Shown: positions 1-64,000 of the stretch, piece by piece
How positions within the stretch are numbered: the first letter of the stretch is position 1
How the letters are laid out: each line of letters opens with the position of its first letter
Source of the DNA: Polytrichum commune
Lineage: Eukaryota > Streptophyta > Polytrichopsida > Polytrichales > Polytrichaceae
Direction of reading: 5' to 3'
Length of the DNA: 64,000 bases
Assembly (NCBI GenBank): GCA_950295325.1
Contig: OX485803.1
Location: 46,515,554 to 46,579,553, forward strand
Made by a program: the position numbers and the translations under genes
Notes under the pieces: generated by a model
What the model was told of the DNA's origin: nothing
What the model saw: only the letters and a program-made list of their open reading frames with translations
The model's database searches: none

Positions 1-265
1 AAGGGTTTCTTTCTACATGTACACACCCATTTCTCTTATTTTTTGTCCTTCAATAACGGTGGCCGTTAACGGCCATCCTTATTGTCATTTCAGATTTTCT
101 TTCATAAGGGTTTCTTTCTACATGTACACACCCATTTCTCTCATTTTTTTTTCCTTCATATTCATATTTCAAATTTTGTTTCTACATGCATGCATGCATG
201 TGTGTATGCATTCATTTCCTTCATTTTTTTTCTCCAAGAAGAGTGGCCGTTAACGGCCACCCATA
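1..265. repeat. Tandem duplication with a GGCCGTTAACGGCC palindrome
   Basis: The phrase AAGGGTTTCTTTCTACATGT starts at 1 and again at 107, each followed by ACACACCCATTTCTC. A perfect 14-base palindrome GGCCGTTAACGGCC occurs near 61-74 and again near 245-258. Both sit upstream of the ParB/methyltransferase pseudogene. They could be protein-binding sites, mobile-element ends or chance tandem growth. No gene is seen here. Confidence 0.6.
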
Positions 266-411
266 TTCAAAATTTAGACTTTTTGGGAATATGTGGTTTT
301 CTCTCTTATGTATACTCTCACTTTCTTTAATGTTTTTTCATTTTGTTTTAGTTTGCATATATGATTTCTTTCCTATCTATATATTTCTTTTGATTTATTT
401 TTGTTTCTCAA

Positions 412-3400
412 GTGGGTGATATGTTTTGTGCTTTAGATTTGGAAGTTGTACATCTTTCTGAAGATTAATTGGAGATGCAATTGCATGCATTTTTTAAGAA
501 AGAAATTGTCAACACATCTTCCCGTCTTGAACGGTTGAGGTATCAACCAAGGGCAAAATCAAACTCAACATTCCACTATGTTGAATGATTGCATTGCCTG
601 TTGTAAGGCCTTTTCTAAAAAATGACGTTATGAACCTGGCTGCACATTTTGTTGCTTGTGGTTATATGGAGGGCAATGGGGTTTTTTATGTGGCCTTGGA
701 AAACAATGAGGGGAAAACAGTAGATGTTACCGATAGTATCATTGAATCTTGGAGTGAAAATTGGGTGAGGGCTAATGGTGCCTTTGAAAAAATATTGTAA
801 GCTGATGAGGACCTCAAAGTTTTTTCTGGCAAAATGTTCATGGTGTGGGACGGAAATCACCGTTTGCAAGCATGGTTGCCCATTATTAATCGAGATCACA
901 CACATGATCCGGTTTGGCATTATGCTGTTGAAAGTATTATTTTGGACGTCAAAGGAGATATTGCAACCATGTTGGCAGCTTTACATGAAGTCAATTGGTA
1001 ATTACTTCATTCTTCTCTTTTTATTTATTCGGTTCATTTGGTTTTTTTTTTAGTTTTTTTTTTATTGTATATCTTTTTTCTTTGGCTTATCATTGGATGT
1101 TTTGTTTTGACAGGAGGAACCAAAATCCTCATGTTTGTACCAATCTTGTTCATAAGCTTTTCCGCATTCAAAGCATTGCTGGACAACCACTTTCATATTT
1201 TGAAAAACTTGTTTCCAAAGAAGATCTTACTGCCGCTGATGCCAAACAAAAATCCAAACATAGGACTTGGTTTACTTTAACTGTTGAGGCTCTTAATGGA
1301 TTTCTATACCAGGTTATTTTTTCTGAAGTATTCGTTTTTCACGATTTTTGTTTTCTTGTATATTTTTCTTGTTTTCTTTTTATTTCGATTTCTATAACTA
1401 TATTTTTTATTGCATCTTATTTTTGGAGTGTGTGATTATTCATACTCTTATATGTTTTTTCGTTGGTGTAGCAAGAGTTGGGAGATGCTGTTGCTACTGC
1501 TCAAAGGAAATTTTATGAGAAATATCATGATCCTGCGCATTGGACTTCGAGTGCAGTAGATGAATTTGTTTCCAAAGCTGTTGAGAGGGTGAGATTGACT
1601 TCTCATTCGGAATTGAAGAAATAACTTCCCATTGCGGATCCTAAACATTCTCCTATGTTCTTAGAGCAGGTGAAGTCTCATTATGAAATTCACGATGAGA
1701 ACCCTGAAATGACTCAAGAAAAACTTTGGATGTTAGCAACTTCGGCAATGGACACATCTATGAAGATTAAGTGGCTTGAGAGGTGGAACAGTCCCCCTGC
1801 TCTTCGTGAGGCTCTCAAGTTTCCGAAACCAAAATTCAATGATATAGAGTTTCCTAAGTGGCTTCATAAAGCTACTTGGTGGGCTCAGGTGATAATTTTT
1901 GTCCTTCTATTATGTTTGGTTCATTTATTTTTGGTCTGTGTTTTTAATTTATTTTTAATATTTTTTCAATCATTTAATTCTTCTAATCTTTATTTTGTAT
2001 TTGGCAGTTGGCTATTGAAACCGAGAAGCTCTTTGATGCTACTGTGGCTGATATGCATGTGTCCATCAACTACCTTCCAGATGGTATGGATCCTTTGCCC
2101 ACTATTTTTTATTATGTGGAGGCAATGCGCATATCATTGTGGGATACTGCATTTTTTCGTGAATTCAGTGTGGATAAGGGAGTTCACAAAAATCATAACA
2201 TTGACAAGCAACTCAATTTTTATCCGGCCATGCGAAGGGTATTTTATAGGTACTTCAAATATGTCTTATTTCCTGCGAAAGCCATTTCCAAATCTCCCAT
2301 TTTTTTGGCTAATTATTTGAATATCGAAAGTGAAGAATGCATGTTCACAGAGGGGATCATGAAATCTTGGGATCCTGTGCATTTTGAAAAATGTGGGTGG
2401 TATTTGGATTGTCCTCTTAAATCACCTCCCACTTTTGATATTGCCCTTCGAGATTCCATTCAACCCGCCCTCAAAGGTACAACTAGAATTGTTCCCTCTA
2501 TAATGGATGAGGATGTAGCCAAGATGCCAAAAAAAAAAGTCTAAGCCTAAAAGACCAATCCTCCTCATTCATGATAGCGATGAGGATGCTCCAATTCAAA
2601 GCAGTCTCAACAACCTTGTAGTTACTGAACCTTCTTCTTCAAATCTAGAGGCAACGTTTCATACTTCAAAGCGGCAGAAAACAACCCCTTCTCCTACCTT
2701 GGATATGCCTCCCAAGCTTAGAGGTATGATGAATATCTTGCCTCCTTTACCTGCAAATCATACATCTTTGGATTTAATCTTGAATGATTCTTTTGTGAGG
2801 ATTATCGAGGATAAGAAGCAAACAGGTACATTTCGTGCACCATATGACGACATTGTGGCTTTTCTATCAAAGGTGAGTTCATTTTATTTTACAGTTTTTA
2901 CTTTATTCAAGTTTTATAAAGTTTCACTCGTATTTTGTTACGTTATTTCATTTTTTATTTTTAATTGTCGTCTTTATTCATGAATTGTAATATTTTATCT
3001 TTGTAGGTTGGTGAAGGTAGACAATTTTTTTTTGATGGCCAATTGCAAAAGAAACCTGTTGTGGACCTCATTATTGCGGATTACCCAGATGGTCTTCGGG
3101 TTCCAGGTGTCTCGGATCCGCCATCTCAAATTCCCCCTTGGAATGCCAACATTCCAAGTTTTCTCAACATATTGATGGCATTTGCTCTTACCTATCTTCA
3201 TGATGATGGAGCATTCCTTTTGTTTTATCCTGACAGTTCTGCCGTGAAGAGAGAAGTGGCAGAATTCTTCAAGAACTATAAGTTCAAAATCAAGGATGAG
3301 TGGACTATCATTAATTCCTTGCACTTGGCAAATCCTATGAATCCGTCCAAAAATGTAAGTAGCAATTATGACATTTCATTTTGATTGGTTCATATTTGAA

Positions 3401-4350
3401 TTTGTTTTTATGTGTTGTATATTTTTTAATTTCAGTTTTATATTGACTTTCAGACTTTGAAGTTCAAGGCTTTGTTATTGGTTCGATCATTTTCAATTCC
3501 CATTGCGAGGCAACCTCAAGAACTTCTGATCACCATGCATCCTTCAATTCCTAAGGTCGATTTAGCCACAGATGACGTTCTCTTCAACTCTATTACTATG
3601 GAAACTCAATTATGTAGACAAAGAGATGGCAAGCCATGGAGGGGTGCAAAGGAGAAGTCTGAAGTTTTAATGAAGTTATTTGTTCATGGTTTGAGTCCTG
3701 TAGGCGGTATTGTGGCAAACATGACTGCTTCTACAGGTATTGTATATTACAGTATCCAATTATTCGTTCATATGTTTTTTAATTCATACTTCAATGTTCG
3801 TATTTTTCTAATTAATGTTTTGTTTCATCCAGGTTCTTCTATTAGAGCGGCTCATTCATCTAATCGTCATATTCTAGCATTAGAAAGTGATGCCGAACTC
3901 TTTGATGAGGTACTAAAACCTCTTCAAACACCTACAAATGATACCTCATGCGATGGTATGGACTTTGATGATGATACTCCAATAGAAGACGCCGCACTTC
4001 TTAACTTATGTGAGTAAGTTTTTTCATTGTTTTTTTCTCAACAACTTCAATTGCAAATTCTAGATTTTGTATTCTAATTTGCTGTTACATATTCTAATAC
4101 ATGGTTTGTTGTTTGTAGTTGGATGAATCCATCGCCGATACAAATCTCGTCATTTTATCGGCACCGTGGATTATTGAGAAGCCCCTCTCTTAGTCCTCAG
4201 AGCCTCCCTGTGTATGCTGAGGCTTTAGCTGAAGCTTATGCTAATGCTTCATCTACTTCATCTTCAATTTCACCTTCACCTCGTAGATATTACGATACTA
4301 GAGTATGTGCTTATTTTGAACTCAGTGCATCTGAGTCCGACGATATTTAA
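412..4350 (+). pseudogene. Disabled ParB-like / DNA-methyltransferase-like fusion gene
   Basis: I infer exons at about 412-997, 1114-1312, 1472-1888, 2008-2872, 3007-3354, 3454-3736, 3833-4013 and 4119-4350. Splice phases are compatible throughout. The first part has a ParB/sulfiredoxin-like signature: PVVRPFLKND near 594, then VWDGNHRLQAW near 843-875. A middle part of about 550 residues is unrecognised and ends in a lysine-rich, NLS-like PKKKSKPKRP. The last third looks like a permuted N-4/N-6 DNA methylase: DLIIADYPDG at about 3064-3093 sits where motif IV (DPPY-like) belongs, a hydrophobic LHDDGAFLLFYPD follows, then motif-I-like TASTGSSIRAA across the 3736/3833 junction and RHILALESDAELF. 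Disablements are TAA at 466-468, a frameshift near 584-588 (VE then MIA), TAA at 798-800, TAA at 1622-1624, and one extra A in the A10 run at 2529-2538. The fold assignments are motif-based inference. It could be a decayed host gene or mobile-element cargo. Confidence 0.68.
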
Positions 4351-4966
4351 GTTTGTATTCATGATTTGATTTTTGAAATTTGATTTCCAAGAACTTCAAC
4401 AATTTTAATCTACTACCCGATTTATATCTACAATCCATTTTTGTTGTTCTTTATGTTTTGGACTTCGTAAATGTCACCCTCATGATGGTGTTATGATGTA
4501 TTTAAATTTTACATTGATGTGTATTATAGTGAGACATTCTAACATGCTACACTTGTTTTCAACATGAGTTTGCTTACACATTGTCTCCAATTACATTATT
4601 ATTATCTCAACAATTAAATGTATATTAGTTCATTTTTAGTACAAAATTGTTATAGCAACATTCTCATTTGTTGTTCATTTGGACTATAGACCCTTACATG
4701 TAATTCCACAGTCATAGGCCCCCAACGGATTTACAAACCATAACCGGGAAAAAATTGAAGGCTCACATGTTCACGCTCGCATGCTCACATACTAGCAACC
4801 CCGAGTCGTGTACATATTGGTCTTTTTCATTGCTCACTACTTGCAATCTAGCATTCATATTATTTGTCCTCCCCAATCTTCTTATTATTGAACCCTAAAA
4901 AATTATTTCTTTAGGCCACGGTTATAGGATACTCGGGGTCCTATTACCAAATATTTTGTTTTCTTC
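4351..4966. other. AT-rich spacer, no gene recognised
   Basis: This is the 3' flank of the ParB/methyltransferase pseudogene. Frequent stops occur in all frames. The only structure I see is the onset of CTCAC-rich phrases near 4760-4790, which lead into the tandem repeat that follows. Confidence 0.5.
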
Positions 4967-5033
4967 ACCGCTCACAAATTACCGCTCATCGCTCACCGCT
5001 CACTGCTCACCGCTCACAGCTCACCGCTCACAA
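4967..5033. repeat. CCGCTCAC short tandem repeat
   Basis: About seven imperfect copies of an 8-10 base unit (CCGCTCAC, variants TCGCTCAC, CTGCTCAC, CAGCTCAC). It lies exactly at the upstream edge of the LINE coding remnant. Confidence 0.85.
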
Positions 5034-5043
5034 GATAGCACTC

Positions 5044-6702
5044 CCCAATGAACTACAACAAGTCCTAAAACAAGCAACGAACACACACATAGACACCCAT
5101 CCCATCAAACCCACCCCCACACACTACAATGTTAAATTCTCCAATGCATGGAAAAATGCCCCCCAAAGTAAGCACCCCACGCACTAAGAACATCACTACA
5201 ATACCTTTACCAAACACATACAAACACATCCACCACCTTAAATTCATCCACAACAATGCATATACACAGATGGGTCATATATCCCACCATTCATAAACCC
5301 CGAAGGCCTAATAGATGGAAACACTAGAAGATCGGGAGTATATAGCCCCAACAATAACACCCAAATATCAAAAAGACTACATGGATACCAAAATATATTC
5401 AAAGTAGAGCTAAATGCAATACTCATCACTATCAAAACTATACAAATCACCCGAATAGAAACACACATATTTACAAACAACCTTAATATCATATTCTTAA
5501 TAAACAATCATATCCAACATCACAACACCACCACCCACACAAATTACTTATAGCGCCTATAGTACATCACATATATTGGACCCCACACGAAGTCCACATA
5601 CACAAAGTAAGAGCACACTTAGGTATCACTGGAAACAAAATATAGCCGGCACACTAGCTAATGAAGGGACACTCAAAGAAAAACCAACCAATATGCCACA
5701 CATACACATAGCCCACCCTACCTCCTACTGGCTAGCCAGTTGCCCAATAGCCACACATGACGGAGCCATCCGTAATCTACACACATTAATAACAAAAGAA
5801 CACGGAAACTGCGAAACAATATTAGCCAAAAATCAATTTCCATATGTAGACAAGTGGTTATTAAACACCCAAATAAACCAGAAACTCTCCAACTGTTTAT
5901 GGCGTAACGAGAATGTGCCAGATACCCAAATCACCCAAACACTAAAATTCAAATATGCCCAATACATGGGCAACCATAGGAAAAACATCTTCTGGGCCCT
6001 CACATACCAAAATCCTAACTGTACATTATGCCATAAAAATGAAAGAGACACATGGCCCCACCTCCTATCTACATGTGAGCATCCATACCTAAACGGACTC
6101 ATAATTGCAAGACATAACAAGGCAGTACACCTCATCACTCAGACACTACAAGCCAATAAAAACACTCGGTTCTTCACCCTGACCAATGCAGGCCATCGTA
6201 ACAACCAACCACAAGAACAAAGAGTCCCATAATGGCTCCTTCAATGCACATGCCCCCCCAAAACCATGCCAATGCCAAGCCAAACTAAAACCAAACATCT
6301 TGTGCATGATCAGAGCCCCAACCCAAACACAACTACCCATATCACCATCCCCCAACCACACAATCCAATTCATCGAATTCACATACTACCATGATAGATT
6401 CCCTGAACAAGCCCTCACACCTAAGCGCACCAAATATGACCCACTAATTAACGCCATCTAAAATAATGGATGGAAAACCAACCCTCTTATTGACATCATG
6501 GCTGGACTAAGAGGAGCCATACATGAACACTCCTTAGACAAACTCACAAAACTAAAAATCCCAAAATCCAGCATTAAAAACCTCATGAAAGGCATACACC
6601 AGAATGCTATCAAATACCTCACATACCTAGTACTAAACAAGAGAAAACTAGACAACAAACAAACACTTGCCCCCCACCCCCACCTTAACAAACTGGGATA
6701 AC
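5044..6702 (+). mobile_element. Decayed non-LTR retrotransposon (LINE) 3' half: RNase H, CCHC finger, C-terminus
   Basis: Translating across stops gives LPNELQQVLKQATNTHID near 5044, then RNase H landmarks: YTDGSY near 5260 (first Asp), KVELNAILITIKT near 5400 (Glu), HIFTNNLNIIFL near 5465 (Asp replaced by Asn), and RYHWKQNIAGTLANEG near 5615, corresponding to the H..G..GN.AD block. The longest open piece is 5576-6232. It includes CTLCHKNERDTWPHLLSTC, the C-X2-C-X8-H-X4-C finger common after LINE RNase H domains. Further coding-like text reaches 6702 with frameshifts, for example AGLRGAIHEHSLDKLTKLKI at about 6501. Several stops and shifts make it inactive. The reverse transcriptase and endonuclease parts are absent. 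The strand is markedly rich in A and C. Confidence 0.8.
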
Positions 6703-7609
6703 TAGTACACCACAGAGCCCACCTCCCAAAGGAGGCATAAAACCTTATACTGCATCACAAAATACCGTGATCAGTGTAAGGCCAACGGGCTCATATACAA
6801 GCGTTATTTTTCCTTTTCTCTTCTTGAGGACTTCAAGTGACATCTTCATTTTCAATTTGGGGTTGCGTTTTGAAGGATTGTTTTGAGAGAGGTATATTAT
6901 GAAGGGCCAAATCTCATTTGAAGGGCATTGAAGACTTCAATCATGAACACTAGTCATGAGGCCCACTTTATACACAATTTGGGACTAGCCCAGGCCCGAT
7001 CATGTGCAATTAAGCCCTCAATTCAGTCCAATTTTATCGACTTTTAATTTGCGGGCTCAACCTTGTCACATGTAAAGTGATGAGGCTTGATTTTAGGTCC
7101 TGATGTTTTTGAGGGGACATAATATTACTTAGTTGATGACTTGTGTTCTTGGGTCCAGCAATAGATTTGAGAATAAAGATTTCGGATGCCACAATCCTAG
7201 TGCTTCAGACTCAACCTGAAGTGAGGGCAACTCAATAATGTTTTGGAAAGTGTAGTGAAGAGCAATAGCATTTTATGGGCCAATGGTAGAGATGTTCATT
7301 ATTCAACCGATGAGCCCAATCCGGCCCATGTTGAGAGTTTGGGTCGAGGAAAACTCGTCCTAATTTCTTCAAGTCGGCGTAAAGGTTTGATGCCAAGATT
7401 ATGCCACCTAAGACTCCACATGGGATGAGCAAGTGTTCAAGGGCCAACACTACTATAAAGACCTTGGGCCGGATTTGATGAAACCGAGCGATCCTATGGG
7501 GCCACATTTTTAGGGTTCAATCTACCCCTCAATTCAACCCAAGTATAAAGTGGGCCTAAGTTGGACATCATGTGACTCACTTGGACGTTTTGTGCCACAT
7601 GCCCCATTT
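6703..7609. other. Spacer, no gene recognised
   Basis: Contains the probable 3' tail of the LINE (to roughly 6830) and scattered TTGGGTCC/GGACCCAA phrases related to the MITE family that starts at 7610. No convincing exon was seen on either strand. Confidence 0.45.
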
Positions 7610-7897
7610 AGGGTGGGCTTACACTAGGGTCCTCCAAAGACCAAAGGAGACTCCAACATCGATTTATCGTATTGGTCGTGAGCAAAATTTGGACCCAAGA
7701 AAATTTACACAAGGGTTTGGGTCCGAGATACAAAGAACAAAAAATTGAAGTGGCTCTAATGTGGCATCACTATTTTGTCAAATTTGGTTGGTCCCAACTT
7801 AAGAAAATGCTCCTCCCATTTTAAGACACCATTTTCCAAGCTTGGGTCCATTGAAGGTTGTTTTGAGCCCCAAGTTCTTCTGGACCCATACCCTAAT
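7610..7897. mobile_element. MITE, GGGTCC family, copy A
   Basis: Begins with AGGGTGGGCTTACACTAGGG and ends with GGACCCATACCCTAAT, an imperfect inverted match. Internal phrases (a CCTATTGG-like core, GGACCCAAG, ATGTGGCA.CACT) recur in copies B, D and E. Non-coding. Confidence 0.65.
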
Positions 7898-8218
7898 AAG
7901 GGTGGAATTAGTGTTTAAGGCCCAAGTCCAAGAAACTCTTAACACCGAGCAATCCTATTGGTTGAGAGCAAAATTTTGGACCCAAAGAGCTTACGTTAGG
8001 GCTTGGGGTCCAAAGCATGAGGAAATGAAGTTGCACAAATGTGGCACCACTTTCTCGCCAAAATCTCGCAAGTCCCAACTCAAGAAAATACTCCACCTAA
8101 ATTGCAAAATTCATCTTCAAGCTTGGGTCCAAAAAGTAAAAGGTCCATTACAAGGTCCATTACAAGGTCCTATGGACCCAATGTTTCTTGGATGTTGGAC
8201 CCAAACCCTAATGTAAAC
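7898..8218. mobile_element. MITE, GGGTCC family, copy B
   Basis: Starts with AAGGGTGGAATTAGTGTTTA directly at the end of copy A and ends with GGACCCAAACCCTAATGTAA. It shares CAATCCTATTGG, GTGGCACCACTTTCTCGCCA and CAAGAAAATACTCC with copy E in the GBPL3-like leader intron. An open frame across it is only the repeat. Confidence 0.7.
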
Positions 8219-10520
8219 AAGCTTGTAATTCAGTTTCTCAAATTGGGTTGAGTGTTTTCTAGAGTGGAGGCCATTGATATTTGGCAAGAAAGTGATGCCA
8301 CATTAGCACCACCTTATTTTTCCATACTTAGACACAGACCATAGTATAAAATCCAAAAATTTGCGATTGACCAATAGAATCGATTGGTTTTAGAGTCTCT
8401 TTGGTCTTTGACCCAAGTGTATGACTAACCTAATGTAGGGTTCATGCCATAAGATTGTTTTTCCCTAACATTGATGGTAGAGTTAATTCATGTCTCAGCA
8501 TGTCATGTTGGTAACTAACTTAAATGTAACTTAATAACAAATTCTTGGTACATTAGTAATGAGTATCACACTGGAAGCTTTGCATTGAAATGCAACCCTT
8601 GGTGTTGGTAAATTAGGACATGCAAATTAGGAGGGTCGACTACCATTGAGGCTAGGTGTAGGTGCCTTCATAGTGCTCTAGGTGCGAAGTGTATATAAAT
8701 TATCATTAGCGGTAGATGTAAATTCAAGGGTGGTGCTAAGGAAATGGACAGTTGATAATTTATCAAAAATTATCAAGTTACAGGCAAAGATTTTAACATA
8801 GCATTGAGAACTAAAGTATTATGTGGCACTACTAGCTCCTCATGCAACTGTGACCGTTTGATAATACCAGAAATTATCTCATCAACCAATTAGCAATTGT
8901 AATTCATGGAAATCATAGTTTCAAGTTTCATAATCAAGCTTGAGATGCTAAACTTACAGACCACTTCCATGTTTGCAAATTACAGACTCTTCAACTTTGT
9001 CAACAAGGTAAGAACCCCCCTTACTTCAATTGCCTCATCCAAGCTTCATGAATGAAAGTGATTCTATGTGAAGAGGTTCTGCTTGTATGTGCCTAGAATG
9101 GCATGTTCACAAGTGATATGTACAAAATCAGAATCTGGCCAACTTAATTGTGCTTTGAATTCCAATTAACACCACTGAATAGCTAGCTAAGACAAGAGAC
9201 CACATAAGGCACACATACCTTAGCCAACCGTTGCCATCCAACATCTCGTGTGCAGGCTGAACCTATAGTACTCACAGAAAACAGGACAGAGAAGCACTGA
9301 TCGGCTGAGAGTTGCCAATGTTACAAAATGACTACAGGAAGTACACTCAATAGACATAACTATTGAAGTCTACAATTCATGATGTTGCTGATGCATGCTA
9401 ATACAATACTCAACTAAGGTGCACTTCATAACTTTGTAGAACAAGTTTGAGACCTCTCCCAGCACACCACAACCTATGCTCTTCACAGAGTGTAAGTAAA
9501 CACAAGAAACCCCAGGTTATGTGAATAGGTTGCAACAATGATGGTCCATTATCCGTAATAGTTGAAGAAAACCAAATCACCTAAGTTCAATTCGTAGCAG
9601 AGCAATCTCTAAAATTTGATTGGATACTAAATACTACATAACATATTTACTGTACAGGTTTTCACTTTTCATTTTTTGTAGCCCTAATTTTGAATTTTTA
9701 TATCTAGCCTCTATTTACATAGGAAAACTCTCATGGAACGAAAAGAAGACATCCCCTATCCCATTTGAGAAAGGCAAAAAGCACATTAAAGGACCTTCGG
9801 CCTGTTCAATGAAATCAATACATAGATTCTGACTTCAGCTCTAAGACTTTATGTCCTGAGTGAGTCCTTAGCTAATCGAGTCTGCTTCATAAGCAAGAAA
9901 CCATGCAAATAAATAGATAAACCCTTAAAATAAATAATACACCACACAAAAAGGTGTCCTGCGATGAACTTAGAGTAACTTCCTGCTATTTCATTTCGCC
10001 AGGCATAAAAGAGTATCCAAAGACAGAAGGATAGACATTGAATAGCATATAAATGCCAACTGGTACATGTCTAGCACATGAAGCATCAGTGTAAAGTTCA
10101 ATCAGACGTGCGGGAAACACAATACATGTGGTATCAGAAAATCAATACAGTTTTATACATTTTCTCAATACACAGTGTAGAAATACACAAGGTACAAAAA
10201 TGTACAATGGGGTACAGGTGATGCCTACCACTAAATTACATATAAGCAGATTTTGCCCCTCAATATCTTGTCTGACAGATGTCTTCAGAGATGTGATCAC
10301 CAGAAGTGGATTCCACACGAACAAGTCATCCTTAAAGTTCACAAGATTTGGAGATGGAACAAAAATGTAGTGGCGGCACTAACCCTGAAGGATATGTGGC
10401 CAAAAGTACTTGTGGCTGTTTTTGCTGTGCAATGAAATCTGCTGGCTTCACTGGAGGTCCATCTTCAAGTTGTTTATGATGACAAACTCTAATGTACCAC
10501 CTGAGATATTCTTCCCCTTT
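8219..10520. other. Spacer and 3' flank of the ERD15-like gene
   Basis: No exon chain recognised. Near 8870-8900 there is a CTCATCAACCAATTAGCAATTG phrase resembling the start of the dispersed CAATTGCAAATCA repeat. Near 9195-9225 ACCACATAAGGCACACATAC resembles the end of that repeat. The 3' UTR of the ERD15-like gene should lie just below 10521; I cannot place the polyadenylation site. Confidence 0.4.
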
Positions 10521-11660
10521 TCAGCTGCTTCTATAAGCTGTGGTGGCTACTGTGTCACTTTGATCTGTTGATTCTGTAAGGTGTTGTTGTAGAGTGTCTT
10601 CACTGCTGCTTGTCAGCTCCAGAGAATGGATATCGCCTCCAGTTTGTGTGTCTGAATGGACTGAGTCAACCTCATTCTCATTATGTGCGTCCTTTGAATC
10701 TGCAACCTGTTGTTGTGGACTGTCCTTGCTGTTGCTTATCCATTCCAGAGCTTGAAGACCGCATCCAATGTCTGTGGGTAAATAGACAGGACTACCTTCA
10801 ATCCCATTGACAGCATCCTGCAATTCTTCAAGGCGTTGCGGAGAATTGACCAATTCTGGAGATGGGCTAAAAACTCTTGTGTCTGCACTTGCATTGACAG
10901 GTTCAACTTCCTGCCGATCACCAGCATTTGTTGATTCTGAGAGGTATATCTTGGAAATGTCATTGCTCAATGACAGAACACCAAGTGCATCTACAGAGCC
11001 CGTGATGGTTAGCACATCTCCAGATCTAATCTCATTACCTGCATATTGAACAAAACAGAGGAGACGAAAGACATTCAATCAACATCCATGAAATTTGGGT
11101 GGCGGGACACTCCACAGACCACATTGAATAACATTACACTGAAGGTGCTCACTACACACCAATGGCTGAAACTTAATGCCTTAGAATATGAATCGCACAG
11201 AAAATAGAACAATAACAAGCTCCTCTAAAAAGGAGAGGTGCCCATTACCCTTAATAAAACAACAATGTTAAGAATTGAACAAAGAATCTGACAAGGTTGT
11301 ATACAACATAAGAATTCTCCTTTGAGCTTTGCAGCGAATAATACCAGCCCCAGTATAACTGCGTGTAGATGCCTTATTGCCAACAACCTGCTGCTTCGCC
11401 AGCTCACTTTCCACCAATGCGTCAAGGTCATGAAGAGCCTGCATATCACCTGCAAAAAGGTCTTCCTCATCTTGAAAACAAGTCTTCTCCCAGTACTGCT
11501 GATATTCCGCACTGGTATTCATCAGAGCATACCACGGTGGAGAGAACTCCTCTACATTGAGCCATTCCACTGGAATCTTTTTTGCTACAGGAACAAAGGA
11601 GGGAGCATTGGGATTTAATTTGAAAGCCTTCGGCGCAGCTTTTGTCCCAGAGTTGACCAT
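10521..11660 (-). CDS. ERD15/CID1-like PAM2-motif protein
   Basis: Two coding exons, 11660-11345 and 11038-10521, joined in phase (G|GT). They encode 277 residues from ATG in MVNSGTKAAPKAF. Residues 14-24 (KLNPNAPSFVP) match the PAM2 motif that binds the MLLE domain of poly(A)-binding protein. Residues 36-47 (VEEFSPPWYALM) match the conserved VEDFSPEWW-type block of EARLY RESPONSIVE TO DEHYDRATION 15. The DLFAGDMQALHDLDALVESE stretch is acidic, as in ERD15. In Arabidopsis these small proteins modulate abscisic acid, drought and defence responses; the same role here is inferred. The C-terminal half, about residues 106-277, is Ser/Glu/Gln/Asp-rich and likely disordered, making the protein longer than the roughly 160-residue angiosperm form. 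The upstream leader is spliced. Confidence 0.85.
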
Positions 11661-13185
11661 TGTGACTTCAAAATCCTGTGCATAAAAAAACTTGCCGTCT
11701 CATCATCCCCGCAGCTTCAATTCCTGTTGTCGAGCACCTGCAAGTATGAAATACGAGTAAGAAAAAGGTATACCAAGTACCTGAAATCATCCTGCAGTGA
11801 ACTACTAAATGACCATAATAGACTCTTTGACAACACCAAGCTGATGAAGTAGATCGCAAGGAAGCGCAAGAGTAAGGTCCTTCTATTTAGACAGGTGAAT
11901 TTCAATAATGAGGTGTAAATAAGTTCATAGAAGTGAGGGAAGGATGGCTATGCATATCCTTAACTGGTGAAAAAATCCTAGAGATAACCATCCCCCACCC
12001 CCCCCCTCGGAGCTAGAGAATACACACACGTATCAAACGAACTTGAATGTTACGATTCAACTGATTTCAAAGTAACCACCCAGAAAGAAAGAGTATGCAG
12101 CTACTTAATAATGTAATAATGTAGACAAGGCGATGGCAGCTGACTTTCTCTGACCTACCTGACCAGTGCGTTTCCTGACTCCCAAGAAGGCACGGATTAG
12201 TCAGCAAGAGAAGGACAAAGCACAGATTACAGCAAGCGAGATTGCCACAAGAACCACAAAAGAGGAGCGGATTCGAGTGAACCATAAACCTGAAGAATCG
12301 GCTCTGTGATTGTAAATACTGATTACATAGATTGAATGGCATAATGATAAGCATTATTAGAGCTAGCATGGTCCCCAAGTCTCTCGTGATGGTGTTGATG
12401 ATCGGCCATGGGAAAAGCATAATTCCCCAGTCAATTGAAGAGAGCCATCTCAATCCAATTCCAATTCCAATTCTAATACCAATTCAATTCTTCACAGTTA
12501 CTAAATCACCGCAGCCAGGAACACGGCACGCGGAGTCCGATTCGAACCACAGTAACAAAGATTATCTAGGACTCTTTGTCCCCCGCATACGAGTTTAGAA
12601 TTCAAAGTGCCACAAACGGGCGAAGAGAAGCATAAAAAATAATTAACCTACGCCAATGATGCCGACGTGCTGCAAACCGCAACAGCTCTAGGTTATGCCA
12701 CGTCGACACCCCCGAGGACAACCAATTGCCGCACAATACTCAACTCACCTCGCGAGACTCCTCTGGATGTTCCGATTGATCGACCGACCGACCGATCGGT
12801 GCAGGAGAAAGATGAAAGCAAAGAAGAGGTGACGACAACCTAAGAAACATGAGAGGATGGAGTTGTTGAAGCAGGAGAGTCGTAATAATAAGCTGGAAGG
12901 GAAGCGAAGGGAGAGTGGAGCATGGTTTTCTTGCCTCGCCACTTTCGGTGCGGTCGCAGCAGCAGCAGCAGCAGCAGCAAGAGCAGGATCCAAGAGACCG
13001 CGGAGATGGCGACAGCGAGCGAGCGAGCTTCAAGCATGCATTTCGAGGAGATTGCTAAAAGCGCAAGAGCGAGGATGGGCACTTGTTGTTGGCTATGGCC
13101 GGCCCTCCCTCCATAGCCGCCATAGCCGGTGGAAAGGGCGGGAGCCACTACCCAGTGTGATGTGCGGGGGCTGACAGAATATTTC
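11661..13185 (-). promoter_or_regulatory. ERD15-like 5' leader, leader intron and promoter (duplicated at 25.4-27.4 kb)
   Basis: On the minus strand a consensus donor GAG|GTGAGT ends the first non-coding exon at 12749, and an acceptor TTGCAG precedes the second leader exon at 11737. That gives a leader intron of about 1.0 kb. The upstream side includes a GCC-rich promoter-like stretch near 13090-13145 and a GCA triplet repeat. Near-identical blocks appear at the start of the GBPL3-like gene: AACCTAAGAAACATGAGAGG, TAGCCGCCATAGCCGGTGGA, CACAATACTCAACTCA, and the acceptor neighbourhood AATTCCTGTT. An ACGT core (GCCACGTC) lies near 12698. The transcription start is not visible. Confidence 0.7.
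12956..12979. repeat. (GCA)8 trinucleotide repeat
   Basis: Eight perfect GCA units in the promoter/leader region of the ERD15-like gene. The homologous position in the GBPL3-like copy (near 27210) lacks the expansion, so it arose after the duplication or was lost there. Confidence 0.9.
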
Positions 13186-13342
13186 GTTGGACAGAAACAT
13201 TCATCCCATAAACGGCAAGCACCTTCGTTGGTATAGTGGATGAAAATCATCCGTCTCGATGCTTGGCCAGATCTGGAAAAGGTCCATGCGGCGTAGAGGA
13301 AGACAGTTTCTCTTATTAATCTTAACAAGTGGGAGAGGCCTT

Positions 13343-13540
13343 TAGGGGTGGGTTTTGCCGCATTAGGGTCCCAACAATAGAATGGAGGGATCCTATTGGT
13401 GGATAGTGGTAGATTGGATCCAAGGAATAAACATTAGGTCCAAAGTACATCGAATTGCAGTGCATTCACATTAGCACACTTCTCCTATGACTCCTTCCCT
13501 TGCTAATTTTTGGACCTTACATGAAAGTGAAGCTTCTCTT
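13343..13540. mobile_element. Truncated MITE, GGGTCC family, copy C
   Basis: Begins GTGGGTTTTGCCGCATTAGG and carries GATCCTATTGG and TTAGCACACTTCTCC phrases of the family. No matching right terminus was found, so it appears truncated. It lies just upstream of the ERD15-like promoter. Confidence 0.5.
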
Positions 13541-14183
13541 TCTTCTCTACAATAACCATATATGTTCCCCCAAGTGCATTGACCATTGAATTGAGAATGG
13601 CTAACATGTTATGAGCACATAGGTCTTTTGATGTTTCGTGGACGTAGATTTTCTTTTTTCTTTTTGTTTTTTATATTGTGCATCCTTCATGTTATTTCAT
13701 CATTTGAGATGCAAACTTTCTTTAGTTAACCTACTCTATTGTAAAGTGAGTTCACTTATGATGAAAGAGCAACCATGATGGTTTTTGAACGTGCATTATG
13801 TATCCAAGTTTGAGATGTACATATCCCCCGAATATATATATATAAATTCCAATGAGTACATGTTTAAGAAAACACTAGATATGTTTCACACCGATTTTGA
13901 AAATTGCAAGATGAAGTCATCTCAAACTTGTAATTTTTCAGTTTTGTTTGAAATCCTTGCACATATTATTCTCAAAATCTCAAGATGACCATAACATATA
14001 CGACTACCATGATGTGTTTTGTGGCAATTTAGCCATGGGTGGGTGGGTGGGAGAACAACATTACCCTTCAAAGAGTAAGTTACATGGCTAAGGCCAAGAT
14101 TATGAATGAGGGCTTGGTGGCCACTTGTCATTGTCACAGTGGCTCATTGGCTTCTTCCCGATTCTTGGGGAATAGGGTTACTA

Positions 14184-14535
14184 AGAGTGGCCTTACATTA
14201 GGGTTTGGGTCCAACAAACTTGGGGTGCGAGAGTGTAGGTTTTAGGGTTTAGAAGTCAAGATTGAAACCCATGCTTTATTTTCGAACTCGAGATTGGGCC
14301 CATGATTGTAAATTGAGTTTACAAACTAGGAGGCGTATTTCTTTTGAAGTGAGGATTTTGCACAAAACTGATGCCACATCCACACCACTTCTTTCCTTCA
14401 CAACCTTGGACCCAAATCCTACTTTAGACCTAGACCCTAGTGCAAATTCATTGGGTCCATGAAAACATTGTTTGACCAATAAGATCTCTCGATTTTGGAG
14501 TTTTTTAGAATAGGACCCTACTATAAACCCACCCT
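14184..14535. mobile_element. MITE, GGGTCC family, copy D
   Basis: Left end GAGTGGCCTTACATTAGGG and right end GGACCCTACTATAAACCCAC with CCT are imperfect inverted repeats. The interior carries GATGCCACATCCACACCACT, resembling the other copies. No protein is encoded. Confidence 0.65.
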
Positions 14536-14971
14536 CATCATTCCATGAAGACTTTCTTTCATAAAAGAGTGAGAAGGTTTTTCTTCGAATGAAAATGGTT
14601 CCTCAAATGAAAACACACATGGGGTACATAATGTAATGATAAATTTTGGGATTTTTTTTAACCATTTCTTTTGGGGATGTTACATCAGTTTGAAGGAGAA
14701 AGTGCAAGCACCTCCTGGCATTCCAAAATGAGTTTGGCCCTCAATGAATTGATATAGAAAGTTCTTATTTCAAACCTCCACACCGATTTCAAGCACGCAC
14801 CGAAAACTTACTGAACATGTAAAATATTGTTTGCAAAACAACCAAATTCTAACGAAAAACCTTGGTTGAATTGAAGGATAACTTTATTGTACATCCTAGA
14901 AGTAAGAAATTAGGACCCTCTCCACTCACAAGCTAACATGTAACTATATCCATCCTATGTGCTATGGAACA

Positions 14972-16062
14972 TTGTTTGGGGAGATTTTTGGACATAATCA
15001 GTTGAAATCCTAGTGTTTCCAAGTCCAACCATTTACATGTTGACATCTTTCAGTGTTTATTTATAGATTCGAAATATATTCTCTATATTCCTCTATAATG
15101 ATGGGTAATTTTCATGAAGTCTTGAAAAGTTAACTAGTTAATTCTGAATCTCAACCAGTTCATCTGTAACTAGCGGTCAATTCTCCTCGTGCATTGTTTT
15201 AGGGCCACTTCACACACAAGATTGAGAGCCCGTACCCATTACACTTCAAGCACTCTCATTGGTGGAAAAGGCAGAGCCAGTCCAAGTTCGCTTCACACTA
15301 CACTTGAGGAACCAACGGAATATGTGAATGCAAGATGAATGTAAAATCTACATGGATTCCTACACGGCATCAAATGGATCGTGTTTCATGGTCACTTGGA
15401 CTATTTTCAAAAACCACCTCTCGGAGGCAGGCCTAACACAAAACCGGGTGACCATGGCACTCTGAACGCTCACAATCGTTGATTTATTCAATATAATCAT
15501 GTGCGAGAACCCATATGAATAGAAATCCATTGAAATAGCCTTTGATTGAGGGCCCGGTCATATAGCTTCACACTACACTTGAGGGTCCATGAGCACACTA
15601 CATGATTTTGGAGGTGTGTTGGGGCAGCCATTGGACACTTTCTTTTGGGCTCTCACAATTTCATGGTCACGGCTCTTGGCTCGTGTGTGAAATGGCCCTT
15701 AATTAGAGCCTCACGGTGCAGGGTTTGCCTAGTCTTTGACAGTGCTAGAAATATTTCAAACATTGGCAGGATATACCAATTTGAATGCTTCCTTGAGACC
15801 TTCAGATTATAAAATTTTAAAACCTAAACCCTAACAATATGATGAAACTTGGTCAACTCCTGCTTTTATGGTGAAGCAGTGAAGCGGCAAGTGAATCTCT
15901 TCTGAGAAACATGGAATTTTGAGTCAGAGCAAAGTACACAAGTTGTTGAAAATATGTGTTGAATTTAGAAAGGATGACATTGTCATCAATGTCTGGGGAG
16001 ATTTTTGGGTATAATCGGTTAAAATCCTAGTGTTTCCAAGTCCAACCGGTTACATGCATAAT
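14972..16062. repeat. Direct repeats flanking a MITE
   Basis: A block at 14972-15045 (GGGGAGATTTTTGGACATAA, then AATCCTAGTGTTTCCAAGTC) recurs at about 15992-16062 (GGGGAGATTTTTGGGTATAA, same second phrase). The two copies lie in the same orientation about 1 kb apart and bracket the Harbinger-type MITE at 15202. Phrases after the second copy (GAGCACCCCACTGTTATATT) also recur near 27815. Confidence 0.6.
15202..15698. mobile_element. Harbinger/Tourist-like MITE, copy 1 (497 bp)
   Basis: Left terminus GGGCCACTTCACACACAAG and right terminus CTCGTGTGTGAAATGGCCC are inverted repeats, flanked on both sides by TTA (15199-15201 and 15699-15701). A TTA target duplication and a GGGCC-type terminus fit the PIF/Harbinger superfamily. 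It has no transposase. Confidence 0.88.
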
Positions 16063-17642
16063 ATTACTCGTTGATGTGGGTCCTCGGAATATAACAATTA
16101 TATGTTGGGAGTTCAGTTTGAATCTGAGTTTTTCTACACAACTTTTCGAGCACCCCACTGTTATATTATGAGGGCCTATTCATTGATTGTCATATAAGCT
16201 TAAATATGTCTTATAATGGCAAGGTTGTGGCAGCTCTTGAAGTGTGGACACAAGCTTATGGATTATCATGTAAGGGTATGTGGGTGCTAATTTCGGTTTA
16301 ATTTTCATATTCTCCAACTTCTCCTGATCATATTTATGCAAAGAAAATTGTGTTACATTACCAAATGCAACATCAACGCAAACTGGACCTCCCTTGATTT
16401 AGCGGTGATTATCAAAAGTGCATGTGTGTTGATTCTTTTACTTGAATATCTAATACCCCCTCCCCACCTGACTTTACCAAATAACCAAAGTCTTTCCTAA
16501 AAACCGGGTAAAGCTCCCTCGGTTATAGTGGAGGTGTTCGGCTATCCCACAACACATGTGTCTTATTTCCAAAACAATATATAGTGATCATTTGCACAAG
16601 GAAAGAGTCTCATCGAAGTAGAAGTTCACTTTAACATTGAGTGGATTGCATTGGTACAAACATTGTCCTACATTAGTATGCATTTTATAAATAAATTAAT
16701 ATGTTCACTAACCAAATTTAGATTCCAATATTTTATATAGTATATTCATCATCAGGAACAAATAGTGTGGGCCACAAAATTAGAATGTATCATAATTAGT
16801 GTCATGTTCAAAACTTGGACAAGTTGAGCTAAACGTTGGTCAATCAACCTTAACTCCTTAAATTGGTCAACCTTTGGTTAGTAGTAACTAAGACATGTGG
16901 CCATGCCATCGATTAGCTTGTATATGAGTTCCCTATTTCATCTTTACATGTGCCAGAATGTAGCTTCCATGTGGAATACAAGTGGTCATGGCGAATGTAA
17001 ACATGACACATGGCAAATTTTGAGAAAAAATATAATTGTTTTGTGTTGGAATAGAGAGCCCTCTATAGTAGTTGATTTCACTCACATTGTTAGCTAATTC
17101 TCTTAGCTAATTCTCTTAACTAGGTGATGTGGCTGGACCCCAAGGCTAGCTACACATGGCCTCAAAAATAAGTGGGTGCTCTGCAACTAATTATCTTGCA
17201 AGTTTTTGGTTCTAATCCCCATGAAGACCCTACACACACAAACTACAATTTCGTCACCAATGTTAAAATATATACCTGCGACTGCAAGAGTCAACAAAAA
17301 CCTGGCAAAACTAAACAAACCAGAAGAAGGTAAGAGTTTTTGGAATCGATTGAAACATGCAATCTTACATCCATCAATGCACAAAGCTTTTTACAATGAT
17401 TGCAGCAGATGTAGGAATTACACTACCTAGCTAATAAAAACCTGCAGAACCTTTTAAAATCAATGTAGATGTTGCTTCTACTTAAGTGTTTTCTAGTGTA
17501 CACCTTGAGACTACACCATCCAGTGTTGCAAGATCAGAAGCAAGGAATCAAAGCTGCAAATGATAAAAAAAAAATAGATTAAAAACTACAAAGAAATTGA
17601 TGAAATAGATCAGATTCTAGGTTGAGCTAAGGGTATTGAAGT
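16063..17642. other. Spacer, 3' flank of the GBPL3-like gene
   Basis: No exon recognised. A short triplicated phrase TTAGCTAATTCTCT occurs near 17090-17125. The 3' UTR of the GBPL3-like gene should occupy the part nearest 17642. Confidence 0.4.
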
Positions 17643-20600
17643 CTATTGTGGCTGCTGTGGAGGCCTGTTTAGAATTAGCTTCTCATATAAGGCAAGCAGG
17701 TCCTTCTTTGAGGGATTTCGAGTTTGCAAAACTTCTGCCCCATATCCAGCTTCAGTCATCTTCTGCTTCAATTTTGCAATGGTGAACTTGTGGTAGTTTG
17801 TAGAATCTGGCTCCCTTGGTGCCTCTGTGGAATTGGCTCCACTGCCTCCTTCCTCAGCCTCGACTCCACCAGATTGGTACATGCTGCTGCCATTCTCAAA
17901 ATTACGTTCTAGTTTGGACCTCTTGGTTACCCCAAAATCAATCTCCATATCCTGCGCTGAAGTGTCAAGTCCTGCACAAAACAGAGTACTATCAGCACAT
18001 TGAAGTGCTCCAACCATACTCTACCACATGGAGTACATGGCCCTATTGTAAATGCTTCCAACTCCAGACAATCTTGGCAGTTTAATCAGTATGGGAAATT
18101 GCCTCATCCAGTTGATAATTGCAAATAACGAAGATGGCCATTTCACATGGAGATTCTCTTGAACACAAGAGAATCACATAGGTCATCTTGTCTCTCATGT
18201 TTGCTGAATCACATAGGCCGTCCCAATTGTGTTATCTATAGAACCTGAGTTGGTGTCGACATTTTGAGCATAGAGTCCAATCTCATCAGAACACGTGTCT
18301 TTTCTGGTGTCCATTCTGGACGACAAGCCGTGCCATATAGCACTGAACTCTAGGTGTCCAATCAAGAAGAGTGACCACATAAGGCCCACATACCTTTGAT
18401 CAACCCAACTAAATGAATGAGAAGTCACTTGAAACAAATAGAAGCAGAATGCCATTGTGATTATGACTTTGAATCCAATTAGTGAGAAAATCTAATAATA
18501 ACCCATTCTCTATGCACACTGCATTTTGAAAAAACTTCACTGTGGGTTCAAACAAATGTGGACCATACAGTAAACCGTTCAACATTCAGGAGATTGAGCT
18601 GGGGAACCACATGCATCACCAAAACTACAGACCCTGACCTCATTGCCATGTCATTACAGGTCAACAGGGTGGGCAGAATGGAGGGTGGATGTACATAATG
18701 CAACATGTGTACCTGCTTCCTGAAAGGCTCTTTTGGCTCGTGAAGGACCTGCGGGTGAGTTTCCAGGGGGTGTGTCAGCAAATGCCCTCACTTTTGTCTC
18801 CAGAGCTGTTTCATGGTTGCGCACTGTCGTAAGTTGTGCTTGAAGAACATCCAGTTCTCCCTGCATAGTTTGTATTTGTAATGAAAGGGACTCAGCTCGG
18901 AGGCTCGCCTCAGCTTTGGCAGCTCTTTCGCTTGCTAATAAACTCTCAAAACCTTCAACTGTCTTTGCACGCTGCTCCTGGGAGGAATTTAACAGAACTT
19001 CCATTTCTCGCTCCCTCTCCTCCAGTCGCCTCTCCAACAATGTGACACGTGATATTGCATCTCTCTCTGTGATCTTGGCAAGTTCAAGATCCTGATTCCA
19101 TAAAACAGAGTTACAAAGAACAGTCAATGTAAGACCAAACACATTATAAGATTCTAGTAGAGCCATAACTACCCATGTCATATCAGGATGGACTGCATGT
19201 ACACTGAGTCAAAAAATGGCTTCAATCATGTATGGAAAAGTTGGTCACTGCCATGCTGGGCTCTTGTTACAATTCTAACCAGAGAGCTCATGCCAAACCA
19301 ACATTGCCACTAGAGTTCGTACCTGCGTCAACTCTTCTCTTTCTTGCTCCAAGGACTCGCAACGTCGTTGTGTACGTTCCACAGTTGCTAACCTCTCTGC
19401 AGCCAATCTCTGTGTCTCCAATTTCTCTTTCTCTTCAGTAGTAGCCTCATTGCGTGCCTTCTCTGCAGCCTCCATGGCCCGCTTCGCATCCCGTTCTGCT
19501 CCTTTCCTTTTGTGCTCGGCCTCCTCAAGTCTCCTACTAGATTCAGTCATGCGTTGTTCTGCATGTATTTTGTCTTCACGTGCCTTCTCTAGGTCTTTCT
19601 CAAATGTAATTGACAAAGACTTCGCAACTTCTAGCTCTTGCTGGAGATGCCGCAACTCTGATCGCAACTCTACCATGTCTCCAGATTGGTCTGTTACTTT
19701 TGACTCGTACTCCTGAAGATAAAAGTTTTGGAGGGGTGAAAGGTCAATGTCTCCACTCTAAATCACAGGAAACAAAGAAAACAGTACAATACCTTGCTCC
19801 CTAGCATCAATATAAGCAAACTACGAGAAAGAATTTTTTAAAAGTTTGCCTGGGTCAGGATGCATAAGAGAATTACATGCAGACGTGCACTTAAGCTGGC
19901 AATGCGAAGCTCTCCTTGCTCTACCTTAACCTGTAACTCCTTCGCTTCCTGCTCCTGTGACAAATTTAAAAAACACGGGTTTCAGAAGTTTTCTCTGGAT
20001 ATTTAATTGCAAAATTAATCATGTAGAAGTGATGACCTGATACTGTGAACAGCAGTACATGATAAATGGTAGGATAATATATACATGATAAAAAAAAACG
20101 GGTTACTTTTAGCTGGACTCAAAAGGGTAGCAAGCATCACAAACTTGCTGCTCAAGATGTCAAATCTCAAACTATGGACATAAACCTGTCAAGCTCCAAA
20201 GTTCAGATATATACCTTCTGAGACAGGTTTTGAGCATACTCTGCTCGAAGTGAGTCCTCCCGAAGCTGCGACTGTTTGATGGCTCTATCTTTCTGAGCAG
20301 AAGCCTTCTCCACAGCTGCCTTTGTCTGTGCTGCAACTGTATCATGCTTACGTTGCCATTCAATGGCCTCCGCCTTGGCTGATTCTGACTGCTCTTTGAC
20401 TGCTGCCAACCTTGCCTCCGCAGTGCTGCACCGGTTCTTCATTCCATGAAATAGCAGTGGACCACTAATCAGAGGACAATTGGGACAAATGAATGCAAGA
20501 TAAGGACAATCAAGACAACATTGTTCATTGTTGAAGAAAAAATATCCTACTTTGCTACTTTTTCAACCTTATTCACTGAACTATGACATCTACCACTACA

Positions 20601-23600
20601 CTATGATTAGTTCATTGAAGTACAACTCACACAGCAACTGAGATGAGTATTCCTGGTCCATGGAACTAAGCTTTTCCTTCAATTGTAAAATACCTGGAGA
20701 GATGCAATCTCAGAGTTTAACCTCTCTTCCTCAGCTCGTCGCGCTGCAAAGAAACTTTCAAACTTGCTCTGCCAGTCTGCAGCCTCTTTCTTAGCACCCT
20801 CTAGTTGAGTTCCAAGAACTGTGCGCCTCTCTTCTAAAGAAGTGACCTTCTTTTGTAAGGTGGAATACTGAGCAGCTGAATTTTCAGAAGCCCTATTGTA
20901 GTCATTCATGATATTTTCATAGCGTTTCTTCCAGTCTTGTGCATCTCGTTGGGCAGCCTCTGTCTGCTTGGATGAAAATGCAAGTCGCTCCTCCATTGAA
21001 CGCCCTTTCAATTCAAGGCTTGAGTATTCTGCTGCTGCTTTGTCACTTGCCCGCTTGACAAGATCATGTATTGGACCAGCCAAACTGTAGTTCAACAACA
21101 GATATATCAGCAATCCGTGTGAATGTAAGCAAGAGATATATGCAGGCTCCAGCATAGAGCTTGCACATTAATCAAACCATACAAACACATGTGATTGAAC
21201 AAATGATGGACTAACATACCCCATAGATTTAAGGACACAATAAACAATCACCAAGACATATCTATGCAACTTGAAGGTATACATAGCTTGTTGTTATCGC
21301 TTTAAAAATTTGGGCATTTTGCGAAGAGACTGTATGTTAGTCCATACCCAAATTCATTACAAATTTGCTAAAGCTTGCACAGAGCCACAAGTGCTCCAGC
21401 AATAATAGTTGAGATATTATAAGCATATGAGAACACCTTTTCTGAAGAAATTTCACTAGCTTTTGATACTTTAGGGGCCCAGATGCATGTGTCTCATACT
21501 CCACAACCAACCCATCTAGCATCTGCAGACATCAACACATATACTTTCTCAGACTAGTGTTAAACTAACAGTAGTCATGCACATGCAAAAGGCAGATACT
21601 TCTACAACAATCACTAACATTGCAAGACAGCACATGAACAAAACATTATCAAATCAAAAGCTCAATGCAAAGTTACAATCTTCCAAGAATTCAGTGAGCT
21701 TAATATAATATGAATGCTATACTTTATCACAGGTCTACCCAACATGAGCATAGAACTAGCAGCCAACATACCTTTATCACGTTGTCAAATGTTGCATCAG
21801 GAGCATTGCAAGCATTTCGCAATCTCTCTTCCATTGTCCCCACAGCTCTCAAACATTTCAGCTCTGCTTCCATAGACGTCTTCCGCTTCAGCTCCTGAAT
21901 AAACATACACGAAAGTTGCATTTAAACTATTTTGCCTGGAATATGTATGTCTAAGAAGCCTAAATGTTGTGAGAGCTCTCAGACAATGGGGGTCTATGAA
22001 AACCCTTGTCCTCAATAGATACATGAAGAAATTTGAGTGTTCAGAAACAACACCTCAAATTGTCGCTTTAGAGTGGCATGGAGTTGCTTCTCATACTTTT
22101 TCCGCACAGGCCCTCCTCCCACAGCCTCGGTGTTATACACATTAAGTGCAGCTTGTACAGCCTCCTCTTGTGCTTCTTGTAGTAAGACCTGAAAAATGCA
22201 TGACAGAGTGTTCACAAAGTTGCCCAAAAGATTGATGCATCATTATAAGTGATAATCATCAATGACTGGAAACTCACCTCATCTGGAGGTGTCTCCTTGT
22301 CAAAGGCCTTTGTGTAGGCCTCTACTGCCATGTCATGAGCACGGCGGCATTCATTCTCCTCCACATTCTGTCACACATGCACAAGCTCAACTTGTCAACA
22401 CAGTGCGTCTTGCTCTGCTGCCTTCATTGACCCATTTGCCTAAAGCATTGTTACACATCTCTTTAGCATTGGAGGCAAAAGTTCATGAAGCTTCTCAACC
22501 CTGTACAAGGCACTCACCTGCCATGATGTTGCAATAGTGGGAACAGCACCAGCATTGATGGCGTCAAGGAATGATTGAGTGAGACCAGCAAACATGGGAC
22601 CAGTCATGACTATAGATCCTAGCTGCTTAGGCCTTGTCCTTTCAAAAATGAACTTGGTCAGTGCATCGAGTCCCGCTCTGAACTCTGGTCTCATGTTTTC
22701 CATCTTCAAACAAAAGCAACTAGGTCAGAGCAAGTGAGTATTCAGACCCACTTGGGCACCTCTTGCTGATTGCAAACTGCATTCAATGTACTGTCATTTC
22801 TTATGCAAATAATGTGACTAACATATACAAACTGCTTTCATACAATGTTTGGGTGCAATAAGACTCACAGGATATTGATCGAGTTTCTGCAGATCCTTCT
22901 CTTCATTAACAGGCCGCACAAGTGTAAAGCAGTCTCGTTCAGGGAATAGAGCCCTGATTGAGTTTCGAATCTAAGAAACACGCAGCAGAAAAGATCAGGT
23001 CCCTTTTCCAGATTGAAAAACTTGACTAGCCTTTGCAAAAACCTCTGCATAGACATTACCCTTGGTAGACATAAGCATCCTCCAGCCTAGTAAATCCTGC
23101 CTTTTCAAGGCTATATCAGAGCAGGTGCAAAAGAGACTGCCACATGGAAATTACCTCATTCTTTGAAGCAATAGATTTCCCAGATCCAGGAATAGGCTGC
23201 AGAGCTGATTCTAAATAATCCCTTGGTGTAATTCTCTGGCCGTCTTCAGTCAGGTCAAGGTAGAAGTCCTAAAACATCACAGTCATCCACAAATCTAAAT
23301 ATCTATCAGTGAACAAAGTGTTAAGATAGTGCACTTTACTATAGACAAACAGCACTGGATTCAAATACTTTGATAGCTAATTATATTGAGATCCTCTTCG
23401 CATAATTTGTTAGGTATCACTCAAGTCTTATGATGTATGTTACTGCACAGGCCAATGGCACAAGTACAGAAAAACACCATCACTTCCAATTTGGTCTGAC
23501 TTGTCCTAGGTATGACCTTACAAGTCAAACTGATACTGACCAAGAGTGGCCAAAGAGGCTGAAGTTCTCACCCGCAGCAGCCACAGAAAGAGTGGTGAGA

Positions 23601-25322
23601 ATTGCCCAATTTCAGAAGCCGAGGCTCCTTGTGAAGGAGTTGAAGCTCGAACTCGAATGTGCTTAGTCATTTCTGTCACCAAAGACAGCTTATCCAAAGC
23701 AGCCTCATCAATGCCACCCATCTGTAGCAATCATCACCAAATACGAGTTCATATATGCTGCAAGCTAACCGTTGAATTCAAATGCAAAATAAATATTAAA
23801 TTTCAAACATGTAGGATGTAATCGTAGGGTCTACAACGATTATTCATTCATCTCATTTCAATCCAGTTGGACTACTCTCAGTTCTACAACTTTACATGCA
23901 CGTGCATGAGCTTTGATGAATAGTCACACCTGATTGTAGACAAACATGCTCGATAGCAGGACAGCCAAGGAGAAAATTTGTGTGCTGTATGTGCCCTGCC
24001 AGATATCAACACAATTGTTTACCACACAGAAAACACCTAAACAAGAGAAGATGAAACCCCAGAATCAAGGAGATTTTGGAGAACTTTGCAATTATATTAA
24101 ATAAAATTATCTAAAACGTTTAAAAAAACAAAAACAACAAAACAAAAAAAAGGATATAAGACTAGGCGATGAAGTTCTCAAGAGATAGTTATTTGCAACA
24201 AAGTCCTCTCCCTATACATCTTTCAAGTGGTACAGCTTACCGTTTGATCATAGGCATCTATGCCTTCACTATCCAGAAGCAACAAATTGTATTCACTGCC
24301 ATCTGGTGCTTTTCTCTTCAGAGGAGCACTCCACATCCATAAACCCTTCGTACATGGCCTGTGAGTGGGGGCCACAACAAAGCCACTGCTCCTTCCCAGC
24401 AGCTGAAATGCATCCAACAACAGCAAAATTGAGAAATGAAACTCTCCTCACATTTGTTCTATCAAACCCCTTACAGCAGAATCTATCTTGCGAAGTGGGT
24501 ATAAGGTCTTGCACATGGCACCACTGGCTCACAAATATCTTGATGTGTTAATGTGTGATCAATAACCAGCAGACATCATCTAGTAAGACCAATGGGACCC
24601 TCTTCCCGAATGTGTGTCTTCCATTACTTTAGTCTTCCGTCACATACATAAATCTCTACCAAAACAACATGTTTATCTCTACGTTCTGATATTCCATGAC
24701 TTTTTTCTCTCCTGCATCCTTTGATTATGCCACTACCTGATCCCTATACCACTGCATGAAAAAAATATGGCTGATTTGGAGCAACTGAAATCAAGCCTAT
24801 ATTGAGAACCTACTCGTTACACATAATCAAATTTTCACCTCAAGAACTGTTCAGTCTATATTGCAAGGTTCAGCTTTCTTCATAAGAGCTAAAAAGAGGA
24901 CAGCTAATGATGAAGCATGCCAACTTCACGACAGCATTCACATTTGGTACGTCGATCATACAAATGAAATTTAGGTGGGAAGAAAAACAGGTTCAAACAT
25001 ATGAGCCCTAATAATATAATACCTGATTCAATATGAAACTTTTGCCTTGCCTCGCACGCCCACAAACAGAAACTACTCCAAGTGGTCCCTTCACCATATG
25101 CAACGCTGCCACTGCTTCTGGATCCATCTTGAACTTGCCCCTCTCGTCACAGTACACCAGCCGTAAAGGACGTGCTTGGCCACCTGTTCCATTCCTGCTA
25201 CTGAACGTATACTGTGGTCGGCTACTCTGAACTACAATGGGTTCCGGTTCCTCAGGCTCTGGTTCAGCCTCTTCTGGTTTTTGCTGCTTCGTTGGAGTGA
25301 AAAACCCAAATCTTGACATCAT
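17643..25322 (-). CDS. GBPL3: GBPL3-type guanylate-binding GTPase with long coiled coil
   Basis: Seventeen phase-compatible coding exons: 25322-25023, 24402-24241, 23995-23930, 23721-23572, 23268-23155, 22970-22869, 22703-22518, 22367-22278, 22188-22054, 21894-21772, 21522-21437, 21084-20694, 20436-20215, 19954-19877, 19712-19323, 19091-18713, 17971-17643. They total 1101 codons, close to the length of Arabidopsis GBPL3. The GTPase domain shows the P-loop GRARQGKS (residues 88-95), a DSEG switch motif (144-147), GTYSTQIFSLAVLLSSMFVY and TLVRP (280-284, GBP-type base-recognition region). From about residue 476 to 990 it is heptad-rich coiled coil. A basic KRSK and an acidic linker precede a C-terminal FTIAKLKQKMTEAGYGAEVL block followed by SKKDLLALYEKLIL, which I recall as typical of this family. 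GBPL3 in Arabidopsis forms nuclear condensates during defence transcription; this role is inferred. The acceptor before exon 13 (GAATGAAG) is weak. Confidence 0.95.
18130..18420. repeat. Dispersed ~300-bp repeat inside GBPL3-like intron 16
   Basis: Contains TTTTGAGCATAGAGTCCAAT, CTCATCAGAACACGTGTCTT and ACCACATAAGGCCCACATAC. All are shared with copies near 29.8, 33.1, 43.1, 43.7 and 45.2 kb. It lies between the exons ending at 18713 and starting at 17971, so it is transcribed with the gene. Confidence 0.75.
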
Positions 25323-25660
25323 CTTGACTAGCTGCTTAAACCCCCCAGAGAACTTCTGGTGAACGCCTCAGTGAGGTAAAACTCCAGCCAATCCACTCCA
25401 GACTTTTTATCAATTCAAGTCTATTCAGATCCCTTAGGCTTGATAAATTCCTGTTTCCGACCACCTGCAAAGTATATAATGCGCGGTAAGACAAGGTATG
25501 CATACAAAGAGTCTGGAAAATGGTCCCCGGTGAACTACACATGACAAAAAGGACTGTATGCACACCAGACAAATACCAAGCTGATTATGAAAGTGGGTTG
25601 GGTTCCAAGGAAGCGGGAGATTTAAGTTGCTTCTGTGTGCACGGATTAATCCAATAACAA

Positions 25661-25963
25661 GGATGAATTTAAACTAGGGTCCAAGACCAAAGAACCTCCA
25701 AAATCGAGCGATCCTATTGCTCGATAGAAAAACTTGGAACCCAAGGATTTTACACTAGGGTCAGTGTCCAAGATATGGAAAAATACACTGGAGCTAATGT
25801 GGCATCACTTTCTCGCCAAATTTCGGCCATCCCCACTCAAGAAAATACTCCTCCTCCTAGTTTGAGAGACCAATCTTCCAGATTTGGTCCAGTCTTGAGT
25901 CCGAAAGTAAAGTACATGATTGAGGGGCATTTTGGACCCCGGACCCTAACGTAAACCCACCCT
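25661..25963. mobile_element. MITE, GGGTCC family, copy E, in the GBPL3-like leader intron
   Basis: Left end GGATGAATTTAAACTAGGGT, right end GGACCCTAACGTAAACCCAC plus CCT. The interior matches copy B (GATCCTATTG, GTGGCATCACTTTCTCGCCA, CAAGAAAATACTCCTCC). The paralogous leader at 11.7-13.2 kb lacks it, so the insertion came after the leader duplication. Confidence 0.75.
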
Positions 25964-26498
25964 GAGGAGTGAATGATCCATTCAAGGAAGAGCGGCTACG
26001 CGTGTCCGTATGTGGCGGTAAGTTGAGACAGACCCCTCAGAGATAGGCTTAGGGTTCAAAGATCTCCTCGAAGCTTGAGAATGCAGATAAAGGAAATGAC
26101 CCCCAAATGATCGGGACCCTGCTGGAAACAGAAAACAGGGGGAGACACATACTCAGTGGAGAGTCAAATCCATCCCCATCACTTGCCACTGCTCTCCACT
26201 CCCAGCAATATTCTAGTCATTCACTTCTCCCCTGCTTCGTATCGACAATCGTTAACTGGAGTATGAAAGAGGATTTTACTAGCCAAAAATAATGCGCAGC
26301 TACTTCATGGTGCAATGATATGGACAAGGGTGATGGCAGCTGAATTTCGTGTGACCACCCTTACCAGTGCGATCTTGACTTCTCCGAAAACTCAAGAATC
26401 AGTCAACCACAAAAGGAGGAAGCACAGATTAAAAGAAGAACGGATACGAGTGAGCTAAACCTGAAACAAAATTCTCTCTATGAATGTGATACTAATAC

Positions 26499-26523
26499 GA
26501 TGGATGGGATGGGATGGGATGGA
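26499..26523. repeat. GATGG-type microsatellite
   Basis: GATGGATGGGATGGGATGGG-type repeat in the GBPL3-like leader intron. The ERD15-like copy has no equivalent expansion. Similar (GGGAT) runs occur, inverted, near 57870 and 58110. Confidence 0.8.
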
Positions 26524-27405
26524 ATAGTAAGCAATATAAGAGCTAACTTATTGTGGTCTCCAAGTCTCGTGGTGGTGCTAATGATGGGAAATAGGAAGTT
26601 TAATTCCCCAGTCAAATCGAGAGAGCCATTCCATTTCAATTGTAGTCTTCACAGTTACTACAAAAACCACCGAAGTCGGAAAGATTGGAAATGACTATGT
26701 TTCCAGCACAGAACATCCACCCCAAGCCTCTTTTCTTGCCGAGATTATATTCAAATTCGCTGCAGTTAAACCCCGCTTGCAAGCACGACTCCAGGCAGGA
26801 GCAGATGACCCAAAAGAAATTTAAAATGGCGCCGATTTCATGGGAGAAAGAAAGGCTTCACTCCAGCATAAAAAGATAACAAGTTAACCTAAGCTGAAGT
26901 GCAAACCGCACCAAGCTCTAAGCTCATGCCACGTCAGTGCCCCTGAGGACAACCATTACGCACAATACTCAACTCACTCACCTCGCGAGACCCCTGTGGC
27001 TGTTCCAATCAATCGATGGATCGGTGCAGGAGAACGAAAGAAAGTAGAGTGCACGAGGTGACTGAAGACAACCTAAGAAACATGAGAGGATGGGGTTGTT
27101 GAAGCAGGAAAAGAAAGGTAGTAAATAATAGGTTGCAAGGGAATGGAAGCGAAGGGAAAGGAGTGGAGTTACGGTTTCTTGCCTTGCTACTTCGGTGCGC
27201 TTAGCGGCGTCCAAGAGGGCGCGGCTATGGCGACAGCGAGCTTCAAGGATTTCGACGAGCAGACAGTAAGAAGACGCCAGCTTCGCGTGGCTATGGCCGG
27301 CCACAGCCATGGTGAGGCCCACAGCCATAGCCGCCATAGCCGGTGGAAAAAGGCGGGAGCCCCTTCTTACCACCGTGATGCGCAGGAGCAGACAGAATAT
27401 TACCT

Positions 27406-28720
27406 TCTGTACATCCACCTGCACGCCATCATTCGTCCTTGTTCATCCATGCTCAGCTCCAATGGTTTCCAATACCATGCCCACACTAATTAAGTTAGTA
27501 AGGGCCGGTTTAACTTATAGCATGCCCACACTTGCTGATGTGGGTGACAAGCGAACGGCTCCTACCAGCGAGTGCCACTTTTAGCTTCAATTTGGGCAAT
27601 GATAATCATTAAATGTAACCAGTGTTGATGTGCATTAGTCAAGAATTTTAATGGAATGGAGCAATTATGATTGACTAGGAAATAAGTTCTTCAACGGCCA
27701 TGGTTTACACTGCGGTGAAGACTTCTTGTGATGGAGAACTTCAAGCGTGGATGTCAAAATGGAAACACTTTTTACTAGGGGAGTTCTCTCGAGGCAACCT
27801 CACAATTGTTATATTCGAGCATCCCACTATTATATTTTGAGGGCCCATAGAACAAGAGCTACACCTTGAGTAATGTTATGTTGTACCGACATTAGTTTTT
27901 TCCTATTCTCTAAGGTTCTTCTCATGAAGGTAAGATAGTGACTGCCCATGTTATATGCTAAATGTAGAATGGAACACAACCATGCAATTGAATAATGTTA
28001 TGCACTCATGAAACTTTACATGTTTCCAGTGCGATGTTACATTATCCCAGTAACTTGTAACTCCAACTCAACACAACAACCACACTATTTAAAAGATCAC
28101 ATTAATGATCCTATTTAGTGTAGAGTGGACACATTGGAACAACCTTAACCAATGCTTTCTTAGTTGGCTCTCTTCGTGACAAATGTACTACAAATTGTGT
28201 CCCATGTCATCTACCATAGAAATTTTGTATGTAGTTTGAAAGCGGTGTGTGATTTGAAACGTTTTCTAGCATAGAAGAACATACTCAAGTCTAAAATGTA
28301 CACTTCTAAGAGAAACTCATTTAATAAAATCTATGGGCACCACTTCAAAAAAAGTTGTCATGTTTACTAATGTGTTCATGTAAGTTTGCTTGGATTGTTA
28401 AACCCCTACATATGTTGGAATATTGGAAGTGTCCACTTTAGACACATTTTCCTTAGACAAAAAATAACATCCTCTACGCTAATCAACGACCTCTATGCTA
28501 ATCAACAACCTATCGATGTTGCTCTTATTCATAGCATTGTAGAAGCTCTTGGTAAGGGACCCCTTCCCGAGGCATCAAAAGCCGTGAACGTGAGATTACA
28601 TAGTGCCCCCCCCCCCCTTCCATATGAGAATACACAAGAGCAACGGATTATGTTCCACCTTATTCAAATCCTAGGCTTCCAATATTGGCAAAAGAGTTGG
28701 CTACCGTATACATTGTCTTA
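27406..28720. other. Spacer upstream of the GBPL3-like promoter
   Basis: No gene seen. Phrases near 27815-27850 (GAGCATCCCACTATTATATT, GAGGGCCCAT) match the repeat at 16145-16175. A C-homopolymer of about ten lies near 28608. Confidence 0.4.
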
Positions 28721-28979
28721 GGGCCATTGCACACACGAGATTGAAGGCCCATGACCATTGCATTCTAAGATCTCTCATTAGTCAAAAAGGGCGAGACCAT
28801 CCAAGTTCACTTCACACTGGACGGCGAAGGCCCAAGGGCCCAAAAAAACTATCATGGAAGAAAACTCTATAGTCTATGTGGGTTTCTACACGAGAGACTA
28901 GGGTTAATGTTTCATGATATGTTGGAATTTGCATCAGGTCCAACTCCAAGAGACCCTTGGCTCATGTGTGAAGTGACCC
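28721..28979. mobile_element. Harbinger/Tourist-like MITE, short copy 3 (259 bp)
   Basis: Left GGGCCATTGCACACACGAG, right CTCATGTGTGAAGTGACCC, flanked by TTA at 28718-28720 and 28980-28982. It is an internally deleted relative of the 497-500 bp copies, sharing the CCATCCAAGTTCACTTCACA-type phrase. Confidence 0.83.
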
Positions 28980-29799
28980 TTAACCTTTTTTCTCCCTACG
29001 GGTGCATTTCATTGATAAAAGGAGATTTTAGATCATCAATGATGTCGAGGGCCTTTCAACTCAATTGCTACCATAAACTTACTTGCTCAACCACTCATTC
29101 GTTGTAGCTAACTTCAATACACATCTATGAGAAGAAGAAGAAAATCACTTACAAAAATTTGGTCAAAATTGAAAAGATAAAATGATTGTAAGTTAATCAA
29201 TGTGGAAATAGCTATCATACTCAAATAAATAAATAATTTTAGCATGATAATGGTGAATATTGGCTCACACTATTCAAAACATATTTCTAGAAGCAGTACT
29301 TTTTGAGGACAAGTTTGGGTACTTAGGGTGCTCCACATTATGTGCTAAATATCTTGTATCAAAGTATCGTGTTAAATATCGTGGATTAGCCTTTCAAAGT
29401 ATCGGAATTGGAAGCCTTTTGACTCAATTTATTTGGATCATCTCTTAATTTGTTATATTATTTTTGAGTTGGAATACTCCAAAGCCCATTGTGGTCAACC
29501 AAGGAGGTATCCGTTTACACTAGCCATCTTGGCCATGTCCCACCTTTTGCAAGGGAGCAAGTGCTCCTTAATTATCATGGCCTTGTTTAAATCTTCATGA
29601 TTGTGAGAATGTGGGACCACATGCAACATGCCACACTTTGATTAAAAAGTAGATGGGCCTTGAATGGTTACTTTCTTTGATTAGCTCACTTCTCCTAGGA
29701 TATGGAAACAAGCAATTAGTACAAAGTAGTAGCAAAATCCAAATCGAGGCTATAGTCGCTTTCCTCATAAATGTCATAGCTCATGTGAATACCTAATTC

Positions 29800-30005
29800 A
29801 ACATCACAGTGAAGATTCTCATGCTCGTTAGATGTTCATATAGGTCACCCCAATTATGTTGATGATCAAGCTTGGGATTAATTATCATATTTTGAGCACG
29901 TAGCCCAATCTCATTTGCACACATGTCTTTTTGGTGCCATTTTTTAAGCCACACCTAACCACATACCACTCAAATACATGTGTCGGATTAAGAAAAGTAA
30001 AAAAG
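29800..30005. repeat. Dispersed ~300-bp repeat copy
   Basis: Carries GATGTTCATATAGGTCACCC, TTTTGAGCACGTAGCCCAAT and ACACATGTCTTTTTGGTGCC, shared with the copies in the GBPL3-like intron 16 and at 33.1, 43.1, 43.7 and 45.2 kb. It is truncated at the 3' side. Confidence 0.7.
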
Positions 30006-30690
30006 AATAAGGGATGTCTTCCATTATGCCTCATGTATGTACATTGATATGTGCAATAAAGGTTGCCTTTGCCTCTAAACCCATTATAGTTATAGTGGAT
30101 CAAATTCATATTACAATAACTTATAACTTTCTTCATTCATCCATGCAACAAAATAAGAATAAGAATAAGAATAATATTTAGTTTTTGTGGTAATAAATAT
30201 TCAATTTAGTGTGGAATACCAATGAGTTACTATGGAGCAACCTGACTGCACATGTCATCGCATTTCATTAAAATGTAAAATCGACAAATCCTTGGCCCTA
30301 TGTATACTGGAGCCTCTACTCATGTTATGCCACAGTGTGCTACATGATGGACTTGTCAAACGTGCACATAGGCCATCATATGTCTCCATATAGTTTCATT
30401 TTATTTGAAATATCTTATATTTTGTGTCCATAATTCTAGGTGTCCATAATCAATTGCAAACCGAAATATATGCACCTACCTTGTGTGTTGCTTGGGGTTT
30501 CTAGGTTATTTTAGAATCTATCATTTAGAACTATTATTCACATGCTATATGTGAATTAACCTAGAAGGTCTGATTCATCAACTTCAAGGTTGTTAACTTA
30601 GTTGAATGAAGTTTCTTACATTGGGTGCAAGGAACTTGGGTAACAAAATTGTACTAAAGTTCTTGCTCCAATCAACGTGTAGGATACTTA

Positions 30691-31190
30691 GGGCCACTTC
30701 ACACACGAGACTGAGAGCCCATGACGATTACACTTCAAGCACTCTCTTTGGTGGAAAAGGCGGAGCTGGTCCAAGTTCACTTCACACTACGCTTGAGGGA
30801 CCAACGGAGTACGTGAATGCAAGAAGGATGTAAAGTCTACATGGATTCCTACATGGCATCGAATGGATCGTGTTTCATGGTCACTCGGACTATTTTCAAA
30901 AACCACCTCTTGGAGGTAGATCTAACACACAACCGGGAGACCATGGCACTGCGAACGCTCACAACCGTTGATTTACTCTATTTTTATCATGTGTGAGGAC
31001 TTGCATGAATAGAAATTCATTGGAGTAACATTTGGTCGAGGGCCCAGGCACATATGACTTCACACTACACTTGAGGATCCATGACCACCCCACATGATTT
31101 TGGAGGTGTCTTGGGACGGCCTTTAGACGCTTTATTTTGGACTCTCAAATTTTTATGGTCACGGCTATTGGTTCGTGTGTGAAGTGGCCC
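30691..31190. mobile_element. Harbinger/Tourist-like MITE, copy 2 (500 bp)
   Basis: Left GGGCCACTTCACACACGAG and right TTCGTGTGTGAAGTGGCCC are inverted repeats, flanked by TTA at 30688-30690 and 31191-31193. The body aligns along its length with copy 1 at 15202 (for example CATGGATTCCTACA, GACCATGGCACT, GATTTTGGAGGTGT). No transposase is encoded. Confidence 0.9.
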
Positions 31191-31193
31191 TTA

Positions 31194-33079
31194 CGTCATG
31201 CTTCCATGTAGCGGGCCATTCTCGCAAAGCAAAACAGACTTCATTGATACTGGCAAAGCTTTGGCATGTATCTTCAAGCATGTTGTTTGTTGAGAGATGC
31301 AAAGTTAGGGCATTGTTACACCAGTGACCAACGACCATGATCACCACTTTTTAAAACCTCTCATCCATTGAGAAATGAGTGGCGGTCTCACTACATTTTA
31401 CACAAGGTCACCAAAAATATAAGGGACAATGGATAAGAAGTGACATGGAAATGACATGGAACCCTACATGTGCAAATATGGATGATGTTTGGTGGTCACC
31501 CGGATATTGCAATGAGAGAACTCAAATAGGTTGTCCAAGTGGAAACTAAATGCTACCATGTTAGAAAATATTTTTTATAATTCTAAATGAAATAATTTTT
31601 TATACCAAATATCTACTTAAAGTAAACATGTATGTTTGAGTTTAAAAAAAAACAATATGTCCCGTTCTAATTCCGCTTTAAACACTATGTTCCATAACCA
31701 AGAAAGTGATGTGGATTTTTCTTGGTCATGGTCTTTGGACCGCCTACCATGACCACAAGAAATCATAAATCATCTTCTTGCAATCCTTGGTCACGTGTGT
31801 AAAACAACCCTCAACTATAAACCGGTGTTGGATTTACAGACATTCCTATCCAATCTTAGAATCTTCCAGTTGCCACCTCTTTCATTTTGTTATTTAGTTT
31901 CTATATAATCACTAAGAGATGGTTCACATCTATGGGTAAGTCCTAATAGTAATTGTTACATTTACCAATCTTAATGGTAAATCACCTAACTTTAAATTTC
32001 ATTTCATTCACACTTATAGGCAACTTTAACAAAGACGTTCACCTAGCTAGAGTGGGTTACTACTTTTATTTACACGTGGCCATTATTAAACTCACCTTGC
32101 CTGTCATGTGTCATCATGTCAATATGTTATTTGATCACTAGTACGTCATTAGTCGCTATCATGGTCTATACATTTAGCTAACCATCCTAGTATGCATGTG
32201 GTAAGTTACCACCAAGGTTAGGTGCTGACTGTGTTATTAGGTTATAACTATGTGATAACTTAACTTAGCGATGGTAACTTAATGTGTGAGGTAAGTTAAC
32301 AATGGGCCAAATGTGAATGTAGATCAAAATAAATACAATGTTAGGAAAAGATACACATGGGTGTGAACCATGCCTAAGAGTGTGAAATTCCTTCAATGCG
32401 TGTGGTCACGTGCCCGATTCGACAACAACTTCATAACACTTCCAAATTCATTACATGTGTAAAGTTTCAACAAAATTTGTAAGAGTTGTGTAATTTGACA
32501 TGTAAAGAAGGCCCATTGCTTTCTAGTAGTGTTAGGAAACTGTATGAGGACATCATATGCTATTATCCTTTGTAGACATTTTCTCTTTGATAGCACAAGT
32601 TAGCTCGTTTTCTTTGGATTGCACCTATGTCAACCAACTATAGAGACTGCAAGCCCTAATTTGTGTCAAGAATCAGAGAACCCTTAAAAAAAAATCAATT
32701 TATCTGAAAATAGTGAGACACTCAAAATACTGTTTTCTACTATCGTAGCAAGTATCTTGACACTGAAGAATGATTCATGTTTGTGCACTTATGTGGATTC
32801 TTAGACAGAAAACGGATTTGAACCACAAAGCAATGAACAGGTTTTTATCGTGATGCACTTGTGGATGTCCAATATCAGGTAGTTGTATTTGATATGTTAT
32901 CCTCAATGCATCAAAATTTTCTTCAGGCTGTGTGATTTCTTTGAGCTGGCTCTGCTTTTTGGTGTTTCTTGCATACCCATTAGGAGGTTCTTGATGGTAC
33001 ACATTGCTGGTCTGATGAGCACTTCCAACTCCACATGTATTTATGGCTGCTGGATGGCTTCGGAATTCGTCTCATGATG
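31194..33079. other. Spacer, no gene recognised
   Basis: A possible degraded MITE right end (GGTCACGTGTGTAAAACAACCC) lies near 31788-31810. Otherwise I see nothing I can name on either strand. Confidence 0.4.
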
Positions 33080-33400
33080 ACAACAATTGTGAATCATAAA
33101 GATTGTCCTTTAAAGTTTCAGAATTGCAGCTGAAAGTCAAAGTGAGGATTCTTCCTCTTTAAATGATCACATAGGCCCTCTCAATCATGTTCACAAATGA
33201 GCCTAGAACAGTGTGCACCTATATAATGAGCACATAGTCCAATCTCATTATGACACAGGTCTCTGTGGAGTCCATTCTTAACTACAAGACTTGCCATAGA
33301 GCACTCAAACATAGGTTTTCGATTGAAAGGAATTACCACATAAAATCATGCTAAGCCCTTCTCAATTCAGCTATGAAACTACTAGAACCTGATGTGAAGC
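33080..33400. repeat. Dispersed ~300-bp repeat copy
   Basis: Contains GATCACATAGGCCCTCTCAA, ATGAGCACATAGTCCAATCT, then TCATTATGACACAGGTCTCT and a CCATAGAGCACTCAAACATA phrase. It is the same family as at 18.1 kb and 43.1 kb. Confidence 0.7.
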
Positions 33401-34087
33401 TTGTCAAAACTCACATCCTGAAACTCTTCCTAGTTGCAGCCAATATGCAACAATTTTGTGAATAAACTGGCACTTGCTCCAAAATTCAGCATAGGTATAC
33501 AATATGCATGAAATTGATCATCTTCACCAACCTTCATCATGTTCAGATCCAACATTGCAACAGTGTTTTCCAAATGTGTAATCTCTATGTACTATGAGCT
33601 TTTGTTCTAAAAAGGGCTCAGGGGTCTCCTCTTCAACATAATCTGCAAACTATAAAACCCCAACCTATAAATGCCACCGCCTGTACATTTTTTTACACTG
33701 TGTCTCAAAGGTTCAAGTACCTGCTACTTGCCCCCGAGTTCCTATGTCAGGAATCTATTCCACTATGTCAATATCTCATACTCTCTTAGAGCCTTGAGGG
33801 AACCAATGCTGTTCTACCTTCAGAGGCTAATTCTCCACACAAAAAAGTTATTATATAGAATCTTCCAGTTTTCAGTTTCCCTATTTTCTAGTCATAAGAA
33901 CAAGTTGCACGGAGATGGAGTTTTTGCAATGGATTCCAATGTGTTCTTTTTCCCCTAATTGGTTGTGGTGCCCTGAGCTGCATGTAATCTAGGATGTAAG
34001 GCTGAGCTGAAAAAGTTGGGAGTAATATACATCTGACAAAATTTGGCAGTACTTGATTGTTGTAGGTCCACGCAAGGGCCTCAAGAA
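33401..34087. other. 3' flank of the ATG18-like gene
   Basis: Lies directly downstream of the ATG18-like stop. No independent exon was recognised. The 3' UTR must be in the part nearest 34087, but its end cannot be placed. Confidence 0.4.
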
Positions 34088-36541
34088 TCAAACAAACACC
34101 TTGTCGTCCCCTTGTGTTGTGGGCCTTGTGAAAGACGTGAATTCTTGTTGAGACATATCACCCCCTTTGACAGGATCAAATGAGCACCTGTAAAAGCTGT
34201 GGACAGAAGGTCTGATAGTCAGATTAACCATGCTGATGGGCAACAGATGATAAAGATTGGGTATTCTTCACAAATTTACAGCAGATGAATTGGGAACACC
34301 ATGGCATTTGGCAAGAAAGCTATGCTTGTACTCTTGGATGCATCATCGGTAATCAAGTTATGATTGGACAAAAACTAAAAAATCCATTGAATATGATTAG
34401 AAATATCAATATAATAGAAGTTCAATTTCCTATGCTACAAAGGTCCTGACAAGACATGAGCATTGACATATCAGACACGTTTAAGAGTTTCTTTTAGAAC
34501 ACAAATCACAGAGAAAAGAGTAAGCACAGGGCAAAGAGATTGAAGGACCCAAAAATATACAATATGTTACTGGGCCTAATAATTAAGTCATTGTGTGCTG
34601 AAGTCACCAACAGAGGACCACTGGTGGTTGTACAGGACGTGACGCCCAGAATTATACTACAGGAATGTAACAGGATGTCAAAGATGTTATGCCCAGTCAC
34701 TAACCTTCCATTAGCACAGACAATATTTATTGTGTGTTTCTGTGGACCAAACGCAACAATTGCTCGTGTTTCTTCAGGCAGCCGGAACTGGGCAAGTGAC
34801 CATTCTGAGCTAAAGTACTTTGGCAACACTCCTGCCAATATGTGACATGAAGTCAATAATTGTTTCTAGAGATACCAGAACAATGAGTAATGTAGCATCA
34901 TACAGATGTAACATAGTACATAATGTGGAAAAGGAAAAATACGTAAATACCATGTTGGTAATTCAAGTATAACCAAAGACAAAAAAGACTAGATGGATAT
35001 CCTTGACTGGAAGTGTAATTGAAGAATGTGTAGCTCTTATTCATGCGAATAATCTGGTAACCTGGACTACTTGTTGGACTGTTATTGACAACTGTCATCT
35101 GATAATCAAAACTGGACTCAAGATCTCTGGCCAAACAACCCAGCATAATGCTAGGACCGCATGGACACCATAGAAAAGCATTTGCAAGAAGTCAAGTATA
35201 CCTTTCATGAAAGACAACGATGAACCTGCGTTTGCAGCCGCAAATGACAACAATGCAGACCCTGTCATGAATAGGGAGCTGCCACTGCCAGATGAAACTA
35301 GTGCTTTGCTCCGGTTACCACTGCTAGGCATGTCAGAGTGCATATCCTCGCTAGCCTTGATGCTAAAAACATGAACTGTGCCTTTGTCACTAGAGAGAAC
35401 AAGCCACCGAGCATTTGCAGAGAATGCCATACTGAATATGTCTGCTCGATCCGCCCCTCGTCTCAACTGCTCCAATAAATACACAAAATGTTCAGATCAC
35501 TGATGATAGCTGTTCCCATCATAATATCAGTGAAAAGGCGGCTAGGTTATGTTGGCTGATGATACACATCTTTAATACTGTTAACATCTGGACATTCAGT
35601 GGGTTATCATTATTTGAAGTTTTGAAAAACTACATCTGTGAATTAATTTAGAAGTGCAAAGTGCAAGGGTAATTGTCATCTTCAAGACCACACATAACCT
35701 TTGCATATGCCTTCGTTTTAGGTCACACAAGCATATCACGAAATGTCTTTATACAGGTGAAAAGTAAAACAAGGTCAAACAGTAAGGTCCATTGTGCATT
35801 AGGTACCTCTTGCACCTTCGTCCCATCCGCAGTGCTGAAAATGTTGACGATTGTACCCCTCATGCTTGCTGTTGCCAACAAAGACCCGTTTGAAGTAAGA
35901 GCCATGCATGCAAGCGAAGATTCATGTGCCTGCACAAACCTTGTTTTCTTCTCACTGTACAACTCGATCCGGACCTCTCCCCTTCGTTGCCCAGGGCAAG
36001 CCAACACGCACGAAGTTGATGCGGGCGAAAGGGCGCACAACCCATTCATGTTACTCAGCGTCTCGATCTGATGGAGCACTTTGAGGTTGTCAAAGTTGTA
36101 GACGTAAATCTTGTGTTCCAACACAACAACAATCCGGTCCCGACGTAATTTCACGGCCCGCACTGCGCTCCGGAACGAGAGCTCACCTATACACCGGCTT
36201 TGAAAGTCATCCCAAAGCATCACCTTCATGGGCGAGTAGCGAGGGTTTTTGCCCCCTCCCACGAGGGCCAACATATTGCTTCTAAATAGCATCTCGACAA
36301 TCGCGATCCCAGCGCCATCGAACTCCCGCCGGAAAGTTTCCTTAAACGGATCGCAGCTGTAAATTCGAAACCCAGATTCCGTCCCGCATGTGAAGCACCC
36401 ATAGTCTTGGTTGAATCCAACAAAAAGGAGAGAATTGTTATTCATTTGGGACTCGTTCTCAATGGAACCGGTTGGGGATAGCCGGGATGGTGAAGGGGCC
36501 TTCGACCCCAGAGGAGAGGGTGATGCCGATCCTGCCATCAT
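34088..36541 (-). CDS. ATG18: ATG18-like PROPPIN WD-repeat autophagy protein
   Basis: Four coding exons with consistent phases: 36541-35807, 35466-35202, 34831-34705 and 34187-34088, giving 408 residues. The start chosen is ATG at 36541 (MMAGSASPS); no nearer upstream ATG is in frame. It is a seven-bladed beta-propeller of the PROPPIN family, which binds PI3P and PI(3,5)P2 on autophagic membranes. Visible landmarks are [20 protein letters not shown] (first blade), [38 protein letters not shown], the lipid-binding LRRG at residues 246-249 (coded across the exon 1/2 junction, usual form FRRG or LRRG), [20 protein letters not shown] and the final [16 protein letters not shown]. The length fits the ATG18a class. 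A Ser/Gly-rich loop follows VHVFSIK. The Ser/Pro-rich N-terminus is probably disordered. Confidence 0.95.
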
Positions 36542-36774
36542 TTTTGGTTCTACTTCCAACTTTTTGCAAGGAGAATGTGAACTTTTTACTGATAATAATG
36601 TGTGTGCTTGTCAAGGTGCCTTAAAATAATATTAAAATGATGCAGTTCTTCCATGGAGATCAATCCAGTTTGTTGTCCTGGCCTGTATCCCTCCCAAATC
36701 ATAGACAAACACACAGAGTGAGCCTAACTAGACTATTATAATCTGAGAGAAGACTGACTGACTGTTCCTATTAC

Positions 36775-37170
36775 ACTGAGCTCCTATCATCAGAAAGGGA
36801 TACTAATTACCACGAAACAGCTATTTTATCAGTCTAAAACCATCAGATGTAAAAGGCGAAGACATGCAGTGATTTGTGTCCGACATAGCTGGATGATAGT
36901 GCAAAGTTCCTTGTTCCTCACAAGATTCTGCTTTCAGAAACCTCAAATCCCTTTACCAAAATTGACCGTATTGTGATGATGCATCTGTAGATAACCTAAT
37001 AGGCAAATATATATTCCTAAACACTGAACTCCTTTCGTCAGAAAGGAATAACGCATACTCTGAAAGGGCTGTTATCTGCAGTCTACAAACCATCAAAGTT
37101 GAGAGGTGAAGAACTCGAATTCCTTCCCCAAAATCGACGTTATTGTGATGAATGCATAGATAACCTAATT
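36775..37170. repeat. Local tandem duplication (two copies)
   Basis: Copy 1 at about 36775-37010 and copy 2 at 37019-37170 share CACTGA.CTCCT, TCAGAAAGG.ATA, ACCATCA.A, CCTTCCCCAAAATCGAC-like and TATTGTGATGA..GCAT.TGTAGATAACCTAAT phrases. They are diverged. They lie in the ATG18-like upstream region. Confidence 0.65.
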
Positions 37171-37667
37171 TTTACACTTTTTTTTCAAACTCACAGGACA
37201 ACCAATTGGCAATTCAGGATCAGGCTGCCAGATTGCGAACCTTACAAAAAGGCCATAAGATTTTTGATATATTTATGTTAGGGTTAAGTAGGAGCGCTGG
37301 TTCCTGTCTCCAACCTGCAAGCTCCCCAGCACTGACTGCCTTCAGTGTTCACAAGGTCAAAGCAGCTTCATCTAAAAACCCAACTGCCGACTCTTCGTAA
37401 GTCCTTCGCCGGAACCCTTGATTATAAAGATAGATCGGGTGAACCTTTGGTACAATAAATAGGTTCTCCACCGTCCAACAAACTTAAAGTAAAAGAGAAC
37501 CCTAAAAAGTCATCATAAGATGAATAGGTATGTAAAAGTATACATCACATAGAAAGGTACGAGGAAGAAGATCTCACAGAGTTTGTGAGAAGAAAGAAAC
37601 ATGAATGAAGGTTTGGCGTTACCATGCCGCACCGAAAACAAAAGTAAAATTGGGTAAAGAAAAAAAT

Positions 37668-37766
37668 TCAAGGACTAACATACGAAACACGGCACCAGCA
37701 AACGCAAACGACTGCGACTAGAACTACCAGGAGTTTCAACTTCAGGCTCACCCTCGTCTTCTTCAT
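37668..37766 (-). other. Short ORF with signal-peptide-like sequence
   Basis: ATG at 37766 opens a 32-codon frame: basic start MKKTRVSLKLK, then hydrophobic LLVVLVAVVCVCWC, stop TGA at 37668-37670. It could be a first exon of a secreted or membrane protein (a GTATGT donor-like site lies near the end), an upstream ORF of the ATG18-like transcript, or chance. No downstream partner exon was found. Confidence 0.2.
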
Positions 37767-38385
37767 CGTGATGTTCGACTCGCGGAAGTAGATTATTGAG
37801 GTACCGCCGAAGGAAACCGATCACATAAAATTATTGAGCAACAACAAAGGTTATCATAAAAGGTGACCTTGAACCTAACCTAAAAGGTTAGAAAAAAACC
37901 ACGTCACATACCCTTCTGCGAGTTGTGTATCAAGTAAGAAAATATTGCGCCACTGGTTGCGTTCTGAAGTGAGTTAATCAAAAGTGTAAGCTCTCAAGGC
38001 TATCTATCATTTCGATGTTACTTGCAGGTTATCAAAACAGATGAGTCCGATTGCTCAAAAAGCAATGAAGAATGTCTGTGGACATGCACATATGGATCGC
38101 TCACATCACCCTCACATGCCAAGAAGGACCTTAACCTTACCCAATTGACATCATCCTCACCTTAACCTCTAATAAAAGCACACCTTATCAGCTATTTCCA
38201 CGTCAACTTGGATCGGAAAAAGAAAAAGAAGGGCGTTGCATGAATCCGACCACCTAATTCATATCCCAGTTCAACATATAAACACCGTGGCACCGCTGCC
38301 CTCCGGGTTGGGGTTGCTTCCAGACAATTAAGATGTAAAGGACATCGATCAATAGCGCAGGCCAAACGTCACAGCAAACGTGTTC

Positions 38386-39120
38386 ACCTACCTCAACTCA
38401 CCTTTCCACGCCAGCAGGAAAACTACTCTATGACGAATTAAGCAGACAGAAATATGCGTTTTAACCCAAGCTTAACCCAAGGATTTTAACGTCCACTAAA
38501 ACCCATCGAACTCAAAAAGGAGGAAGGAAACGCTTTAATCTTCAATCTGTAGTCCCCGCATAAAAACCCACAGCGGGGAAACCAAGGAGGAGGATGGATG
38601 GGCAAGAGCGACCCAAAAACCCCGAAATCTTGCTCTCCTATCCACCTTCCAAATTGCAAGGGGGGGATAGGTGTCGATGACAAAGGGCAAGGTAAAGCAA
38701 ATTTTAGGTCCACGTGAGCAATTGTTGATGGTGCAACAATGTGCGTAAGATGCAGGGCAGACTCGAAATGCAGAGGGATGGATCACGTGTAACTTATTAA
38801 CCTACCTCACCTTTCTTCTCTATGCCGAATTATGATGCAGACAGAAGAATCTATGCGTCTTTTGAACTTACTTCAGACAAGGTTACAGAGTCCACCAAAC
38901 CACATCAACCCAAAATGAAAAATAAAAACTCTTCAATCTTCAATTTCCTATATAGAAACCAACAGCGGATGGATGGGCAAGAGTGGCCCCGAAACCCCCA
39001 AAATCTTGCTCTCCACCTTTCAATTGCAAGCGGAGATAAGGAGTGCTTAAAAAGGGCAAGGCAATGCAAACTTTAGGTCCACGTGAGCAATTGTTGCTGG
39101 TGAAGCAGCAATATGTGTGT
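38386..39120. repeat. Tandem duplication with G-box in both units
   Basis: Unit 1 at 38386-38795 and unit 2 at 38798-39120 share GGATGGATGGGCAAGAG, AAATCTTGCTCTCC, CAATTGCAAG and TTTTAGGTCCACGTGAGCAA. The last phrase contains a G-box/ABRE core. They are direct repeats in the presumed promoter of the ATG18-like gene. Confidence 0.8.
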
Positions 39121-39329
39121 GTGTGTGCGCGCGAGTGAGAGAGAGAGATAGAGAGAGCGGAGACTCGATTTGCAAAGGAACGATGATGAAATGGAGTGAA
39201 ATTGAGGATTGGCTTGCCTTGGCTTGCTTGAGCGTCCTGTCCTCAGCACCGCACTCCCATGCATTCCTTGACAAGCCTTGCCTCGCAAGCCTTCAAGGCC
39301 ACGGCGGAAGGAAATCCAAAGCGCCCTGG

Positions 39330-39440
39330 CTGTGGGGAACCGCGTTGGGAACGCGGCTGGTGGTGGCGTCACGGCTCGTCACGTCACGTCGCGGGACGTC
39401 GCGTCGCGGCGTGTGGGGAACGCGACAGCCAGCGTCATCC
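39330..39440. promoter_or_regulatory. GC-rich island with clustered CGTCA/TGACG sites
   Basis: Very GC-rich compared with its surroundings. CGTCACGGCTCGTCACGTCA and adjacent CGGGACGTCGCGTCGCGG give several TGACG cores, the kind bound by plant TGA-class bZIP factors. A GT/GA microsatellite lies upstream at 39114-39157. Promoter function is inferred from position above the ATG18-like leader. Confidence 0.4.
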
Positions 39441-39611
39441 TGCGGCTGTTACGGGCGGAGGCGTCAGTCCGCCAACAAGTTACCGTAGACGCCACTCACT
39501 TTCACTCTTTCACTCTTCCACTAAGTTGAGTTTTTACAGTAAGTTACCGCCACAGTAAAGTGATGTCGCGTAAATCCCCCCCCCCCACTCCATTCCATGG
39601 TTTCATGTATT

Positions 39612-39803
39612 TACCACACTGATTATCCAAATTAGTGCGTGTTACTATCGGAGTTATGTCATTTTTTACTAACGGAAGTTCACTATGATGTTTGGAAGTC
39701 ATAAATGCCTTTGCTTGATAAATATTACATCCTCAACAAATAGGTATATATCCCTGTGTAACTCCGAATAGTAACGCGCACTAATTGGGATAAAAAAACA
39801 ATG
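39612..39803. mobile_element. MITE, ATTAGTGC family, copy 1
   Basis: Left CACACTGATTATCC then ATTAGTGCGTGTTACTATCG. Right CGAATAGTAACGCGCACTAA then TTGGGATAA. The ends are inverted repeats of about 45 bases, and the body is non-coding. The same termini occur at 46898-47124. Confidence 0.75.
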
Positions 39804-39989
39804 TAATTTATGTGGTTAAGGTAGATGGGTCTTAATAGTTTTCTTTTTTCCGACCACCCTACTTCTCCTAGGGTCTGAAACATATGATTAGTATGAGATG
39901 GTTAGCGAATATGAATTGAACAACTTTTTCTTATAGATTTTGGAGCTTTTAGGAGTTATGTTGAGATTTTGCTCTATGGATTGTGGTTG

Positions 39990-40720
39990 TGTTATTATGC
40001 TCTTGTCTTTGTTTGTTTGATGCAATCATAACTTAAGTTAAATGCTATGGATGAAAAATGTTTGATGACTTTCTCATTGGAAAGTGAAAGTGGATTTCAT
40101 TAGTAACAAGGAAACAGTAGAACCGTGAGGCTCTGTCTTTTCTCATGAAAGACTACAACTGTAGTTGTCCAGTTTGCTCATTCCAGTCCATGGCTATTTT
40201 CTATACCTATAACCAAAACTTTCTTGGATTTCATGCACCATTTTCTCAAATGCGGGTCAACGACTGAAGCTACCAAAATAACTATACTTAACTAGGATTT
40301 TTTCAATACATTTTAGGAGAAACTATAATTAATGATATATATATATAACTATAGTTAACATCCACATTAAATAAAATCAACCAAAAATAGCAACAACAAG
40401 AAACGTCCAAGTGTGAATGCAAAGTGGTTAGGAAATTTGCTCTTGAAACAAAAAAATCGATGCATAGTCTCTGTCCTACAGACAGAGCCAATAATAAAGG
40501 CCTCTTTAGTTTGTAGGTTTTATTTTGTATATGTAGTGGAGGCATTCAATACAATATAATAAAAAACTCAGTATAAATACATGAGTTCAGTTTCTAGCAT
40601 GTCATTAACATGTATACATTTGGTTTACTCTATAAACATCTCGTATATAGGGGGATTAATTTCATAGTGACATGTGTCCATCATTTAGGTTTCCAATGAA
40701 GAGTCCAACCCCCAAGTTGG
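39990..40720. repeat. Dispersed repeat copy (GATGCAATCAT family)
   Basis: Shares TTTGATGCAATCAT, TTTGATGACTTTCTCATTGG, TTTTGTATATGTAGTGGAGG and CATGTATACATTTGG with 61440-61760. Its later part also matches 63430-63620. Function and class are unknown. Confidence 0.65.
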
Positions 40721-41668
40721 GTTTACAAATATGATCAATGCATTTTGTATCAAGATGGCTTTGTTTTGAATGCAAAATTGCTATGTAGACTTGGTTGCAT
40801 GCTTATGGGCACATCTCTTGTCCACAAGAATGACGGTGCTCATAGATTTCCATATAACTAACAATCATGGCATGGATGATTTCTAGCCTTTTGTCAATTT
40901 TACTTCAATCGATGTCTAAACCCCCTAACACCTTTGACTCCTGTGGTGGCAACTCAAACAAATAGTTACAGGGGGCTCGTCCAAAAATCTCACAAAGGCA
41001 TAGATTATGTACACATAATTGTACAATAATCCAGATTATGTTTCGAATTATTTGGATTCAAGAGTTTAAGAAGAGAAGCCACCGAGAAAAGTCGGGACGA
41101 GAGTCAAGGTTAGGACTTACAAGCCAAAATAATCTAGATTATCTTCATTTTTTTTTTGTAGATTATATAAATTATAATTAGGTGTGATGGAGCCCCCCTA
41201 TCGAAGAGAAAGTCCACATTAATTTCAAATTATTCGTGTATTATAATACATAAACATGTTCCAATCAAAAATTTACTACGTATTATGGACGGTCTCAATG
41301 TGCACTATATCACTACATTCTTAAATTCTGAAAAATTGTTCTTTGGTGTGAATATACAAGGATAATATGGATGGATTAATCTATTACAAATTATTTTTCA
41401 CTAGTTGCCATCCCAAGCTTTGACCTTTGACAAAACACCATTCAAGATGATCATACACAACATTCATCGTGGAAGTTCATATAAGGAGCTAGAGTGGTTT
41501 GAGATTTTGGAGCACGTGATCCAATTTCCTTGGAGCAAATGTATGTCTTTTTGGTGTCCTTCTTATTTTGGTGATCCGAACATGGAAAACCATAAGTTGG
41601 TCTTACAAAAAAATTCAAGCATTTTATTTTTTTAACTTTTTTTTGCAACCAATCAAATTTAAAATCTA
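40721..41668. other. Spacer, no gene recognised
   Basis: AT-rich. Near 41510-41570 a phrase GGAGCACGTGATCCAATTTC with GTCTTTTTGGTGTCC recalls the dispersed ~300-bp repeat. Nothing else can be supported. Confidence 0.4.
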
Positions 41669-42030
41669 CACTATATATTGTATTTAGTGTCACCAATTCT
41701 ATTTGCCTTGCTCAATAGTAATTGGAAACCGCCCGTGTAGACACCAAATGTGAGCCTAACATTATTTATCATTCCTTGTATAAAAAAAATTGGGCAATAT
41801 AGATTTACAATGTTTGTGATTTCTATCACTTATTAAGTGCTTTTTTGTCCAAATTACAATCATCCATGACACTATTTTGTCACAAAATGCAAGGCTGTAG
41901 AATGTACCAAAAGTGGATGAAAATAGAGAGAGAGAGTTCAAATGAAAATATTTGTGAATTTTTTCATAAGAAGTGTCACTACCATAGTGACATACAAAAT
42001 CAAATGACATTAAATATAATACTTAGTGTA
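41669..42030. mobile_element. Inverted-repeat element, GTATTTAGTGTCA family, copy 1
   Basis: Left CTACACTATATATTGTATTT-AGTGTCA, right TGACATTAAATATAATACTT-AGTGTAG, an imperfect inverted pair. Related termini occur at 50514-50583 and 52096-52643. No coding capacity is seen. Confidence 0.65.
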
Positions 42031-42139
42031 GTCAGTTGGGAAATTACAATGCTACAGTTTGGCAAAGAAGTTGTGATGAGCAAACTGACGTTTTGGGACT
42101 AAAAAGGCATTCACGTAAAAAAATGTTTCATAGTAACTA

Positions 42140-42374
42140 CTCCCCTCCTTCCCATAATGATTGTCCTACCCCCCGGATTTTTCTATCCCAAAATTTTTAT
42201 CCGAGATCAAATGTTTATGGATTTTTTTTGTGTAAATTTTTTTGCCAAATAAATTGGTGTGTCAAACGGTTTTCTACATAAAAAAATCAATAAACATTTG
42301 ATCTTGGATAGAAATATTGGGACAAAAAACTCGGGGGGGGGGGGGGTAGGACAATTATTTTGGGACGGAAGGAG
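42140..42374. mobile_element. Stowaway-type foldback MITE (235 bp)
   Basis: Starts CTCCCCTCCTTCCCATAATG and ends GGGACGGAAGGAG, flanked by TA at 42138-42139 and 42375-42376. The arms are inverted repeats over roughly 100 bases, for example GAGATCAAATGTTTATGGAT against ATCAATAAACATTTGATCTT. A G homopolymer of about 14 lies in the right arm. The termini match the widespread plant Stowaway (Tc1/mariner) consensus. Confidence 0.9.
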
Positions 42375-43009
42375 TAATTGCTTTGAAAATAGGTCATTTC
42401 AAATTCTTATCTCCTTGTCGTGGTCTTGGCCTTTGAACTTGATGTTGGCCTAGTCAATTGCTTATAGGAGATATGTATAAGCTTCTTGTGTCCCATGCCT
42501 TTTCAATGAAAACGGTGACAACAAGGGATTCAAATGGAGTCAACAGGCATACAAGTTGCACTTAGGCGTCGATATGTGCCACCATGTGACTTTGTCCATT
42601 GTCATGACTTTTCTAGAACGACATGGTCGAGAGGCTTAACATGTGGTCTTGTTTCCTTAATGTGCACGGTTTTTTAAACCCTTCATTTGAAACTCCGAGT
42701 GTAGTTACTCTTTGTAATCAACAAAAATGTTGATGATTTTTGCTAGCAATTGAGAGATTATATTAACACGCCTAAATAAGCATAATTTCATTTATATATG
42801 TGAATGTTACAAGAATTCATACTTTTATGGCTAGATGATCCGTAACTGTTTGATTCAAGTTTGCACAATAGTCTGACGTTTAGGTGCTGGAGATTCTCAA
42901 CGTCAAAATCTATGTAGCGCACACAAGATTTTGATGTGTTGGTTTTGGAATGGGTAAATCTCTTGAACACCATGTCGCTCAAGATAAATGGCTCTATTGT
43001 GAGTTCTCT

Positions 43010-43380
43010 CAACTCCACGAACCATTTTGGATGTTGGATTAGATCACATGTTGTCTCATCTAGTTAGCAATTGCAAATCACAATGCTAAACGTTTAAAGT
43101 TTCGGAGTTGAAGTTGAATTATGAAAATCACAAGAGATCAAAGTGAAGATTCTCTTTCTTTTTAGGTGATCACATAAGCCCTCCTAGTTTTATTACTATT
43201 GAACCTAAGAATGATTAACATATTTTGAACACATAGTCCAATCTCGTTGCAACATGTGTCATTTTGGTGTCCAATTTTAACTACAAACTTACACTTATAT
43301 CAATCAAATGTAGCTGTCCGGTTTAGAAGAACGCCCACATAAGGCCTCAATGAATCACAATGATCTTACTGAATGGCAAT
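43010..43380. repeat. Dispersed ~300-bp repeat, full-looking copy
   Basis: Begins TTGTCTCATCTAGTTAGCAA then TTGCAAATCACAATGC. It continues with AGATCAAAGTGAAGATTCTC, GATCACATAAGCCCTCC and TTTTGAACACATAGTCCAAT, then CCACATAAGGCC. Near-parallel copies follow at 43740 and 45185. Confidence 0.7.
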
Positions 43381-43383
43381 GAT

Positions 43384-43659
43384 CTACATCAACCATACAT
43401 GGTAATACGCAACTTTCCAAATAGCTTCTTCACAAAGGTGCAAGTACTTTGATATTTGTACAAATGAGGTGGTTTGAAACTTTTGACCAAGTAGGTGCTC
43501 ACTCTTCATTGGTCTCACAATTTGTCGAGTTTCGAGCATTTGGAATCCAGGTACTGTGCGTTTCGTTGACGCATCTTCCACCCTCTTCATCACAATTAAA
43601 TTGTGTAATGGTTGTTTAATCTTGTGCACTTGTTGTGATGAAATGAGTGGAGCATACAT
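43384..43659 (-). other. Open frame of 91 codons, coding-like, unassigned
   Basis: ATG at 43659. Its text looks non-random (HNLIVMKRVEDASTKRTVPG, then PMKSEHLLGQKFQTTSFVQI and YLHLCEEAIWKVAYY) and is rich in charged and aliphatic residues. It lies between two copies of the dispersed ~300-bp repeat, so it may belong to a mobile element or a captured fragment. No family recognised and no partner exon with matching phase found. Confidence 0.3.
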
Positions 43660-43739
43660 CTACTACAATTCAGATTGCAAATAGCATTTCGCTGTACGAA
43701 GTTTCTCGACTCTGCAAAATCTTTGAAGTTATGAATTGA

Positions 43740-44100
43740 ATGATGCTTCAGATGTGGCCCTAATTAATGTGGGCACTTTCTACTCCACAAACAATTTCGA
43801 CTGTTATCGATCGCAAATCATAAAATTGTTGTTTCAAGGTTCATCAAAATTGGAGTTGAGATGCACAGGTTATAAGAGGTCAAAGTGGAGAATCTCTTCC
43901 TTTTCAAGTGATTTTAGAGGCTCTTCCAAATATGTTCACCATCAAAAGTACAACGGTGTTTGTATTTGAGCATATAGTCCAATTTTATTGTAACATGTGC
44001 CATTTTAATGTATGTTTTTAGCTACATGTCATGTCATATGCCATTCAAATCAAGGTGTGTATCCACAAACCTTAATACACTGAAAAAGTAGAAAAATAAT
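43740..44100. repeat. Dispersed ~300-bp repeat copy
   Basis: Contains ATCGCAAATCATAAAATTG, AGAGGTCAAAGTGGAGAATC, TTTGAGCATATAGTCCAATT and CATGTGCCATTTTAATG, a diverged version of the 43010 copy. Confidence 0.65.
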
Positions 44101-44881
44101 ATCAATATAGTATATTGATGTGTGATGTGTGTTCATCACAACCCAATCCACATTACGTTTGCCTATGTCAGATGACATTGATCCAAGTTTGAAGAATGCA
44201 ACATATCTTGAAACTCAGTTGACGTGAGGTGGAGCTCCTTGCAAATAAATTGCAAGATTGGCATTACATTTGCCATTCGCCCGATGCTCACCACCTCCTC
44301 TGCTTAGCACACATGCATTCAAGTTGCTCATCGAAGCCACCAGGGATGATCATCACAAATTTCCAAAGAAGTGGTGTACAATGTAATTTTTATGCCACAA
44401 ATCATACTTAGTGGTGTACAATGTATTTTGTCTTATGATACACGTATCAATTTAATGTCACAATTTGCAATGTAGTAGTATCATGTAGCACATAATTCTT
44501 TACATGAAAGGCAAAAAAACCCAAGAGATCAGTATGCAGAACAAATTGAAATCATGTAATTATCACAACATTAAGTGGAGATTTATGATCTTTGTTCCGA
44601 ATTTTATTGCTTTTACATGATAGTTTTGCCTTTGTAAACTTGTGATGATGTACACTCATACTTTGGAAGAAGGTAGTATTTGCCCAATATTTTTTTCCTT
44701 CCAGTTGTCATGTGAAACATGTGATACTATCTTTAATAGTTTATGTGAAAGTTTATATTTTATGGCAGACCTATTCATGAGAAATTATGTATGGCAGCGT
44801 ACATGCGTGCAGATACAGTGAAATTAAAATAATAATAAAAAATAAACCATAAAGACAAGCTTCTTGCAAGGATGAACATAC

Positions 44882-47800
44882 CAGGAAGTCGAGCAAGGCT
44901 CTCACACAATTTATTCAATAACATTTTGTCCATCTTGTGCCCATCCTCCAGCAAACTGCGCACCAAAATGACATGTGGAACACAGGTGGTAAATTTCTTA
45001 GCATCGTGTTGTGAAAATTATACTACATTGTTAAAAAAAAATTCAATTGTATGCCACATTATATTATCACAAAGAAAACTATTACATAAGATGCGTGCAT
45101 TAATGTTATATAATGCACCACCTTTTGGAGGTGTGTGATGAAATTGATTAACGTAGGTGGCCTTATTGTGGCACTTCTTACTCAAGGACAATTTTGACCT
45201 TTGGATCAAAAATGAGACTTGTCTCATCCGGTTAGCAATTGCAAATCATGAATTAATATCATTTCAAGTTTTGTCAAATTTATAAGAATTCAAAGTGCCA
45301 TTTTAATATATATATATATATATCATGTAGATGTCTATCTTTTGAACCTTAGTCTAGTCTCATCATAACACATGTCTTGTGGTGTCCATGTTAAGTACAA
45401 ACTTTGCTATATACCACTCAAATGTAGACATTCAATTAAGAAAAGTGACCATATAAAATCCACATATTTCAGGCCAAAGCAAAATCTACACGCAATTGTC
45501 TAGAATAATTCAATCCAATTCAACAACTAATTAAAAAAGAGTGTACCTCTATGGATATGACTGTATGGATGGCATCTTTGTAGAGTAAGAATTGTTCACA
45601 CAAAATTTCAACCATCCACATGTCCAAAATCATAAGATTATAACTTAAATGTGTAAGCTGATATGATCAAACAAAGGTGGTTGCCTAGACAAAAATGTTC
45701 GCCTTGGCCTTTAAGGGTTAAGGGATCGTTAATAAAAGAGGATGCAATAGGACAAACAAGCTAAAGGCAATTAAAGTACATGCTCTAAATAGTTTGTGGG
45801 GTCCAATCATAATTTTTAATTTGGCTATGCACCAACAATTTTCTAGTTTTAAATTTTAAAATAGAATCTTTTCCAATTATTCCATGTTTTTTTGTAGATG
45901 GATTAGATAAAAGATCCCTAATATTTGTAAAACTTGAGAAAATCGCCAAAATATAGATTAAAATGTAAAACTTTGGATGGAAATATGTGTATTATTCGTC
46001 CATATGTGAAAGTAGGCAATCATAACATTATTCAACTGAGTGACCAAATTGGTGAGGCCGGAAATATGTCATGTAAGATGCTAGAATTATACCTTGTGGA
46101 TGCTTGTTAGTAAGTAGATCAAGCTTGGAAAAATGAGTGAGAAACGAGAGGGTTCAATTCCTGGATGGAGATATGAGAAAAGTTGGAAGTACTTACTTCT
46201 TGAGGAAGTACACAAGAACGTCCATCAATGGGTCGGCCATGCGTTGATGGTTAATGAGCATGCACACACGCCCGTAAAATCGATTAATTGTCTCCACTTG
46301 AGATTCATAATCAACCTTGGGGACCGGACTCTGTGCAATGTGCCTCGCCTCGGCCTCCTTCCTGAGCCATTCTTATGCACTTAGATGACACACGTACATG
46401 CATGTGTGTATAGTTGTGTATAGTATATATCAATGTTGTGAGTGTCTATATTTGACATGGGTATCATTAAGGGTATGTGAAAAGGTATAAATTAAATACC
46501 CACCCGGCGATGCTAACACATCTTCAATACCATTGTTCATACCCACTTCATACTCGCACGTATATCACTGTAACATTCTGTGGTATCCACATGTATGCTT
46601 TTCTTATCACATTTCGTAAATATTTTGAAGACCGTAACAAATTGCCAAAGTATTATCTTGTTTTATTTCAAGACCCTTACTCACTGGGACATGGAAATAG
46701 GTAATAATGATACCCACACATCAGGGGCATTTACATAAACAAGTGGAGATTTGGATTCTACAAGGATATGAAGAATTGTGCCTCGCCGATTTGAATCGCG
46801 TTTTATTACTGAATATCTGAGATGGGCTGAATATGGGTGGCAGGATTGTAGTTAGAATTTTGTGGCGTCTATGCAAACCCATCCGTTGTGGATGGAGGGG
46901 CTACACTGATGACCCCATTTAGTGCATGTTCCTATTCGGAGTTATGAAGTGCTATAACTATTTAAATAGAATGTAATATTTTATCAAAAAGTCATTTATG
47001 CTCTATAATGTTTGGAAAACCTATTGAACTGTCGTTAGTAAAAATTGAAATCTGGTGGAAGATAATATTGTATTGTGTAATTCCGAATAGTAACATGCAC
47101 TAATGGAGATAATCAGTGTAGCCCACATTATACTTATGTAGGGCCTGTGATGCCAATTCCGTAGTCAAATCATCTCAGGATAACCAGTTGTTGGCTATAG
47201 AATAGTTTTCTGCATGGTCACCTTTCTAACGGATGAGTTTATGTAGACACCACGAACCTTGGCCCAGGAATGTGAGGATTGAATACATACCACATGCGCT
47301 TTGTGCTTGGGGTTTGGCGACCACCCGAGGTGTGCAGTTTCTCCATCATCTTGTGAGCAATCTGCAGTTGAAGTCGAACAATCACACCAGATAAGTGCTC
47401 GCTGCATCGCAATTTAACTTGCAAAAAAAGGCTATGTACACAATGTCTTTCAGGAGGTCACGATGCTGAGTCTGCAGATATAAAGCAAATTTGGCAGTCA
47501 GAGCTAATATTATTTATTCCAGAGAAAAAGCTCCCAAATATGGGATTTCAACACTTCTCAAGAGCCTAGTCCATCATGACTGAATATGTGATGACATTGG
47601 ACTCGACATGTTCAATGCTACTTACTATACTTGCAGTGAGAAGTGTATCAAACTCATAGCTTTCTCCCGTTTTTGACATTTGCTTTCAGTTTCCACAGCA
47701 TCTATGTACTAGATATTGTACACAAGGAGCCCTTTTACTTCCATAAGAGGGTGGCACCTTTACAATATTGATTGTAACATTCATCATGTTGCGAGGGTCG

Positions 47801-50800
47801 TTTGCTATGGTTTATATTCGTCGTGCTCGTGTCCAATGAAGACCCAACACGTTCATGATAATTTGAGATGATGAAAGATAAGGTACAGAATAATAATGTT
47901 GATATGCTTGTTTGTAGTGAATGGCTACAAATGCACTGAGAAATCCTATCAATATAGTGGTTGGAATATTAATGTGGGCCACTCTAATTGTCTGGGTTGG
48001 GGTGAAAATATTGTAGAGGACCCAAAGACTTCCGAAAGTCTTCCTAAAAAACTTCTAAAGACTTGGGAAGGTATTAATGCAAGGACAAAAATAGCATACA
48101 ATAATATACTCACCCACATCAATCTCTTAGAAAAACAATAAATGTACCCACACTAATTTATAACTAGAGATTTGGCACAAGTTGAAAAATAATGTGGGTT
48201 CTAGAGAATTACCATGGCCTGCACTAATAGGACTTTTCAGTGTAGTAACAATAACCTTAGTCAATTTAAGGGATTAGTCAAAGACAAATCAAAAAGTGAT
48301 TGGGGATTGTCCTAAATTACCTTAATCGAACATGGGGTTGGGGTTGGTTGGGATGTTTATATGGGATAAATGACATATTTAACCTATGATATTAAATCCA
48401 TACTTAGCACAACCTATCGAAAAGAGGAAGTGAAAATAAAGTCATATGTGGCAACGGTGGTAAATATATGCGGTACGTGTTTGAGTCTAGGTCATTTGTA
48501 TGAGCTCAAATCTTCCTGATTTACATTTCACATATGCATGTTTTGAATGAAACAATGCATATCATAAATGACCTAATTTTAGAAAGGATTATTGTTAACA
48601 CTCTTTTGGCTAAATATTTAAAAAGATAATCTTATACCCCTCCGTATGACATCTTGAGGGCTCACCATCGCATATCTCGTTGATGTGTCGTGTCTTCATT
48701 ATACACGATCACAACGTAGACCGTAGCAAGTGGTCATTGCAAGATGGAGACAACATAGATTGGGAGGGACAAGACTTAACCTCTGCAGAGAAGGGGGACG
48801 ACGATCTCCAATGCTCCCGTCTATCTGCTCGTGCAGCAATTTGCACATGAAGTTTGTGTTTGAGGTCCTTCCTCAATGTCAATATCCTTTTCTTCCATCC
48901 AAATACCTGCAACCAAATTTACGATAGTGTCATTGGTTTGAAACCACAAGTACAGAGAGTCAATGACTCCAATGTTGCCACCGGCATGAATTATAATATT
49001 GCTTCATCTTGAAGTTAGTCTAATTCTCTATGTACTTCCAATACATACATCACAAGAATTAGAGGGACCTTGAAAACTATTGCCTCTTGTCATAGGTGAA
49101 CATCATGAATGGGCGTGGACAAGTTGATCCGCACCCAATATCTCCCAAGGGTAAGCCCATGGGTTCCCACATGGTTCGTTAGGAACATTCAATTCACTTG
49201 GATTGGTAACCCCTTATGATTGGGTGGACAATAGGGTGCACCAAACATCAATTTGCTAGGAAGGTTACCCATCCGAGCATAATTTTGACCTTAGGAAGCT
49301 TAACCTTGAAGTTCCCATAGGATTTTAGTTAACCCTTTAATGACATGGAGTCTCGATATATGACCAAATACACAACTTACACATGCCTCATCAACTTCAT
49401 AAATCATATTTTATGTAGTCATGTGGGCTTGAAACCGTGTTTTATACATTGTCTTGTATCAAGGAGAAGATAAAAATCTACTCATACTTGACATTGATGG
49501 TCAATGTACAACATATGTATTTGCATGATCCAAGGTCACTTAGGTTGCGCATTTGAATTTGAATCCTCACTGACCTCAAGGTATTCAACCAATTCAAAAA
49601 GTGCATTTGAGGAATAGGTTCACTTTTGGCATAATTCACTAAAAATGGAGAATGGATCTCAAATGCATGTTTTTATCCATGGAGGGGCCCAATGTGGGCC
49701 ACTATAGACGCTTATGGGTTAATGTGTTGGGTTCAAACCACCCATAACCACAAACACCCTCAATTTATCCAAGGCATGAAACATGGGGGTTTACAAATGA
49801 GGAGCTTACTAGAGTGTCATCAAAGGTAGGAGTTTTTGGAGGAGGTGTTGGTGGAGGTCCCTGCACAAATACACAATCACCTTCAATCATTTATAAAAAA
49901 ATTAGAGGTTTGTTCAGTGAAGAACCCTTTGTAAACTCTAAAGCTCATGAGCCAAGGTATCTAACAACCAATGCTTTGATTTTTGGGGTTTTATGATTAT
50001 TTTCATAAAATTGGAGTTGGGTTGTGAGGGGGAGCTATCATGGTTAATGTGTCGGTGATGCGTAGGTTAAGTACATGATATTTGACGCGGAGTTGGCACT
50101 GACATGCCAAACCATGTTGCTCCGTTGGCTAATTTGACCTTTTATTTTCAAGTTTTGGTTTCAACGAAAAAGAATCGCCCTATTATTTTTGGTGCATTTT
50201 GGCATCATGGAGCCAAAACAAAATCACTACCAACAATTGTGTACCATATTGGATGAATTCAATTGCAATAGTAAAATCCTATTTAGGACTCCACTAATTA
50301 AAGGAAGTTTCACAGTTTATGGGCCTGTCATCATAATATATCTTCCAAGGATACAGGTAAAAATTCGATTGGACTCACATGTAAACAAGGAAGAGGCTCT
50401 CATCTTGAGATTTAAGGATTGTTGTTGATAGTGATGGTTGAGAGTATCCTAAATTCATCCCTCTACTTGGAAATTGTGAAAATGAATTTGTCTTATGCCA
50501 TTAAGTTCTATATGGCTACACAATTTATGGTATTTAGTGCCCAAATAATAAGTGACATTAAATACCATAAACAATGTAGCAATGTATTATGAAAATTGTG
50601 ATCCAAAGATGGACCGGAATGTCCTTAAACTACACAATTGAGAGACCTTATGGTAGTTGGGCCTTATGATTGAACCCATGAGGTAGAGCATTTGATTCTC
50701 CATGGTGACCTTTAGCATTTGATCATCCACTCACTTGATGCAAGTTTGAGGTTTCTAGAGAACAAGTTACTTGGGTGTCGGTTGTGGAGTAATATGTCAG

Positions 50801-51074
50801 GGTAGTGTTAGTCCTTGGTGAGGTTTATTGTGCAAATCATATGTGCCAAATTTATTTATTTTGTAAATTAAATTAAATTTTAGTGATTTAGAGATAATGG
50901 GTTAGCTGAAAAACAAACCTTGGGGAGGTTCTGAAGTTCAAAAAGTCTCCTTGTATCTGAAGAAGCGGAGGAAGGGGCAGCGGAGGATCCTAGCACGGAG
51001 CTTGTGGAGGATGCATTATCAACTATCTCATTCTCTTCCTTCGGCAAATTTGTCGAAGCCTCCCCCACAAAGCT
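44882..51074 (-). CDS. Partial multi-exon gene, unknown family
   Basis: Exons with good splice sites: 51074-50919 (SFVGEASTNLPKEENEIVDN...), 48906-48781 (VFGWKKRILTLRKDLKHKLH...), possibly about 47402-47291, then 46371-46197 (WLRKEAEARHIAQSPVPKVD...NRFYGRVCMLINHQRMADPL) and 44955-44882 (LLEDGHKMDKMLLNKLCESL). The first two join in phase 0. The last two join through codon AA|T. The exon near 47.3 kb does not fit the phase of the 46371 exon, so one or more exons are missing or there are two genes. Start and stop were not found. The last exons look helical (armadillo/HEAT- or HEPN-like appearance), but I recognise no family. MITE 46898-47124 lies in an intron. Confidence 0.4.
45185..45470. repeat. 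Dispersed ~300-bp repeat copy
   Basis: Begins AGACTTGTCTCATCCGGTTA then GCAATTGCAAATCATG, and ends with TTTTGAACCTTAGTCTAGTC, ACACATGTCTTGTGGTGTCC and GACCATATAAAATCCACATA. It contains a (TA)n run near 45308-45323. Confidence 0.7.
46898..47124. mobile_element. MITE, ATTAGTGC family, copy 2
   Basis: Left GGGCTACACTGATGAC and TTAGTGCATGTTCCTATTCG. Right CGAATAGTAACATGCACTAA and GATAATCAGTGTAGCCC. The ends are inverted repeats matching the copy at 39612. It lies between candidate exons of the minus-strand gene. Confidence 0.78.
48950..49260. repeat. Dispersed repeat (CCAATGTTGCCACC family), copy 1
   Basis: Contains CCAATGTTGCCACCGGCATG, GCTTCATCTTGAAGTTAGTC, TTCCCACATGGTTCGTTAGG and GATTGGGTGGACAATAGGGT, shared with 53820-54065 and 54075-54330. 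Confidence 0.7.
50514..50583. mobile_element. Minimal inverted-repeat element, GTATTTAGTGTCA family
   Basis: GCTACACAATTTATGGTATTTAGTG faces GACATTAAATACCATAAACA-ATGTAGC with only about 15 bases between. It is the smallest copy of the family seen at 41669 and 52096. Confidence 0.65.
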
Positions 51075-51458
51075 CTGGAATTTTTCATAAAATATTAGTC
51101 CAATGTTAACAAATTAAGCTCTTCTAACTTTGCTCATAAAATACTCCCTCCTACCTTAACATGATCTAACTACTCATTCATGGAATTGACGATTTTGAAG
51201 CATATATTGCATACAACAATGATCATGTACACAATTATCCAATATTATCACCTGCCTCGTTAATGCATGTGATTGTGCACTGCACCCATCCCACAAATGT
51301 CCAATTTAGGAACATGCCACATCTTTGGAAGATTACATTGGTTTGAGATCATTTACAAGAAGTAATTTAAAAAATTCAACTCATGTGGTAGTAAGTTGGC
51401 CTAATTTGATTGCTTGTGTTGATCAAGCACCTATACTAGATTAAAAAATCAGCATATA

Positions 51459-51475
51459 TATATATATATATATAC
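51459..51475. repeat. (TA)n microsatellite
   Basis: AT-dinucleotide run of about 17 bases followed by a short G-rich stretch (GGGGCGGGGGG) near 51480-51490. Confidence 0.8.
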
Positions 51476-52095
51476 GGAAGGGGCGGGGGGACTATGTGAA
51501 CATTTGTAATCATTTTAAGAAGGAAGAAAGTCATTTTAAGAATGAGAAGTGTTCATATGAGCTCTGAAAGTCATGAGGAAAATGGCAGGTCCTCATTTTG
51601 GTTATGCTAATCATCTCATACTAATTGCAGGTGTTTAATATCATAGGAGTCCTCCGTTGGTAATTGTGAATGTCAGTGAAGATGCTTCTTTCTGTTGAAA
51701 AGAGGATATGAGGAACCATGTACCTGTTTGGCCTCGATGTAGGCTCGTCCTCTTCACTGAGCCAACATTCCCCCTTCGACTGAATGAGTCAGTAGTCCTC
51801 ACTATCCCAAAACAATTGATAGCAAAAAAACGAAGCAAAAAAAAAAAAATTGGTTTGAGGAGCAAAAAAGTCTATGTGAATGGAGAACAGGTAATTTTCA
51901 TGGGAGCAAGTTAATATAAGTCTAGTAAGGAAAGGTAATCTTTCAGAAGAAATGCTTGGTACCTTGTTGGTCATAAGGTAAGAGTGGATTACTTACTATT
52001 GCAGAGTGAAGGCAAGGGGTTCGCCTCCTACACCCAGGATGAAATGCTCGCCTGCAGAAATGTATATGAAGAGAACTTAAATATGGTCAAGCACC

Positions 52096-52643
52096 ACTAC
52101 ATCATTTATGGTATTTAGTGTCACATGTGTAATAGCTTCACTTACCCTATTTTGAGGCGTATGCTAGGTTACACTAATGATCAACAACTTCATTATTTGA
52201 GTGTCACCTCATGACAATTGGCGTTCAAGTACGCTTACTAATATCTTGGCATGAATATGTTCAATTATGTCATGAGGCAAGCCTATGTTATACAATGTTC
52301 TATAAGTTGACTAAATTATACACAAATCACACTTGCCATTAATATGCTCAAGAATACCTTCCTCTCACATACTAAAATGTAAACACATGGCACTTGCCAT
52401 TAGTATGCTCAAAAAGACCTTCCCCTTGCATATTAAAACGCAAGACTATCATCTAAAGTATCCTAACATGCTACTCAAAATGTCATAATGTAGATATTTT
52501 TTCACTTGAAGAAGTTACTTATGTTGACGAATGGAATCATATTGATAATTCGAGGGCATGACATTTTGAGACCTCTAGGCATCTAGTTCAAGCCATTCGC
52601 AAATAGTGTACATGACACTAAATACCATAAATGGTGTGCTGAA
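52096..52643. mobile_element. Inverted-repeat element, GTATTTAGTGTCA family, long copy
   Basis: Left CATTTATGGTATTTAGTGTC near 52111, right GACACTAAATACCATAAATG near 52610, a near-perfect inverted pair. The interior has an internal direct repeat (CACTTGCCATTA.TATGCTCAA twice, near 52330 and 52390). No transposase was seen. Confidence 0.72.
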
Positions 52644-53429
52644 CTCATACTTAAGTGAAATTAAACACATATATACTTCAGTGTTTATTTGAATGTTACA
52701 ATATTGAAGGAAGATGAAAACAATCATTAGATATTGTTGTTTCATTTTAAACTATGTGTCATTGACAAATATTGATAATATAGTCAACTTCTAGCTGTAA
52801 CATGAAAGTCTTGTCTGTAAAGTCTAACTATGTAGTTGCCATTTCCTAATTCTATTGATAACCCTGTTCATCATAAATCCAACAGTGATTATGAGATCAG
52901 ATGTCGGGGCTTCTGATAGATAAGCAGCTGACTGGAGCTGTAAGCAATTACTTTCCTCACAGATACTCGAGTGACTATCACTACATCAAATTATGGAGTT
53001 TAGGTGGAGAATAAAATCAGGATAAAGTGTACTAAGGCTGACAATTCAAAGGATTCACATCTATCACCCAAGCTTTGAAACATGCTCTAGGTGAGGTTTG
53101 AATTAGTGTTGTAGTATCACCTATTCTTTTATACCAGTTGGGTATATATAATAAAGGTATATATATATATATATTTTTAATGTCTTCATACCATTCAGGT
53201 CTTTAACCATGCAAGAACCTCTACACCTCGGTGATATTATTCTAATATCAATATTATATTAGCATGGGACCGCCCCAATTAATGTCATGGGTATACAAAG
53301 ATTTCCTCAACTTTTGAAACAGGTCGGGTAGGTTCTTTGAAATTATTACTGATATTGTGTATCAATAGTAAGTATTCACCTAAATACCAATCCAACATTG
53401 GTTTGAACTGTTGAGGTGCACACCTTCAA

Positions 53430-53684
53430 GAGGCTGTACTGTGAGTTTTCGTGGATGCGACTTCTGCATACTGACAGCATAGCCTTCTGGATATGTACCT
53501 CCTCTCTGTGTTCAAGGCTGTGTCACACAATTTCTAAGTCCAGATGTATGATTTTGTCTCAAGTGATTACAATTGCACAATCATGCACTCTTGCAACAGA
53601 CATTTATGTCATGAATTGAGTTCAGGGAGCAAACACCTTTACCTTGATCAATCTCTGAACATTTTCCGTGACATCAATGGCTGA
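53430..53684 (-). other. Two exon-like segments, minus strand
   Basis: 53684-53643 is bounded by TTCCACAG and AAG|GTAAAG and reads SAIDVTENVQRLIK in phase 0. A second segment ending at GAAG|GTGTGC near 53429 reads either LEHREEVHIQKAMLSVCRSR (phase incompatible) or, with the acceptor TTGAACACAG, RGGTYPEGYAVSMQKSHPRK (phase compatible). No family recognised. They may be upstream exons of the 44.9-51.1 kb gene or a gene fragment. Confidence 0.25.
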
Positions 53685-53819
53685 CTGTGGAAACCTAGCA
53701 TGGTCAAAATCTGCCATTAAATGACAACAATACCCACACATCCAGCATCAACATCGCTCTTCCAGGAAATCAAGGGATTGCGTTCGGAGCCATCAGTATA
53801 AAGATTCACAACAGTCTAA

Positions 53820-54065
53820 AAGTGATAAATCCAATGTTGCCACCAGCATGAAGTATGGTGTGTACATTCATCTTCATCACAAGACACCTTGAAGAACATT
53901 GCCTCCTTTGACAAGTGAGCACCTTGAACAAGCACAGACAACCTGACCTGCACCTATCTCCCCCAAGGATTCTCATATGGTTGGTTGAGGACACCCAATT
54001 CATCAAATAGCCCAACTATGGTTGGGTGGACAATAATGGTAGGATGCACCGGACATTGATGGTCA
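53820..54065. repeat. Dispersed repeat (CCAATGTTGCCACC family), copy 2
   Basis: CCAATGTTGCCACCAGCATG, CACCTTGAACAAGCACAGAC, CATATGGTTGGTTGAGGACA and GGTTGGGTGGACAATAATGG. It is followed directly by copy 3. Confidence 0.7.
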
Positions 54066-54074
54066 GTTGGCATA

Positions 54075-54330
54075 TATCATGGTGCATTGCTTCATCTTCA
54101 AGTTAGTCTGATCCTACATGTAATCCCCAAAACATGCATCACAAGAAGGGACGGTGAATAGTATTGCTTCCTTTCATAGGTGAACACATTGAACAAGCAC
54201 AAAGAAGTTGGTTTGCACATGTCTACCCCAAGAGCAAACCCCTAGGTTCCCCACATGGTTGGTTGTGAATACAAGGTTCACCCACTATGATTGGGTGAAC
54301 CTTAATGGAGGATGCATAGACACGCCAAGG
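54075..54330. repeat. Dispersed repeat (CCAATGTTGCCACC family), copy 3
   Basis: GCTTCATCTTCAAGTTAGTC, CATTGAACAAGCACAAAGAA, CCCACATGGTTGGTTGTGAA and ATGATTGGGTGAACCTTAAT. In tandem with copy 2. Confidence 0.7.
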
Positions 54331-54770
54331 TCACACATTGTAGCAATATTCCAACCTTAGGCAACTTAAGCTTGGAGGTTCCCCTAGGATTAAACCATTA
54401 GGAAGGCCTTGGGTTTAAACCACTTGACAGTTCAAAGTTTGAATACATAGCCCTTCATGGTGACAACTAGGAACATCAAGTCAATAGCTTGAGTGGCTGG
54501 AACTCATCTCCACTTTACAAGTGATGTAGGTTACTTCACCAAGCCAATGTTACCCGCTATGATCCACCCAATCATTGTGGGATCACCAGGTTAACTGGTC
54601 ATCTTAAAAGTTATGGGTACCACGGGACTGGGGGACCTAGTAGGGGAGAACAATGGGCAATCAAGTTGCCCCAATTACATCTCGTTAGAAAAAATCCATC
54701 TCTTGATTGAGGCATTTGGTTGCAGGCAAAGAGACTCTATAATTCATGCTAGTATTGGCAAACATAGGAG

Positions 54771-57700
54771 TTATTCTTTTCTATTTTTTTGACAACTAGG
54801 TAGAAGATTACCGTGCATGTCCATGAGCCCCATTTTGACAAGCATTCGCGTCATGTTGGATGCAGCTTGTGCATACTGCAACATGATCTCTTTCTTGGTT
54901 TTGGTATGAACCTCCTCCACTTGCTGCACCTTCCGATGCGTCACGTTCTTGGTGGAGTCCAAGAAAAACTGGAAAGAGGCTTTATCGTCCTCATTACTCT
55001 CTCTGTCATCCTCATCCTCGTGAACTTTTCGGAGCCGAGGCAGGGGGATTTTCCTGGATACCTTAACACAAGGGACTCCCAAACATTCATAGGGCTTTCC
55101 AAGTTGTGACCAGACACCTTGTTGGGCCCTACATCACCAAAGAGTGCATTAGCATGTGAATGCAACCATCCAGTTCCCAGATAGTACATGCTACATAAGT
55201 TCATGCCTCATACGTTCAAAACATAGTACATGCCTCATAAGTTCAAAAACCTCCGCATTCTACAACCATTTTTTCTAGATTTGATCATTTGGGATGGATC
55301 AGGTAATGAAGCCTTCATACAGTGACATTCTGACATTACCAAGCTTAAAGGGCCCACACAACTGCAAGAGTTGACAAGATTTTGCCAAAAACTACTATGG
55401 ATCCAAATCTAGAAAACTCTCCGGGCGCTCGAGCTGCAGCACTAAGTTGCCCAAATCTTCCTATACTCAGGAAACCTCGGCATTCTGGGGGCATTCTAAA
55501 ACATTTTCTTCTAGAATTGATAATTCCTCATGCATTATTTAATGTAGCCTTCATATTGTGAAACTTTGGCGTTAACAGAAGCTTGCAACCCAAAGTCAAG
55601 TCACCTTTCACTAATAAGAAATGTAGGTTGCAAGGCTCAGCAATTGCATACAAACCTATTTTGGAAGTACGCCGTCTTCCCGATTACTTCCCGGGCCACC
55701 ACTTCCACTTTACTCGCCATGACTGTCTCTTCGGTTAAGTGCCGGTGATCATCAGGTGTATCTGAGCACTGTGACATACACACCACATCAAATTCCCTCT
55801 CTTAGTTCCATCCATATTTTTACAATGGTCGCATCAGAAATGCAAAAAGCTATTCAACACATCCAGGTTTGTTGGACATCAATCAACACATGAAAGAATG
55901 ATGCCCTCGAGCAGCAGCGCTTCTTTTGATTCCAGTATGTCATTTGATTTATTGTCGCAAATGTCATGATTGAATCATCCTTACCCTCCACATTGCCTCA
56001 GGTTTGTTGACCTGATGGGCACAACCTAAAGACTACTACGTGGGACCTCAACATTTTGGGTGGCACCACCTTGAAGTTCTTTCCTAATTTGCACAATTGG
56101 AGTCTCGAAGTTAAGGACATCATGTACAAAACATGAGAACTATCCAAAGATATGATCATGTCATGGGATGACGCTCGGAACATGGAGACCTACAAAAAGA
56201 AGGTAAGTGATGCAAAGATCGTTAATATGTGGGTTGAAGAAAATTCTGATTTTGTATTCTTTCCAGGATCAGAAGAAGGAATGCAAAGGTGGTCTCTCAG
56301 GTGGAAAGACACCGTTCACTCTAGGCATTTAGACACCTTGGTAGAAAGACACGATGTTTAAACATGAGCCCATGTAAACATACTGAAATGTAGGAAAGAG
56401 AAATACCGCAAACAGATGATCGAAGAGGTGACTGTTTTGGAACATCTTGAGCTTTTTCTTGCGCTCTTGCATTCTTTTCTTGATCTTCCTCAGCAGAGGG
56501 CTCTGCTGTGCATTTAGGCTGTTCTTCCATCCCTTGGGCCCCTCCACTTCCACTCCCTTGAACTTCCGTGGACTTACATCGATCCCCGCGATAATCTGGA
56601 ATTGCGTCGAACACCCATCACAGACCCTCGAAAACCGAGGATTCAACCTCTTGAAAAAAAATTATAATCTCTTGCGGGTGGGGGTGAAACAAATGGACAT
56701 CATCTCCATTGTATGCTTCACCTCATGCATGGAACCAATTCAAAAAACATCAATGCACTATTTCCAGATGACCTATTAACAATCATCCTGTCTACACAAG
56801 CCTACTCTCACACCACTTTTTGAATAAGTACTTTCACCAAAACTCCCTATGCTACCTATGATATCCCACATTCTGTGCAGCTTGCTTAGCTGTAGTGAAT
56901 ATTACCCTCCATGACTCTTCGAAATGCAAAAGTATCTACGCGTCTTATGGGCATCGTATAAAGAGGAAGGAGTTTTTCTTGGCCAATGTACTGGCATCCC
57001 GCTGTCAACAATTCTACTAAATTTCTCATAGTTCAACCTTATATCCATTTCAGACTTTCCCTAACAAAACGGCCATCACATCACATTCAACGAAATTTTA
57101 TTCTGAAATTTTCTTGCAAGTGAGTTTCCTGAACCTCCAAAGCATGGATAGAATGAGCAACCTTGGGTAACCTCAAAAAATCAAGCTCTTGAAGGTTATG
57201 ATTTCTTGCCGGTGGGGGGAGAAACAGATGGACATGATCTCAATTGTATCTTTCACCAGATGCATCGAACAGATTCAAAGATGACCTATTCGCACTTATC
57301 TTGTCTACACAAGACTACCTCACCCATTTAAAAAAAATTCCCTCACAGAATGGCCATCATATCACATTCAACGAAAATGTTTGTCAAGTTTCTTGAACCT
57401 CCAAAGCAACCCTAAGTTACCTCAAAGACTTAACATCTCGAAGGTTACGACTCTTGTCGATGGAGAAACAAATGATCATCTCCATTGTATGCTTCACCTA
57501 ATGCATTGAACCGATTTAAAACATATTGAATTTCACAATGCAGTACACAAATCGAGATAACCTATTCGCACTTGTCCTGTCTACACAAGACTATTTTCTC
57601 ACAGAACAGACATCACATCACATCACATTCAATGTGCTTGCTTGTGACATTTGATTGCGAGTGAGTTTCTTGAACCTCCAAAAGAGTCGGTCAAGTAGGA

Positions 57701-58831
57701 ATTGGCTCCACTGCTTCACCAAAGTCTTGTGCCCACAAAATGTTTAAGGGATGAAATAAGCTCCGATTCCGAGCACATCACTCTCGATGCATTTGGTTGA
57801 CGTTGTTTGATGGAATTGCGTACAGTGGCAAGACTATCACACCAAATTTTGAGAAATTCTCTCACAGAACGGCCATCCCATCCCATCACATCACGAAACT
57901 TGCGTGAAGCACTTGAGCCGGTTTCTACTTGACCCATACTTTTGGAGGTTCAAGAAACTCAATCGCAAAGCAAATGTGAACAACAATAAGTCTGGTGCCA
58001 ACAAACTGTGGAACAGACAGAAATAAGCTCTGATTACGAGCACACCACTCTCGATGTAACCTATTTGATTGATGTTGTTTTGGACTAACACATCGATTTT
58101 TGAAGGTTTACCAAAACGACCATTCCATCCCATCCCATCACATTCAACGAAGTTGGTTGTGACATCTGCTTGCGAGTGAGTTTCTTGAACCTCCAAAAGT
58201 ATGGACGTAAGTAGAAATTGGCTCTTAAGTGCTGCACGAAACTATGTTGCCAACAAAATGTGAAACGGATGGAAATAAGCTCCAATTCCGAGCACACCAC
58301 TCTCTATGCAACCTATGTGATTGATGTTGTTGTTGTTGTTGACTATTACGCCACTTTTTGAAGATTTCCCTTCCAAAACGGCCATCCCATCTATCCCATC
58401 ACACTCAACGAAAATGGCTGTGACATCTACTTGCGAGTGGGTTTCTTGAAACTCCAGAAGGATGGGTCAAGTAGAAATCGGCGCTCAAGTCCTTCACGAA
58501 AGTATGTTGCCGGAATGTGTAACGGATGGAACCAACTCCATCATGCACAACACTCTCGATGTAATGCGTTTAATTGATGCTGATGTTTGGTTATGAAATT
58601 CCAATTGCGATGTACCGTGGCAAGGAGGAGGTTCTGTTGCGTCCGGCGCTCGATGGTGATGGGCGACAGCGGAATGTACAAGCCCAAGCTGGATCGCGAG
58701 TCGCCCCATGACCGCCCTCGTTGCTTCTTGGGCGAGTTTAGATTGGCAGTGCTCTCCAAGCTGTCTTCACGATCATTCTCGGCCTCTCTTGAGGTGTCCT
58801 CCGATTCCTGCCTCCCGCCTGTTTGCGCCAT
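54771..58831 (-). CDS. Predicted 4-exon protein of 309 aa, faint SAND-like segment, unknown family
   Basis: Exons 58831-58616, 56649-56407, 55768-55656 and 55128-54771 join without phase conflict and give 930 nt including the stop. Start ATG in MAQTGGRQESEDTSREAEND. Residues 1-72 are charged and likely disordered (KKQRGRSWG is basic). Exon 2 reads NPRFSRVCDGCSTQFQIIAG, then DVSPRKFKGVEVEGPKGWKN, then a very basic KIKKRMQERKKKLK. The SP.KF...GP.GWKNSL pattern is reminiscent of the TP.EFE..G...KNWK core of SAND DNA-binding domains, but weakly. Exon 4 has VWSQLGKPYECLGVPCVKVS, an acidic HEDEDDRESNEDD and a helical KVQQVEEVHTKTKKEIMLQY tail. A nuclear DNA-binding role is a guess. Intron 1 (about 2 kb) holds the degenerate tandem repeats at 57.0-58.6 kb. 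Confidence 0.55.
57050..58600. repeat. Degenerate tandem repeats (unit about 250-290 bp)
   Basis: Recurrent order: ACGGCCATCCCATC, CATCACATTCAACGAA, GTGACATCTGCTTGCGAGTG, AGTTTCTTGAACCTCCAAAA, GTAGAAATTGGCTC, AACAAAATGTGAAACGGATGG, AATAAGCTCCAATTCCGAGC, ACACCACTCTC. Units are visible from about 57060, 57350, 57610, 58100 and 58375. A segment at about 57900-57980 is inverted. They mostly lie within intron 1 of the 309-aa gene model. Confidence 0.8.
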
Positions 58832-58893
58832 GCTAATGACTGCCTCGTTCCACGTTCTTCTCTATTGTGTGTAGCTTACAAACAGAAAACAAA

Positions 58894-58925
58894 GGAAGGA
58901 AGGAAGGAAGGAAGGAAGGAAGGAA
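58894..58925. repeat. (GGAA)n microsatellite
   Basis: Eight GGAA units directly upstream of the minus-strand gene starting at 58831, so it reads (TTCC)n in its promoter or leader. Confidence 0.9.
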
Positions 58926-59739
58926 TCGGACGGTTGTTGCAGTATTTCCTACGTAAGTTAAGACTTCACTTAAGCTTCTTCGCATGATCATTCCCTCGTG
59001 ACATCTTCACTGGGAGAAACGCAAATGAGCGACTCGCCGCCGCCGCAGACCCAAAAGAAAGAAACTGTAGAGGGTCGCCCACAGCCCAAGTTCACCACCG
59101 CGCACATAAGGATTGTTTCATAAGGTAGGAGCGCCCAATTCCGTGGGAGACCCGATTCCCACACCTAATTTTGGGGCTAAAATCCGTTAGATAAGTGTTC
59201 GGCGTTGACTTTACGCACATGAGCTTCATGGCTTGTGACCGCTGAGATCTAAAGTCTTTGGTTCAGTAAGTTAGTGAAATATGATGTCAAGACCTCCTAC
59301 TTCACTTTATACACTGATATCATGGCCGCACTAGAGCTAGTCTTGAGCAGTAGGAGGAGTTCCTCTTGATTGGGAAAGTATATCTCTTTCCAAAATTTAT
59401 TGCTACCAATAAGGGTGTTTTTGTCCTACTCACAATAACCTCATAGGATGTAACGTATTGCAGTTTTGCCAATGCGTACAAGACAAGAATTCCTTATCAA
59501 CATGAAAACTCTCCCACTGGTATGGGCCGATCGTTGGTCATAGTGTGTAACATAGGCCATTATTGGTACATGTTGACTAGAACTAAGATAATGGTGGTCT
59601 AGGATGAGTTTAAAGTAAAAGCATAGAGTTCTTTATTTTTGCGTTAATAGATTTGCACCAATATAGTGAAGGAGCCAATGAGGTGTAAGCCTGTAGATTT
59701 GCAGAAATCCAAAGAAGGAATGGCATGTACGAATCCAGG
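58926..59739. other. Spacer, upstream of the 309-aa gene and gag remnant
   Basis: Contains the probable promoter of the minus-strand gene (CGCCGCCGCCGC-like stretch near 59035). It then runs into AT-rich sequence that may be the 5' part of the retroelement at 59740. No long terminal repeat pair was identified. Confidence 0.35.
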
Positions 59740-60460
59740 CTTGGCTAGGTGTGATAGAGAACTATCTACATGCTAGTAAAGCCTCTCCCGAATTATGGGT
59801 GGATATTGCACAAAGCTACCTTCGGATTAGAATGGCTCAAAATTGGCAGAATATTATTGAGATTTTCGAGAAAGAGGGCTAAGAGTCTAAAATTGGATGC
59901 ATTTCCAAGAGACTCTTACAAAGGCCTATAGAAATGTTAATCCTGAGCAAGTTGCCAGTGCCAAGATTGGTAAGTTATCTCAACACTTGTCAGTTGAAAG
60001 TTATGCCTATGAGTTTCAAAACTTATGTGCATAAATTATTACTTTACCATTGAGTGTCGATGATAAGATTCATCATTTTATTGATGGATTAAAGCCAAAA
60101 ACAAGATTGAAGGTAGCAGTGGACCCACTGAATGATGCGCAACCTTGGGAGGATTTTTAGAGGCTAGTTACTTATGCCGTTTATGTAGATTCTAATCTCC
60201 AACGAGTTAAGTATAGATTAGGGATTTCATCTACTAAGAGAGGTGAGAAAAATACTCCTTCTATAGAAAGAGGTGGTCCAATCAAGAATCAAAAGAAATT
60301 CACCATGAAGCTTACTAATGGTAGGGAGATTGACAACAAAAGAGTTGTAGCCTTAAATAAAGAAGGAAAATGCTATTTTTGTGAAGAAAAAGGCTATAGG
60401 GCTAATATTCATCCTAAGAAGTCTAATTCCACTATTGACAAAGTAGAAAAGGATTTTTAG
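59740..60460 (+). mobile_element. Decayed LTR-retrotransposon gag-like fragment
   Basis: Across several frameshifts and stops the plus strand reads NYLHASKASPELWVDIAQSY, then AYRNVNPEQVASAKIGKLSQ and AYEFQNLC, then IHHFIDGLKPKTRLKVAVDP and a knuckle-like CYFCEEKGYRANIHPKK (C-X2-C...H, last Cys missing). This order (helical capsid region, LKP.TR block, CCHC) fits plant Ty3/gypsy-type gag. No protease, reverse transcriptase or paired LTRs were seen nearby, so it is a fragment. Confidence 0.7.
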
Positions 60461-61439
60461 ATCCCCAACACAAAGATCATGGGTAATTTGTTGAGGTAGA
60501 AAGGAAATCTAGATTAGAATTTTTGGATTATTTATTCAAAACTTAGATTTCAAAATAGGCAACTCATTTGATTTTGTACTTGATTTTTTGAATTTTGGTG
60601 TTAATTCTCTTATCTTTGAAGCCCACCAGATACACTTTTTAGTGAAGATTCCAAGGTTTTTAGTCATTGTTTACTTAATTATTCATATTCCGAAAACCTA
60701 GCCAAGTATGCAAGTGCTTACATAAAAGGTAAAAGCAAAAAATCCTTTGAGACTAGTGAGATCTAATCTTCACAATCTTGGAGCTTAAAGTTTCAAATAC
60801 AGGGTGGATAAATAGAAACTTGAAAGAGGGCAACTTAAAGAAGATGGAAGGTAGGAATATCTCCTTGGGAGACAAGGATGGATGGATGAGTAAGTCAAAT
60901 GCTTGGGGTATATGAGTCAACGACTTTTGAAGAGATTTGGTGTTAGGAAATGCTTGCTATAGCTTATCATTTAAATGAAGGACGAAGCTTAAAAGAGCAT
61001 CTGAAAGGAAGATGATGCAAGAAGTTGCTTACCCAAGGAGGACGGGGGGGGGGGGACTCTTCATACCATGTACGAACTATTGTGAGTGTAAGAAGAGGTA
61101 TTATTTTATGCACTAGTGTATATAGTATGCATATGGAAGACGTATTAATTTTTTGTAGCGTGTACATTTAAAAATGTTATTAAGTATTTTGAAGTAAAGG
61201 AAGATGTAGAAAAGAAGGCTCTAAGGTTTGAATTTTTTTTTAACAATATGCGTTAGTTTCATTCAATTCACATTCATTCATTGTTGTCGAATTGTTGTAG
61301 TCCTTAATGACTCCCTTGTCCAATCTTGTTAGAGTCCGCATTTGGATTTTAGGACGAGCTATAACCTCGTAGAATGCTCATGGGCTCCCTTGAGTTTTGC
61401 TCTCTAGATTGTGGCTAGGTTTTTGTCCTTCCATCTTTG
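60461..61439. other. Spacer after the gag fragment
   Basis: No coding region recognised. A G homopolymer (about 10) lies at 61027. Sequence from about 61390 starts to resemble 39960-40010. Confidence 0.4.
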
Positions 61440-61760
61440 TTCGTTTGATGCAATCATTGAGTTACATGCTATAAATAAGGAAAATGTTCAATGACTTTCT
61501 CATTAGAAAGTAAACATGGAATTTACATGTAATAAAACCATAATTAATGATGTATATTTTGTATATGTAGTGGAGACATTTATCACAATAATTTAAAAAA
61601 CTTCATAAAAATATGTGAATCCATTTTCTAGCCCGTTGTTAGTATGTATACATTTATTTTTCTTTATAAACTTCTCGTATACAAGGGGTTTAATTTCATA
61701 CAGACCTGAGCACATCATTTAGGTTGTCAATGAAGAGCCCCACCTTGGAACTCCCTAGTA
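61440..61760. repeat. Dispersed repeat copy (GATGCAATCAT family)
   Basis: TTGATGCAATCATTGAG, CAATGACTTTCTCATTAG, TTTTGTATATGTAGTGGAGA and TATGTATACATTTATTTTTC correspond to the 39990-40720 copy, with an internal deletion. Confidence 0.68.
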
Positions 61761-62044
61761 GCTCATATGCTTGAGCTTTGAGACTTAGTTACTTTTGCAA
61801 TGATTATGAGTTAGGGCACGTTAGGCATCATCATTCAAATGCAGGGTGGACTTATAGAGAGCATCTCAAATGGAAATGTAGGAAGTTGCTTGGGGCTTGG
61901 GACATCATCGGTGTTGATAATGACGAAGGAGAGCAATTGGTAGAGAGTTCAAATGAATCTCTCCTCGATTGCCAAAGGAGCTAGAAATGCTTATAGTTCA
62001 TCAGATGAAGTTGTGTGTTGGATTGGAGCCTTGGTTTGAGGCAT

Positions 62045-62470
62045 TAAGGTAGAAATACCATAACCCGTTAACCACCCTCTAGCCGTGCACTAGACCACCG
62101 TCATAATGGTGAAGTGCCATTTCTAAAACCGATCATGGCTAGGCGGCAATTTCAATGCTTGCACACTTAGTGTAGCCAATGGGAGTCAAGAGTTAATATA
62201 CTCATGAGATAACCGATTTAGGCAATGTTCTGTATGGAAATGCGGAGTACCATGTTCGGTGTAGGGAGAATCTAGTGAACGAGTAGTGGGTTGGACAAAC
62301 TTTCCACTTTGAAAAATTGTAGCATTTTTTGTATAAGGCAGAAAAATATGAACCAACTTGCATTCTTCATGAATCCTTGTCGTCTATCTTGGAAAATCAT
62401 CTCATGATTATCAGACCAGATCTTCAATGCGAATCACCTTATTTTCGCGGGTTATGGTATTTCTACCTTA
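62045..62470. mobile_element. Element with perfect 23-bp terminal inverted repeats (426 bp)
   Basis: Left TAAGGTAGAAATACCATAAC-CCG at 62045-62067 and its exact reverse complement at 62448-62470. If the outermost TA is the target duplication, the repeat is 21 bp. The interior holds no recognisable protein; short frames inside are not credible. Confidence 0.8.
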
Positions 62471-64000
62471 GTATGGGAGGACCGGAGGAAAGATTGGCAA
62501 GAATGCATTGAGTGAATCGGAGGAGGTCCTTTGTGCTTGCAATCAAGAGGTTTGTTTAAGGCTCAAGTTGGAGGATTTTGGGAATGGATGGTGAGTGGGG
62601 AACTTCCTTGACTAAGAGAACTTCCTCGCTCAATACATTGGCATTTCACCATGGTTGATGTTAGCAGGTTTCATAGACTTGCAATGACTCTTATTTTCAG
62701 GGTTTTGTCCTAGGCTTGAAGGTGTTGCTTTTGGTGCCTTTTGATACATGGAGTACCTACTAGGGATAGAGGAAGACTTTGTGGCATTTTGGAACTTGCA
62801 ACGTTCTTTAAATGCTATGGAGTCAATGCTCCCACCACTGTTTTTGTGCATCTCTTAACCCTAAGCTCTAGACAAACATGATGTACCCCATTTTTTTAAA
62901 TGATTTTAATGTGGAGCTTCGTGTGTTTGTTTTGTGCTAGGTTTTGTGCTTTGGATGTTGATTCAATCCTCATGTTTTTGGTTGTCCATATGATCATGTT
63001 GAGTTAAACACAATGAAACAATAATTTGAACACAACCAAGAGGTCTTCCATCCATTTTAGTTTATACTTTTGCGCATTGAGGTATTTACTAAGTGCATTG
63101 TATGTATGTGAATTTGAATGTTGTCTTGTTGTTGTCTCAATGTGAAATTGTTTGGACTTCTTAGTTTTAAACTCACTACGTTGTGTGTGTGTGATTGTGT
63201 AAGAAAATTGTTGGTGTTTGTTGTTGTTCAAGTTTTTGAATTAGGTATTTCATTCTTTCCAAGTAAGGGTGTTGTAAATGGAGATATTAAAAACATTATA
63301 ATGAATAATAATGTGTTTATAATTGGGTGGTTTAGCCAATTAGAGAAATAAAGAGTGCCAATAATTGCTCTAATTTAGAAAAATACTCCCACTCCCATTG
63401 TAATACCATGTGTTCTCAAGTGGTGCCACTAAAATACATGGACTGACCTCCCAGGGGAAAATACATGAGTTTGTTTTCTAACCTACTATTATTATGGGAC
63501 ATTTTTTGTATCTTAAAAATTCGGCATATAGGAGAGGGGGCGTTTGATTTCATAGTCACCCACACACATGGATGTCCATTTTGTTCATGGAAAACAATTT
63601 GGCATGACATATATCATTCATGGACTGTGAACTTGAAGACTACTAAGGACTGTTTAAATAAGTGGGATTTAAGATATTATAGGTTTTATTTGTTGGACGA
63701 CTATAGGTTGTGTGGAATTGAATACCACAAACAACTGCACAACAATTAGGTAGGATTAAAGACTACGGATGACCTACGACCAATGGTCATCTTTGTCATG
63801 TTAACAAGGTTTCATCCAAATACCCTAAAATATATCTTCAATTGCCATCAAAAGAACATTGAAAGGCTCTCTAGAAATGGAATGTGGCATATGCATGCAT
63901 GTGCTGCCAAATGTTTTCCAAGGCTTTGGTAAACTAATATTATTCATGGCCATCATGACAATTGTAGCTAATCTTGATAAAAATGGTCACTCAAAGTGTC
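62471..64000. other. Spacer to window end
   Basis: Contains a third, shorter copy of the GATGCAATCAT-family repeat at about 63430-63620 (AATACATGAGTTTGTTTTC, GATTTCATAGTCACCCACAC). No gene was recognised. The window ends in uncharacterised AT-rich sequence. Confidence 0.4.

Follow-up and report, generated by a model that had tools for sequence, protein, structure and literature searches.

Interest is active in transposons that bring epigenetic tools of their own, and the literature surveyed here spans VANC, TET/JBP, SET domains and C5 methyltransferases. In Arabidopsis, VANC is described in two papers as binding motifs in fast-changing tandem repeats and removing silencing marks (PMC5735166; PMC10398659), and its target repeats lie upstream of and inside the introns of the genes of the element (PMC5735166). 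The moss element described below resembles VANDAL in being a large DNA transposon of a plant and in carrying an accessory gene as well as a transposase-like one, which in the moss is putative (PMC5735166; PMC10398659). Fungal transposons with TET/JBP dioxygenases likewise place a gene for a DNA-modification-type enzyme in a DNA transposon (PMC12730594), although the enzyme class, the host kingdom and the element differ from the moss case. Retrotransposons of dinoflagellates and charophytes with captured DNMTs are also mobile elements that carry a DNA methyltransferase; these are C5 cytosine enzymes (PMC5890265), whereas the moss element is a DNA transposon and its domain is of the N6/N4 type, with the catalytic motif altered. 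A literature search whose coverage lay mostly outside subscription papers returned no description of such an element.

The window, a stretch of 64,000 nucleotides of the Polytrichum commune genome (contig OX485803.1, 46,515,554 to 46,579,553), contains a gene which, in a decayed state, represents the accessory gene of a DNA transposon that is high in copy number and likely Mutator-like. That a transposon carries both a ParB/Srx-type and a methyltransferase-like domain is close to certain. The first-pass annotation had described the gene by itself, at 412 to 4350; that extent holds for the gene, and the whole unit is larger, running from L046:2661 to window 5046. The gene-only view missed a transposon carrier with its own termini and target duplications, a second gene on the opposite strand and arrays of palindromes. 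The features of the window are:

1 to 342, plus strand: end of a tandem array of ~105-bp units upstream of the gene, with the palindrome GGCCGTTAACGGCC at 61-74 and 245-258
412 to 997, plus strand: ParB/Srx-like exon, start uncertain, with DGNHR at 849-863; the window copy has one frame change and three stops in frame here
1114 to 1312, plus strand: exon 2 of the accessory gene, without a known domain
1472 to 1888, plus strand: exon 3, without a known domain, in-frame stop at 1622-1624 in the window copy
2008 to 2872, plus strand: exon 4 and low-complexity linker, with a shift of frame in an A-run near 2530, at the site first read as a nuclear localization signal
3007 to 3354, plus strand: exon 5, methyltransferase-like domain, with the motif-IV-like ADYPDG at 3076-3093
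3454 to 3736, plus strand: exon 6, where the domain ends; it carries motif I (TASTG), and the intron interrupts the last codon
3833 to 4013, plus strand: exon 7, following motif I, with RHILALESD at 3865-3891
4119 to 4350, plus strand: exon 8, serine-rich C-terminal tail and stop
5024 to 5046, minus strand: right end of the element, GGGGAGTGCTATCTTGTGAGCGG when read on that strand, with TCACCGC heptamers before it
5047 to 5055, no strand: AATGAACTA, which recurs at the left border (L046:2653-2661) as a target duplication in a LINE

Seven GT-AG introns fit this gene, and the motifs first read in it are all in place, including motif I, which the predicted splicing of TASTG (3724-3736) to SSI (3833 onward) completes. 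The motifs are not a product of chance: a database search with the methylase part gave 57 proteins at E 1, the best at 1.8e-73, in which they recur, and DGNHR is retained in 110 of 120 listed relatives of the ParB exon. The window copy itself is broken: stops interrupt the frame at 466-468, 582-584, 798-800 and 1622-1624, and the frame shifts twice, near 555 and within the A-run near 2530. The reading of PKKKSKPKRP as a localization signal crosses the second of these shifts. The exons of the two domains would be spliced into a single mRNA. A plus-strand open reading frame at L046:8293-8718, basic-rich and then acidic-rich, may belong to the accessory gene as a further, upstream exon; its counterpart in L042 has 15 database relatives at 61-81% identity.

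The left part of the window element lies outside the window and its left tip is lost. The element sits in a LINE, of which the related copies L057 and L058 are without the insert, and a second copy (L047/L042) sits in a copia element, flanked on both sides by GTGCATTTAC. The LINE copy and the copia copy are 95-96% identical over the aligned pieces of the unit, the latter with an additional insertion of ~2.8 kb, and three subfamily A copies share the end of the window copy at CACTCCCC. The terminal inverted repeats are imperfect (GAGGGAAGCTATCTTATGAGCG versus GGGGAGTGCTATCTTGTGAGCGG). Allowing at most one mismatch, the genome contains 269 right-end and 245 left-end sites, and the reversed controls give 0. 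Ten further elements were delimited, nine with 10-bp target duplications (five perfect, four with one mismatch) and the tenth with a 9-bp duplication with one mismatch. On contigs C1 to C3, 23 of 47 exact right ends (leaving aside a further two at the C3 end, beyond the listed left ends) face an exact left end within 20 kb, compared with two wrong-order neighbours; the 23 elements so defined span 5.6-15.9 kb, 14 of them 6.0-7.1 kb and two 12.3-12.5 kb. Among the surrounding repeats, the interrupted LINE occupies window 5047-6800 and has an RNase H-like frame (YTDGSYI), and 40 related LINE copies were scored genome-wide from 358 candidates. The ~2.8 kb insert, on the left side of the second A copy, occupies L047 ~1060-3894 and is partly common to L027, L041 and L054; related repeats, 66-76% alike and in both orientations, occur at window 7608-8433 and 25669-25891.

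The contents of these elements vary. Of 91 exact right ends, 19 have a methylase exon within 6 kb (best 100 of 150 matches), 50 have a listed ParB exon within 8 kb and 13 have both. The ParB exon is alone at 37 of the 91 (among the matches listed), and in 34 of these it lies 1.6-2.2 kb inside the end. Such ParB-only elements look like deletion derivatives because many of their exons carry TGA (among the matches listed); they are common, and the full protein is therefore not needed in cis. The left part of the element is occupied by the opposite-strand gene (L046:3535-7177). MULEs encode a DDE transposase that often includes a SWIM zinc finger. At E 1, Pfam gave no transposase family for pieces of the broken copies of this gene, with SWIM at E 0.1 falling below the cut-off, and one piece had no PDB match; by eye only, a D, an ADS-type D and a CNLAET block can be read as in DDE enzymes. 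Target duplications of MULEs measure 8-11 bp (PMC6446971); duplications in this range and terminal inverted repeats are both found here, and the element is likely Mutator-like because of its 10-bp duplications and inverted repeats. Beside a subfamily C copy lies an open reading frame with DUF7869 (L044:8957-9694; E 2.5e-36), which likely belongs to another mobile element.

The searched genome comprises 408 Mb in 64 contigs, seven of which are 42-78 Mb. It contains at least 150 scored matches to the methylase exon (1102 candidates) and at least 150 to the ParB exon (967 candidates), which bears out the early suggestion that the gene had spread; the companion suggestion, domestication as a host gene, is not supported, given the mobility of the copies and the broken state of many of them. 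In a grouping of our own, the copies fall into subfamilies A (~95% identity to the window methylase exon), B (~68%), C (~55%) and D (~46%), and both domains are kept in all four. The exons of the two domains are paired on one strand: when the best 100 of 150 methylase matches were compared with all 150 listed ParB matches, 59 of the 100 methylase loci had a ParB exon upstream within 6 kb (median 2363 bases), against 0.125 expected at random, one had another arrangement and 40 had no nearby ParB exon among the matches listed. Relatives elsewhere, also anticipated, include one of the ParB exon in the moss Ceratodon purpureus, with 57% identity over 94%. This relative (P0146) is the named protein M758_UG129100, whose UG tag suggests the U sex chromosome.

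Selection was assessed on exon 5 from 29 of 37 loci, eight having been dropped for stops, gaps or short length. Copies of subfamily C are under purifying selection relative to one another, with a dN/dS of 0.09 (nine of ten pairs usable; median dS 0.38), the sound value of the set. Ratios between groups are rough, with dS above 2: 0.12 for A-B (15 of 117 pairs usable, the others saturated), 0.12 for A-C (2 of 65) and 0.28 for A-D (26 of 26); B-C, B-D and C-D pairs are saturated and the single D-D pair is unusable. Within A the ratio is 0.71 (43 of 78 pairs) and within B 0.63 (18 of 36), and the recent A and B copies look to be decaying near neutrally.

The ParB/Srx-type fold proposed for the first exon is supported by structure prediction, and the domain is accordingly best described as having a predicted ParB/Srx fold. 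By sequence, four members matched no ParB family at E 5 (Pfam, PHROGs), and profile searches of the PDB at E 10 gave no ParB either. ParB partition proteins are further characterized by CTP binding and a sliding clamp. The domain differs from ParB, Noc, KorB and sulfiredoxin in having no sequence-profile match; its model adds a helical stretch at residues ~110-140, and it has no demonstrated helix-turn-helix.

For the methyltransferase-like half, the permuted N6/N4-type assignment agrees with Pfam, PHROG and PDB profiles and with alignments. PF01555 matches all four members at E 1 (window copy 0.21), and the D member alone exceeds the cut-off (27.4 bits against 26.7); PHROG 3008 matches at 3.2e-9, and a four-row profile finds DpnA (7.8e-5) and CcrM (0.052) in the PDB. 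The D sequence has 23.7% identity to an enzyme of Lactococcus phage LW81 over 86% of the query (E 4e-5), and a comparison at the profile level gave 93.3%. The domain match and the order of motif IV before motif I place it with the beta-type enzymes, and with DpnA, CcrM and LW81 it has in common the permuted order and motif I. The beta-type catalytic motif is (D/N/S)PP(Y/F/W). The DPPY of the phage and bacterial enzymes is replaced in the moss element, aligning with ADIPEG, AEYPDG or ADYPDG in the four subfamilies, so that the position reads D/E-Y/I-P-D/E in four of four subfamily rows (row C of the alignments mixes two copies). All 24 readable database relatives (of 57) have [A/V][D/E/N][Y/F]P[D/N], found with a search pattern that would accept DPPY. 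Motif I is kept, and the catalytic aromatic is replaced by an acidic residue. Since no copy read has an unaltered catalytic motif IV, the methyltransferase-like half is unlikely to write 6mA or 4mC; it more likely binds DNA or SAM, or has an unusual substrate. The prokaryotic or viral ancestry first put forward is plausible because the nearest named outside relatives of the methylase are phage and bacterial enzymes, but viral scans (methylase and ParB) and a bacterial and archaeal scan (methylase only) returned no confirmed relative. In the stretches read beside the LW81 enzyme and that of Enterococcus phage 9184, where most genes are hypothetical, no ParB gene is annotated.

The candidate target of the protein is a palindrome. 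In subfamily A the ~105-bp units contain perfect palindromes of up to 34 bp centred on CCGTTAACGG, and in subfamily C the same centre, GGTGCCGTTAACGGCACC, occurs mainly in the intron that precedes the methylase exon, with one upstream occurrence in L044. The core is absent from the five B and D stretches scanned, which have other arrays, for example 22 copies of 295 bp; that array lies at L055:548-7049, upstream of a D ParB exon. Genome-wide, GCCGTTAACGGC has 621 sites, compared with eight for the reversed control. Palindrome sites lie close to the exons of the family: all 50 sites listed, drawn from the first 28.2 Mb of C1, have an exon match, ParB or methylase, no more than 6.1 kb away, and all 12 clusters that they form come within 1.4 kb of one, whereas random placement would put 0.08 clusters within 5.5 kb.

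Element-specific motif repeats near or inside genes, as in the VANC system, are therefore found in A and C, and the motif-bearing repeats change quickly between subfamilies in both systems (PMC5735166; PMC10398659). The parts differ: VANC has DUF1985/DUF287 (PMC5735166), while the moss-element protein combines a ParB/Srx-type fold with a methyltransferase-like domain. Neither DUF was present in Pfam scans of the gene pieces at E 1 or of the ParB exon at E 5, and the candidate target, unlike that of VANC, is a long palindrome. Because the layout resembles the VANC system and the parts are unrelated, the protein is best explained as an element-specific DNA-binding, likely anti-silencing factor. 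It would recognize the palindrome arrays of its own element, spread or clamp there as ParB does, and so free the element of host silencing. That an accessory protein binds its own arrays and prevents silencing is, taken as a whole, an evenly balanced proposition; an anti-silencing role for the putative ParB-methyltransferase protein, argued by analogy, falls just short of even. A parS-ParB-like system rebuilt in the plant nucleus, which would load on the arrays, spread, and use a pseudo-methyltransferase to block or read base methylation and create a silencing-free zone, is doubtful. Weighing against the anti-silencing reading are the five B and D stretches without the core, the near-neutral ratios within A and B, the 40 of 100 methylase loci without a listed ParB exon, the many ParB-only derivatives, the opposite-strand gene with no transposase family and the ParB-like domain with no ParB family by sequence.

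Bacterial ParB folds form clamps on palindromic sites, and the protein might instead be a transposition cofactor that gathers arrays and ends into the transposase complex, like a partition or synapsis factor. Two 6.7-kb derivatives (C1:4.05 Mb and C1:10.40 Mb), in which no methylase exon was found among the matches listed, keep the palindromes and both ends, but the arrays are internal, those of subfamily C mostly intronic, and the ends have TCACCGC heptamers that resemble a terminal site of their own; this account is unlikely. Somewhat less probable still is an active DNA methyltransferase that would place 6mA, 4mC or another methylated base on palindromes or ends, so that the element recognizes itself or tunes transposition. 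In its favour, phage and bacterial N6/N4 enzymes have a matching motif order, motif I (DLTAGTG / DLTASTG) and EK..L..L block, subfamily C is under selection, and retrotransposon DNMTs can methylate CG de novo (PMC5890265); against it, DPPY is altered throughout the rows and readable relatives. Pieces of host genes are often picked up by Mutator-like elements (PMC6446971), and many copies carry stops, as would be expected of a captured passenger gene without function; the retention of both domains in four diverged groups, the relatives in other sources, the ratio within C and the rougher values between groups make this very improbable.

An element-specific, likely anti-silencing factor remains the preferred explanation. 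A ParB fold joined to an N6/N4-type methyltransferase, in many copies and with a strongly enriched palindrome alongside, would be a new tool among those that transposons carry, and the palindrome and protein together make a direct test possible, of palindrome binding and of a change in host silencing. For the annotation of moss genomes the finding is a warning that some 'hypothetical protein' genes of the ParB-methyltransferase type are transposon genes.
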